Shown piece after piece: positions 1 through 64,000 of a stretch of 64,000 nucleotides of DNA. The notes beneath the pieces were generated by a model that was given only the letters and a program-made list of their open reading frames with translations, ran no database searches and was not told the DNA's origin. This DNA comes from Paraphysoderma sedebokerense. Taxonomy: Eukaryota > Blastocladiomycota > Physodermatomycetes > Physodermatales > Physodermataceae. The number at the start of each line of letters is the position of its first letter. Within the stretch, counting starts at the first letter, position 1. The translations under genes were made by a program, and so were the position numbers. The DNA lies in NCBI GenBank assembly GCA_025602915.1, contig JAHLJZ010000088.1, positions 32,865 through 96,864 of the forward strand, read 5' to 3'.

Positions 1-261
1 TGTATAGATTGAGATGCAGGAGGATTTACAGAGGATAAGGATGGTGCTGACTTCAGCTTCGACTTTGTTGAAAGAACGAATGTCACTGGTTGTTTCTTTT
101 TGTATCTTTTCCCCATCTGATTATAAAATTCTATTTCAAACCAATTCCTCCAACAGCAGCTAGAATTGCTTTATTATCTCGGTCACGTGTCAATCACTCC
201 AATTTTGCGGGGACGGCATATCACTTGCGATGAAATTTATTGAAACAAACAAATGCTGAGT

Positions 262-1918
262 CTACTTCTTCTTATATACTCTATTTCCCTGAATATAAAC
301 AGACTCGATAGGAGGGTCTGCAATCTCGTAGATGAGGTGTCTATAATCTATATGATCCACAATCACAAAGTTGGCCAATTTCCCCGGTTCAATCGAGCCA
401 TGTAGATCAGACAAATTTAACGATGCTATACATAGAGAACGTTAAACTCGGTTAAAGGTATGATCAAGGGTGAAAGAATATTTGTACCAGCGCTGTTAAT
501 GGTTGCTGCGACCAAGGCCTCTTCCATCGTCATCCTCATCAGCACGCTTGAAAGATTCATGACGTGAGGCATGCTGAGGCAATGGGCGTTAGGATTGAAA
601 TCGCTTCCCAGAGCTACAGGAACACCATTGTCAATCATTTTACGGGCCGGCGGTGGTGTTATACGCAAGACATAAGCTGTCGTAGGAAGCAGAACAGCAG
701 AAATCTTATGCTGAGCGAGTCGCGCAATATCTGCGTCAGACACCTAGAGAGGTCGAGTGAGTCAATTAATGGAGAATTATCAAGAATTTGAAATACTATT
801 CCGAACCTCCTCTAAATGAGAGATAGCCCTGGCACCAACAGCAACAGCTAACTCGCCGCTATCCATGGGATGCAACTCGTCCCCATGAAAGTTGATAGAC
901 CAACCACATTCTCTTCCTCGCTGCAAAATCTTGAGAGTTTCGGGCTTTTCAAATACACCTTTCTCATAAAAAACGTCGACATTATCAACACGAACTTCCC
1001 CCTTCGCTTGAGCATCTAAGATTGCCGGGATCTGCTCGTTAATAATGTTATTGGTGTAATTTGCGACCGTTTGATCCTTGGGCACTGAATGGCCGCCGAG
1101 GTATGTCGCTGAAATCTTTATCGGATGCTTCCCTTCAGCTTGATGAATCACCCGAAGCATCTTCAATTCAGTCCCTGTTTCCAACCCGTATCCACTCTTA
1201 ATTGATCAGGTTAGTATAAGGAATAATGAGGTATCATGCCACAAAACCACTCAAACCTTCGCCTCAACACAGGTTGTTCCAAAAGAAACCATTCGGTTTA
1301 ACCTTTGCAAAAACAAATCAAGCAGTTCTTTTTCTGAAGATTCTCTGGTATGCTTTACGGTAAAGCCAATGCCACCGCCAGCCTTATGTATTTCCATGTA
1401 CGATGCACCTTGAATTTTTAAAGCAAATTCGTGCACTCGGTCTCCGCTCCATACCTATTACAGTACTTTATCAGCAAGAAGTAAAGCATTTCGGTGCATA
1501 ATAATTGAGAAAATCTCACCGGATGTGTATGGCCGTCAACAAATCCAGGAACTATACTTTTTCCGGTGACATCGACAATTTCTTCCACACACTTTTCACG
1601 GTACCAGTTCAATTTACTCAATTCACTCTCTTTTCCTACTGCAACGATATGGCCGGATTGCGATACTAATACACTTGCATTTTCAATAATAGCAACCTAT
1701 TGAGGTATGTGAGTCGGGTTTTGGGTTCGGAATGTATCTGAAACGGTCCGGCCCTCCGGGGTCATACGCACATCTTTCATTTGTGGCCCTACTTTCAACT
1801 TCTCTTTATTCACACAAACACAAACTACTTGTGCGGCATTCTTCAACAGCAGCTTAAACTTGGCGTCTGTTGCCGGCTTGTAATCCGGCGAAGGAAGGAT
1901 TATCGACGGAGTTGTCAT
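262..1918 (-). CDS. AMDHD1: Imidazolonepropionase (histidine degradation)
   Basis: Spliced model: join(262..425, 488..743, 807..1196, 1257..1454, 1520..1696, 1745..1918), complement. This is 1359 nt, 452 aa, and closes in frame. Introns are 48-65 nt. The protein follows the animal AMDHD1/bacterial HutI family end to end: HTHPVW near the N-terminus (metal ligands), AGGGIGFTV, KSGYGL, HGDELHPMDSGELA, AISHLEEVSDADIA, LLPTTAYVLR and ALGSDFNPNAHCLSMP. The family opens the imidazolone ring of 4-imidazolone-5-propanoate to N-formimino-L-glutamate, the third step of histidine catabolism, in the cytosol. The start was chosen because MTTPSIILP precedes the conserved LLLKNAAQVV strand; the open frame extends upstream without conserved sequence. 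The first intron donor (GTTTCA) is atypical. No other hut gene is nearby. Confidence 0.9.
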
Positions 1919-2259
1919 TGCTGAGTAGGCCACACAACGTTGGTGGTTTTTGACCTGTCGCTCTTCTGACGACGACCCCACATGCTCGGTAAAACGTGGA
2001 CCCGTTTTGCCCCGAATTTCCGTCCGAGGATTTGGAAAAAAAAAATTTCGTTTTGCTGGTACGTCAATCGAAGAAAAGATTTCACAAATAGTTTTAAACA
2101 TATATTTGTCACTTTTAATTACACGATCTCTTGATTTATGATCCTTAACAGAAGCTACACAGGCCTGCCTGTTCTCTATGGTACAAAAGTATCGAACATC
2201 TATCCGGCCCAATTCAATAACAGCGTATTGCGATAAAATTATACCGTAACTATTGCCAT
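1919..2259. other. Intergenic, upstream of imidazolonepropionase and downstream of the C2H2 gene
   Basis: 341 bp. It holds the presumed 5' flank of the imidazolonepropionase gene and the 3' flank of the zinc-finger gene. Open frames here carry no recognisable sequence. I saw no tRNA or repeat. Confidence 0.4.
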
Positions 2260-3228
2260 TTAAATCTGCCTATGTATCTGCATTGGTGAGGTGAGATTCA
2301 ATCCCAACCTACTCAGAATTGCATCCGCGTCGATGTTCTGTGACTGTGGTTCTCCGTTTTTTGGGACGGAAGGACCGATGGAGCTTGTATTTTTTGCATT
2401 TGGTGATTTTGAATTTCTGACATGAATTTTCATATGTCGCTTTAGATCCCAGCGTCGAACGAAAGAGGAATCGCAAATGCCACAATGAAACGGTCTGAGA
2501 TGAAAATGGATCACAATGTGATTCTGCAGATCAATAAAATGTCAGCTTCTGAACTTGAAAGCAAGATAAATTCGAACGATAAATATTTGAACTCTTACCC
2601 GTAAATTATGTTTCATTCCGAAACTTTTAGAACAAAACGGACACAGATATTGTTCTTTCCCATCTTGAAGGACAAAGGCATAATGAGACATCGTTTGTTC
2701 TGCTAATAAATCCATTTCATGTTTCTCGTGATGGTAAAGCAACATTTGGGGTTCTTCTAACGGCGTGATCTTTATTTTTTTAATGGCGCCAGAATTACTA
2801 CCAGTAGTGCTAGGCGCTGAGTTCAAGAACGGAACTGGATCTAGATTGTTTGTACCGTTATTTATAGGCGATGTGTAACCGTTAGGATAACCATGGTTCG
2901 ATATATCATTAAATGAAGATAATCCGTGCACTGGAGAAATCGATCCTCCAGGGGTTGGAAGTTGTTGAAGGTTCTGCGGTTGAGACCCAGCTGACATCAT
3001 ACTTTCCAACAATGATGCATTTGTTATTGGAGGGGAGATTGGCCATGTTTGTAGATGGTTCGGAGCAGCTGACCCATAGTTAGATAGCTGGATGTTTACA
3101 ATGGGTTTTCTCGGCGAATATTGTGGAGCATTAAGTTGACTGTAGCTTCCGATAACGTCTGAATGAACCTGTTCATTCGACTGATGGGTGAGAGCGTAGC
3201 TGACTTGCGTAGACGTAAAAGGGTTCAT
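2260..3228 (-). CDS. C2H2 zinc-finger protein, probable transcription factor
   Basis: Two exons, join(2260..2523, 2599..3228), complement; 297 aa with a 75-nt GTAAGA..CAG intron. The N-terminal ~175 residues are low-complexity, rich in Ser/Asn/Pro/Gln, as in fungal regulators. Two consecutive C2H2 fingers follow. Finger 1 (CPFCSKSFGMKHNLRNHIVIH) is interrupted by the intron right after its Leu-Arg; finger 2 reads CGICDSSFVRRWDLKRHMKIH. A Ser/Pro-rich tail ends the protein. The spliced reading is what restores the second Cys2His2 pair, which supports the intron. Two fingers could bind a short GC-containing site in the nucleus. Target and orthology are unknown; I assign no gene name. A long empty upstream region may carry its regulation. 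Confidence 0.8.
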
Positions 3229-5042
3229 TTCTTCAAGAGAAATTATATAGTTCTATGCTTTTATATTGCAAATTGAGATTACGAGCTCGGTAAGTTATAC
3301 ACGGTAGATGATGTGGCAATGCCGAGTTTTTATATAGCTTTGGTCGGGTCAAATATTGTGCCACGCACATTCGTGGAAACAAGGTCTTCAGAAAGATGCA
3401 CAATTTATATCACGGAAGCAGCCCGAAGCATTTGGTGTACAATCTTTTTTTGGCTGTATCTGATTTGGATTATTTCAAAGAGTAACGCGGCCACGACAGA
3501 TATTTTATCCGATCGTAAAGCCACGTCTCAACGGTCTTGTGCTAGGTTGCTTAACTCGTGTGTCGCTGAAGGATGATGATTGTGTCCAGGTGAAATTCCG
3601 AACCATCTTGGCAGTGAAAACTATTTTTCAAATCTTGGGAGCATTGATGAATTGCCATTTTCAACTTGTAACGTTTTCAAGTACAGCCGACCAGAATCTG
3701 ACAATTATCAATTCAATTTTCAGTCTTCCAGTTGCCATGCAGACGATCCATTACGATATAACTGAGAAAGACAGCACCCATACAAGCTTCATCAAAAGCC
3801 TTCACACTTCACAGTGCAATAAATAAACAACAATGCCATTTGCGCTTCAAGTGCTTACAAGACAGTATGCGATAGAACGAACGCTTCAATGGCTAAGTTT
3901 CAACGTTTCAAAATTTGTTGTCCTATGCGGTTAGTTCACAATGGAGAATTCACATACTTCATGAACTACTAATGGGTTTGAACGAACTTTTTCTGGTTTT
4001 TTGTTATTACAAATATCTGTTGATGTATTGTCGGTATAGATGGTGGAATTTTCATTCTAACTGAGCTTGACTCAACCGACTGGATCTCCAGCTCTCTCGG
4101 CTTATCTGTATACTGTATAGGCCAGTATATAATTATTGTTGGAGGAGAGAATTTTTCGAATCATATTATCTGTGGCTTTGATCTGTGTCTTTCAGATTTT
4201 TGGTATTTTTCTCTTCATTCGTTTCTATAGTATGTGTCTCAATTTATATCCGGGTTTTTTCCTGGAGTCAGCGATCAATAATTATCAGTATCATTTCGTT
4301 AAATTTTCCCGGTTAATAATGGAACAAGAGCTCGCGTGTTCACTAGATCGATCAGGAGTATATATTTTTGGGTACATTTTGGGTCTCCCACATTCAATTA
4401 TTTTTTTGACATGATGTATATATTCTATGGCATTGTTCAGATCTCCTGAAATAAATCAAAGCAATAAGGAAATGATCCTTTGCCACAGTCACTTTTGACT
4501 TAGTTTTGCCAAGCCACAAAAGCGTTCGGGTTACACACATGGCTGGCTCCAACCCAGCTTTAGGGCGGAGTCTGATATACGGCTAGCAATTCTGTAGACT
4601 GTACAATGGAATTGTTAGAGGAGACTTAACGTATGTTTAAGCAATGCTTCTATTGTCCATTGCCAGAATGTGATGATCCGTCCTGAGCTCCAGGTGTAGT
4701 TTCTGGAAAGCCTTCAAGGCGCGCGGCGTTGACGTCTGTGTTCCCTCCGACAGGCGGCACAAACTGCCAACGCTATACTCCACAACCTAGCCTGAACCTA
4801 TATCCAAGCTAAAATGTCCCTCATTATTTCTCCTAGTAGTTTTGTGAACACAAAGCCGTATGAAGGGCACGGTAGCAAGCGACTGCGTTTTCATCTGCAG
4901 AAGCCAAAGACGGAAACTCCGACACCCATTCGCGAAGAAGCGGTTCTGGATGACATGTGGGATAATTATAGATTTCTTCGAATCCGCAGATGAAATCCAA
5001 CGGGGGAGACGAGGACCACAGAGACGAGGAATGATATGGGAT
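3229..5042. other. 1.8-kb stretch without a supported gene
   Basis: This lies between the C2H2 start and the Npr3 stop. Open frames on both strands (for example 3313-3576 and 4136-4414) are short, of mixed composition, overlap one another and show no family motif. No tRNA, rRNA or repeat was recognised. It may hold the long 5' regulatory region of the zinc-finger gene or a decayed gene. Confidence 0.4.
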
Positions 5043-7233
5043 TTATTCACTATATACACAGGTAATTAGGTCATCCTGAAAAGCATTTAACAGCATTTTC
5101 ATTTCCCGCCTCGTAACATTTTCCTTTGACATTATTTCATCAATCGAATATCGTCCATTGAAGTATGGGGCCAGGCTAAATGGATGACATCAATATCAAT
5201 AACAAGGCAACAGTCATGAAAGAAATAATTTACCGTTCAAACAAGCCCCCGATTACTGGTCCCTGTAAATTCGCAATCATCCTGATGTATTCCTTTTCCC
5301 CGGAACCCACATCATCCCAGTCCAACAACACAGTTTTTCTATCTTCCGGCCTAAAACCAACTCCCAAACCCATATTTCCCGCCTCGTTACATAGCTCTTG
5401 ATATTCTTCTAATGGTAACCCCAATCGAATAAATTCTGGGACCTGTAGGTACACATAGGTTTGAAGTGCAGTAATATAACCTCTTGCCAATAAGAAAGCG
5501 ATGGCATCAAGATACGTTAATCGGGTCGTATCGTTTTCTCGGGGGGCTTTAGAAGGTAGGAGAGCGGAAAGTGGTTTGGGCGTGGATAGATTAGAGAGAA
5601 AAGTGAGTAAATCGATTGTGGGGAAAATATTACTGAATTCAGCGTTTAGCCTGAAAATGCTGTCAAAGGATCACGTCAGATACCAATACATGTTTAAAAA
5701 TATAAAACTGGTTGCAAAGTTTCGAAAAATGGAGATAAAAGTAGATATTTACTCACTTTGCTAGATCTGCTTGAGGTGAGACAGAATAATAATTTCGAGT
5801 ACTAATGGGAGTGATTAATTTGGCTTTTTGCCAATATATCAGATGCGCTGCCATTCGAAGGATTTGAGACAAGCTACAATCCATTTGCAATTGTATCTCT
5901 TCAAAACTGATTTATCATCAAAATATGTATCTAAACTCAAACAACCGAAGGTAATGGAACGTACCATTGAGTTGGGGATACCGTCTGGATAAACTTAACC
6001 AATAGCGGAGTCGCATCCGGTGGAAGAAACCTCAAGATGTTATCTGGATCTTCTAGCCATACTATTGAATGATGTGGTTTGATTAATGGAAAATATTTCG
6101 AACTGTAATCTCGCTCTGACGCAGCTATGGACTCGTCGTCCTCCTCTTCATCATCTAAACTTAATCCTTCTAAACGGGGAAGGACTGACAATGTGGGTAA
6201 CTGATTTTGAGGAAGATGGAGGGCAACATGTATGTGGTTATTGACGACAATTGAAGTCGGTGATAGATTAGGGTTGGTAAGTGAGTCGTACAGCAGCGCC
6301 ATCAGTCTCGCCAGAGATGAATCCAAAAGTATTTTGTCGATCAAATCGAGCGATTCGGCTTTCCATCACGAAATATGATTAGAATAGAATTAAGCTTACA
6401 TTCAATTGAGGAACAGAATCTTGCTTACCAGTCAAGTGTTCATCCTTTAACCCCAATATTAACTCGGCTTCGTGTCGAACGTATTCAAATCGAAGCTGCT
6501 CATGTCGTAAGGCCGCAGTGATTTTGGTGACAACATTATGGTAAAGGCTATCCAAAAAGGCGGCATGACTACCATCATGGCTATTCTCTACGACAAATAC
6601 CAAATGGAACATGTTCATAAACAAACGCTGAGATGGGGCGTCGTCGGAAGACCCGTTATCATTCGTTGGTGCATCGGATGTCGCTTCTTCCAAACTTTTG
6701 GTTTCAACATCATTGGCATCTGATTTATCTTGGTACTGCTTGAGTCGACTTTGATAATATGGTGCCACCGGGAAAGAGATATCGCTGAGCCGATCTGGCG
6801 TTAGCAAAGTAGGATGGCCAAGAAAAGTTATGTCATCAACAGATAACTGAAATCGATGGTCACAAAAGGCAGGTTTCGGCGATAATATATTTGCTAAAAA
6901 TTGAGTGCTAAATCCAAGAATATCGTCTTCAAGTAAGGTTTTTGCACCGCCTGTGCGTTGAGAGTTTATATCTGCAGAATACGACTTGTCGTTCGATGAC
7001 TTTATGGTTGCGCTGAGGGTCGGAAGTATGGAGTCAGGCTCCAGGCCGAATTGCTCTGGTAATGATGGAATGGAATTGGCGAGATCTGTGTATTGGCTCA
7101 GAGGAGGCGGGACGACGGCAACAGGGGATTTCTCTATTGATTTTGGATATCGAAAGACAAAGTGATGTCCTCTCGAGGAGTTTATGACGAGGACGATGCC
7201 AATCACGAAGGGATGGTGGGGCGCCGTGGACAT
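5043..7233 (-). CDS. NPR3: Npr3/NPRL3, GATOR1 (SEACIT) subunit
   Basis: Spliced model: join(5043..5175, 5234..5650, 5757..5906, 5965..6358, 6429..7233), complement; 1899 nt, 632 aa, all phases consistent. The N-terminus (VIGIVLVINSSRGHHFVFRYP) is the longin-like start of NPRL3 proteins. FHLVFVVEN with LRFEYVRHEAELILGLKDEH follows, then RMAAHLIYWQKAKLI, and the C-terminal winged-helix part has ITALQTYVYLQ and FNGRYSIDEIMSKENVTRREM. With Npr2/Depdc5-type partners it forms the GAP complex that turns down TORC1 on amino-acid starvation at the vacuole. An acidic stretch (LDDEEEDDES) sits in the middle. The ATG at 7233 is the first in frame; upstream codons of the same frame lack ATG. It is divergent from the UPF0014 permease, with 118 bp between starts. 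Confidence 0.9.
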
Positions 7234-7351
7234 GATTTCTTCGGCATAGATAGGTTGTATCTTGGATAACAGAAATGTTTTTGATGATGCGATATGAGTG
7301 TCCAAGTATGCCTACGAAAGGGAACTGTTCTAGAACTGTTCCAGAAGAAAT

Positions 7352-8820
7352 ATGGAATCAAATCCCGATGCCGTGGGAGTTTTTACTTTTGACAAAAACT
7401 CAACGACTAAAATTCATCCATCAAAACTAATCATGGACAAACTGGGCCAGCAGTTATCATTCCTGATACCGTCATCCTCTACAGACACTCCGCCATCATG
7501 TCCCGACCGACATGGAATGGAATTTCATCTTACTTGGGCAAATGTTGGAATCGCCTCTTCTCTCTTGATTCTGAATGTAAACTCTATGATTCTTTCATCT
7601 TGTTCATCTGAGAGTATTGAATTCATGCTCTACACTTATTTAGGGTGCATTATCATTGGCTCTTTCATTGAATCTAGAGGTTTCAATGATTGTTGCATCT
7701 ATACGATGCGTTGTCCAGCTATCCATCATGGGATCGGTTCTGACACCTGTTCTTCGAAATAACGAGAATCCGTATATCGTATTCGGGATGGCAACTGCGT
7801 TGTTATCGTTGGGATGTATCGAAGCATATCTGAACAAGGCCAAATATCGACACAGTTGGATGTTTTTGAATATCTTTGTGTCGATGTTGATTTCAATGAT
7901 TGTGAGTTGCGCAATTGGTACGAACATTCCATGACAATTCTCCTTGGCCCCGATGCTGTTCTTGTCAGGCTAATGCACAGTGTTATAATATGTCTTGAAT
8001 CATGCTCAATACAGGCATCCAATTCGCGATCCCAACTACGCCCTTTTTTAACGCTCGAATGTTCATTCCAACAATCGGGATGCTTCTAGGAAATACGATA
8101 TCAGGGATGGCATTGGGGCTGCGGACATGTTTATCACATTTTGTGGAGAAAAGAGATCAGATTGAGCTGTTATTGAGTTTTGGCGCCGGTAGATGGGAAA
8201 CTGCACAGCCCATACTGAAAGAATCGATTAGTACTGGCCTCCTGCCCGTGCTAAATGCTATGTCGTAAGTTCATAAGTTTACTTCTATACGAAACGATTG
8301 TACATTACAAGCTAATCGTATCTCCAATATTTATCGCTTATTACAGCGTGGTAAATAATCGAACTTTTCACATATTATTATTTCATTTTCCGGTGGCTAA
8401 TTGATTTTCTCGACATAGGTCGGCCTCATCTCGATACCAGGTCAAATGACTGGACAAATCCTCGCAGGAGCTCCAATAGATCAGGCAGTACATTATCAAC
8501 AAATCATCATGTTCTTAATCTTCTCTTCCACAGCTCTTGGCACCATCATTTCTTGTATTGTAAGTACTTACATTCAGAGATTACATCTTTTCTTATTCTA
8601 ATTCCGATTTAACTACACTAACGCTGAATCTCTCTTCCCACTTTACGAGTAGATATGCATATTTATTTGTCTTGATTCCACGCTCCGTCTCCGCATCGAC
8701 CGAATAACGGCGGAACCAATCTTGAATCATCAGTATATCAGAAAGATCATTAATTTTATTTTATGCCGTGATTGCTGCCCAAGGGAAGAGGAGGGAGAAA
8801 ACGTGAAGAAAGATGATTAG
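7352..8820 (+). CDS. UPF0014/FetB-like ABC-transporter permease
   Basis: Spliced model: join(7352..7576, 7644..7917, 8015..8264, 8347..8350, 8419..8559, 8653..8820); 1062 nt, 353 aa. It is a polytopic membrane protein with family signatures VGIASSLLI, MIVASIRCVVQLSIMG, IPTIGMLLGNTISGMAL and SVVGLISIPGQMTGQILAGAP. Homologues are bacterial FetB (iron/thiol homeostasis) and plant ALS3/STAR2 (aluminium tolerance, working with a separate ATPase). It probably acts at the vacuolar or plasma membrane. No ATP-binding partner is adjacent. Joining the third and fifth exons in frame requires a 4-nt exon (CGTG at 8347-8350), flanked by TTACAG and GTAAAT, which supplies the conserved Val-Val-Gly context. 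The C-terminus is charged. Substrate is not predictable from the sequence. Confidence 0.85.
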
Positions 8821-9385
8821 TAAATTCAAATTGATCAAAGTGCCCATCATTCAACGTCAAAGGCCGCTTCAAGAAGGTTTGGTTTCTGTTGTTATAGTAG
8901 AGACAGTCTGCGTCATGTCGTACAACGACTGCCGCTTACTTGTAGGAGGTCGGATTTCACAGGAGTGATAATTTGTGACATTCTATAATTTATGCAGGTA
9001 TTATTTAAATCCCCGACACGCCATGTGTAAAATAAAATTAAGTAAACCTAAAATTGATTACATTACTTCAGGATTTTGCCATGCACTGAATTTTCTTGTG
9101 CTTGGACATGAAGAAGCTTACGAAGTGAAAGGAATCATGAGAGTTCAAAATTTAGCCAAATGACTGTGTCTCTTGCAATAGTGAGGTCGATTTTAAGGGT
9201 TCATACGTTTGTATGAGCAGACAGCAGATCATCATCACGATGCGAACGGACAAACTTCTCGAAACGTTCAAGAATACAGCCAACTCATGCATTCGTAAAA
9301 GAGTGGGAACTCACTGTTCAAGGCATCAGAAAGAGCACTTTGAATACACCCAAATTCTTTATTTTCATTTCCTATGATCGCATTC
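8821..9385. other. Intergenic between convergent genes
   Basis: 565 bp between the stops of the permease and Naa10. One 62-codon open frame (8975-9163) has no recognisable features. No RNA gene or repeat was seen. Confidence 0.4.
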
Positions 9386-10445
9386 TTACGACCTTCTACC
9401 TACTTTACCATTTGCAGAACTGTCCTTCTTCAAATTGCAGCGCATTGCATAAGCATCTTCTCCGTCTGCATAATATTTCTTTTCTATCTCGTGTATACTA
9501 CAACCGTAAACAACCATAGCAAATCATGTTAACAGAAATAGAAAATCATGGAACCATTTTGAACGAACTCACCTGAAACCTAAAGTATCCCGATACAAAT
9601 GCAAAGCGGCTCGATTGCTTTTTCGCACGTGCAGAGAAACGTAATGCGAATCGAATACATCTTTCATCGCTGCCTCTGCAACATGCAAATTAGGAGTATT
9701 TGAAGAACGAACACCAAATTATACGTTAAGACACCAGTCTCTTTCACATGTTAAGAAAAGCAGTACATACGGGACAATCTCATCAACTTTTCAGCAATTC
9801 CTAATCGCCTGTATTTCTTCATAACTGAAAGTGAAGTGATATGTCCGTGTGGCACATCATTTGCTTCCTCCTCCCTATTTGATGGGCCTGTGAGCTTCCA
9901 TGATGTATTGCATATTTAAAAGAAAGAATATAAATTATAAGAGAAAGACTTACATTTTAGCCAGAACATAACCCACTATCCTTCCTTTGTGATCTTCTGC
10001 GACATACGACAACTGAGGCCACGACAGAGCATGATAAAGATCTGAATAATGATTTAAAGAAGCAAATCAAAAATAAAGTGCATTTAGTGAATTATATACT
10101 CCGGAAGCCTTTTCAATAAAAGAAAACAGAAGAATGGTATGAGCTGCTATGAACATACAATATTTCATTTGATAGTTTTCCGGCAGATTCGTTAAATTAC
10201 AGTTCTGCACGTTTAACAAGTCGTGAACCTATAATTCAGACAGTATGGGAAGCCGAATAATACAATATACCGAGGAGAAATCGTTTGACAAAGAAGAGAG
10301 AGCAATCAGTATGTTAGAAAAGTCCAAATGATAAAGTTGAGAAAAAGCTCGAATCCCTCTCAAACACTGTTTCTGGAAAAGTAAGGCATATTCAAAACAT
10401 TTTTTTAGAGCAAGAAATACATACGGTTGCTTGTCGAATATTCAT
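9386..10445 (-). CDS. NAA10: N-alpha-acetyltransferase catalytic subunit Naa10/Ard1 (NatA)
   Basis: Six small exons: join(9386..9497, 9573..9675, 9771..9874, 9954..10041, 10159..10228, 10425..10445), complement; 498 nt, 165 aa, closing in frame. Exon 1 encodes only MNIRQAT. The protein reads [20 protein letters not shown], then [45 protein letters not shown] (the acetyl-CoA-binding R/Q-x-x-G-x-A loop), [17 protein letters not shown] and [13 protein letters not shown]. This is the complete GNAT fold of Naa10. With Naa15 it forms NatA on the ribosome and acetylates N-terminal Ser/Ala/Thr/Gly. The C-terminal tail is only a few residues ([14 protein letters not shown]), much shorter than the ~60-80-residue tails of yeast and human Ard1. 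No exon is long enough to stand out as an open frame. Confidence 0.92.
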
Positions 10446-10930
10446 TCTAAGTCTTGTGGTATTTCCGGGGGTGATAAAAGAATAGTCGGGCTTGCTATAA
10501 ATTCCCTGCCCCAAGTCAATTTAGGATGTTCAAAATAAACAAAACCCGTCTCGAGCCAGTTTCTGAATCGCTCATTCACATTCAGAATTAGTTGAAGATG
10601 CATTTATTGCATCCGTCGAAAATTCATTTAGTCAATAATACTTCTTAATACGGCCTTGAATTTTATGTTTGCTCACTATTTGTCGATTTTTGATATTTCA
10701 AATGTAATTCGTTCCCCAGGTTTTATAATCCCAATTGATACAACTGATCAGACTGAATAGTCAAATATGTTCCATTTAAAAACCAAGGACAGAGTTACTA
10801 ATTCATATATATAAATAACAGAACTATATTACAATTCACGCGACTTCTGTATAGCACTAAAAACGCATGATATATGGAAATAAATTGATAAATAAAGAAG
10901 CAATACATGTAAGTGTGCTAATAAAATGAA
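10446..10930. other. Intergenic, AT-rich
   Basis: 485 bp between the Naa10 start and the stop of the CEP350-like gene. It is AT-rich, with no supported coding or RNA feature. It should contain the Naa10 promoter and the 3' end of the large gene. Confidence 0.4.
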
Positions 10931-13900
10931 TTAAATAATAGTGGAGACTCCGGTCATCCTTGCTTTGCTAAGTTTACTTTCCTCCACGCGATTTAGCATG
11001 CCGATGGTATCGTCCAACAAGTCATCCCAAATCGCCTCTGCCAGTGCATTTTTGACATATGTTCTCCAATCTTCTAAGGCATTCTTACCCCAACTTTTCT
11101 CTTCAAGCAATATCTCCTCAATCAATACTTCATCAAGATACTCATCCTTAGCTAATCCGTACTCTATCCAACCTGTTATAATATTGGCGGTCTTTGTGAC
11201 CAGTTCCTCGTGTGTGAATTTATGTGTTGAGTTGGAAGGAATTGATGGGACCGATAGGTTGAACGGATGCGACGAAGGACACGATTGAGAATAATTTGGG
11301 AATAACGAGGTGATGGCTTCATTGATTAAGTCCAAGATGTAGCAATTGTGTTCTGTCCGTGGAACATTCAAATCGTACAACACTGACGGCGAAATGGCGG
11401 GCGGTGAGGTATAGATAACATTCATGGGTAGTGTTTGCACTATTTTCCGAACCATAGATTGAGTATAAGGAATATCTGAAAATTCAAGCGGGTAATTGAA
11501 CGCCTTTGTTTGTGCAAGGGATAGCACCGAGTTTGTCGTAGAACTATAGAGATCTTCCATAAGCTCATTCGCGATGGTATCGGCTAAAAAATCGATATAC
11601 AAAATGAAATGATAATAACACCGGTTGATATCAATATGTACAGAATTAATAGAGTAAGATAATCAATACCTTGCTTCTCCAATAATTCGTCCTCGTCCAA
11701 TGAGGAAGCTAAAGTCTGAACCGATATTTGACTTGCTTCGAGGGGAGACTGCACGTATTGAATAATTTCATCGTGACTGTGAACTACTACTTCCAAAAGA
11801 GAAGTATTCATAGCCGTTGACTTTAACTCGTGATTCAATTTCAACCCGAACTCTCCGTCATGATCCGTCGTTTTGATTTGGTCTTTGTTATCTGGTTCAA
11901 CTTGATGATCAACGGTAGTATAAGGTTTGGACGTCTCTGGTTCTAACTCCGGTACCAGAATACTCTGCACGTCTGTGATTCGAAACGTCGGGTAGGAGTC
12001 GACGTCGAGCAATTCAGCTTCATCGATCACAAAGCGCTTGCTGAGATCAATGTTCCTTGTTCTTTCGCTATCTTTAGACGAATTTGACGTATTGGATGTT
12101 TCGAGAGAAGATGGGACAGAACGTTCTCGGGACATTGGTTGATCCGACGACGGGAGTGCATTTGATTGAAACACTGCATTCTCTGGAATTGCCGTCAGCG
12201 TCATGGAATTCTTCAGCGAGGACGATGTTGACGAGCGACCGTTACTGGTTTCAAGGGACTGCGCGAGTAGCGATGCAGACGGCGAAACTTTAACTTTGGA
12301 AACAACCACATCTTCATTTTCTGGAATATCTTCAACAATTTCTGAAAGGTCGTCTCTGGTTTCCGATACAGTCGAACTTTCTTGACTAGGTTTGTGATCT
12401 GTTGCTTGATTACGTGAGGAATAACTGCTGTCTTCCGTGTAGCTAGCAAAATCATCCTCGTAATTGTCAGTGTCGTTGGAAGATGTGACTGGAGCATTCG
12501 TATTGAGAGCGTTAGAGGTCACTCTTGCTACACTCTTTTGATCGTCCTTTCCCATCGACCGGTCACTGTTTTGTTCAATGATCTCTTCAGGAATATCTTC
12601 CTCGACTTTTCCTACTTCGTCTGCAGACTGAAATTTCGTCCTTTTTAGCGGATCGACAGGTGGTTCCGTCCCATTTCCACTTTCTTTGTTCATAAAATGA
12701 GGAAATTTTTCCGGCATAAAATCATCGAAATTCGGATTCAAGCTACTGGAATCAAAAGAATCAAATAATTCTTTATACGATTGAGCTTTCGTTAATTGTT
12801 CTGCTGCTCTCACATCTTGGTTATTGGCAGAGGTTGAGACCGATGAACCACTTCCGACCATTTTTGTATCAATACCACTAACTAGCATATCTTCGAATTC
12901 ATCGCTCAGGAATTTTTCAAAATAAATTTCCTCTTCTGATTTCTTTCGTTCCGGCGTCTGCACAATGGCATCGACATTATTTGGGATTGGTTCATTAAAG
13001 CTATCAATATCTCTGTCTGCTTTAGGTTGTGTGTTTTTCTCTATTCCCACATCCTGTTGCGTGTTTGTTGTCTTGGTGACATCAACTTTCGGCAAAGCTG
13101 AAAAGTTCGCTGTCGCCACATATCGTCCACCAATTGATAAGTCATTGGGAAGTGGGTTGGAAGAGAATATTGACTCACTTTCATTTCTTTTGGATAACTT
13201 CTCGTGTTGATCTTCGGTTAATCTTGGCTTCGATAAATCAGGGTGCCGCGTTTCTTGGAGTGATTTTTTGGATTTTTCGATTATAGCATTGACACTCTAA
13301 GAGTTTTCACATATGAATTGTCACATTTCATGACTGCAGAATGCAAAAAAAATAAAATAAAAGAGATCAAACCTCAAGCTCCCGCTTCAATTTCTCTTCC
13401 TTCTTTTTCAACTTCTCCCTCAGCTTCTCTTGTTTCTTTTTTCGTTCCATGTGCAAGTTTTTTGCCGCTTCACGTTTAAGTTTAATCTCCAACTTTAACT
13501 TTTGAATTCGGTCGGCTAATTCGTGGTCTTCTTCAACTGTAAGGAATGCGCAATGTCAATCTAAAGGAGCGTGTCATTCGAAAAATGGATCCAAAAGAGG
13601 CAGCTCCACTTACCATCCGACAATACTGTTAAAGGACTAGGAGCGTACGACGGAGGTTCGGAAAATGTGGCCAAACTATCAGAATCTTTGGTCTCCCCAT
13701 CTGTTAAATCGGTATACGAATAAGATAATGCTGAACGTTTCTGTCTGGCAACTGAAGTTGGATTGTCTACGGATTCTTCAATTTCTTCTTGAATCGATTC
13801 ACGGGAGAAAGACTTTGCGATGTCTTCCGATACTGATTGTGCTATTGACTGGTTTGAGTCGCCTATATCTTCGACGATAGATTCTGTGGGTGTGTGAGAG

Positions 13901-16900
13901 TCGTTCATTTCCGAGAATATCGACTCATGCATTGATGTGTCCAGCGAAGATGAAACTGGAGGAAGTTTTGGCTTCATCTTCTTGGACGAACTTGTGTTAG
14001 ACGAGACCTCTCGTAGTGCACTGGGTTTCGATCGTGAGATAGACCGATTGCTTTCACTCGAATTGACTCTTTCTTCGCCAATTCCAAAACTGTGATTTTC
14101 TCTTCTGACTTTCTCTTTCCCGTGGTCTTTGCGATTGGAAAGCGACCGACTAGATTTTGGAGCTGTGTTGGTATCATTCGTATTAACTTTAAGTCGGGAT
14201 AGCATCGTGTCCACCAAATTTTTAACTTCTTTTTCTTCCTTCTTCAGACGATTCTCGATCTTTGATTGCTTTTGTTGAGATTTCAATAACGTCAAGGCAA
14301 TCTTCTTTGTTTCTTTAATCTGTTTTGATATCTGTGGAAGCATTCATCACGTCAATAACAAGTACCCACAAAGAATAGAAAATCAAAGTATTTACTGTTT
14401 CTTTTCGTTCAACCTCTAAACGATGCAAATCTCTCAATCGCTCCATTTCAGCTGCGTCAACGGATAATTTTGTCAACACCGCACGTTCCTACACATCGAC
14501 TTTCATATCAGTAAAGTCGTATCCACTCGTCAACCAACGGAATGGGATATAGCATACCAAATCTTTGCACAATCTAGCAAAGACATCCACTGGGATAGCG
14601 TCATTTTGGGGGCGGACAGATCGAAGCTGCGCTGACAGCCATTCCATTTCTTGCCTAGTGGAACCGTTCTGACTGGTAGCGAAAGGTTCGGACAAATCTC
14701 TCGTGCGGTCACTTAGAACCATAGAAATCTATAGAAAAGGCAACCGGGGTCAGAATCTCCATAGAATGCAAATAGGGCAAGTCATAGATACCTTCTCTTT
14801 GTCCTTGTCTTTCTTCTTGGCGGCAGAAGAAGAATCTTCCATGGATCTCGAGTAGTTTGAATTGACTTCCTCCTGGATCGCTTCTTCCATCACTTGCAAT
14901 TGGCTGCTCTTACCATTATTATGGTCTATCATTTCCGTTGCAAATGATTCTTCAGTTCTTGCTTCAGCATCTTCAGCGTTTATTTCTTTCTCGATACTTT
15001 CTTTTGTATCTTCCTTTTCTACATCTCTGATAGTTTGCTTCTTCTTTCTTGACAACGACATGACAGACTCCGAGAGTTGTGATTTAGGTCGGGCTGAGTT
15101 CCTCGAACCTGATCTCGTAGGGGGTGAGCTACTTGTTATCGTTCGCTCGTGAGTCGAAGAATCCAGGGAACTCTCAAAAGACTCAAACGTTTCGCTGTAT
15201 GAATTATCGATGCCGGCTTTACCCTGATAAGATGAAGCTTTTGTCAGGACACAAAACGGACTGTTCTAAATATAACCAAGACACCCACTCGTTTTTCCTT
15301 TCCCTCGTTCTCTCGGCGTTTTAGCAATTCTTGGATTTTATCACGCTGTTTGCGTGCTTCATCCAACTCGACTTCATGCTTCTTTTGATTGGATATAAGG
15401 AGAGATGATAATCTATATCCATGGTTAATTGAATCAAATCACGATAACGGAAATCTTCATTGAGAGACTTACTGCTCACGTTCTCCTTCAAAAATTCCAG
15501 CATCTCTCACTCGTTCAATTTGCGCCAGTTGAAGCCGGGATTCCGAGATCGCTTCGAGCAGTGATATTTCGGCCCATAATCTATTCAAAGTTTTGAGAAG
15601 CAACAGTTAATAGGAAGTCGTTAGCACGAATAAAATTGAATTGAGCGTACGATTTTGAAAGAGTTTTTGGAGAGTAATGTGGTTGGGGAGGACGAAGCTG
15701 TTGATGATGGTTTTGTGTTTCAGGTTGAAATTTTGCATCATGACTTTGACTTGGAAACCGACGAGGAAAATCATTTTTTAAAGAATTCTCGACATTCACA
15801 GGTGACTGCTGAGGTGTTGAACGAATCTGTTGTCTCGGGATTGATCTTTCTGATGGTAGTTTTGGGGTATCTTGATGAACAATAAAACGTTGAGGTGACG
15901 GAGTTTCTTCTGTGATGGATTTTTCTGGCAATAGAGCCGTTGGAGGCAATGTTTTCGATGGAAGTTCTTGCGATGTCACGAATCTAGGCTCAGATGTTGT
16001 TGCATCAACATTCTCATCAACCAATTCGAAATCTGAACTGTAGTTTTTGCTTTCATTCAGCCTCTCTTTTCGGCTCGATTCATCGACTTTCTTCGGCTCC
16101 GCCACTTCAGTGGACCTCTTCTTACTGCTCACATATCGTCTCTTCAATATTCTGAACAGTGTAAACGGGTCTTGGTCCATACTATCTTTATCAGCTGGCG
16201 GTAAATGAAAGTATATATGGTCATTGGTATGTTGAATTCGGCGGCTCAAGTCTGGGGTAAGTTGTCCTCCTTTCTGAGGTGTCCGACGTTCATTTATCAG
16301 CGATGTCGATATGGAGGTAAACGCTCGCGCAGAAGAACGGCCAATTTGCGAGGAGGACGGGAGATCGCTTGCAATTGAGTTGTTTTCAGAGTTCAATTCG
16401 CGCCCAGAGACTGCAAGCAAAGGGGGAGCGGATGGGGTCGGCAGACGGGGAATCTCTGACGGTGAGGATACCGGGGGAAATGAGGGATAGGCAAGATACT
16501 CTGAGTTCACTCTCGTAGACTTTGGCGAATGTCCTTTGATTTTGTCTTGTTGGCTTGACTTCCCGGCGCATTCCAATCCAAGCTCCCGCACATCCATTTC
16601 CGAGTCTTCTTTGGGTCCATCTAGATTCGATGTGTATTCAACGCCTTCAACTAGATCACCGTCAACCTCTCCCCTCGCAGCGCTAACCTCACTGGACTGA
16701 CTTATTTCACTCTCATCAAGCAAGGTAGAGATATCTAGTTCTATAGTTTGTTTGAGTCTCCGTTGAAGAGATTCTGCTGTCTGCACGAGAGCTTGGATTC
16801 GCTGCACCTGTTCATCTTCTCCACTGTTCGTTGGCAATGTGTTAAAAGCAGGAGGCGGCGTCGACGAATGTTTTTTATTCACCGTAACAGCCTCATCCAT

Positions 16901-18802
16901 ATAACCTGCAGGAACTGAATTAACTGGCTTCCTTTGATGAGGTAGCGACGAAGGAACGGAGTCTGGCGGGTTTGGAATAGATTCAGGAACTTCGGGTAAT
17001 TTCAGTGATCCTACGTCGATAACGGGCGAATTTGAGCGAATGGATGATTCCTCCTTGGCAGACGGTTGAGAGCGATCTTCACCCTTCTCGACAGAGGGAA
17101 GCTTACTTTCAACTGCAGGCGCAAAGTCAGATGACGATGCGCTCGGTGAGTTTGAAGACGACGTATGCCTACTTTCTGAGATATCGTCTATTGAATTTGA
17201 AGACGAACCGTTGACATTTATCGCGGGGATCAGTAAGGAATTTACGGCAGCAGTATATGGCAATCCTTGATCAGCACTAGCATCTGTTGTTCCTATATCA
17301 CCAGAAGCGGCCTTAAGAGCGTCGTCTTCTTTCGTGCCCTCTTGCCTTCCTTCATACTCGGCGGCACCAATAGCGCCCAATCTCTTTCTTTCTATCTCCT
17401 CCATTTCCCTCCGAATCTGTCTTTCTTTCTCCATCTTTCTTTCCTTTTTAATTCTTTGCTGTCTTCTGAATTCGTCTAACTTTTTTAGTCGCTCTCGTCG
17501 CTTGCGTTCTTCTTCTGCTTTTGCTTCTTCCAGGCGTTGAATTTCCGCTAACCTGGAATTTTCTTTGCTCTTTATGTACTCTTGAACCTTATTGGGATCA
17601 TATGGCTTTTTTTTACTTTTGTCATTTGGTTCCGGTACTACATGAAGCGGCTTCAGTATATCATTCAGATTGTCAGCATTCACTGGCGGCTTCAGCTTTT
17701 GCTCTAATTTTTTTCGTTTCATAAATTCGCGCACTGCCTTGACATCATACGGTTTAGCTTTTTGTGTAGGTTGCGGAGGAAGGATGGCTGACGTGGCGAA
17801 GTTTGAAGACTGTGAGCTAGAATTCAATGAAGAGCGGTATCGAGGGATGGACGACTTGCTTTTCGGTTTGTTTGGCCTTGAGGTATCTTGTGCTGCAGCA
17901 TATGTGTGAGTTGGCGAGTTGAACTGCGAAGCCGGAAGTCTGGAATGTGCCAACCTCGCTGTGGTTGCACTAGACTGTGAGGATTTAGACGATTGATATG
18001 AATCACGGATTATTTTCGTTTTCGAATCGTGCGATTCTGTTTGGTTCGGTAGTGATTTTGGGTTTCCCACCTTCCCTTTTTGAATGCTGGCTTCATTACC
18101 AACTTCCGTTGGTGGTATGTCATAATGATATGTACCCGGGTTCTCCGAAGTTGAATGCGTCGATTCAGTCCAGGGAGTTAGAATATTACCATTTGATTTA
18201 CTGGGATCTAATGTTGTTCCCACTTCTCTCCTGAGAACATCGCTTGGTGTCTGCAACTCGACTCCAAATTGTGCAGAACTATCGCCTTTCCTTGATTTGA
18301 TTTCTCCCTCTCGATCTTGTAAATGCTGAGACTCCTTCAGAAATCTGATTTCTGTTTTGGATTCATTCACACGTCTTTTCTTTGGTGCCCGTAATGAGAC
18401 ACGAGCAAATCCTAAACTGCTTTTCATTTCTGGGGCCAAATGCAATATATGTGCCGTCTTCCTAACCATTTGAGGGGCACTGTTTGTATCAGCCAAATTG
18501 TATGAATCATTGTAGAAAGAATTGTATGCGGATCCGTTTTCAGATTTGGATATATGCAGTGACTGCGACGAGGAGGAGTTGCTAGATGAATTCAGATTCG
18601 GAAGCGGGAAGCGAGTTTGACCGGTCAACGAAGAGAGAGGGGCTCTGTGAGCAGGCTGTAAGTACGCTGGGACGGGATCATCGTCTGCAATAGATATCAT
18701 AGATGGGATGGGATCATAAGATCCATCGTACGATGTAGAAGTCATCGAGTCTTCCGACAGGGTAGGGAATGTAGCGATGGATTTGTTCAGTGAAAGCAGC
18801 AT
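10931..18802 (-). CDS. Large coiled-coil protein, CEP350-like (centrosome/basal body)
   Basis: A multi-exon gene. Exon 1 is 15651..18802 (ATG at 18802, MLLSLNKSIATF). Further exons lie around 15480-15590, 15300-15415, 14750-15240, 14400-14720, 13610-14340, 13370-13540, about 11670-13300 and 10931-11589. The last junction (EKQ-ADTIANELMEDL) is clear; some middle junctions are approximate. Exon 1 has two PYD-type motifs (KPYDVKAVREFMKRKK and KPYDPNKVQEYIKSKE) followed by a Glu/Arg/Lys-rich helix (EEERKRRERLKK). The middle is Ser/Glu-rich and disordered with coiled coils. The C-terminus has YLDEVLIEEILLEEKSWG and EAIWDDLLDDTIGMLNR. Both the PYD repeats and this acidic C-terminal helix domain recall CEP350, which anchors microtubules and FOP at centrioles. 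A single gene is inferred from continuous strand, composition and splice phases; it could be two. Confidence 0.6.
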
Positions 18803-19381
18803 GAACGCGAACGAACTTTGAAGACTTTACAGAAAGGCTGATGATGGACAAATACTTCAACGAGAAAAGAAGAATGAATTATATTCTAGCATCTACTGCT
18901 ACTTTTATCAAATTATACAAAATGACCGCATTCTGTGGTCGGATTATTAGCCGGGACTCACAATGAGTGTCATGATGTGGGAAAACTTGCTCGGCATCCC
19001 TTAAGTTGACATAGGGTCATAATAGGCTTAGAATTCCAAATATCGGAATGATTTTGATTTGGTAGGTATCCGGTTGAAGGAACACAATTGCGGGAAATCC
19101 GGCAATAAGAGTTGGCGGACCGAACGTAGGATTGTCAAAGCCTTAATGCCTTCCCAGGAGTTCTTCAGGTCACCGACATTTCAGAACCACATTGACCGAA
19201 GAAACAGAATGCCAATTCCACTCGACCTTCTGCTTCCCCTCTATTCACTAATGGATGCAACCGATTGAATGTTCTCCGGTGTCCTAGAGTAACGATGCAC
19301 GTGTTGCGGCATAGAGAATGCAATGGGGAACTTGCAATAGATGAAAAGATGAAATTCACACTGTAGATATAGTGGTTCAAA
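18803..19381. other. Divergent intergenic region
   Basis: 579 bp between the starts of the CEP350-like gene (minus) and the DALRD3-like gene (plus). It presumably holds both promoters. No coding or RNA feature was supported. Confidence 0.4.
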
Positions 19382-20841
19382 ATGCCCTGGTTGCCTGACG
19401 AGGTAGACTTGCCGTCCATATATCTGCCCTGCTTTATCTCCATTGCAGAGACTATAGCAGAGCTCGTCTCCGCACCCAAGGCTGTTGTTGTTTCGTCGAT
19501 TGAGCCGACCAAGAAATCTAAATTCGGTGATCTGTCAATCAATCTCGCACAGTTCTGGAAGGATCCTGCCGTCGACCGGCCAGAGAGTGAAAGCGCAAAC
19601 GAAGGTTTGTTAAAATGGACTAAAGAGCTGGCTGTCAAGGTGAGCACTTTTAATTCTTGCATCAAACCATGGAATAATCTTGTCACTCATGATTCGCAAC
19701 ATAGGTGCTGTCCAATGAACATATATCCTCGTGTAGCGCCTATTCATCGTTCTTGAACTTTTCCCTCCATCGAGAAGTAATTACCAAGCAGCTGTTTGAA
19801 AAGATCCTTAATGTCGTCGGTCGTTCATCTAAAGATATCGGAGATAGAAAAATATGCTTATGGCTTCAAGATTCCAAGGATTCCAGACACTCATGCACGG
19901 CAAAGTTTATTGAAAATGTGCTTACACCTTCTACCTATTGCTATTACGACCGTCTCAAAACACAAACGATTTTTCTGCCAGAAGCTCTCCGACTGTTAAA
20001 TGCAAAGAAGGATCTACTGGAATCAGAGCTTGGGAACTGTCCTACATTTCATAATCCCCAGGGCGATCCATCCCGACTCTTGTTAGACATCATTACTTAT
20101 ATGTCCATTCTAGATTCTTCACCTCAGAAAATTTACTACATCACTGCTCCTCAGGAGCATGTTTACTATTCTATACTAGATCGAGTCCTGGGCATCATCC
20201 TGCCTGATAAAGTACCGTTGTCGTCATTATATGTTTCTGGAGTTAAATTTAACAACAGTTCGATAGCTGAATACCGCCAAGCTATTCGAGATAAGTCGTT
20301 TACCATTTTGATGGAGAATGATGATAACGAGGAACACGAGTCTAGTGAAATATCAGCAAAACTCGCATCGGCAGCCATCATCACTACATTATTGAGTGCC
20401 CGTCGCTCAAAACAGCTCACTCTTTCCCATCCTCAGATGGAAGAATTCGATTCATATTTAAGAGATCAACCGGGACTGTACATACAGTACTCGCATGCCC
20501 GTGTAGTCTCTATTTTAACCCACGCCCCTCCGATTTCTCACTCGCAACCATCCGACCTTCCACCCTCCAGTGCCATCCCAATATCGGCATTTCCTCTAAT
20601 TATCCATCTTTCGCAGTACTCTTCTATTCTATATCAGACCCGCTCCACTCTAGAATCCGCTTTATTGGTAGGATACTTATTTAAACTGTCACGGATGGTT
20701 AGCAGCCTTCACAAAGCAATTCGAGTGAAGGGAAGAGAAGCGGAAGTAGCATATTGGCGGAGTTTGTTATGGGAATGCTGTAGAGTTGTGCTGAGGGACG
20801 GCTTACGACTTTTAGGGATAGAACCTGTAGATAGAATGTGA
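19382..20841 (+). CDS. DALRD3-like protein (arginyl-tRNA-synthetase-derived, DALR anticodon-binding domain)
   Basis: Two exons, join(19382..19639, 19705..20841); 464 aa, with a 65-nt intron between AVK and VLS. The N-terminus (KSKFGDLSINLA.. then SAYSSFLNFSLHREVITKQ) resembles the additive N-terminal domain of arginyl-tRNA synthetase. The C-terminus (SALLVGYLFKLSRMVSSLHKAIRV .. VVLRDGLRLLGIEPVDRM) is a DALR anticodon-binding helix bundle ending in the usual LLGIE-x-x-x-RM. I find no HIGH- or KMSK-like catalytic motif between them, and the protein is shorter than an ArgRS. In animals DALRD3 helps METTL2 place 3-methylcytidine on arginine tRNAs. That role is an inference here; a degenerate ArgRS is the alternative. 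Confidence 0.72.
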
Positions 20842-21214
20842 ATCTCAAAAGAAAGAACTCGTACATACAATGAGTATTGTGGCTATTTACGGTTTCATAG
20901 ATAATAGACTTATCGAGTTTAAATTAATGAATTAAGACAAATAAATCGAAAAGTAATAATATCTGGTGTTTGATATTTCTCAAATAATCCAAGCTTCCGT
21001 GATTCGGCATTTTAGGGTTAAATTGCATTCTCGGCCCGAGGGCGACTGGAACCCGTGAAGCTCACCTCAATCGAGTGCGTTATACATAAATTCATCAAAA
21101 TTTTACATTTTCCATACCACCGTCTGCATCTCATTACATAGACTGTTTGCAACGTCATTTATCGACCTTTTAGTCGCAATCAAGGGTCTATATTCCACGA
21201 TCCATCTTTAAATT
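20842..21214. other. Intergenic
   Basis: 373 bp between two same-strand genes. It is AT-rich near the upstream stop and has no supported feature. Confidence 0.4.
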
Positions 21215-22912
21215 ATGGATTCTCAACCGCTGGAACCATTGACATTCAAATCGTGGCTGTCCCTCGCAACATTCATTCTCACAATCATTCCTATTTTTCG
21301 TCCGACAAGCATAAGGATACAAAAAATTCGAATACACTTTAATTTCTCGACAGCACCTATCATCGGAGTCATCTTCTTACTCATCACGACCTGCATTGGA
21401 GTTAACGAACTTTCATCTGGGATAATTGGGGACCCAAAGTCATTACAACCATGGGCTATCTTAGTGTTATTTATGTGTATGGCTTATTTATGTATAAGGT
21501 GAGTATTAAGACATTACTCATTCTCATGCAATTTTCTAGTCAATTTCTTAATGGATCGCTAACTTAACCGTCACGTCCGTTCTGTTTCACAGCTTAGATG
21601 CAACGGGAATTTTTGAATACATTGCATGGAAAGCTGCCTGGAGCGCAGGAAACAGCGCTCGCAAGTTGTTCTTTTATTTCTTCCTGCTATCCTCGATCTT
21701 GACGTTATTTACGTCCAACGGTACGTTGTCAAGCTATCGTTCTTTTCTTCCCTTTGCCTTCACTAATTATTGACGTCCCTTTCAGACATTGTGATCTTGA
21801 CCTTGACTCCTATCATCATCTCAACAGCAAAGTACATAAAAGTTGATCCTTTTCCGTTCCTATTTATTCAATTCTTTGCTGCCAACACTTGGTCTTCGGC
21901 TCTTTACGTCGGAAACCCAACAAATATTATCATCGCCTCAGCATACAACTTCAACGTCTTGGAATTTTCAAAATACTTGGCTCTCCCGACAGTTGGTACT
22001 GGACTAACAGTTTACATTCTCACATTTCTTTTCTTCCGTCGAGATCTTCCACCGTCCATTGTCCCTCCGTCTGTCGAACTCAACAGTAAAAACGTGTTGA
22101 AGGATAAATCTTACGCGATCTTCGGTAGTGTGTGGTTATTGCTGTGTTTAATTACGTTATTTGCTACCAGCTTCATCAATGTACCAATTTGGATTATTAC
22201 TCTGGCATTTTCTGTTGTCACGATGGCGAGAGATTTGATTCATGATAAAAAACGGCGCAGTAATGCTGGAAATATAGACTCAATTGGGTTAGCCACTCTT
22301 GAATCGGGAGAGGTAGAGCAGTTGAGCGTTTTGTCTATTCAGGACGAGGAAGGAATCGAAGTAGCTCAAAAGAAAGACAAAAAGTCCAATCCAATAACGA
22401 ATTACTTCAGCCGAAATTTTCCGACGTTTCATACAGTCATGTATCGACTACCCTGGAGTGTTGTTCCTTTTGTTCTGGGGATGTTCACCATTGTAGAAGC
22501 CCTTTCTTCAAACCATCTTCTACCTAGACTATCCTACATCCTCGCTAAAGCTAGTATCTCTGTCCCCATTTCAATCTTCCTCATCACTTTCATATCCTGC
22601 CTACTATGTACGATTCTCAACAATCAACCTGCTTCAATACTGCTTACAAAGACCCTTCTTTCTCCTATGTTTGCTTCCCTCCCGCCGGCAATTACTAAAG
22701 GAGCAATGCTGTCCGCTATAGCGGGTTGCAACCTTGGTGCCTGTTTTTCTTTGACGGGCGCACTCGCCGGATTTCTATGGGTGGAAATCCTAAAATCCAA
22801 AAACGTCGAAATGTCAATGTGGAGGTTTTGCAAAGTCGGATTAATCGTGATGCCTGTCGCTACTGCCGTTGGATGTTTCATATTATGGGTTGAAATCGCC
22901 GCTTGGGGTTAA
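21215..22912 (+). CDS. ArsB/NhaD (ion transporter superfamily) membrane permease
   Basis: Three exons, join(21215..21498, 21593..21720, 21786..22912); 1539 nt, 512 aa, in frame. There are about ten to twelve hydrophobic helices. The SSILTLFTSNDIVILTLTPI segment and ANTWSSALYVGNPTNIIIA are the two signature loops of the ArsB/NhaD/P-protein family (the N-D and GNPTN substrate/ion-binding sites). A matching repeat appears at NNQPASILLTKTLLSP and SAIAGCNLGACFSLTGALAG. A charged cytoplasmic loop (HDKKRRSN .. KKDKKSN) separates the two halves. Substrate could be arsenite, dicarboxylate or sodium; the sequence does not decide. No arsenate reductase or ArsA-like ATPase is adjacent. Confidence 0.85.
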
Positions 22913-23341
22913 GCTCCGTCGGATGGCAGACACCCCGCAATGAATACAACCTCAGAAGCTGTGGTATATTTAAATTGTAATAATAGTTTATATCTTATTA
23001 TAGAATCATAACTTCATTTATCCCATGCCGGTGGAATCACTATAAGAAAATAGATCGCGTATTTAAAGTTAATTCCACCGATAATTTCAGCACCTATCTA
23101 TACGTATGATCGGATCTCCTCAGCGGTCTTTTCATTTGTATTATTATACTAGGACGCTAGCTTTCCTTGATCGTGTGAAAGATGAGATGGATCGATGTCT
23201 CTTATCTCGTGTACTAAAATTCTTTTATGTAATTTATACAGTATATAGAGATAATAGCCTTCCTCCAATTGTAGTTACAATTACGAAAACTCATAATTCT
23301 TTGATTAATATTTGTTTCTCCGTGGGTAGGGATCACCACTT
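22913..23341. other. Intergenic between convergent genes
   Basis: 429 bp between the stops of the permease and the LPMO-like gene. It is AT-rich and likely both 3' UTRs. No gene is supported. Confidence 0.4.
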
Positions 23342-25452
23342 CTATGATCTATGATAGTGGTTGTCTTGAGGCGAGTACATATGTGGATTACCATCTCCAT
23401 TTTGTGGATACCACTGATTTGAGGTGTTTGGTTGTGAAGAGTGGTTAGAATTGTTATGATCCGAAGAGAAAGATGACAGTACTGACATGCGGTGCGAATC
23501 TGGCAAGTATTGAGCAGACATGTGTCGGTGAACATTTGAATTGTTTGAAGTCATGGGATGATGTGCTGTAACAGGGCTTTGTTGGGGGTAGGAAAAGCTT
23601 CCGTTGGTTGGTGAATGTATAGAATGAGAGTGCGATTGGTGCCATTGAAACATATTTGGATGATTATCATTAGGCGCCTGGGGAGCTAGTAGAGGGGACT
23701 GTGATGGTGGAAGAAATCTGTTTCCGGCGCCATTTTGTGAGTCACTGGGTGGTACTACTAACTCGGTAAACATCGGCTTTTGAACATCATCCTTGGGATT
23801 CCGTTTGCGATAGAGTTTAGCAGCACCAACCAACATTAATACGAAAGCCAAACCGCCAAATACTCCACCAAGAATGACTGGCAAGTTTGATGAATTCCCG
23901 CCAGTGGACTGGGCTTGTGGCGAAGCAAGAGAGCGCTTTTGTGGAGGATACGATACACCAGCGTAACTTAAACCGACGTCAAAACAGATCCCTGCTGAAG
24001 TCCAACTGCGCCAATCTCCTTGATTCTGAGAACAGTATGTATCAATGGCTTGCTGTTCAGTTAACGTCCTGCCGCCTTCCTTATACGTGCCGTCCGATTC
24101 TATTTAACGAAGTCAAGTTAAAAGAGAGTATTCATTTGTTATTCACTCGCGCTACATACCCTTGAATGGTCCACAGAAGCCAGCTGCAGAACAACACATC
24201 CCGAACGGACATGTAGAGTTGGGGTTATTTTTCCCGCACACAGGTCGTCCTGTACCGTCTCTAATTAGCCTATCAGGCTCTGGTAACTGCTTTTCATTAC
24301 ATTTTCGATCCGCCATCGGCAAGTTCGTAGCTCCTTCGCCTGATTCAATTACGTTTGACCAAGTTTTGAATTCTCCAGCGGGGATGCCAATCTGTGGAGG
24401 TGCTCGATTTGGGCAATTATCCGCTACACATACTCCCAAGTTATTGGCATTGTTGAAGTATCTGCATTGACCCGACTCCGTGGTAAATGGATCACCCCCA
24501 GTGAAAATGGGTTTCGATTTCGGTTCTGTTGGTCCACCTTCGATGTATAAATCCGAACAACTGTAATACTCCCCAAGAGCTTGACCACCGCCGTACCAAA
24601 CCCATTGTAGACTGAATAAATACATTTCAACAACATTTCCTTGAGAAATCTAAACAATGTGGGGAGCTTGCTACATACCTGTAGGCACCGTCCTGTAGCC
24701 AACTCGGAATATGGGCATAAGTAAAGCAGGGATTCTTGGAACCATTGGCAGGATTGCTAATTTAATTGGAATGTACCATAATCCGTTTGTCAGTACGCAT
24801 ATATCGTCAACCCACTTTCTCCGATCAACTTACGAATCTAATCCCTCCGGGTCACTTAGCAAGTCTGCTCGACAATGAGATTCATAACATGATAAGTGAA
24901 ATATGTTTTCATTGAAAGATTGTTGATTATCTGTTTTCTCGTATGAGGCTTCTCGATACAATTAGATGAGTAGGAAACCGATTAGAGACATTATGTTAGG
25001 TTGATGTGGCGTTCAGCATTTGAGCTTGAAAATATTGAGGTGATAGATTATCACAAACTCACCTAACGATAGTCTAACAAATCCTCCAGTATGATTATTC
25101 CGCGGCCACTCAACTCTGATTTGTTCACCCCTCTTGTATACCTTCACTGAATCTTTTGGAGGTGGGTTACCCTGCTTTGGGCCGTCACATGTGGCGGTAC
25201 ATAGATTCTGATTTGGACTCTTGTTGGTAGAGGACGCAAGATTACCTGGGCAACATCCTGTGTTGGTATCAGCTTGGTTTTGCCTATATTATTGTCGTTA
25301 CAGTCAGCACGGAGATGTTCAGAAGTCTGCGGCGGTAAATCAAGGATAACTTACCTGGTGATTGGAGAGGTCATGTAGGAATGCCCCATTAAGAATGAGG
25401 TTAGAGTGGAGAGAATCCAGACTGAGATAATCAGTAATCTTGGTGTAGCCAT
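23342..25452 (-). CDS. Membrane-anchored LPMO-like protein with hevein-type chitin-binding domain
   Basis: Six exons, join(23342..24099, 24160..24611, 24679..24756, 24834..24951, 25063..25283, 25355..25452), complement; 1725 nt, 574 aa, in frame. A signal peptide (MATPRLLIISVWILSTLTSF) ends at MG-HSYMTSP, so the mature chain would start with His, the first copper ligand of lytic polysaccharide monooxygenases. WPRNNHTGGFVRLSL could give the second His, and LQWVWYGGG..EYYSC is the typical C-terminal strand. After a Cys-rich linker comes CPFGMCCSAAGFCGPF, a hevein/CBM18-like chitin-binding motif. A Ser-rich spacer, one transmembrane helix (LPVILGGVFGGLAFVLMLVGA) and a His/Asn/Ser-rich cytoplasmic tail end the protein. 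It is probably cell-surface and chitin-directed; the CAZy family is not assigned. An upstream in-frame ATG (25623) was not used because it would bury the signal peptide. Confidence 0.78.
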
Positions 25453-25840
25453 GATAATGTGGGTTATGTCGCAAAAGAGAGCAGGAGCAAAGCCCTCGTC
25501 CTTATCTATAGCAAAAAAAATTCCTCTGCAACGGAGTTCGCTTAAATGTTCCACAATAGGGGATTGTGCCGCGGAAGCTTGGGCTATTGAATGGCAAACT
25601 CCATGCCCGCTTCTCTCAGACATTTAACTGTGTACTTTATGTTTTCTAAAAGATAACCACTTCCCTCGTCTGATATAACAATCCATTCTGCGTCTAAACA
25701 TGTAGATCACCAAATACCAGCATCTGAGACAGTTACTTGCTTGGATGTTTCGACACATCTCATTGACTGGTTCAATGTCACCTCAACTCGGTGCGTCGGT
25801 CAAAATTTTCAAACCACAAAAGCTCAAGTCATGATCCATA
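25453..25840. other. Intergenic (tandem minus-strand genes)
   Basis: 388 bp between the LPMO-like start and the Rad16 stop. It holds the LPMO-like promoter. No other feature was seen. Confidence 0.4.
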
Positions 25841-28800
25841 TTACATAACAAATAAAAATCTCAAATCTTCTTCAGATAACTTAGCCAAGGCAGCCACATC
25901 CTTCCCGATGGTAGAATCAAAGAGCGCTTTTTTCTTTTCTTGTAACTGGACGATACGCTGGTAAAAGGTCCATATTAGTTTAAATGTAAATGGCATGCAG
26001 ATGAGTGTTCAACACGCATGTCAATATACGCACCTCTTCGATACTGTCTTGAATCAAGAGTTTAGTGATCCTAATCGGCCGCCTTTGTCCTAACCGATGA
26101 ATTCTATCGAATGCTTGGTCCTCTGCAGCTGGATTCCACCAAGAATCACAACAGAACACTTGACTAGCTTCAGTTAAATTAAGAGCGACACCACCTGCTT
26201 TCAAACTAATCAGAAACACGGTAACGTCAGGGTTTTCGTTGAAGGCTTTTATGACAGCATCCCGCTGCTGCAAATTCATTCTCCCGTCTAATTTCACGCA
26301 TTCGAATCCGGCTTTGCGTAGCCGCCAATGAGCCAGATCGAGGAACGAAACAAATTGAGAGAACACGATTGATTTGATAGTGTGATTCTGGTTGCGGAGG
26401 GAAGTGAGTTCCTCAACTAACGCTTCAATTTTTGTCGACGAGCGCCACTTAGACATGTCAATACGGTTAACAATTGATTTAGGAAGAACGGATGGAGCAT
26501 CTGAGGAAGAAGGAGGGACAATTTCCGGTTGAGTCAAGTCGATCGACAGTTTCGTAAAGCAAACTGGGCACGAAGGCTCTGAAGCTGACAAACTGGACTG
26601 AATGTATTGTGTGATGTCTAAAATAAGTAACAAGTAATTGGCATCAGTAATGAACTTTGACCTAACATAGGTTAAATAAAAGTAAATACCTTCCCGACAA
26701 AACGTATGCTTGCATTTGGACATGATTGCATCCTCACAAGGCTCATTACAGATACCACAAACGAGATGTTCTCCGTTCATTTCTTGAACACTCTTCAGCT
26801 TAGTCGTCACCATATCTGGATGATTCGCCGCTTGCCTCATTTTTGTTAATAACTCAAAAATATTGGCATAATGATTCAAGACTGTTCCTTCTGCGATATA
26901 GGTAGCGAACTGACGTTTAGAATCAGAATACAGGGACTGATAAAAATCTTTCTCTTCGTCCGAAAAATAGTCACGACGAATGACGAAATTACGCGGCGGT
27001 AATCCTGTTTACAATATTTAATGACTAGGAACGAAATCTGCAAACACGCACTTACTAAATTAACTTCAAACGTACCGAGATCATCAGCTTTTTCGATTTT
27101 CGTCCTGCGCAACATGATACGGGTCAGAAGCTTTCCAAGCTTTTCAAATCCTTCTAGACCTTCACCCTGAGCGCCGTGATTCTGTATAGGTTTCAGGATT
27201 TCACTATTCCACCTGTAAACCGAATGAATTAAGCTCCTATCACAGCTGATCATAAATGCAGCAAGTTATAAAAAAGTTACAAACCAACAGAAGTGCTGCA
27301 TTGGCTTATGTCCACATTCATCGCACGTTCTACGATTACTGAACTTCCAAGTTTGCGTCTTACAAGGACATTTTTTACAGAAATAAAAACTGAACGGATC
27401 GGCATTCAAAAAACGAATCTAAGAATAGATGTATGAGCTGATTTCCGAACATGCATCAACAAAAAGAGAATGCAAACCAATGAGTACAATTCACCGACTC
27501 TATTTTGTAATGGGGTGCCTGATAAAGACCATTTAAAATCCGCTTTGAGATGAAATACAGCGCGGGCAGTGTTGCACTAATCAATCGTTGAGTCAAATAT
27601 AATTTAATGTTGTCTGAATAGCTTCAAACGTACCGTTCGATCTTTAATAGAATGGGCTTCGTCTAAAATGATTCTACCCCAATCTATGGAATGAAGGATG
27701 CTTTTCTCATAAACCTTCTCTCCTTTGCGCTTGACACCATATTCTTGTTTTCTAAATCCACTTTCAACAACTGCATAGCTTGTGATGATCACATCGTATT
27801 TCATCAGTTCAGATGCTACCGATATCCTATTTTGACCATGAAAAATGAGGACATTGAGGGCGCTCGATTCGTTTATGCGATTGAGAACTTCTGCCCGCCA
27901 TTGCGAAATCGCCACAGTTGGTGCCAGAACGAGAGTAGGGGTCTCCAATGGTGCCGAGAGGATAAGGGAAATCATAGATAGAGTTTTCCCCATGCCCATT
28001 TCATCGGCCAATATCCCGCCCTAAGAAACACGATAATGAGTATCACATCATAGAAGTCGGAGAAATCGGTTAATAAGTTTATGACCGAATACCTTCATAT
28101 CAGTATTTTCTTGCTTCAATAACCAGGCGAGACCTTCCGTTTGGTAAGGCAGCAACCTCACTTTCAAGGCTTCAGGTTGCACACATGACACCATTTTCAT
28201 TTCCTCTTTAAAATCTGCGATTTGTTCATCCAGCTTGGTCCAGACATCTGCTAGCTCCGGATGATGATGTAGAATTTGCTCTTTCTCTCTAAGTTTCTGT
28301 AATAAATAGAATGGTCAATGGAGACCTCCTAAAAGATCAGGGAATCGCTGAAAAACCTACTCGATTTTGCTGATGAATCTGTCGCCTTCGCTGATGAACC
28401 TGCGTATCGTTCCGATTGACTTGTGCCTCAGTAGATTCTTCATTTTCAGGGTTCTCTTCTTCTGCAGATTCCTCAGATTCTTCATCGGACGATTCGGCAA
28501 TGTAATCGTCGTCAAGCTCACTAAGTTCATCACTATCGTTGGTAATGTCATTCTTGTTCGGATCGATGGCAGCCTCAACCTGCTTTTTTGAGACCTTTCT
28601 TGACATGGGACGTTGTTCCATGTTCTTAGTCTTCGGGGCGGACTTCCGGGGGGTCTTGCGATTTCGTGCAGACGAGGCCCTTGACGATGGGGTTTTTTTA
28701 GGCTCTTCCTTGACAAAGTCACTGTCACTATCGCCATTATCCGATTCCGATGGAGCAACCGAATCTGCTTTAAATTCACTATCATCAGACAAATTGTCGG

Positions 28801-28954
28801 AAAGGTCACTCTCAACGGCCGGTTTTGGTTTCTTGGCGGCAACCGACCGTTTCGCTGCCGATGACCTCGTCATTCGTCTCTTTGCCGGGGGATGGCCTGG
28901 AGACTTGCCGTCTTCAGACGAGGAATCTTCGCTGTGAGGTCGCTTTTTTGACAT
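25841..28954 (-). CDS. RAD16: Rad16-type SNF2 helicase/RING ubiquitin ligase (nucleotide excision repair)
   Basis: A multi-exon gene starting [16 protein letters not shown] (ATG 28954) and ending EDLRFLFVM (stop 25841-25843). Residues ~1-200 are acidic/basic and disordered. The SNF2 ATPase follows: Walker A in [15 protein letters not shown], Walker [10 protein letters not shown], and [16 protein letters not shown]3HC4 RING ([23 protein letters not shown] .. CPVC) is inserted before the second helicase lobe, where [60 protein letters not shown] and [13 protein letters not shown] are read. This order is that of yeast Rad16, which with Rad7 acts in global-genome repair of UV lesions and ubiquitinates targets. 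Exons are ~60-600 nt with short introns. It is divergent from the amidohydrolase, with 275 bp between starts. Confidence 0.9.
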
Positions 28955-29229
28955 TCTGACTGCTCTGTACAAACGGAGGGGAAGGCCGAGAGAAATGAAA
29001 AATAAAATAAGGACAAGGCCGCTTACGATGGCACTTCCAAAAGTTCCCACTGCAAAGCCGTGATTTCTTTCTTGGTGCGACAATGGACAATTCAGATTGT
29101 GTCGCGATCGACTTTTAGCCCCAAGGCCCGGCTACTTTAAACCGCCCGGCCCACCGCTAAAGAGAATTATTAATTCATAATTTGTACTCTTTGTTGACAG
29201 TTATATGTTATTCTGCTGCATGTATTTAT

Positions 29230-31845
29230 ATGCGCACGGAAATGCCCCTTCAAATGAGAGTTGCCGCACAAAAAAGCGCCCGCCAACCTTCTCCGATTAG
29301 AACTTATCGGCGGTCATCTTCCCGGCAATCCTTTTTCACCAGATTTCGAACACTGATTATTGTGACCTGTGTTGTCGTATATTATTACTTTTTGTAAGTG
29401 ATCATAATCATTCATGAGATGTTGTACGATGTTGCTCATGTGCATCGTATGAGCAAACAGTTCAGGTTCCGGCAATGACAAGCAAATAGACATTACCTTA
29501 CTACACAACGCTACGATTTACACTGTTGACCCTTCCTTACCGATTGCAAATACACTCGTCTATACAAATGACAAAATATTAGGGACATATGATAAAGCAG
29601 AGTCGATAAGTTCAATTGCAAAGCGATGGGCCGTCACTAAAGTTGTCAACGGCCATGGTCAATTTATTATTCCTGGGTTAATCGACGCACACGGGGTATG
29701 ATATCCCAAGTAGTCCAGCTTCATGGTGCGATACATTAGTGTGTTCTAACCATATTTGAAGCACCTCATGGAATTAGGGTTATCATTGGTCAACTGTGAT
29801 TTGATGGGAACAAAATCTGTCGAGGAAATGAAATCTCGACTCATTCGATATGTGCAAACTTCGGATAACTTTGATCCACAGAAAGACTGGCTAGTTGGCT
29901 CAGGATGGTAAGAAATGTCAAAAACTTGTCTTATTCTGATCTGTACGCATGAGATTGACTTATAAAGAACAGGGACCAAAACCATTTCTCCCCGCCTATT
30001 TTTCCGACTCTACGTGACCTTCGTGATCCTCTTCTTGATTCAATTCCAATTCTTCTCTACCGAATAGACATTCACGCTATTCTGGTTAACTCGGCAGTGC
30101 TTTCGAAGCTCGACCCTTCCTTGTTGAAACCTGTACCAGGCGGTGAAATTATACGTGACGATAAGGGGGATTTAACTGGATTGTTCATTGATAATGCAAT
30201 GAATATTGTTGAAGCAATTAAACCGTCTCCATCAAAGGAACGATTGATGTTGGCGCTGAAATCTGCGACAAATGAAATGCATAGGAACGGTCTAGTCGGT
30301 TTACATGATGCTGGTGTACTGCCCCATGACCTCGAGTTTTACAAATAGTAAGTTTCGAATGTCGCTCAAATGATCGCTTCTTTGGATTCAAATTAATTCA
30401 TTTATCTGAAAACTTTGTAGCGCAGCAGATACAGATAATTTCCCTCTCCGTTCATACGCCATGATTTCATGTCCATCAGCGGCTTATCCTACCCTTCGAG
30501 CTGAATCCCCACTGTTCTGCGCTTCCCAATTTAACAATGGCGCTCCTTTACTAAATTACAAGAACAAATTAACAGTTCGTTCGGTCAAACTCTTCTTAGA
30601 TGGAGCATTGGGTTCGTGGGGTGCCAAAATGGCGAACGATTACAGCGACAGTCCAGGGAAAACTGGTTTTCTCAGGTGTAATGACACGGAGGAATGTGGA
30701 GAACTGGCGGACGTAGTTGATAAATGGACAAACAAGGTAGATCTGTTCCTTCTATTTCTTTAATGCTCTGTATTCACAAATTGTATGTCAAACAAGGGAT
30801 ACCAAGTCAATGTCCACTGTATCGGCGATAAAGCCAACACCGTCGCTTTAAATGCATTCGAAAGTCTGACTCGAACTCAAACAAAGTCACTTGGGTCCCT
30901 TCGTCCTCGAATCGAGCATGCACAAATTGTGGTAAGCATTCTAATCTTGCACTTTTTGGGGTATCCTCTTGAAATTCACTTTTTCTCGCTTGTAAAAAAC
31001 AGCAAGAGTCAGATATACGACGATTCGGAAAGCTTCAAGTCATTCCATCAATGCAACCGACCCATTGTACGAGTGACATGCACTACGCTGAAAGCAGACT
31101 AGGCAAAGAACGAATAAATGGAGCATACGCATGGAAATCAATGTTAAAAGCTGGGTTCGTATATCTATCTTGCTCACCCCCTTTTCAACCCTACCTTAAC
31201 CGTGAGGTCTTTTTTTCGATGCTTAGAGTGCCTGCGTTGCCATTATCAAGTGATTTTCCTGTCGAAAAAGTAAACCCTTTCGAAGGAATTTACGCAGCAG
31301 TCACACGAAACTGGAAAAACGGCACATCAGTTCGTACCCTTAGCAATTTCTCCTTATTTTCCTTACCCCTATTTTCTAACCTCCTGTCTCTCTTATGCAC
31401 ACATTTGCAACTACTCCATAAATCTAGCCACATGGACCAAACGGATGGATACCGTCCCAAAAGTTAAGTAGACTAGAAACCATAAAAGGATTCACAATTG
31501 ACGCTGCATTTGCCGCGTTTCAAGAAAACATTGTACGTTCCCTTCTTAATCTCAGTTTCTAATACGTCATACCCACTTTCTCACTTCACTTCTTTCTCCA
31601 CCACTACATACTAAATTCATTATTCACGCACTTCTTCGGTAATTTAAATTCAAAACCAATATCAACAGACTGGTTCTCTGACACCAAACAAATACCCTGA
31701 CTTTATCATCATCGATCGCGACATCATGAATATTCCTGCTAATGATATACTTAAAATAAAAGTATTGTCTACTGTTATTGGTGGAAAGTGTGTATACGGT
31801 GGAGAAAATTTGGGTGAAGAGTTGTGTAATGAGTTGGGAAGGTGA
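29230..31845 (+). CDS. Membrane-anchored amidohydrolase, YtcJ/LAF3 type (Amidohydro_3)
   Basis: Ten exons: join(29230..29393, 29461..29695, 29762..29907, 29973..30347, 30421..30736, 30797..30931, 31003..31154, 31227..31329, 31428..31532, 31669..31845); 1908 nt, 635 aa, all phases consistent. An N-terminal basic stretch precedes a single hydrophobic helix (TLIIVTCVVVYYYF), a type II signal anchor. The TIM-barrel hydrolase follows: LIDAHGHLMELGLSL (metal-binding H-x-H), KLFLDGALGSWGA, VNVHCIGDKANTVAL, RPRIEHAQIV, MQPTHCTSD, PLSSDFPVE and NPFEGIYAAVTR. Relatives are bacterial YtcJ and plant LAF3. Substrate is unknown; the family hydrolyses N-acyl or amide bonds. The anchor suggests the secretory lumen or cell surface. 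The first ATG in frame is 29230. Confidence 0.86.
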
Positions 31846-32464
31846 GGAGGGTGTTATAGAAGATGAAAGTTGAATTAAAAGATTGAAGTGTTTTTGAGTA
31901 TGTATCTGGCGTTATAGTTCGTCTTGCTATTAAGCAGTTTGTTGGACATTCTTCAATGAGTGACCGGTAACAAAGCTATGTTTCGTAGTAACTAATCCGA
32001 AAGATAGGGATTGACTAAAATCCTGTGAATCTCACAGCGCAAAAGGCAATTTAACAGATGAAATGTTGATAAACATAGGTGGCAACAAATTTTATTTAAT
32101 AATACCACGTACACAAAGGACAAAGAAAAGAAAACCATTTTGAACTTCTCTGCCATGATTCAAATTCTATACATAACAAAATAACGCATGAAACGAAAAT
32201 ATTGATACCATCCCATCACAACGGTTCTTCCCAACGTAAGCTCAATTAGGAATCGTTCGAGAAAACTCAGAAAGAAAAAGGAAGAGACGACCCGGGAAGG
32301 GGGGATATAAATATAATTAAGATTGAAAGTCGATAAAATAAAGGAAATGGTGGAGGATTCCAAATCTGTTAATTTAATGTTGCTCAAACTCTTCAAATAA
32401 TATTGGTAGACTTCGTAAAGGTCCAAATCGGCCCCCTCTCCACCACGGATATAAGTGAACTGTC
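31846..32464. other. Intergenic between convergent genes
   Basis: 619 bp between the stops of the amidohydrolase and septin. An 88-codon open frame (32160-32426, minus) is hydrophobic but low in complexity and lies in the presumed septin 3' UTR. No supported gene. Confidence 0.4.
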
Positions 32465-34582
32465 TTAATTCTTCATGTTCAAGAAACCCTTCTTCCTGGT
32501 CTTTTCGGGAGTGGTTGGTCTTTGTCCCTGTTGGTTTGAGACCAATGCTTCCAATTTCTTTTTCTTTTCTTCCAAATCGGATCGTTGCTTTTCAAGTGCT
32601 TCTCGCATTTCTTTGTGACGGGCATAGAGCTGAGGAGTAAATGTAACGAACAGAAGTTAGAGTGGAACTACCGAGAAGACCACATGAGATAAAGAAACGA
32701 CAGTGATCAATACCTCTTCCTCTGATTGTTTGAGCTTAGCTTCTTTTTCTTGTACTTTCTGCTGGAACACCAGTTTCATGTCATTCTCCATCTTGGCCAG
32801 TTTCTGTTCGTGCGCTTGGCGTTGTTCCTCAAGAGACACAAGCGGACTAGTGCGAATAAGAAGAACAAACCGAAATCAGATTAGAATGTGGACAGACAAT
32901 GAATAGTAGTGAGGACAACATACTTGATTTCTTTCGGGAAGTATTCTTGTTCTCTACCCATGGCCAACAGTTTTTGTGTTCTGTAAGTTTCATACAAGAC
33001 TTCGTTGGTGAAAGCTTTCAGTTCTTCCATGTGTGTTCTAATCAACATTTGTCGAAGTTTCACAAAATCATTGTGTTCTTCGTTATCTACTTCAATGATA
33101 CCCCAAGGGTATGAACGTCCTCGAACTTTACGGCCATCAGAGGCAGTAACTTCTTTGTCCGATCCGACGATAGCGAATGGGATCTTAGACTAGAGAACGG
33201 AAGGGTGAGCATAAGCACTATGCAGTAAAATCAAAGGTGACGAAACTTACCAAAATCTCATTATTTTCTTTTATGGTTTCAGAATCGTCATATTCATAAT
33301 TGGGTGGTTGATATATCTGAATCTTGTGGAATGCAATATCCTCCAAAATCTGACAAACAGACGATTGTCAATTTAGGGTGCTATTTATCATAAGAGCAAC
33401 GAATCATGAGACATACCCTGGCTTTGAAACTTTTGATTTCATCTTCAGTTAGAGTATCAGATTTAGCGATGACAGGAACCAAGTTCACTCGAGGAGCAAG
33501 ACGTTTCATGAATTCTACATCAATTTGTCGTAAACTTCATCAAAGTACCAAAGAAGGCGAAAAAGAATTTAGTACATTGAGATGCGAATGGAAGAATGGA
33601 GAGTGACGGATGTCAAGACAAACCTGTGTCCTGTGGGAGCAATGAAATAAATACAAGCATGGATTCTGTTATCGTTCAAAGCGCTACGGTTTACTCTCAT
33701 TTCTTGTTCTAAAAAGGAATCAAATCGGGATTCAATATTTTCGAGAATTGGTTTCCAACTTTGTTGCATTTGAATAGTAGTGATGAGATTATCCACGATG
33801 GAGCAAGCGAAGATTCAAGGGTAATTATCAAATAATGTGCATACGTATAATGAAAGGAGTATGTAAAGTATGGTGTCGTTTGGTTAGATTGAGAAGTCAT
33901 ACTGTACAGTGGTCTAAGGGTTATAAGACAGAACGAAAACATACCTGTCATCATTATTCACAAAGTCGCCGAACCCAGGTGTGTCGATAACTGTTAGGCG
34001 AAGTTTTACTCCATTTTCTTCAATATCTATTTAACCATACGTAGATTGAAATAATTGAAATGAAGGTGAGTAAGTCAACGAACAAGTAAACATTTGGATG
34101 TCAACATCAGAGGGAGATGCGGAAATTCACACGGCCGTAAACATCTCAAATTACAAACGCAAGTGATTATGATTAAACTTATAACAATTGTATGAATCGG
34201 CAAAATTAAATGCATCCAAAGAGCATTTTGAAACAGATTTTCATCCAATTTTCGAGCGCTGGACTCTTTCATGGCCAAACTCGTATATTTGTTTTCCCCC
34301 GCAAACTGAAGGTCAGACGAGTTGCTTACCTGCACTTAAACTCTGAATTTCGACAGTCTTTGGCTGTTCATTGGATAGGGGCTGGGTTTCTTTCTTGGGA
34401 TACAGTGATGAGCTGAAGAGTGTGTTTACGAGTGTTGACTTTCCGAGACCAGACTCTCCGACAACCATGACAGTGAATTGGAAACCCTTTTTCACTGACC
34501 GTCTATGAACCTGGTTGGGGAGGTTGGAGAAACCGACGTAGCCCTGGAGCTGTTTCTTTGCGATATTGGGGTTTGTGGACAT
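32465..34582 (-). CDS. CDC3: Septin, Cdc3/AspB group
   Basis: A multi-exon gene; ATG at 34582, stop 32465-32467 (..FLNMKN). The N-terminus reads [20 protein letters not shown], then [20 protein letters not shown] (G1 P-loop) with [12 protein letters not shown]. The next exon has [19 protein letters not shown] (G3), and further exons have [20 protein letters not shown] (G4 AKSD), the Ser-Tyr-Pro-Trp-Gly region (YPWGIIEVD) and MRTHMEEL-like helices (TYRTQKL). A C-terminal coiled coil ([18 protein letters not shown] .. [20 protein letters not shown]) is typical of Cdc3/Cdc12 groups; the HRRSV/HRKSV context fits filamentous-fungal AspB/Cdc3. Septins polymerise at necks, septa and, in zoosporic fungi, germ-tube and rhizoid bases. 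Introns are ~60-130 nt. Confidence 0.88.
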
Positions 34583-35740
34583 TTTTTAGTTGTTAAATGT
34601 ACGGGGGTTTTTGGATTTTATAGAGTTGGACGGATAATGAGAATGGGACGCGGAGTTTGGGAGGAAGGCGTGAAGCTTTGGAGGAGCGTCAAACAAACGG
34701 CAGAGGTACCGAGATGGAGCTGCTGATGGTGAGAAGATGGGGCCGACACTGCGAGAGGGGACGGAGATGTCGGGATGGATATATAAAATTCAAAAGAATG
34801 TGGAATTCGGAAGGAGTGGAGGAGAGGGAACGGCCAGGAGAACGGACTCTGGGAGACTGCAAGCGACCATTCAGCGCCATCAATTATAGAATGTGGAATT
34901 TATTGTTATTTATATTTATTTCTCGTCCCAAGCATTCCACATATTTTGCACCTATTTCTGAAGATGCCTCATCTATCACTGCTTGCAAAGCGTTAATATT
35001 GCCAATTCCACAAATGGAAAAGTATTAAGGAGAGTGGGAACATTTGATAAAACTACGCATATGCTCTATATCAACCCAATGTAAAAATGTACAGGGCCAC
35101 AGACAAGAATTCTCTAGACAGACTATGCTCAGTTGGATGCTGTCAATGATAAAAATTTATTGCTTTGCTAATTGCATCACCAGACACCAAAAGTAAAAAC
35201 AATCCATGTGTCCCCGAGCGACATAAGCACCGCAACAATGGCATGGGATCAGAGCACAAGAAAAGCAATGGCCAAGCACAAATTTCACAACGCAATTAAT
35301 TGGATTCGCCAAAATTAAGCTTTTATTGGGTTTGTCAATCAACCAATTTCTACAGAGTTGGATAAACATGAATAAATGTTTTCTCTGCTATGTATGCGTA
35401 CACACAACATCATAATATCGAGCATGCACGCGACCGTCTTCAAGAAATTTTGTCTAGGCAACAAATTGACTCAAGAGAATACAGAGCAAATGTCTCAATT
35501 GAGCTTCGATAGTGCCATACATAAGTAGAGTATCAAAAAAAGGGGGGAAATAGCAAGATATAATAATAAATCATGGACTCAGACGACCCGGTCTCGTCAC
35601 AACAAAGTCGGACGGCCTTTCCTATCATTTTTTAAAATTATTAGCATTGAGTCATTTCATCCCAGTCATGATCGTTCTCGGTCAACAAAAAATAAAATAA
35701 AAAAGGAGCAAGAGAAGTAAAAATTCATAGAAATTATATA

Positions 35741-35830
35741 AAACCGCTCAGACATCCAAGGAAGGAAAACTTTCGCCAGCATCGTGACAAGGTCACTTCG
35801 GTGGAAACTGCGAATATGGAAAAAAATTCA
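35741..35830. repeat. Direct repeat, copy 1
   Basis: About 90 bp beginning near AAAACCGCTCAGACATCC and running through CAAGGAAGGAAAACTTTCGC and GGTGGAAACTGCGAATATGG to an A run. It matches copy 2 (36030-36121) at nearly every base, with a few substitutions and small indels. The copies are about 290 bp apart and share the same orientation. Confidence 0.85.
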
Positions 35831-36029
35831 TCATAGCGGTAACATATTTCTATTCAATTCAACATCAAAATGGCTCTCGAGACCACGTATAAAAACTATA
35901 GCAAGAGGACCAGGGGACACCACGAAGACACCGACACGACAAGCTAATGGCGAAAAATGGGAGAACGTCAGCATTTTGTGACAAGATCAAACGGTTATTG
36001 CGATATCAACGATATCGATACAAAGACAA

Positions 36030-36121
36030 AAACCACTCAGACATCCAAGGAAGGAAAACTTTCGCCAGCATCGTGACTAAAGCCACTTCGGTGGAAACTG
36101 CGAATATGGAAAAAAACTCAT
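36030..36121. repeat. Direct repeat, copy 2
   Basis: This is the second copy of the 35741-35830 repeat, again ending in GCGAATATGGAAAAAAACTC. In this copy the plus strand is open (SVETANMEKNSS); in copy 1 the frame is different, so coding conservation is not evident. Confidence 0.85.
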
Positions 36122-36449
36122 CCTCGTGGTTACAAAAGGTAATGAATAATCAAGATCAATGAACTCACCAACAAAATGAACACAGGACCGACAAGAAAAT
36201 TTCGAACCAAACAGAAAAAAAAAGAAGCAAGAGAGGAATTTGGAAGGAGTAAGTTGCAACTGAAAATTTTTAAGTTAGGCTTGTTTAGCGACTCATCACC
36301 ATAGTGATAAGTCACGTGTTCGTAGTGAAGCAGGGTCCTGGTACTATCGAAACCGAAATTCGAAATTATCGACAAAATTGAGTTTCCATCGACATATTTT
36401 TCTGTTGTCTTATTCACTCGAGTAAGCAAATACGATATCATAGGTTGTC

Positions 36450-37751
36450 GTGATGAACCGGCTATATTCGCTTTCCCGTCCTCTCTTACGAAGTATTGGT
36501 GTCAAGACAACCAAATCGACATGTTTATCTCCACTCTCGGCAACTCAATCGAGATACTTTCATGTCGCTGGAGTCAACGCTTCCGATAAATTATTCGTGG
36601 TATGCATCTCCCGCAGCTCTGAGTGTTTGAAAACATTGTTTATTGCTATGCTCTTATATCAAGTTCTGTCACGATTTGGCTGTCTGGTGAACGTCATGAT
36701 TAATAATAATATCTCTCTTTACAAATTTGCATATCGTATTTTTACTTTTGCGTCAAACTCAATAATTACAGCACCGAGACAGCTCTACCAACAACCCTAC
36801 TGTTCCATTCAAATTCACCGCTGAAAATATGAAGCGAGCGCAAGAAATCATTTCAAAATATCCTCCACAATACAAAAAGGCTGCCACGATACCGCTATTG
36901 GATTTAGGACAACGACAACTAGGTTGGACTAGTATCAGTGTAATGAATGAGGTGGCGAAAATTTTGGAAATGCCTCCGATGAGAGTCTATGAAGTTGCCA
37001 CATTTTATACGATGTTCAACAGGTTAGTGGGGCGTTTGATTTCCCTCTGACTTGAACTTCACTTGTTGTATCTTCCTTGGGTTTCGGTTTAGTGGAACTT
37101 TAATTCCAGTTGAATCGCATCATTCTTCTCATTGCATCTCCTTTTTATGACCTACCACACTCCCTTCTATCTCTCTCCACACGTTTCCTTCACCACAACC
37201 TTATGTTGTATTGCCACACATTTGCCTTTCCGCTCGTTAACTTAAATAATTCATCAGGGAACCCGTGGGCAAATACTTTCTACAAGTCTGTACCACAACT
37301 CCATGCGAACTCTGTGGATCGACTGATATCGTGAAAGCGATTGAAAAGCATTTAAACATTAAGATGGGAGAAACGACACCTGATAATCTTTTCACTTTAG
37401 TGGAAGTGGAATGTGCTGGTGCTTGTGTGAATGCCCCCGTTTTAGCTGTGAACGATGACTACTTCGTAAGTACCGTTCTACTGATTTTCTAATTCTTTAT
37501 CAGTCTAGCTGATCCGTTCACTAACCACAAAATAAACCTTTATCACATATTCACTCTAATAGGAAGACTTAACTCCAGAAACAACCGTTTCCATTATCAA
37601 AGAACTTCAGCGAGCCGCAAAATCAGGCGGAAAACCGAGTCTTAAAATTGGTCCTCAGTCTGGTCGCAAAGGCTGTGAACCCAAAACTGGATTGACTAGT
37701 TTAACGAAAGAACCTTGGGGTCCTGGGTTCAAAGTTAGGGCTGATTTGTAG
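36450..37751 (+). CDS. NDUFV2: NADH:ubiquinone oxidoreductase 24-kDa subunit (complex I)
   Basis: Four exons, join(36450..36599, 36772..37022, 37258..37465, 37563..37751); 798 nt, 265 aa, in frame. An Arg/Ser-rich mitochondrial targeting sequence ([19 protein letters not shown]) precedes the thioredoxin-like [2Fe-2S] subunit. Signatures are [67 protein letters not shown] (first two Cys ligands), [12 protein letters not shown] (second pair) and a C-terminal [18 protein letters not shown] with KEPWGPG. It holds the N1a cluster beside the 51-kDa FMN subunit in the mitochondrial matrix arm. Its presence implies respiring mitochondria rather than hydrogenosomes lacking complex I, though hydrogenosomal relatives of this subunit exist. 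Confidence 0.95.
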
Positions 37752-38311
37752 ATAACTTTTGTATTCCTAGAATACCGATAAATCGCGGAATAATGGTGAA
37801 CAGAGTAGAGATTGTGACGACTTGATGTGATCATGAATTTAAGAAATATATTCAGACACTGCAGTGGCTTTATCCGATGTTGTCAAGCATTTCTATGACG
37901 TTCACCTATAGCTTAAATAAATGTCAGGATAAAGTGTCTTTAACACGGCGAATTCGCCTCACCAGCCAATGTGAAAGGTCAGACGAGGCACTCACTAGCA
38001 AAGAACTGAACCTACCAACGAGGCTGACCAGGGTTGAATTCAATTCAAAATATTTGAAACTATATACTCCTGGCAATGCCTGCATGTGAGCTAGTCAACG
38101 AGATTGTTAATAACTAATTGCCACGAATACATTGTATATGCGAGATTATTCCCAAGTTCTTGAACGTTAAATGCATGAGTGGATGTAAACAGATCTCCCG
38201 AGTGATTTTCACCAGACGCGAACAGAAAAGTCCAATAACCAAACTACCCATTTTATATATTTCCATTAAATACTTCCCGATTTCCAAATCAATCAGAATC
38301 CTCCAACCATT
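37752..38311. other. Intergenic
   Basis: 560 bp between two plus-strand genes. Open frames on both strands (for example 38114-38359) overlap and lack motifs. No RNA gene was recognised. Confidence 0.4.
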
Positions 38312-41049
38312 ATGGATCGAGCAACATCTGTGGCAAGTGGTGAAGGGAATGAAGGACATGGTATATTATCTCGTCCTGATCATTTTTCAATTTATGCTCC
38401 ACCTATTCATCTAGCAATGCATCAGTATGTCCTGGATACTGACGCTGTTGTGTTGTATTTCGTTACATTTTAATAATGTATGATATCGATAATGCCTCTT
38501 CATGATCGCAAACTCTGGTATCCTAGTCGAACAAGAACTTCATAAACTGCAAAGACAGTATCGAATCATGGATACTGAACGAAAAGCGTATAGCGAAGAA
38601 AGCAGATTACTGATTAAAAAGCAACGGTGCGCAAAGTTTTATCTTAATTGAATTTTACTTTTCAATTTGATTTATCGAGTGAGAGCGGGTGGTTCAAACG
38701 AGATGGTTGGAGATACTAGACTTTTTAACTGACGTCTTGATGTTTCTATCTGGTGATCTTAATTTAAAATTGTTTGTATTCAGATCTTCAATTGATCAGC
38801 TGAAAAGGGATAATGAGTATCTCTTGGATGAACTTAAATTGATTGAACAGCGGTTAGAGGATACCAAGAAGAATGGAAGTCAAAGCAAGAAAGCCGAAGT
38901 TCTTCAAGAACAGTTGGGTATGTCAGGGTTGTATTGAACTGAAATTGGCATTTTAACTTTTCGTCTGCTTATTTACAACTTCATTTATCCGAAACCCTTT
39001 CTGGTTTATTATATCAATACATAAAGACATATATCAACGTAAAATGAAGACAGTGGCACAAACCATTGCCAATCTAGACGCTCAAATTACTCACCTCAAC
39101 AAAACCATAGCCGAACAGAGGGAAGCAATAGGGGGGATGAACTCTTCCACCCAAATTTCTCAAGCGACTCAAAAACAGATTCGAATACTCGAAAATAGAC
39201 TTGACAAGGCGTTTGTTAAGTTTAATAAAGCGCTAGCGGTGAATAAGAAGATGAGAGCAGTGATTGATAACTTGAGACGCGAAAGAATGGTATTTGGGAA
39301 TGTGTACAGGAAGTTTGAAAAAGAGTTGGGCGATCAGAAAAAGTATATGGCTGAAATCATTGAAAGCAGTAACAGTGCGTACGAGGCTAGGTATGTCAAT
39401 TTTTTACATTCAGAGAATTTGCATTTTTTTTGGAGTCATTACAATATATGGGTTCGAGTGGCTCCTAATCTATTTGAACTCTCTCTTTCCGTATTCATGT
39501 ATGAATAGAGATGAAGCCCAAGCTAAGATTGTCGCGCTGAAAGAGAAAGCGGAAAAAGAGTATCAGGCTTACATACAAGAAATCAAAGAATTAGATCGCA
39601 CATTAGAACAGGATCGTAAATTGAAGAGCTTTTTGGCTACGAAGGCTGCGGACCGCCTCGGCGAGAATATCAATGCAGATGGTCCGAAAAAATTGAAGCG
39701 TTTGTATTCGATTTCATGCATAGAGTCGTTATTTTGTTCTAATAGTTTTTCTGTACGGAATAACAATGAATTAGAAAAAACTGTTGTGGCAAAGTCATCT
39801 CAAGATTTACTCTCCGACACTGTCTCAAATTACGAAAAAGCTTTTGCGACTATCAAGCAGGTCACCGGTGTTAATGATATTGACGAATTAGTTCACCGAT
39901 TTAAGGATGTCGAAGATCAAAACTTTTCGCTCTTCAATTATGTCAACGAAATTAACAACGAGATCGAGAAGCTCCACGAAGAAATTAACGCCATTAAACG
40001 AGAGATGAGTGTCTTGGAAATCGAAAACGCGAGCCTGGAGGAACAGAACAAAAAGATTATGAAAGAGTTGGAAACAAAACTACAACATGTGACTTCCAAA
40101 TGCGAATTATACGAAAAGAAATACACAGAGGCGACGGAAATCATCGAAACACTATCAAACGGTGTTGAACGATTGACCAAAGCATTCCACAACACACAAA
40201 CCACAGTGATTAATACTTCCATCACAAATTCCACATTGGGTAATCCTCCTCCACTTGGCAGTACGAGTCCTGATGCGGTTAGTAGTTCGGTAATTGGTTC
40301 GGGCTCACATCTTGGATCGCCGACTTCACCTACTTCTCCCACCTCACCAGCCGTTTCCACCACCACGACAATCACTGCCCCATTTACCGTGTCCGATAGA
40401 CTATTGAATACGACCGTGAATGATAATTCGTTGATCTCTTTCTTCGGGTTAATTGAGCAGAAAACGAATGACTTATTAGTACTGCACTATTTGACTGCGC
40501 ATCCTAAAAAATTGGGCAGTGCGGGTCCGAACGGCGCGGGTCTGGTGCCAGGCGGAAATACTGGAAATCCGAATCAGGGCGTAGGAGATGACGATAAACC
40601 TATTGCCATGGGTGGAATCGGCGGGCTCGCATCAAATGGACCCACGGCGCCAATGGGTGTTATTACCATTCAAGCTCCTTCAACTGGGTAAGTTGATTCA
40701 GGAAATCATCAAGCGTTTTAGATGATAGTCCCTTGTTGTCATTGGGTCAATGAAGGAAACAGAATTCATTTAACGTGTTTGTTCCTTGGAATCTATAGTG
40801 ACAACGACACGGACGGAGAAGATGAGGAGGAAGAAAGGCCTCTCACCAGGGAAGAGTTGGCCAACAAGACAATGAAAGGGGTATGATTTGAGTTTACTAT
40901 CTTTGATATTTCACATCCGTATTTTATTTTCTTCGATTGCTGACATTTTTTCTCGCGGGAATGGCGATTGAATCCTTCAGTTGACCAAACGATTACAACA
41001 GGGCGGAACAAAGTCCAAACGACGAGGAGGCAGGCGCGTTGTAGATTAA
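38312..41049 (+). CDS. Outer dynein arm docking complex coiled coil (ODAD1/CCDC114/CCDC63 type)
   Basis: Seven exons: join(38312..38360, 38527..38626, 38784..38917, 39027..39390, 39509..40687, 40799..40880, 40981..41049); 1977 nt, 658 aa, in frame. The N-terminal coiled coil has ELHKLQRQYRIMDTERKAYS and EESRLLIKKQRSSIDQLKRD, then ENRLDKAFVKFNKALAVNKK, RAVIDNLRRERMVFGNVYRK and SNSAYEARDEAQAKIVALKE. These track CCDC114/CCDC63 and the Chlamydomonas DC2 docking subunit, which attaches outer dynein arms to axonemal doublets. After ~440 residues the protein becomes a Ser/Thr/Pro- then Gly/Asn-rich linker and ends with an acidic patch and a basic tail (TKSKRRGGRRVVD). The GTATAT donor at 38361 is the only phase-compatible choice I found for exon 1. 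A 42-nt GT..AG segment (39704-39745) inside exon 5 is in frame and could be an extra intron. Confidence 0.85.
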
Positions 41050-41729
41050 TATTTAAGGAAGAAGCCTATATGGCCGTTGAGGATTATAGTTTATCGAGAG
41101 ATATTTTTAGCAGTCGGGTATTAAGTATAACGTTGCACATGGATGATGTATCTTGGTTTTATTGGCAACAATAACATATTACTAGACAATAGAGTGCAGT
41201 CATTCAAATCAGTATTGAGTGTATGAAATGCAGTGCGATAAATGCGAAGCAATCAAAGCGATGGTGGCTTTTCCGCACTTAATTTGGGAATGATAATAAC
41301 AAGCTCTGATTCAAGATGTCCTTTGTCCCGTATTGACACAGCGCGGGCTGATTGGGCGGGGACAGTGGTTGTGATTGGAAGCGACGTATCAGCGACAACC
41401 ATATCATCGTCGCAGGGACATGCGCATCTTTGTCGAGAGAGTGATACATTCTCTGTGCAATGTCATGAAGTTGGCTCTTGTGCTCTCCGTCCCGATATCC
41501 CCACATCATTGAGTGATTTCCACGGACAGTCCACCATCTAAGCATAGTCAATAATATATCCACACACGCCAGTTGATGCACCCCTGTGTATTGTCTCGCT
41601 TAATTCCCCACAACAATCCCAGTGCCAAACTCCCACTACAAATCCGCAGTTACCGCCACCTCCTGTTGCAAGACGTTAAAACGCTGGGCCCCGATCTAAT
41701 ACATTCATCTTTTGATATACCTTGGACTG
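41050..41729. other. Intergenic
   Basis: 680 bp upstream of the small membrane-protein gene. It includes a GC-box/CCAAT-like stretch (GATTGGGCGGGGACAG near 41350). Open frames on both strands are mirror images of each other and lack motifs. Confidence 0.4.
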
Positions 41730-42613
41730 ATGAATTTACCGAGCCCATCTACAAAGGGCACTGCTCTTGTATTATCGCTGATATCGCTAATTGGCACAAT
41801 TGCCATCGTCGTTGATCTATGTTTTGCTGGTAAGTTGATGTCCCCTTGATCTCAAAATTGTCCATGGGCGCAGGCCATTTCTGCAGACTACTCTTGTAGT
41901 CAACATCGGTGTATCATAAAGAATATAAGGCAATACAGAAACTAATTTTGCGCTTTGTCTTTTCCATCCCGCTTTGTGTACTTGATTAAATTTCATCAGG
42001 CCGAATTGAAGTCGGTTTCTTTGGGTTCGCTGTGGCCATTTCAATTGCATTATCCGCTATTGGACAAGTTTATGGAATTACTTGTTTACTTCCTGGTCGA
42101 AATGTTGATGTAAATATTCTCTCCTCCGTACTTGCGGCTTCGGATACCGTCTGTCCCTCATTTACGTTTTTACTGACTTGACCATCCTGAATCATTCTTG
42201 CTCGAACCTGTTCATAGCCCGGGAAATTGTGGAATTATTTATTAATCCTTTGTTATGTCGTTTTAACAACATTGGTAGTAGCTATATTCAGTTTCTTTGA
42301 ATACAGAATAACTTTCTACGCTATCCTTGAAGTGATACAGGTCTGTTTCAACTTTTTTTTTTTGCCGTCCCGTTTTACCTCGTTTCATCTCTTCCTGTCC
42401 CGGACATACCTCACAGTACCTATTCTTAACTTACTAATTTGCCTCTCAAAACAGATACCTTTGCTTTTCTTTGTGTCTACTTTGTATAAGAGTGTTAAAA
42501 GTCAACAGGCCGCAAGGCGGAGGAAGCCGAGTTCCGAAACTACCATGTCGCAAGTCCAGATAAATAACGAGAGGTCTAGTTCAATTACATTAAGACCGGA
42601 CGAAGCTGTGTAA
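41730..42613 (+). CDS. Small four-helix membrane protein, unknown function
   Basis: Four exons, join(41730..41829, 42000..42109, 42218..42340, 42455..42613); 492 nt, 163 aa, in frame. The start MNLPSPSTK follows an in-frame stop at 41697-41699. Four hydrophobic segments are clear: GTALVLSLISLIGTIAIVVDL, VGFFGFAVAISIALSAIGQV, LLILCYVVLTTLVVAIFSFF and FYAILEVIQIPLLFFVSTLY. A basic Ser-rich tail (KSVKSQQAARRRKPSSETT .. RSSSITLRPDEAV) follows. The 4-helix layout recalls tetraspanin-like or MARVEL-like proteins, but the signature CCG motif of tetraspanins is absent and I recognise no family. Splice phases and hydrophobic continuity across every junction support the model. Confidence 0.7.
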
Positions 42614-43347
42614 AGGAAGACGGAACGGATGACGCTATATCGTATACTTTGGACTGTTGTCTGTTGTGGTGAGCACTTGTGGTTACTTTGGTCCACTGTT
42701 GACTCTTGGCCCTAAGATATGTTAGTTGTCTGTGAACTTTGTTCAAAATGGCAAGACTTGGTTTTTTCAGTTTGTTCAATTCAACTATAGCGTTACGAAA
42801 TGATAAAGTCAAGTTTGCACTGTTAATTTGTGTCATTGTAGTATTAGATTTATTGTAGACTCCTCCTTTGTACATAGTCTCTGAGTATCCTGAACGGTTT
42901 TTGTATCTTAACTATTTTAATATTACTGCTATTCTTCAGTGCCGTTTCATATATGTAGGAAATAATCTTGTCTATTGTCTAGCATTTATGTACAATGGTC
43001 GATCAAGTCATGTTCAACTTCAAATGGTATGCAACTGTACATCGCTTCCATTGTAACTGAAATGGTGACCTGCAGTTGCGAAAATGCACAGAAGCTTGGA
43101 TTGCACGCAAGACACCAGGAAGAACACGGTTTTTAAATAAGATAATTGATATTTGATTTGTATAATTGATACATAAGAGTTTTTAATATGCTACAAATAA
43201 AACTACGAGGTATTCAACTAAAGCTACGCTAGAATACCCAGGTTATACTACAAATCGATGATTCATAAAATCCGATTAAATTAAATTAACAAAATTTTCG
43301 CTGTAAAACTAATATAACTAACATTTTTGTGTAACTTCCATAAAAAT
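42614..43347. other. Intergenic between convergent genes
   Basis: 734 bp between the stops of the four-helix protein and the SH3 protein. It is AT-rich towards the right end. No gene was supported. Confidence 0.4.
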
Positions 43348-46311
43348 TCACTCTTCTTCTTCTTCGTCTGATTCGTATCCTTCCAAAGCCATCATAGGAA
43401 CCATTCCAAATAATTGTAACCGTTTAGAATAACCATAAGCCCATTGATCTTTGAATACTTTATAAATCTCGACTTCGTCATTTTCCCATAACTCTAACTC
43501 ATCGGAACGTTGCGGTTCGTATTCGATTTCAACTAGTAATACGTCAATTGGGGAATCGGGTATCGGAGATGAAGAAGAGTTAGACGAAGAGGTCATTGAA
43601 ATCAGGGTAGCCGGTCGATCACTTGATCCGCCTGTTCCCTCATTCGAAAATGGAACTGAAGAGGGAAGCGTGTACTCTGTAAAATGGGAAATAGAGCTAG
43701 TTCTTCGCGAGAATCGACGAGATATCGATATTTTAGATGACCGGGATCTGATTGATTGTTGATCACTTTCGCTTGACCAACCAGAAAATGCAGACATTGA
43801 CTTTATAGTATGAACAGCTGGTTGGATATGAGTTTTCTGGGCGGAAGCTACGTTGACTTCGTCATTCGGTTCCTCAAATAGGTACGCATCTGTTGGAGCT
43901 TCGGGAAGAGGAGGAAGCGACGGTGCCGAGAATCGGCGCGAAGAGTCTTCATAATAACCGACATTTTGATAATCAATTTGACTTTCTGCCGGATATTCGT
44001 CAATCTTGTGATGGCTGGCCGCATTTGAGAAAGCAGATTCGGTTTCTTCCTCCAATCTTTTATTTTGTGCGCTTACCCTTGATTTCCTAATATTTCGAGC
44101 AACAAAGAATGCAACCGCGAGGACAGCAGCAACTACACCACCAGCGATACCAGCATAAACCCCAACATTCACCGAATTTGGGCTTTCTGCAGAAGATTCA
44201 ACGAGTGCTGGAGGAGCAGGGACATTGTTTTCAGCTTGTGGTGCATTTGGAGTCGGTGAAATGGGGCCAGGAGTCGCTGACTGGCTGGGAGTAGCGGTTC
44301 CAACAGATCCAAAACTAGTAGAAGATGAAACGACAGAAGGGATCTTTTGAGCTGGCGGAGTTCCTGGGGGAGGGGTAATTGGAGGTACAGGATTCGGAGA
44401 TACGACGGGAGGTGGAGATGGTACCGTAGGACCTTTCTTTGCAGGTGGAAACAATATGAAGTTTGGAGGTTGTGGAGCTGGCTGAGGAAGTCTTTGGGCA
44501 GGGGGTTCAACAGGCCGCGGAAGTGGTAGCGGATTTTTTTGAGCAGGAGGTTGAACAGGCCGCGGAATTGGTTGAGGAGCTTTTTGGGCAGGCGGTTGAA
44601 CAGGAAGAGGAGCAGGTTGCGGAGGCAGTAATGGAGGAAGTTCGGGATTTGGAGGGGGTTGTTGAGGAGGTGATGGAGGAGGAATTGGATCGATTGGAGG
44701 ATTGACTGGAGGATTGACTGGAGGATTGACTGGAGGATTGACTGGAGGATCGATAGGACGATTAGGAGGGTCGATAGGACGATTAGGAGGGTCGATAGGA
44801 CGATTAGGAGGGTCGATAGGACGATTAGGAGGGTCGATAGGACGATTAGGAGGGTCGATAGGACGATTAGGAGGGTCGATAGGACGATTAGGAGGGTCGA
44901 TAGGACGATTAGGAGGATTGAAAGGAGGATTGGGGGGATTGGAAGGAGGAGTTGAAGGAGTAGGCGGAGTTGGAGGAGTAGGCGCAGTAGGAGGAGTAGG
45001 CGGAGTTGGTGGAGTTGGTGGAGGGTTAGGACGAGGAGTAGGGGGATTAGAAGGAGTCGATGGATTAGAAGGAGTAGATGGCGGAGATGGAGTATTCTTC
45101 GGGGGTTGCTGAGGAGGTTGTTGAGGAGGTTGTTGAGGAGGTTGTTGAGGAGGTTGTTGAGGAGTTTGCTTAGGAGTTTGCTTAGGTTGCTCAGATGGTC
45201 GTTTGGGAGGTTGTTGCGGAGGTTGTTGCGGAGGTTGTTGAGAAGGTCGGTTATTTTTTGGTGACTGAGCAGGTGGGGGATTTTGATCCGGCTGAATCAA
45301 GTCGGTTTCATTTTTCTTCTGCGGAACCGGCGATTGTGATCTCTCGGGTTGGGAAGTTTCATTCCTTCCAGGGGCTGGGACAGTCGGTTTGGAGTTATTC
45401 TTTGGAGTTGGAGCTCGAGTGTTGTTCAATGGTTGACGTGGTGGAGGAGAAGAGGACTCGTTTCGGGCGGGAGAAGTCGCATTTTTGAGAGGATTCTGGG
45501 CACCAGATTCAATCTTCCTCTGAGGAGGAGGCGGCAATTGTGATTCTCTTTGAGGTTCATTTTTGGTTGGATTTGGGGTAATCGATCCAGTATTATCGTT
45601 CAAAGCAGGTTGAGGGGTTCCCTTTTTCTCGGATTGTGAAGGAGGTTTTTGCGGTTCATTTTTGGTTGGAGTCGGCGTATTTGATCCGGTGTTATTCTCT
45701 GGAGCCGGTTGAGGGGTTATCTTTTTCTCCGATGGTGGAGGAGGTCGGGGCTGTGGCGAAGAAGCTTGGTCTGGTTGCGGAGAAGGCCGAGAGTCCTGAC
45801 GAGCGGGAGGATTTGGACGGGGCGTTGGAGATGAGGCAGCCGAGGTAGAAGATGATGATGATGGAGTGCCTTTCTTGCCGTTTTGCGCATTTCCATCGTT
45901 CCTTTGGTTATTCTGGCCGCCAGCATTTGTATTTTTGTTCGGAATAGGGGATTGCTGACTTCCGGGACCAGAAGGAACAGCGGGCGATGGTGTAGTGCTC
46001 CCGCCACTACCACTCGTCGGATTACCGCCTTTTGGATTGCCACCAGCATTATTACCAGCAGCAGGTTTCCCTGCATTGGCACCGGCATTATTACCACCAC
46101 TGCTACCACCGGCAGTTTTCTTCGCAGCATTCCCGCCGTTGTTGTTTGCTTGCGCTTGAAATTCAAAGGCTCCGACAGAAGAAGTGGGGTCATTAGATTG
46201 CGGATTTTCGACTTCGTCATTGACTTTCAGCACTGCAGCGGGCCTTGAAAACGCTGAATTCGGGGCCGCCGAACATAACAGCAAAAGGACGAATATAAGA
46301 GTAAATTTCAT
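43348..46311 (-). CDS. Proline-rich single-pass membrane protein with cytoplasmic SH3 domain
   Basis: Single exon, 987 aa. A signal peptide (MKFTLIFVLLLLCSAAPNSA) is followed by an Asn/Gly-rich region and ~550 residues of Pro/Asn/Thr/Gln-rich ectodomain. That includes runs of QQPP and eight tandem PPNRPID units. A transmembrane helix lies at about residues 715-739 (VGVYAGIAGGVVAAVLAVAF, followed by basic RNIRKSRV). The tail is Ser-rich and ends in an SH3 domain (VEIEYEPQRSDELELWENDE, YKVFKDQWAYGYSKRLQLFG, MVPMMALE) with an acidic terminus (DEEEEE). Fungal surface proteins of this plan act as wall or signalling sensors; an ortholog cannot be named. The ectodomain is probably heavily O-glycosylated. 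The lack of introns contrasts with most neighbours. Confidence 0.85.
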   Translation of the reverse strand: MKFTLIFVLLLLCSAAPNSAFSRPAAVLKVNDEVENPQSNDPTSSVGAFEFQAQANNNGGNAAKKTAGGSSGGNNAGANAGKPAAGNNAGGNPKGGNPTSGSGGSTTPSPAVPSGPGSQQSPIPNKNTNAGGQNNQRNDGNAQNGKKGTPSSSSSTSAASSPTPRPNPPARQDSRPSPQPDQASSPQPRPPPPSEKKITPQPAPENNTGSNTPTPTKNEPQKPPSQSEKKGTPQPALNDNTGSITPNPTKNEPQRESQLPPPPQRKIESGAQNPLKNATSPARNESSSPPPRQPLNNTRAPTPKNNSKPTVPAPGRNETSQPERSQSPVPQKKNETDLIQPDQNPPPAQSPKNNRPSQQPPQQPPQQPPKRPSEQPKQTPKQTPQQPPQQPPQQPPQQPPQQPPKNTPSPPSTPSNPSTPSNPPTPRPNPPPTPPTPPTPPTAPTPPTPPTPSTPPSNPPNPPFNPPNRPIDPPNRPIDPPNRPIDPPNRPIDPPNRPIDPPNRPIDPPNRPIDPPNRPIDPPVNPPVNPPVNPPVNPPIDPIPPPSPPQQPPPNPELPPLLPPQPAPLPVQPPAQKAPQPIPRPVQPPAQKNPLPLPRPVEPPAQRLPQPAPQPPNFILFPPAKKGPTVPSPPPVVSPNPVPPITPPPGTPPAQKIPSVVSSSTSFGSVGTATPSQSATPGPISPTPNAPQAENNVPAPPALVESSAESPNSVNVGVYAGIAGGVVAAVLAVAFFVARNIRKSRVSAQNKRLEEETESAFSNAASHHKIDEYPAESQIDYQNVGYYEDSSRRFSAPSLPPLPEAPTDAYLFEEPNDEVNVASAQKTHIQPAVHTIKSMSAFSGWSSESDQQSIRSRSSKISISRRFSRRTSSISHFTEYTLPSSVPFSNEGTGGSSDRPATLISMTSSSNSSSSPIPDSPIDVLLVEIEYEPQRSDELELWENDEVEIYKVFKDQWAYGYSKRLQLFGMVPMMALEGYESDEEEEE
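44753..44923 (-). repeat. 21-bp tandem repeat encoding PPNRPID units
   Basis: About eight near-identical 21-bp units (GGACGATTAGGAGGGTCGATA on the plus strand) lie inside the SH3-protein gene and encode the heptapeptide Pro-Pro-Asn-Arg-Pro-Ile-Asp. The near-perfect DNA identity suggests recent unit expansion or homogenisation. Downstream units (GGATTGACTGGA, encoding PPVN) form a second 12-bp tandem block at about 44695-44745. Confidence 0.9.
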
Positions 46312-47092
46312 CCTTTGTTGAGATTCTTCAGTATTTGCTCAATGACTGCATGTCTTGACGGTGGGGACTTTGTGTACGTTGGTTACTCGATGCTGATTAT
46401 TTGCGAGTCAGATAGCAGAAAGTTGAGTAGGAAATAGTCGAACGAAAAAAGAATTACAACAGACTGTTTTCGAAAGAAGGGGTTAGATGCAAGGAAGGAA
46501 TAGTTCCATTTCGCTCTCAATCTCGACTCCACTTTCCTCCCACCCTCATTGCGATTGTACAGCATGCATAAAGCCCACTCCAAGCCCCTCTCAATCCACA
46601 GCACGCGTCTATCACTATAATTTGGCATTGTTCTGCCGCGTTTGTTGTCGTTTATTGCGAATGACTCCAGGCGTCACACAAGCTAACCTCACTAGAATAC
46701 TTCCGCATATTAACGCATTCATTTATTCCGCCCCCACATGAGTGTAATTTATCGGTCCAGAAGAGGTTTGTTGTGGCAGTAGGATGGGCCTGACAATCGG
46801 GGGGCCACAATTAAGAACACTGGAAGTCAGATAGCTGATGATTTCTGAGGCTGCTACCAGTCATAAAACCAGAGATATAGGTATTATGCTTACAAGACAT
46901 GGACCAAGTGAGCCAGAGAGCGGGGTGACATTACAAGAATCCTTATTGGTGTTGTCAATGGCCATCTGTGGATGTGATTACTGTGAAGGTGTAGAACCAA
47001 CTGAAATATTTTCATATTGTACATTGTTTGAAAGGGTGGTCCAGACTAAATTGTTGCGTAAATATAAACAATTTCCATTTATTATACTTCTC
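46312..47092. other. Intergenic (tandem minus-strand genes)
   Basis: 781 bp between the SH3-protein start and the cyclophilin stop. Open frames at 46487-46741 and 46838-47098 lack motifs. No tRNA-like element was seen. Confidence 0.4.
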
Positions 47093-48683
47093 CTATAATT
47101 CTCCACAATCCACAATAGTTACTTTTTGAGTTGGCTTTCCTGATTCAGTACCTACTCTTTCAATTTTCCGAACGACGTCCTAGAAAAACCGATATAAGCC
47201 GCAATACTAATAAGCACTGAAATTCTAGAAGTTGCTAAAAGTCAGCTTACCATCCCATTCACAACTGACCCAAAAACTACATGTTTATTATCTAACCAAT
47301 CAGTTTTCGCTGTGCATATAAAAAATTGAGAGCCATTTCTACAATTTGTTAAGTGTTTTTATGTTAGATAAAGTAAACGAGATGCTGCGAGAGTGAAAGA
47401 CATACGTGTTGGGACCTGCGCGATACACATCCAAAATTGTAGGGTTACAGATAATAGTTAATGCCTAGCCACGACACCGAATAGGAAAGAAATACTGTGT
47501 TCATACCCGCATTTGCCATTGACAACGTTCCAGGCGCGAGATGCTTGAGAGTAAAATTTTCATCCTCAAATTTTTCACCATAAATACTTTTACCACCAGT
47601 CCCATTAAACTTTGTGAAGTCTCCACCTTGGCACATAAACCCCGGTATCTAGCAAAACATGAATTGCATATTTTAGAGTGAGATACAGGAATTAGGTTAA
47701 GGGGACGACTTACGATACGATGAAATATAGACTTTTTAAAGCCAAATCCTCGCCCATGTGTACAAAGTTGTCGAAAATTCTCTGCTGTTTTTGGAACGAC
47801 GTCCTACAATGATGCTTTGTGAGATTAACTCACAATCTTAATATAGATGAGAGACTGACCATTCGAAGCTCCATGACTATTCTTCCAGCCGGTACGCCCC
47901 CGATCAATATATCAAAGAAAACTCTAGGATTCTTGCTAGAAGATGGGACGGTTGGACCTGAAGCGACGGCTTTCTGTTTCTTGGCAGTTTCGCCTTCGTT
48001 CTCCTCCGATTCACCATTCTCCATAGGAGCAGCCCCACCTTCTCCCATGGAACCATATTTTTGCAGCCATGCTTCCTCTGACCAAATGGCTTTATTCGAA
48101 GATCTGTTCGCTACTGTCGGTTTAGCTAGATTTACTTTCAAAACTTTTCCGTATAACTCTGACATATGCATATTATCGATGGCTGCTTTGGCATCTTCGG
48201 GATCCTCAAATTCAACGAAAGCGAATCCTCGATGTTGTGCCCCTACAAATATAAATAAAACCGTCATTGTGATTGTATACACATCATGAAATTATTTAAC
48301 GGTGAGAGAATTTGGAAGATTGCTGTTGCTGTCGTTTATATATAACAAATGGGCAGTCGATCCCTGCTAATAAACAAACAAATAATTATAAACTCGAAAA
48401 CGTACTACTTGAAGGATCTGGAGGTATTTCTACTGTAACAATATCGCCGAATGGAATAAAAGCAGCATGTAATGTCTCTGCTGTTACCGTATCATCTAGA
48501 CCACCTATCAAGTTTTATTTGGTTAAACCCAATACATTAGAAAGCTCGATTCTGAATCAACTAGGACCTGGTCTCCAAGAGGCAAGATTTCATAGAGATC
48601 GACGGAAGCAGGGCCTTCAGCAAAAACATAAGAGTAAATTTTAACATACCAACATATAGGGTGGTTTTGGGATTTATCGACAT
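47093..48683 (-). CDS. PPIE: RRM-containing cyclophilin CYP33/PPIE (peptidyl-prolyl isomerase)
   Basis: Eight exons: join(47093..47179, 47251..47338, 47406..47415, 47507..47648, 47714..47803, 47860..48242, 48406..48504, 48650..48683), complement; 933 nt, 310 aa, in frame. The N-terminal RRM starts [20 protein letters not shown] and has RNP1 as [10 protein letters not shown] linker ([13 protein letters not shown], as in human PPIE) leads to the cyclophilin domain: [66 protein letters not shown] and [15 protein letters not shown]. Catalytic Arg (FHR), Gln-Phe and Trp (KTDWLD) are present, so isomerase activity is expected. The family sits in spliceosomal complexes. One exon is only 10 nt (47406-47415) and encodes part of PNTN. 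It is divergent from SMG8, with 115 bp between starts. Confidence 0.93.
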
Positions 48684-48798
48684 AGTCACAATGTGCGGCA
48701 GAAGTTTAAAGTTTTTAATGAGGAGGAGCGAATTCCGCTTGGGCCTTGGTCAAAAGTTTTTGGCGCTCTCACTCTCAATTATTCAAATTTGCCTTTAA

Positions 48799-51700
48799 AT
48801 GGAATTCATATATCCATCGGACTTTGATAAAAATAATTCTTCCGGCTCAGCATGGATCGATAACATTCAAAGTATGTATTTGATGAGCACTCTCTTAACT
48901 TTGTCTTTTGCCCAGTTCCCTGACATGTTAAATCACGAAAAGCCATTTTGAATCAACTCAAAACTACGAATTCGGATATTACAGTTGTTTGTTTCATAGG
49001 ATATGCAAATTCCGCATCAAAGTCTGCGAGAGCGTGGATGTCAGAATGTATCGAAATTGATTCGGTGCGTTCTGGAATTCAGAATAAACTCGTCTACTCT
49101 TAAAAGTACTGACAGAGGAACGGACATTGCTATAGATCGACTGCAGAAGTACAGATGATATTTCGGTATGCTAATGTTAATATAATCTAACCTTAAATTG
49201 ACCTCACAAAATTTTTTTTATAATTTGTACAGAACCCATTGACTTTTAAATTCGATGCAAGGCAAAGTATCCTTTACATGTGCCTAGAGTGTTACAAAGA
49301 CTACACCCACCTTACACAGATATGTAAATCCGCCTTGTCCATGGTACAGAAGGTATTGCGGATTGTTTGGCCATAATTCTCTTATAATGTTGCAAACTCA
49401 GCTTTATCCCAAGGATCCTTCGAAGTTCGATAACTGGCTAATATCTCGCGAGCACGAATACGCTAAACTGTCATTATTTGCATTTTGTACATCTCATGTG
49501 GTTGTGGTTCGTACAGTCTCCTTGTTTATTCTGATTTTCGAGTGCGTATGGGATGTGGAGTAATTCAAAGTAAATCCCATCAGCATTGCAGTCCGTCCTC
49601 GAATGTAGACACTTCCTTCATCACGACCCTTCAAATTTTGTCCGCATTGAAAAGAAAATTCGCTAGCTACATCATTACCTTTTCCAGTGAATTATATCGC
49701 CAATTCAATTTACCCCATCTCGCTTCGTCCTATCGGGGCCGCGATACGAACTTTAACGTCGGGTTTGTTCCTGGCCGATGCGTTCCTTGTCTCTTATTTG
49801 TACTGCAGCAGGTAAATTTCAGTTTTTGATTCCGTTGTTCATCGCCCATTCATAAATTTTCCTTGTAAGCCGGACATACCTGTGTCATCTCATCAGAAGA
49901 ACCCTTACCGATCCACACAGATGGCAATACAAAGCCGCATTACGTACGTTCTGCGGTCGTGCGAAATAATTCCTGTTTCAGATTATGCATCTGATTGGTG
50001 AGAGAGAAGTCCTAACTCATTGACGGTATAGCTGAGCTGAAAATTAATCTTACTATCCGTAGTCGACAATTATTCTCTATTCCACCCCCACCCCAGAACT
50101 TTGTCTTTTTAGTTCCGAAATCACAGGCTAATGGCAATGTCAATCGTGAAAGGATACCAAAACTTCTTGAAATATTTTCATCAGACATTAATGTCGACAA
50201 ACTTGAGTTGGGTATTGAATCAAAGCCAGTTCAACACTTTAATATCTCAGATTTCATACATAGCTCTGTCAAATCGGCCATTGACAACGGAAAAAGTTGG
50301 AAGGCCAAGGTATTCGCTGTTATGCTTAATCTTATAGTCTTTCCTTTTCGTGATTTGGAAACATGCTGACAGAATATCTTTAACAGCCCGTTAAATCGAG
50401 GGATTGGATGATAGGATCTATCGGCCTACTTTGTTTGTTCAATAATGAAGTAAAATCAATCAACGCCCGGCAGTTAATGTTGGATCGAGTTTCGACAGAA
50501 ATTTTAATCGAGGGTGTGAATAAGAGACTGAAGGACTTCATTGACATTTTGCGGGTGTTTTCTTCAAGGTTTGCTTTCAGCGGATCTCCTTATCTGTTCT
50601 AACATTTTTTCTGCCCAATTGCTCGTGTTTCAATGGATTCTATTAATGGACAAACTTAATTGCCCTTCTTCTCATACAGTATATCGCGACAAGCAATGTG
50701 GAAAGCGGTGGACATATACACCAAGGATTTACCAGCTTACTATAATCGTCAAATTCATGAGACAAAGGTAGTTAGATGCATTCGTGGACGTTGCTTCTTT
50801 CCGTTACCTCGCGAAAGGAATTGCCTTTTAACTTCCCGGCGTTACTAACATATTCTACTATTGTAATTTTTCATAGTTGAAGCAGGCTACAACTTTATAC
50901 CACTCCTTAGCCCATGGTCCTTCTGCCGAAGATTTTGCGGGAAGAATGACACAAGAGTGTGAACGTATTTGGAAAACCGGGAGGCAGAGATGTGAAGCTG
51001 TTAGTTTAAGTGGAAGGGAATGTGTTCTTGGAGTACGTTCACTTCTATCTGTTACTTGAAGCCAACAATTATATCTGCACATGTGCTAAGATTTTTGTGA
51101 CTTTTAGAGTGACCATGATAAGTCAGATCAACCGAAAGGGCCCAAAAGTACGCGGGCCGCAGGAGTGGTATCTAGCAAACATAGCTCGACGATGTCTGTT
51201 GAGATATATTGCAATTGTGGCAAAACAAGGTTAAAGCGAGAAGATCCATTCGAGTTTGAGGTATTGTGCTTTGCTTCCCCCCTGTTATCCCAAGATGATA
51301 ACTGAACTTAATTTTAATCAATCAGACGGCGAATATCGGAAACTTCAATTCGCCGTGTTGCCACCTTGGTACCACGGTTATACCAGACGTGTCTTCGTTT
51401 TGGTCGTTTTTGAAGATCGGGGACGCAAAATGGTACAATTGGAATGGTGGCCTAGAGTGTCGGGATGGGTTCTTTCCAAGAACACATTACTTGTTACCTT
51501 GGTATTTAAGAAGCGCAATTGCTAGTAGTAATGTCGGTTTGTATCTTGATAGAAGATCGAATCTTTTCCGTTTCGACCAAGCTAAATGACTCCATATATT
51601 CTTCTTCGACAGAACGTGTAGAAGAGACCCGAAATCGACGGGGCCGACAGCGATCACGAATTCAACCAGATGATGGATTTATTGGTTTTGAATTCGCGTG

Positions 51701-52302
51701 TCCACTAGGGCATCGCTTTTTGTCGATTAGAAATGGCAGGGCTTGTAAAGCCCACCGAGAGTCCGTTCGAGAGCATGCCAACTTCACTTTAGGTTTTGAT
51801 ATGCCATTATTCAGTCCTTGCCTATGTGGAGCCGGTGCGATTGCTCAATTGATGAGGCTGTGGATTGTTGTGCCTGATGTAGAATTTGTCAAAAACCCGG
51901 TGGTGAATCCTGTTGTCAAGGTTGGTGACATATCAGTCGAACCGTCAGGATTTTGTAGTCTGACCTTGGTTTCCTATCACTCTGTTTTAGCTTTATATTC
52001 CCGCATCCGGGGATCCATTATCACCCGCCGCAACATCCACCAGTTCCCCTACGCCTCCTCCGACGTCACATACATTCCTGCTTTCCTCTGTCCCCCTGGA
52101 ATTAAAACCTAACAGTACATATGTCATCCGATTGCCTTATATTTATGATATCAACGGATCGCCTGCTCAATTTCCCGAATCCCTGAGTGGTAAGATGAAG
52201 TCTGTGCTGTGTCGAGATTTCGTGACATTTGAGGGAATTGCTACAGAGAAGAGAAGCGAATCCGGGACCGGCGCTGCAAGCGGGACCGGCAAACGGGCAT
52301 GA
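48799..52302 (+). CDS. SMG8: SMG8-like nonsense-mediated decay factor
   Basis: A multi-exon gene starting MEFIYPSDFDKNN (ATG 48799) and ending ..TGKRA (stop 52300-52302). Exon order by open frame: ~48799-48868, ~48965-49060, ~49230-49560, ~49580-49810, ~49985-50310, ~50385-50570, ~50680-50768, ~50876-51030, ~51110-51230, ~51260-51590 and ~51600-52302, with short introns; boundaries are approximate. The N-terminal GTPase-like part reads ITVVCFIGYANSASKSARAW and LSLFAFCTSHVVVV. The C-terminal half carries the SMG8 hallmarks LYHSLAHGPSAEDFAGRMTQ, WKTGRQRCEAVSLSGRECVL, FIGFEFACPLGHRF and GFFPRTHYLLPWYL. SMG8 with SMG9 restrains SMG1 kinase and its phosphorylation of UPF1. An SMG1-type NMD branch is missing from S. 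cerevisiae and S. pombe. Confidence 0.8.
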
Positions 52303-52397
52303 ACATGGCTGTATTTGTGTGCTTATACCGGCAGGGTACTAATAGATATTGATAAATTGTGGTTAATGTATTCTGAATTGTGTAACTCTATGTAAAA

Positions 52398-52403
52398 AAT
52401 AAA
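52398..52403 (+). other. Polyadenylation signal-like AATAAA
   Basis: An AATAAA hexamer lies about 96 bp after the SMG8 stop, within an A-rich stretch. It is a likely poly(A) signal by position only. Confidence 0.45.
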
Positions 52404-52552
52404 TAGTTCAGCTTTGAATGATCAGTGCTGATCTCGTCCCACAGCGATATAGCGACCTATCTCAATTCGCGACATCCGCACACCCACTCCAGGAACACAG
52501 ATAAATTCAATTAGACGTACAAAAGTGCGCAGAACTATATCAACCTTACAAA

Positions 52553-53632
52553 ATGTCGGTGAAGTTATCAAATGCTGAAAAAATACAGAAAGGGAAAGAG
52601 TTGAAAGATAAAGGAAACCAACATTTCAAGAATGGTGAAATACAAGTTGGTTTGTATTTCCATCGATTTCGTTAGTGATAATCATTGTATACATATGCAT
52701 CAATTTAATCATTAACCATCATGTGTATCTGCTCTTTATCTGCACTGCCTAAAAACAATCCCTACTTTGATGGACGACGAATCGTTGTCGTTGTTCTTAT
52801 ATCGATTCCCGCCATGAATCATCCCAACCGCTATAACGCCGGTTAACTGCGCTACCACTAATGATTCATCAGCAATAAGATCGTATCATGAGTCACTATT
52901 ATATTTATCAGGATTGGTGCGCCCTGACAAACAAGATGCTGTTCCATTTGTCTCTGGATCCTCCGGTCAAGCGCCATTAACAGACACCGAAAAGGAAGAT
53001 GCAAGATCTGCTATTGTAGCAGTTTACAATAACATGTGTGGTAAGATATGATGTCAGGTTTACGATCCCGTATATAAGGGCTTAGTTATATTTCAACGGG
53101 GAAGTATAGCTGACTATATTCCTCCATTTTATCCTGGATAGCCTGCCACATTAAGAAATCAAATTGGAAAAGAGCAATTGAAACTAGTAACAAAGTAGGT
53201 AGTTCCCTCCTCTCTGCTTTACCACATAAGTTCGACATATTTAGGAAATTTAAACGTTTCCGCTCTGGCCTCATACTAATTTACAATTTCATTCTGTCTT
53301 TCAATCACACAAAAACTGGTAGGTCCTAGAATTTGACCCCAAAAATCCGAAAGGTCATTATAGACGGGGATTAGCATATTTGAATGATGGAGCATTAGAT
53401 AAGGCCGAGAAAGATCTCAAAAAAGCATTGGAGCTATCTCCTGGAGGTAAGTTCATTCTACGACAACCTTCACTTGGCGAGAGGCTTGTTACATGAATCT
53501 TCTGACTTTGCCTCTTCCTGTCCAGATGGCGCCGTTATTAAAGAACTCCATACGTTAAGAGAAAAACAAAAATTACAAGACGAAAAGCAACGGCGAGAGT
53601 TCGCTGGCATGTTTGATAGGGCTCGCAAGTAG
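52553..53632 (+). CDS. TTC9-like tetratricopeptide protein
   Basis: Five exons, join(52553..52649, 52873..53040, 53142..53194, 53323..53446, 53526..53632); 549 nt, 182 aa, in frame. TPR signatures: KGKELKDKGNQHFKNGEIQV (helix A of TPR1), YHESLLYLSGL with a long loop, YNNMCACHIKKSNWKRAIE (TPR2) and LEFDPKNPKGHYRRGLAYLN (TPR3), then a charged helix ending EFAGMFDRARK. The long loop between TPR1 and TPR2 and the terminal GMF match animal TTC9A/B/C. TTC9 proteins are small cytosolic TPR adaptors, reported to bind Hsp90 and actin-related partners; the partner here is unknown. The start is the first ATG, preceded by AAA. Confidence 0.82.
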
Positions 53633-54011
53633 TTGAGCCTGACAAGCTTTTGGAGCGGCAAGCATTGCTGTCCGGTTGATGTTTGAGGAAAGGTACATCT
53701 TTCGGGTCTTTAAAATCTAAGGCAACAAAGGGATGACGAATTGTGACATTGTATGAAACTTAGAAGCATCTTGTAATATACTTTCAATAAAGCGTATGTA
53801 TATAAAACTACTACTGCATGCTTTTCATGGAGAGGTTATTTCAAAGTATAAGATTCTTCAGACAGCATTTTTATTTCATCAATTCGCAAAATTTCAATAT
53901 TAATTTCAATAAATCGAAATACACGATCTACAGGCAATCCGCTATTAAGTTCGCTCTTTGAATCATGCCAACACCTCCTTTCATTATCCAAATCTTTGAA
54001 CTACATGCAAA
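53633..54011. other. Intergenic between convergent genes
   Basis: 379 bp between the stops of the TTC9-like gene and Get1. An AATAAA at 53786-53791 is a plausible poly(A) signal for the TTC9-like gene. No gene is supported. Confidence 0.45.
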
Positions 54012-55239
54012 CTAACCTAACACTCCGAGTCCACCCATTCCCATACCCATTCCTGCACCCATAGCATCTTTCTCTGTTCCCGTCGGGGTACTTGGACCAC
54101 TAACGACGTCCAACAAACCTCTAACAAATTTTCTACATGCCATCACCCAAACAACCACACTTACACTACCCTTTGGAGCAAAAGGTAAACTTAAGAAGCT
54201 CGTGGTAAAACCCAACCAATCTTCGGGTAAATAAAACATTGCGGTAGTTTGGTAAGTGTAGATGATGTAAATGTAGAACGAATAGAAGATGATACGGGTG
54301 TACAGGTGAGTTTGAATCTGAAAAGAGGATTTTGACATGGCGAGAGCCGACACTTTTGGAGGACGGGGGTAATTCATCATGAATGGCAGAAGCATTTAAT
54401 AAAAACATTGGAAAAAGCGAAGGTGTCTAGTTAACTTATATCCACAAGCCTCGACTCTTCAAATTCTTGTAACGAGGAGCAGAGTGATCAAGAAAGATAA
54501 AATAGAAGACATTCAAAATTAAAAACATACCGATTTTCTCAAATTCGGCCTGTTTAGAATCAATCTTTCTTCTTATCTTTGCCCATTTGGCAAACTCGTC
54601 CTGTGCATTCAGCAACAGATTTTAACCAACGAAAATAATAATGTAGATGCGTTAATCACATCGTCATCAATGACAGCAATAAAAGAAATGATTCTATGGC
54701 CGCAACAATTAACCGGGTTCGATATATCACAGTCCAAAAGAGAAACCAAAGCCCACCAAAACAACCCGCCAAAGTACGGCAAACAGAACAAGACAAAGCA
54801 AATAAGTACCATTGAACTAGTCTTTGACAAATCATTTCTCAAAACAACAATCTCACTTTTCAGTTTCGCTTGCTTGTTGAATTCTTTAGATTGAAAGAGT
54901 TTACGATAGACTAGGTACAACTGTATGAATTAAAATTGCAACCAGTTTATGTTTATGATGACGGATACAGAAAGTTTGAGTAGCGATAGTCGATCGAAGA
55001 AGAGCGAATACCAGGGTAAAAATAATTAAAAAGTAACAAAGACGGCAGAATTAGTATGGACTATCAAAGATCTCTAAATTCTCTGTGTCTGAGTATGACT
55101 GATATTTAAGATACAGTACGGTTGATGCAATCACTGAAAATCCAATCCACGATACAAATTCAATGAGTATCGATGCCAAGAATACAGATAAGGCGGGAAT
55201 CGATAGGATTGGGGAGAGATAATGTATTATTTGGGACAT
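54012..55239 (-). CDS. GET1: Get1/WRB, tail-anchored protein insertase subunit
   Basis: Four exons, join(54012..54352, 54531..54600, 54810..54920, 55120..55239), complement; 642 nt, 213 aa, in frame. The N-terminal helix (SIPALSVFLASILIEFVSWI) is followed by a cytosolic coiled coil (LYLVYRKLFQSKEFNKQAKL .. DEFAKWAKIRRKIDSKQAEF), the module that binds the Get3 ATPase. Then come two further helices (YTRIIFYSFYIYIIYTYQTT, and LSLPFAPKGSVSVVVWVMAC). DEFAKWAKIRRK and the F-APKGSVS-x-x-VW motif are diagnostic of Get1/WRB/CHD5. It forms the ER insertase with Get2/CAML for tail-anchored proteins. The C-terminus is a Gly/Met-rich tail (AMGAGMGMGMGGLGVLG). The weakest junction is the 54352/54531 acceptor (AAAAG). 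Confidence 0.9.
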
Positions 55240-55427
55240 TGTTTTTCATGTAATTAAAAAGGTTGAATTTTGGCCGAACGTTATTAAAGAGTTCAAACGA
55301 GGGCACGCCTCTTCAGTCATTTGAGCCAATCCGTTCAACATAGATTTCAACTTTATGAGCGCAATCTGCTTATAACCACAGCATGGGAGAATTTACATGA
55401 TTCAGATAATCCCTATATTTGGTACAA

Positions 55428-58400
55428 TTACCGTCTGCTAGCAACCAATCGTCTTTGTTGGGCCAACCAACTGCTTCCTCCAGTAGAACTCGTAGTCCCG
55501 CTGGACCCATTGGGATTTTGACCACCAATACCAGATCCACGTTTCGCCAGACTCATTCCGGCTTCATACCAGGCCGAAAGAATTAATTTCTGTTCAAACG
55601 TAACTTGTGATTTGTATTCGTTGTATTGGGTCTAAAAAGATGATTTGGAAAAAGTGGGTCAATATATTTGCCGCTGAGACCGAATGTAAAAGCGCCGACA
55701 AGATAAAAATCTTCCGAGATCATTCGAACTTTCAAGACATGAGCTCCATCAAGCAAGTCAGAGAGTCTCGGTGGGAATGGACAGCACATTCTGCAAATGT
55801 TGCAAGAAAAAGGAAACTAAAAAAAAGCAAAGAGAGAATATGAACTGAAAAATAATCAGATGAATCTCCCGGGGGGATTCGAACTTCAGAGATATAAGCT
55901 CGATCAAAGAAGTCAGAGATCCCGGTGCAAATTTAATAAAAAGTGAAATGGCCGGAAGTGAAACAAAAAAACCGGCTATTTTCCAGCCGCAAAGCAAAGA
56001 AAACGAAGCGAAAAGCTTGAAGCGGAGACTGAAAACCAACGAATAGAATACCTTAAGCTCCTCCAACTCTTCTTCCTTCATTTTCAGCATGCTTTGTAAA
56101 CTTTGAACAGCCTCCGGAAAGTTCTCAGTCGTCTATGTGGGAAGTAGGAACTAATCGTAAGAAAAGAATTAGTTGCTGATTTGGGCAGATTAACATACCT
56201 TAACGCTGTTCTCAACCGCTGTGCTTCTCAAGTCCTTGATCGTTTTATCTTGATTTGAAATGAACTATTTCAAAAGAAGCGAATAGTTTAAAAATCAGTA
56301 TTCGTATCCATATTGCTTGATCATGACGTGTTCTCCCCGCAAGTCAAATGGACCAGCAGGAACAATTAGTCGAAAGCCTTACCTCTTTTGCTTTCTTCAT
56401 CGCCACATGTAACTTAACATTTTGGTCATTCAGATCACCTAATTTCTTCTCTTTCTCGCCCATGATTTCCTTTAACTGCTCATATTTCGATTTCAGTTCT
56501 TGGAATTGTTCTTCAGATACACGAGACGAAGAAGAAAGATTTGAAGAAGATAGTTTTGATAATTCGGATTGAAGTTGTAGTGTCTTTTGTTGCGTTTGAA
56601 CATAATCCTATTAACCAGATGGGGAATATCAAAAGCAAATTAGAATAGAGCATCAACATGACATCTACAAAATAACATGAAATGAGAAAACTCTACCTGC
56701 TGAAATTTTGTTTTACTTCGGTTTGCATCTTCCAACAGATGTTCCAACTTGACAACCTGAGATTTCAAACTGCTGACTTCTTCGTTGCCACCAGAAATAG
56801 TCGATGATGCCTTGTACCCGGCCAACTTGCGTTCAAGTCTGGCAATTTTCAGTTTTCTGATGATTTTGGTAGCGATGAATTTTTTTGTTATCGATTAGAA
56901 GACACAGGCGTAGAGCGCGGCCGCAATTCAATACGGAGGGAACAACGTAAATATGAATAACATTAGAGAGAACAGAAATTAATAAGTATACTGTCTCATT
57001 ACGTTTCGTGCAAGCGTCAAATATAAAATAATTCATGTCATATGTTGATCGAGCTCAACGAAAACAAAACTCATAACGAATGATTTAAATAAATGGAAAC
57101 TGTACAATTCGGTAGTTTCTGCGGCACTACTGCTTGATGAGAGCGATTGTCCCAGAGATTGATTTAAAGTTCGAGGAGCGGATCCTGTCAAATTCAGTTG
57201 CAACATGTCAGTGAAATGGTGGCAATTGAAACCAGATGATAAAATAGAAGAGAAATCCATGGATTTTTGTCAAATCAAGGAGAAGCTAACCATTGAATTC
57301 CCATTCCCTAATCTTTTCTTCCAAATCTCTCATCGATTCTTCCATCGCTCTCTTGCCTTCTTCCATCTCTTCCATTCTTTTTCGAGACTCTGAGAATTCA
57401 TATTCCATTTGACTTTTCTCGACTTGTAATTGTGTTTTTTGGGATTCTAGTTCTGAGATTTGAGTTTTATATGTGTCCATCAGGGATTTGAATTGAGTCA
57501 ATTTTAGATATTCCGATTCCAAATTCAAATTCTTGGAAACGAGGGCCGCGTTTTGGGACTCCAGATTCTAAATGTTCCAAATCAGTCTCCGATGAAACAT
57601 TCCGAAGAAAAGCCTGTTTAAACATACCTGTAACTGTCTCCTGAGATCACCTGTTTCTTCCAGCTTTTTCTTGTATTTTTCAACAACAGCTTCAGTCTTT
57701 TGTAATCTGTCCGCTGCATGCCTGAGTTCGTCGACCTTGTCCTTCAAGATGGCTGCTTCGTCTGCTTTGGACTGCAGTTCATCGACCTTTTTGTACAAAG
57801 AAAATGAGAAGTGTGAAGATTAGATCACGAGACAAGGATAGAGAAAAGGCAGAATGTAGGAGCCTAAACAACAGGGAAGATTGATGAAATGGGAAAGCAA
57901 ATACCTTGCGATTCAATTCCGTCACGATGGAAGTATTTTTATGCAGTAATGATTCCGCTTCGTGTCGTCGTAGCTCGCTTTTCTCTCTATTGGTATGCAC
58001 CAAGAATCAAATGAGGAGTTTACCTCAGTCAAGAAGAATATAGGCACCGGCAGATCAAACATGAGGCTTACAATTCTTGTTTCAAATGTTCAATTTCGCT
58101 TTTCAATATGAAATCTGCTTTCCCACTTTGTGAAGCTTGGGCAGCTGATTTCTCGAGCTCATTTAAACGACTTCGGAGTTCTTGCTTTTCGGAGACCAAC
58201 GTATCCTGTTAGATGCGAAGGCGACAGATTGGTCATAAAATTTGGTTAGTTGACAACGCTCGGGGTTGATGGGTTTGTAAATGCGTGTGAGAAGAAAGTA
58301 AACTGGAAGAACCGTAGAAAACAAACATGTTCATGTCGTAAATTCTGATATTCTTCTATCAGCTCTCGATGTGCTTTTTCGAGCTCCTCCTTTTCAGCCT

Positions 58401-59283
58401 GAACTTCAGCTGCACGATGTGATGCGTCGTCCCTTTTAGAAGAGTGAATTGAAAATCCATATAAGATTGAACAAATTAGCAACGTTACGTACATGTCTGT
58501 TGGGGATGCCGAGCCGCTTAATCTCTGCATCATCTATAGTGATCAGTGATTCAATTTTCAATGGGTTATTATGTTTATTAGCGTATCCAAGAATGGAAGT
58601 CTGCTTACCTGAGAAATGATTAACATAATTTGTTGTTGCGAAAACTCGTCCAGGGTTTGAATAGCCGAGATGAACTTTTCTTTTTTAGGACATTGAACGG
58701 ATAACAATAGAATTAAGCTGGCCAACTTCAGAATTTCATTCAAATCTGAGTCTTTAGCAATGCTACTTAGATTGGGTGTATCCATTTCCGACACACGAGA
58801 GTGAAGAACGTCTTCATAGTAGCTAATGACGAGTTTGTACATTTTCTTCAAATTGTTGAAACGAAAAACCCAATTGTCCCCTCTTTCTACGGTCGATACT
58901 AGTCGAAAATATGACGAATCTCTAAATTTCAGATATTGAGCACATGTATCATGGCCGAGAGAATCGTTTAAAGTTAGCTCGCCGTAAACAATCCGTGGTC
59001 GTTGGAAAGAGAGCGAGGCCCAAAGTCCAAATGTGCTTAGTACAGATTAATTGGTAATTACTCACACATCAGCTAATATCTCGAACAACATAATTCCATC
59101 CGAAAGGTCTTCTGGTGCGGTACATGGTCGGGAAAGTATCGAAAGAGCGTTTATCTGGGTTGTTGGTGTTGGTTGAAACAAACGAGATTAGTTGACGAAG
59201 AGAAGAGCGAAGCAAAAGTTTGTGTCTTTTCATTCAATTACCCAATTCAAAACAACATTCAGCAGCGACGACGGTTCGGCCAT
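55428..59283 (-). CDS. Hook-family dynein adaptor
   Basis: A multi-exon gene from ATG 59283 (MAEPSSLLNVVLNW) to stop 55428-55430 (..LVASRR). The N-terminal Hook (calponin-like) domain reads DNWVFRFNNLKKMYKLVISY, DLNEILKLASLILLLSVQCP and LDEFSQQQIMLIISQMMQRL. About 500 residues of coiled coil follow, for example EVQAEKEELEKAHRELIEEY and KVDELRHAADRLQKTE. The C-terminus has EQKLILSAWYEAGMSL and SSWLAQQRRLVASRR, matching the animal HOOK1-3 pattern (LI-SAWY--GM-L, then FLA-QR---SRR). Hook links dynein/dynactin and kinesin to early endosomes through FTS/FHIP; fungal HookA does this during hyphal growth. Introns are usually 50-130 nt, but the last one (55632-56051) is 420 nt and repeat-bearing. It is divergent from CFAP58. 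Confidence 0.87.
55715..55785. repeat. Intronic direct repeat, copy A
   Basis: About 65-70 bp in the long Hook intron, containing CATTCGAACTTTCAAGACAT and GAGCTCCATCAAGCAAGTCA. It is similar (about three quarters of positions by eye) and in the same orientation to copy B at 55866-55935. Confidence 0.7.
55866..55935. repeat. Intronic direct repeat, copy B
   Basis: The second copy, containing GGATTCGAACTTCAGAGATA and AGCTCGATCAAAGAAGTCAG. On the minus strand it contains GTTCGAATCCC, which matches the RNA polymerase III B-box consensus. The adjacent bases do not form a tRNA T-stem, and no A-box or cloverleaf was found. Confidence 0.7.
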
Positions 59284-59834
59284 GATAAAATATTCAGCTA
59301 CAATGCTCGCTGGATGCGGTGATTATCGAGTGGATTAGTGGAGGGAGGACAAGGGAACGCCGGCCGAATTCGCTGCTGAGGTGCCGAAGCGAAATAATAG
59401 TCCACCGCCAATATCTTTATCTATATTTATTTAATTCTGCTTTTATTCAGCTGCAATTTAAATTAATATTACATAATTATCTTCCAGGGTTGGACCAGCA
59501 CTGTATATTTAATGGGGTTTGTTAGAAGAATGGATGATGCTTCAGGCAATATCTTGCTTCCAAACCCATTCATACGCTTGTTTAAAGGCAGAGAAATTGT
59601 TCACTAGTTCTATTTTTTTGGTCTAATCTGTATACAAGCAGGATATAATTTATCATGATGTTAAGAGCGATCTGCAGTCACTCGGGAGGGAACGCGTTCT
59701 CTTCTCTTTTTCGTTAATCAGAATTATTTCATAGTAGATCATTAAATAATATTGGTCAATTTTATTAATTACTACCAACCCTAATTCATTTATGTATTTG
59801 TAAATTCATCTCCATACTAATTTCAAACTCAAAA
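59284..59834. other. Divergent intergenic region, Hook/CFAP58
   Basis: 551 bp between the Hook and CFAP58 start codons. The right half is AT-rich, including an A/T run just upstream of the CFAP58 ATG. It probably contains both promoters. No coding feature was supported. Confidence 0.45.
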
Positions 59835-62800
59835 ATGTCGGCTTCTTCATCAAACGACTCACTTTCTAACCTCGTTGATCTCTCTCGTCCCGTTTCAATA
59901 CCTCATCAACTCGACCAGTATGACTCTCCCTTTGAATTCAGTACATCAACCAATACATCCAGCACACAATCGGCGGTATATTCGAAACAACAACAGCAGC
60001 AACAGAGCTCACAAAAGCTACAGTCTCAGCAGCATTTACAATTACAGAACTTCTTTATCCCCCCACTTCCGGGCTTGGAAGAGAAAAAGCGTCAAGATCT
60101 TTTGTTTCAAGAAGCAATACAAGAGTACAAATCCACACTTGCATCACTACCGAATAATGAGATTCTATCAAAGTTCAAGGTAGAATTCGAAAAGCTCTAC
60201 AAGTCACTTGTAAAATCTCAATCAAATGCGACAAAACATTTCGACACATGTCTTGTTTTACATAAAGAGTACTATGAAATCAGTTACAACGCTAAAAATT
60301 TACAGGACACGTATTCAAATGATGAGCAAACTATTAAAAATCTGAAAGGACAAATTAAGAAAGCAAACGAATTTTTGGAATCTGCCAGGATTAGGGAGGA
60401 GAGAGCAAAAGAACAATACAGACTAATCAAACAGGAAATCAATGATCTGAAGAGTACCATTTTTCAAGGTGTTGGATTATCAACTTCACAAGAAAAAACG
60501 TTAAACGATTTGATGTATGCGAAGGAAGAGGCCACTAAAGAATTGGAAGCGGAATTGGACAAGATTTCGCAATTGAGAAACAACATCTCTGACATTTTGG
60601 AAAAGATGAGACTAGCTGATGCCGACAAACGGCGATTGGAAGCCGACATTCAGCTTTTAAGGGAGAAAAATGCCGCTCGAAAATTGGACATCGACAGCGA
60701 AATGCGGAATAAGGAACGGTTGGAACTAGAATTGAAAGATTCAAGATCTATCGTTTCGGCAAAAATGGCCGAAGTGAAGCAAAAGCAAGACGGTGTTAAC
60801 AGAGCTGCCGAAGATATTTCAATGTTAGAAAGTCAGCTAAAAGGTCAACGACAACTACTGGAGAAGCTATCGAAGGATCAAAAAAGTCTTGACGCTCGTG
60901 CAGCAAAATACAGAGAAGAATGCGACGAACAAATCATGCAAACAAGAGGAATAATGGACGAGAACACCCTTAAACTGGAAGAGCTGAAAAGACGAGAACA
61001 AGAGTTGAAGAAAATTAGAGGGGAGGTTAAAAAGGTGATGAAGATCAAGGAATCGCTGAGCGAAAAAATTACCCAAATAGAGGTTCGAAAAATCCAAGTT
61101 GAATCAGATAGAAAGAAAATTAAAGCAGAATGCGTACATTTACAAGAAGATTATGCACAAATTCACAGCGAAATTGAAACTGACAAGAAGATACTTGAAG
61201 ATTTCGAGCGCGAGAAAGGAATTATTTTATCTTATTCGAAGAAGCTGTTGACAGATTCGTCTGATACTGAACATCTTTTGGCCATACAAAAACAAACAAA
61301 GCGTAATCTTGAGCAGGAGATTCAAAGAATTCAAAAACTTTTAGCTAATCAAGAAAATCATTTGAGAACTCTAAAGGAGGAAAGAGACAAATGCGTTAAC
61401 AGGTCGATACAACTTCAAGAAAGCATCGTCTCGGATATCAATGAGATTCAATCCAAAGAAAAAGCAATAATCGAGTACAAAAGGCAAGTGTTGGAGTTAG
61501 AGACCAAACTGAAACATCAACAAAATCTCTATGAAGGTATCCAGCAGGATAGAAATGTTTATTCAAAGCACCTTGTGGACACGCAAAACGAAATTTCAGA
61601 GACCAAACGACAGCTCAAGTTAACCAATTTTAAAATTAATGGCTACAAAGAAGAATTGATGTCAAAGCAAGAATCTCTAACCAGAGAACAAAGTGAAAGC
61701 GATAAATTGGATAAGGAGATCAAATCGATAAACTCAGAAATTGAAAATATGAAAAATCAGATCAACCTTTCCGCTAACTACATACGAAACCAAGTAGCAG
61801 ATAAAGAGAAGCTATCAACTCACCTCAACGAAGCCGAAGCAGAAAAAGATCGTCAACAGAATGCCCTTGCTTTGGTCGTCGCCGAGAGAGATAAACTCTC
61901 AGCTCAACTGAAAAAACAAAATGACGAATTATCAACAATTTACAATAAAATCAAAGCACATCAGTTCAATCTATTAAGATCGGAGAAACATTACATCGAA
62001 CGCTCGAAAACCTTAGAATCAATAATGGAGGATATTCGGAATCTCAAACGCGAGAAGTCAAAGTTGGATTCAAAAGTTAGCGACATAGATTCTATGAAGA
62101 AATCGATCAGTCAATTAAAGGCTAAAATACTTCACGATCAAACTAAAATCCAAGCACTCGAAACTGAGCTGTCGAATCCAGTGAATGTTCATCGGTGGAG
62201 GAAATTGTCGGGGTCCAATCCTAGATTACTCGAGTTAATTCAACTGAGTCAAACTTTGCAACGAAAAATTGTAGAAAAAACTAAAGAAGACAAGGAGAAG
62301 GAAACACTCATTAGAGAAAAAGAAATGGTTTACCTGCAGCTGCGCAATGTCCTATCCAAGCAAATGACATTTTCCAATCCTTCTTCGACTGCCGGTGGTA
62401 CTCAGGTTTACGAACAAGTGGTGGAATTTGAAAGAATCCTAAAGGAAAAATTAACGAGTGCCAGATACCTAAATGACGAATTCAAAATGTATACTAGTAA
62501 GGTAAAAGAGTTGAAGTACAACATCTCCAAACTGGATCGATCGATAGAGGAGGTCAAGAAGAAGTATTTCGAAGTCAGAAGGTCGACGGGTGGATTAAAC
62601 GTGAAATTCGACAAATCAAGTAACGGCGGACATAACTCTTCAGTCAGTATGATTAAGGCTCAAGAAAATCTGGAAAATACGGAGGAAAAAATTGTCGACG
62701 AAGATTTGGCGGGAAGTCAATTAGCAATTACGGATTTTTCAAAATTGCCGCCTTTACCATCCTCCAAAACGAATTCAAATCCTCAACTCTTCGAAACTAA

Positions 62801-62969
62801 TCATAAGGATGTAGCAGTTTCGGGTCCTGAAATTCAATTTAAGTCTCCGTCAATCTCGGATTCTTCAATAGTTCAGATTGGACTGAATTCAACAGAAGTT
62901 AATGGTACTGCAAGCGCAAAATCAGAATCGGTTTCGAATCAGTCGCAAACAACGCAAAAAGAGAAATAA
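59835..62969 (+). CDS. CFAP58: CFAP58/CCDC147-like axonemal coiled-coil protein
   Basis: Single exon, 1044 aa. The first ~75 residues are Ser/Gln-rich (QQQQQQSSQK). Residues ~80-900 are almost continuous coiled coil. Family motifs: EAEKDRQQNALALVVAERDK, IYNKIKAHQFNLLRSEKHYI, NPVNVHRWRKLSGSNP and LNDEFKMYTSKVKELKYNIS followed by VKKKYFEVRR. This set is that of CFAP58 (CCDC147; related to Chlamydomonas MBO2/FAP58), an axonemal and basal-body protein needed for normal flagella. The C-terminal ~130 residues are a Ser/Asn-rich disordered tail. A large intronless gene in an intron-rich neighbourhood is notable. The ATG is preceded by AAA. Confidence 0.9.
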   Translation: MSASSSNDSLSNLVDLSRPVSIPHQLDQYDSPFEFSTSTNTSSTQSAVYSKQQQQQQSSQKLQSQQHLQLQNFFIPPLPGLEEKKRQDLLFQEAIQEYKSTLASLPNNEILSKFKVEFEKLYKSLVKSQSNATKHFDTCLVLHKEYYEISYNAKNLQDTYSNDEQTIKNLKGQIKKANEFLESARIREERAKEQYRLIKQEINDLKSTIFQGVGLSTSQEKTLNDLMYAKEEATKELEAELDKISQLRNNISDILEKMRLADADKRRLEADIQLLREKNAARKLDIDSEMRNKERLELELKDSRSIVSAKMAEVKQKQDGVNRAAEDISMLESQLKGQRQLLEKLSKDQKSLDARAAKYREECDEQIMQTRGIMDENTLKLEELKRREQELKKIRGEVKKVMKIKESLSEKITQIEVRKIQVESDRKKIKAECVHLQEDYAQIHSEIETDKKILEDFEREKGIILSYSKKLLTDSSDTEHLLAIQKQTKRNLEQEIQRIQKLLANQENHLRTLKEERDKCVNRSIQLQESIVSDINEIQSKEKAIIEYKRQVLELETKLKHQQNLYEGIQQDRNVYSKHLVDTQNEISETKRQLKLTNFKINGYKEELMSKQESLTREQSESDKLDKEIKSINSEIENMKNQINLSANYIRNQVADKEKLSTHLNEAEAEKDRQQNALALVVAERDKLSAQLKKQNDELSTIYNKIKAHQFNLLRSEKHYIERSKTLESIMEDIRNLKREKSKLDSKVSDIDSMKKSISQLKAKILHDQTKIQALETELSNPVNVHRWRKLSGSNPRLLELIQLSQTLQRKIVEKTKEDKEKETLIREKEMVYLQLRNVLSKQMTFSNPSSTAGGTQVYEQVVEFERILKEKLTSARYLNDEFKMYTSKVKELKYNISKLDRSIEEVKKKYFEVRRSTGGLNVKFDKSSNGGHNSSVSMIKAQENLENTEEKIVDEDLAGSQLAITDFSKLPPLPSSKTNSNPQLFETNHKDVAVSGPEIQFKSPSISDSSIVQIGLNSTEVNGTASAKSESVSNQSQTTQKEK

Positions 62970-63442
62970 GGTATGAAGAGAGATTAGCCACTTGTATAAG
63001 ACGGGCATTGTAAATTTAGATTCACTTGATCGCTGTAAATTTATAGAAAAGATAATAGATATTGAAGCGGCATGTAGACCTATTATTCCTTGAATATATC
63101 AACATGAAGTATGTATTTCTTGCACATTTCTTACTTAGCATATATCTCATTTCAAGAAAACAATTAAGTGAAAGCGGATTTGTGACAAGAGTTCGTTAAG
63201 AATAAACTATCAGTCATGGATATATCAAATACTCCAATGCTCAACTCCATGAAAAAGGGTTAAGTAATTCCGATATATTGGGCATAATGAGCGCTCAATT
63301 ATTTATTGAAAAGGTGAAATGACTATTAAGAAAACTAGCGGCACGAGTATAAGAACAATAATAAATTCAACTTGAACAACATTTGGTCAAATCACAAAAA
63401 TAAAGTTAACGCGGGTATATACACAGTAAGTCGACATCAAAT
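62970..63442. other. Intergenic between convergent genes
   Basis: 473 bp between the CFAP58 stop and the stop of the small secreted protein gene. It is AT-rich, with no supported feature. Confidence 0.4.
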
Positions 63443-63715
63443 TTAATTCGAGCTAGTGGTGGTGGTAGTGTTGGTAGTGTTGACTGACGAAATAATCGAC
63501 GGGGTTACAGTGTATATTGTACCCATTTTGGGTGATCTCAACTTTTGTCGTTTGACGAGGTTACGAGTTCCATCCTTGGCATTTTCAGCGATGACTACGT
63601 TGAGTTCGGCTTCATCCGCGTCTTGGCCCACTGATGTTCCGATAGGCGAGGCATTGCTGGACATTAATTGGGCAGAGATAAGAAGTAAGAGGAGGAATGC
63701 AGAAGCAATTTTCAT
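63443..63715 (-). CDS. Small secreted protein with possible propeptide
   Basis: Single exon, 90 aa. The N-terminus MKIASAFLLLLLISAQLMSS then NASP is a good signal peptide. An acidic segment (GQDADEAELNVVIAEN) precedes a Lys-Arg site (NLVKRQKLRS), compatible with Kex2-type cleavage. The rest is TVTPSIISSVNTT and a Thr/Ser/Asn run that could be glycosylated. No Cys residues are present, so it is not a disulfide-rich effector. The ORF is short, but composition, ATG context (AAA ATG AAA) and the leader support it. Function and family are unknown. Confidence 0.6.
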   Translation of the reverse strand: MKIASAFLLLLLISAQLMSSNASPIGTSVGQDADEAELNVVIAENAKDGTRNLVKRQKLRSPKMGTIYTVTPSIISSVNTTNTTTTTSSN

Positions 63716-64000
63716 TTTTAATCCTTGGTTGTCTCGGATGTTCGCGCGCTTGGTGTTCTTTGAAGGGGAAGTTATATCTGTGAGGAAAATTTATTGAGGC
63801 AACAGACCAGTGTTTTATATCTCGATTTCGGGTAGTATACAGAATGAAATAAAAAGTGTCATCTATGCGTGGTACATTGATATTGGAAAACAGAAATCAT
63901 GGATTCTGCGAGCCTGTCACGTTCCCTTCTAGAGTGAGCGTTTGAGTTGATTCGTCAATATTGGGTACTAGACATAATAGACTACCCCTGACTGCGTCTA

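Follow-up and report, generated by a model that had tools for sequence, protein, structure and literature searches.

Proteins with an LPMO fold that are held, or predicted to be held, at the cell surface include GPI-anchored LPMOs, X325/Bim1, and powdery mildew LPMO-like proteins. GPI anchors are described in some members of the AA9, AA14, AA15, and AA16 families and in X325 (PMC8615602), and some of the powdery mildew proteins are predicted at the cell membrane (PMC8035642). In insects, LPMO15-2 (AA15 group II) combines a signal peptide and an LPMO domain with a predicted C-terminal transmembrane span and is described without the cysteine repeats of group I (PMC9156745). Among fungi, CWR-1 of Neurospora crassa (AA11-X278) is an LPMO that acts on chitin, carries an extension putatively binding chitin, and functions in cell-cell recognition; the matching text describes no helix for it and assigns eight helices to its partner CWR-2 (PMC9550227). 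For UmAA10 of Ustilago maydis, an AA10 enzyme, action on the chitin of fungal walls has been shown, and its long disordered C-terminal region has been proposed as a hold on the wall; here, too, the matching text describes no helix (PMC10617569). Cel1 supports wall integrity in Cryptococcus, and Bim1 has been found to be without LPMO activity (PMC10166503). A review of zoosporic fungal enzymes suggests modification of the organism's own wall as a possible role of AA11 in Rozella allomycis (PMC6690862), and a study of chitin use by the chytrid Rhizoclosmatium globosum names LPMO in its reference list only, by term search (PMC12115818).

The window analyzed here is the whole stretch of 64,000 nucleotides from Paraphysoderma sedebokerense. 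One gene on its minus strand encodes a predicted type I membrane protein in which an LPMO-like head is followed by a hevein-like motif, a transmembrane helix, and a long tail. A preliminary description had set this protein against LPMOs that are, for the most part, freely secreted, a contrast that is softened by the predicted helix of the insect AA15 protein (PMC9156745) and the GPI anchors of several families (PMC8615602). The window protein shares its leader, LPMO domain, and C-terminal span with LPMO15-2, but the latter is an insect AA15 protein, and the four members of the new family that were scanned do not match the corresponding LPMO_10 model. It resembles CWR-1 in joining a fungal LPMO to a putative chitin-binding extension but has a hevein-like module in place of X278, and it differs from UmAA10 in family and in having a predicted helix. 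The lipid anchor of the GPI-linked LPMOs, where one is stated, leaves no cytoplasmic part, unlike the arrangement seen here. No report of a fungal LPMO with both a hevein-like module and a transmembrane helix was found among the matches listed from the open-access literature. The features of the gene are as follows.

23342..25452, minus strand: whole gene; six exons, 573 aa, with GT-AG introns and homologous exons in paralogs; type I membrane protein by prediction
25384..25452, minus strand: signal peptide, residues 1-23, by hydropathy; cleavage score of 5.32 before His24
25363..25383, minus strand: HSYMTSP, mature N-terminus, residues 24-30, with the candidate copper ligand His1; His and Ser invariant in all five family members
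25079..25099, minus strand: NNHTGGF, residues 95-101, with the candidate second brace residue His97; NNH and GGF invariant in all five members
24584..24692, minus strand: DGAYSLQWVWYGGG strand, residues 167-180, spanning the intron 24678-24612; aligned with AA11 and AA9 chains
24557..24571, minus strand: EYYSC, residues 185-189, with Tyr186 or Tyr187 as the axial candidate; aromatic at both positions in all five members
23972..24322, minus strand: cysteine block in common with the C62 protein, residues 268-364, including the hevein-like core; alignment at 48% identity, eight cysteines in each
24167..24238, minus strand: hevein-like core CGKNNPNSTCPFGMCCSAAGFCGP, residues 296-319; PF00187, E value of 2.8e-6
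23924..23947, minus strand: PPQKRSLA, residues 373-380; stalk segment with a dibasic site and possible Kex2-like cut, from sequence only; absent from the C62 protein
23810..23884, minus strand: transmembrane helix, residues 394-418; mean hydropathy of 2.44 over 19 residues (394-412), followed by RKR
23345..23809, minus strand: tail, predicted to be cytoplasmic, residues 419-573; high content of Ser, Asn, Pro, and His

All the elements named in the preliminary description (leader, His1, NNHTGGF, strand, hevein-like motif, helix, and tail) are thus found on the minus strand between positions 23342 and 25452. The 573-aa chain requires five GT-AG introns, which separate exons at 25452-25355, 25283-25063, 24948-24834, 24756-24679, 24611-24160, and 24099-23342 (minus strand). 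One of the acceptors could lie three bases away, which would add a single Glu residue. A single open exon (24611-24160) contains both the end of the LPMO domain and the hevein motif, and the fusion of the two is therefore independent of the splice prediction. Two adjoining genes instead of one were considered and rejected: exon 5 carries the WVWYGGG strand and the hevein core in a single frame, and the C62 protein, a homolog of the membrane half described below, aligns without a break across the last intron of the window gene.

The LPMO fold of the head is well supported by profile comparisons. A profile built from five family members matches 17 distinct sequences in the PDB at an E value of 10 or better, and all 17 are LPMOs, counting those titled merely endoglucanase or GH61, which we take to be AA9 or AA11 LPMOs. 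The best matches are the AA9 protein LPMO9F (E value of 1.4e-6) and two AA11 sequences (1.6e-4 and 3.3e-4), the others scoring 0.011 or weaker; a column-shuffled version of the same profile gives no matches. A four-member profile finds 5 distinct sequences at the same threshold, again all LPMOs. Single sequences match weakly: the window protein finds an AA11 chain at an E value of 0.027, and paralog C finds xylanase Z at 0.037, ahead of AA11 at 0.07, so that the relation to LPMOs becomes clear only from family profiles.

The domain libraries give a different picture. In the four members scanned (the window protein and its three paralogs on contig C122), neither PF03443 (AA9) nor PF03067 (LPMO_10, covering AA10 and AA15) has a match at an E value of 10 or better, and the latter has none genome-wide at an E value of 1 or better. 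The X325/Bim1 family, PF20238, matches one of the four, which is not the window protein, at an E value of 0.019, below the curated cut-off. None of the Pfam LPMO families is significant for the members scanned, and a look-up by name yields no AA11 model. The NCBIfam model NF043005 (SCE4755 family polysaccharide monooxygenase-like) matches all five members weakly, with a best E value of 1.1e-5; it comes from the NCBI prokaryote set, and the window member reaches 16 bits against a cut-off of 75. Two further Pfam matches, Orthopox_B11R (two of the four members, best E value of 0.0011) and Kre9_KNH (one of four, 0.066), were set aside as likely chance. The proposal of an LPMO-like enzyme therefore stands on homology, with its shuffled control, and on conserved histidines, but not on membership in the AA9 or LPMO_10 families. 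At the level of sequence, this appears to be an LPMO clan not named in the libraries used. AA11 chains match it, but AA9 LPMO9F scores better.

The family has at least four more members in the same genome (27.3 Mb in 195 contigs). A search with the LPMO part finds 8 places at an E value of 10 or better, namely, four exons of the window gene, three tandem places on C122, and one on contig C3. A purpose-written spliced aligner recovers full domains for the three C122 paralogs, with scores of 349 to 354. For the C3 paralog, it gives 156.4 with paralog C as the query, whereas ten shuffled versions of the C3 DNA reach no more than 48.4 with that query; the C3 model is unsure in the middle, where other queries, scoring 129 to 185, place the introns differently. 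The C122 genes lie in tandem within positions 37001-47000, and one of them has a long Lys/Tyr/Gly-rich stretch in what is likely its last exon. The C3 gene, around positions 307500-309400, has a leader, an HSWMSCP start, and an apparent C-terminal CBM19 domain (E value of 6.3e-7, in a piece hand-joined over one intron), which points to chitin. By eye, none of the intron positions of the window gene coincides with those of the tandem paralogs, among which B and C have three in common. No hydropathy segment beyond the leader passes the threshold for a transmembrane helix in the models of the three C122 siblings, although the model of sibling B meets a likely intron at its end, which makes its tail less sure. 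Outside the source genome, tblastn finds no relatives in viral and prokaryote contigs, despite 304 and 17 pattern matches.

In all four paralogs, the leader is followed directly by His-Ser. The claim that the signal peptide exposes a histidine at mature position 1 is borne out by His24 after the hydrophobic leader and by the same histidine in each paralog. For the window protein itself, the cleavage site is nearly tied in approximate scores from a von Heijne matrix: the cut before His24 scores 5.32, second best by 0.05 to one five residues upstream (5.37). Cleavage just ahead of the histidine reaches 6.07 to 7.40 in the paralogs, where it ranks first in two and second in the other two. Invariant columns number 58 among four members and 29 among five; the latter include, in mature numbering, H1, N72, N73, H74, G76, G77, F78, W151, and C166. 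The second histidine proposed from NNHTGGF is likewise kept in all five, and the four-member profile alignment places it on His60 of the AA11 chain 4mah, presumably a brace residue. The WVWYGG strand noted after it is present as DGAYSLQWVWYGGG. Two adjacent aromatics in the EYYSC segment compete for the axial place, reading Y/W/F/Y/Y and Y/F/Y/Y/Y across the five members. By alignment, then, His1 and the NNH histidine form a candidate histidine brace.

The hevein-like module is divergent. Chitin_bind_1 (PF00187) matches it barely above the cut-off (27.9 against 27.8 bits) and only over profile positions 2-24 of 38; the corresponding block of the C62 protein, at 27.1 bits, falls below it. Searches with models for the AA families and for CBM18 were thus divided, negative for AA9 and LPMO_10 and just positive for the hevein family. 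The block contains eight cysteines, which align with eight in the C62 protein and the last of which are wider apart than in hevein, and the second half of hevein is replaced. In hevein, the aromatics of the QWGW stretch contact chitin; in the window protein, the first Trp is changed to Ala and the second to Phe. Of the chitin-binding module proposed earlier, the motif itself is retained, reduced to what appears to be a divergent, hevein-related half-module without one Trp, and its binding to chitin is putative.

The claim of a single transmembrane helix with a long cytoplasmic tail agrees with hydropathy, which finds one hydrophobic segment over the threshold besides the leader, and with the RKR that follows it and the tail of 155 residues; type I topology is supported. 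Histidine is concentrated in this tail, which is predicted to lie in the cytoplasm: it accounts for 15 of the 155 residues there but for only 5 of the other 418. Residues 268-429 align with a protein encoded on contig C62 (hand-spliced model) at 48% identity over 169 columns, through the helix and the first residues of the tail, with an E value of 7e-49 in a two-sequence comparison. The C62 protein differs from the window protein in that it ends in an SH3 domain (PF00018, E value of 5.5e-9), has no leader in the hand-spliced model, and has no LPMO domain detected by the genome search with the LPMO part or by eye in the upstream frames.

A genome search with the SH3 end of the C62 protein finds 19 places at an E value of 0.01 or better, two of which are C62 itself and one of which lies in the window. 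In five of the six places examined, the open frame that contains the SH3 match also encodes a strong hydrophobic segment ahead of it, and the three of those five scanned with Pfam all match SH3 models, below the curated cut-offs. These five frames look like an expanded receptor-like group. The place in the window, at 43348-46311 on the minus strand, is a 987-residue frame that starts with a leader and a long proline-rich outer part and continues through a hydrophobic stretch to an SH3-like end (E value of 0.0039 to the C62 SH3). Pfam shows nothing in it at an E value of 0.01 or better, and it looks like another member of the membrane-SH3 group. Given the identity to the C62 block and the hydrophobic segments at the SH3 places, the window protein resembles, in its base, a receptor-like group of membrane proteins. 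The window gene thus looks like an LPMO head that may have been placed on the stalk and helix of a receptor-like membrane protein encoded elsewhere in the genome, with the SH3 domain missing.

Two ORFs in the window match the flagellar proteins CFAP58 (59835-62969, plus strand, E value of 7.6e-44) and ODAD1 (39044-39508, plus strand, E value of 2.7e-26). These flagellar genes indicate a flagellated organism, and the genome is read as that of a zoosporic, chytrid-like fungus. The AA9 model matches 20 places in it, 18 of them over the cut-off, and the chitin synthase model matches 40 at an E value of 1e-6 or better, all of these places being exons or fragments rather than genes. Because 3 of 14 control genomes, all three of them bacterial, also have matches to the chitin synthase model, some of the 40 places with weaker scores may represent other enzymes; the top-scoring one (4.8e-204) is beyond doubt.

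The reading that we tentatively favor, at a little short of an even chance, is that of a plasma membrane LPMO that remodels the chitin of the fungus's own wall, with copper binding and activity both putative. The protein would cross the plasma membrane once, as a type I protein, with a copper LPMO as its outer end. With copper bound in a brace of His1 and the NNH histidine, the LPMO would introduce oxidative nicks in chitin at the boundary between new wall and membrane. Its cysteine-rich stalk would hold it near chitin, while the helix and tail would fix the protein in place and so confine oxidation to the part of the fungus's own wall that can be reached from the membrane. The strong chitin synthase matches and the separate AA9 matches make action on the wall plausible over nutrition: with chitin synthase, a separate AA9 set, and helix-free siblings, there would be little need of the window LPMO for feeding.

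The main rival, which we consider unlikely, is a sensor of the wall or of contact, in which the LPMO-fold head and the cysteine block recognize chitin or a partner surface, the tail signals inward, and catalysis is not the point. The stalk-helix block that the window protein has in common with a protein ending in SH3 fits such a role, as does the recurrence of hydrophobic segments in the frames with SH3 matches, and there is a precedent in CWR-1, whose catalytic activity is described as not needed for allorecognition (PMC9550227). However, the Pfam scan finds no SH3 or other signaling domain in the window protein, and no SH3 exon is seen past its stop in the three minus-strand frames read by eye downstream to position 22701. 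Both candidate brace histidines, moreover, are kept. The two readings may also be combined, although this strikes us as rather improbable: a copper oxygenase grafted on a receptor-like base would be a wall sensor that oxidizes the chitin it touches and reports via its cytoplasmic tail, in effect an enzyme-receptor for the state of the own wall.

Another reading, which we hold to be improbable, is that of a shed feeding enzyme. A Kex2-like cut after KR377 would free the LPMO with its chitin-binding piece to degrade external chitin, and a transcript retaining an intron would also give a soluble product. The dibasic KR (residues 376-377) of PPQKRSLA, between the cysteine block and the helix, makes release from the membrane possible, and reading through the intron 24159-24100 leads to a stop just past the hevein core. 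However, KR by itself is weak as a motif, the C62 protein, to which the stalk and helix align, is without the KR site, and three siblings that have a leader and are helix-free in the models are already present.

The least probable reading is surface copper capture in the manner of X325/Bim1, with the histidine site holding copper for import: it could draw on the weak Bim1-like match in a single member, on the LPMO-like, GPI-anchored, copper-handling X325 proteins (PMC8615602, PMC10166503), on bacterial metal domains with N-terminal His that are described as fused to membrane permeases (PMC12537917), and on the copper-binding YcnI described from Bacillus, but the Bim1 cut-off is not reached, the genome has a Bim1-like match of its own on contig C99 (28.1 bits against 27), the closest relatives among known structures are enzymes of the AA9 and AA11 families, and the His-rich tail lies across the membrane from where copper would be captured.

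The favored reading, an LPMO acting on the wall from the plasma membrane, bears on a question for which few tested cases were found: roles of microbial LPMOs in the organism's own wall have been tested for CWR-1, Cel1, and UmAA10. An LPMO that is fixed to the membrane by its own sequence would not easily be used for distant feeding and could therefore provide a clean case for such a role. Zoospores must build a wall on settling. The window gene also brings in an LPMO clan without a name in the libraries used and, through its predicted cytoplasmic tail, a route by which wall chemistry might be communicated to the inside of the cell.
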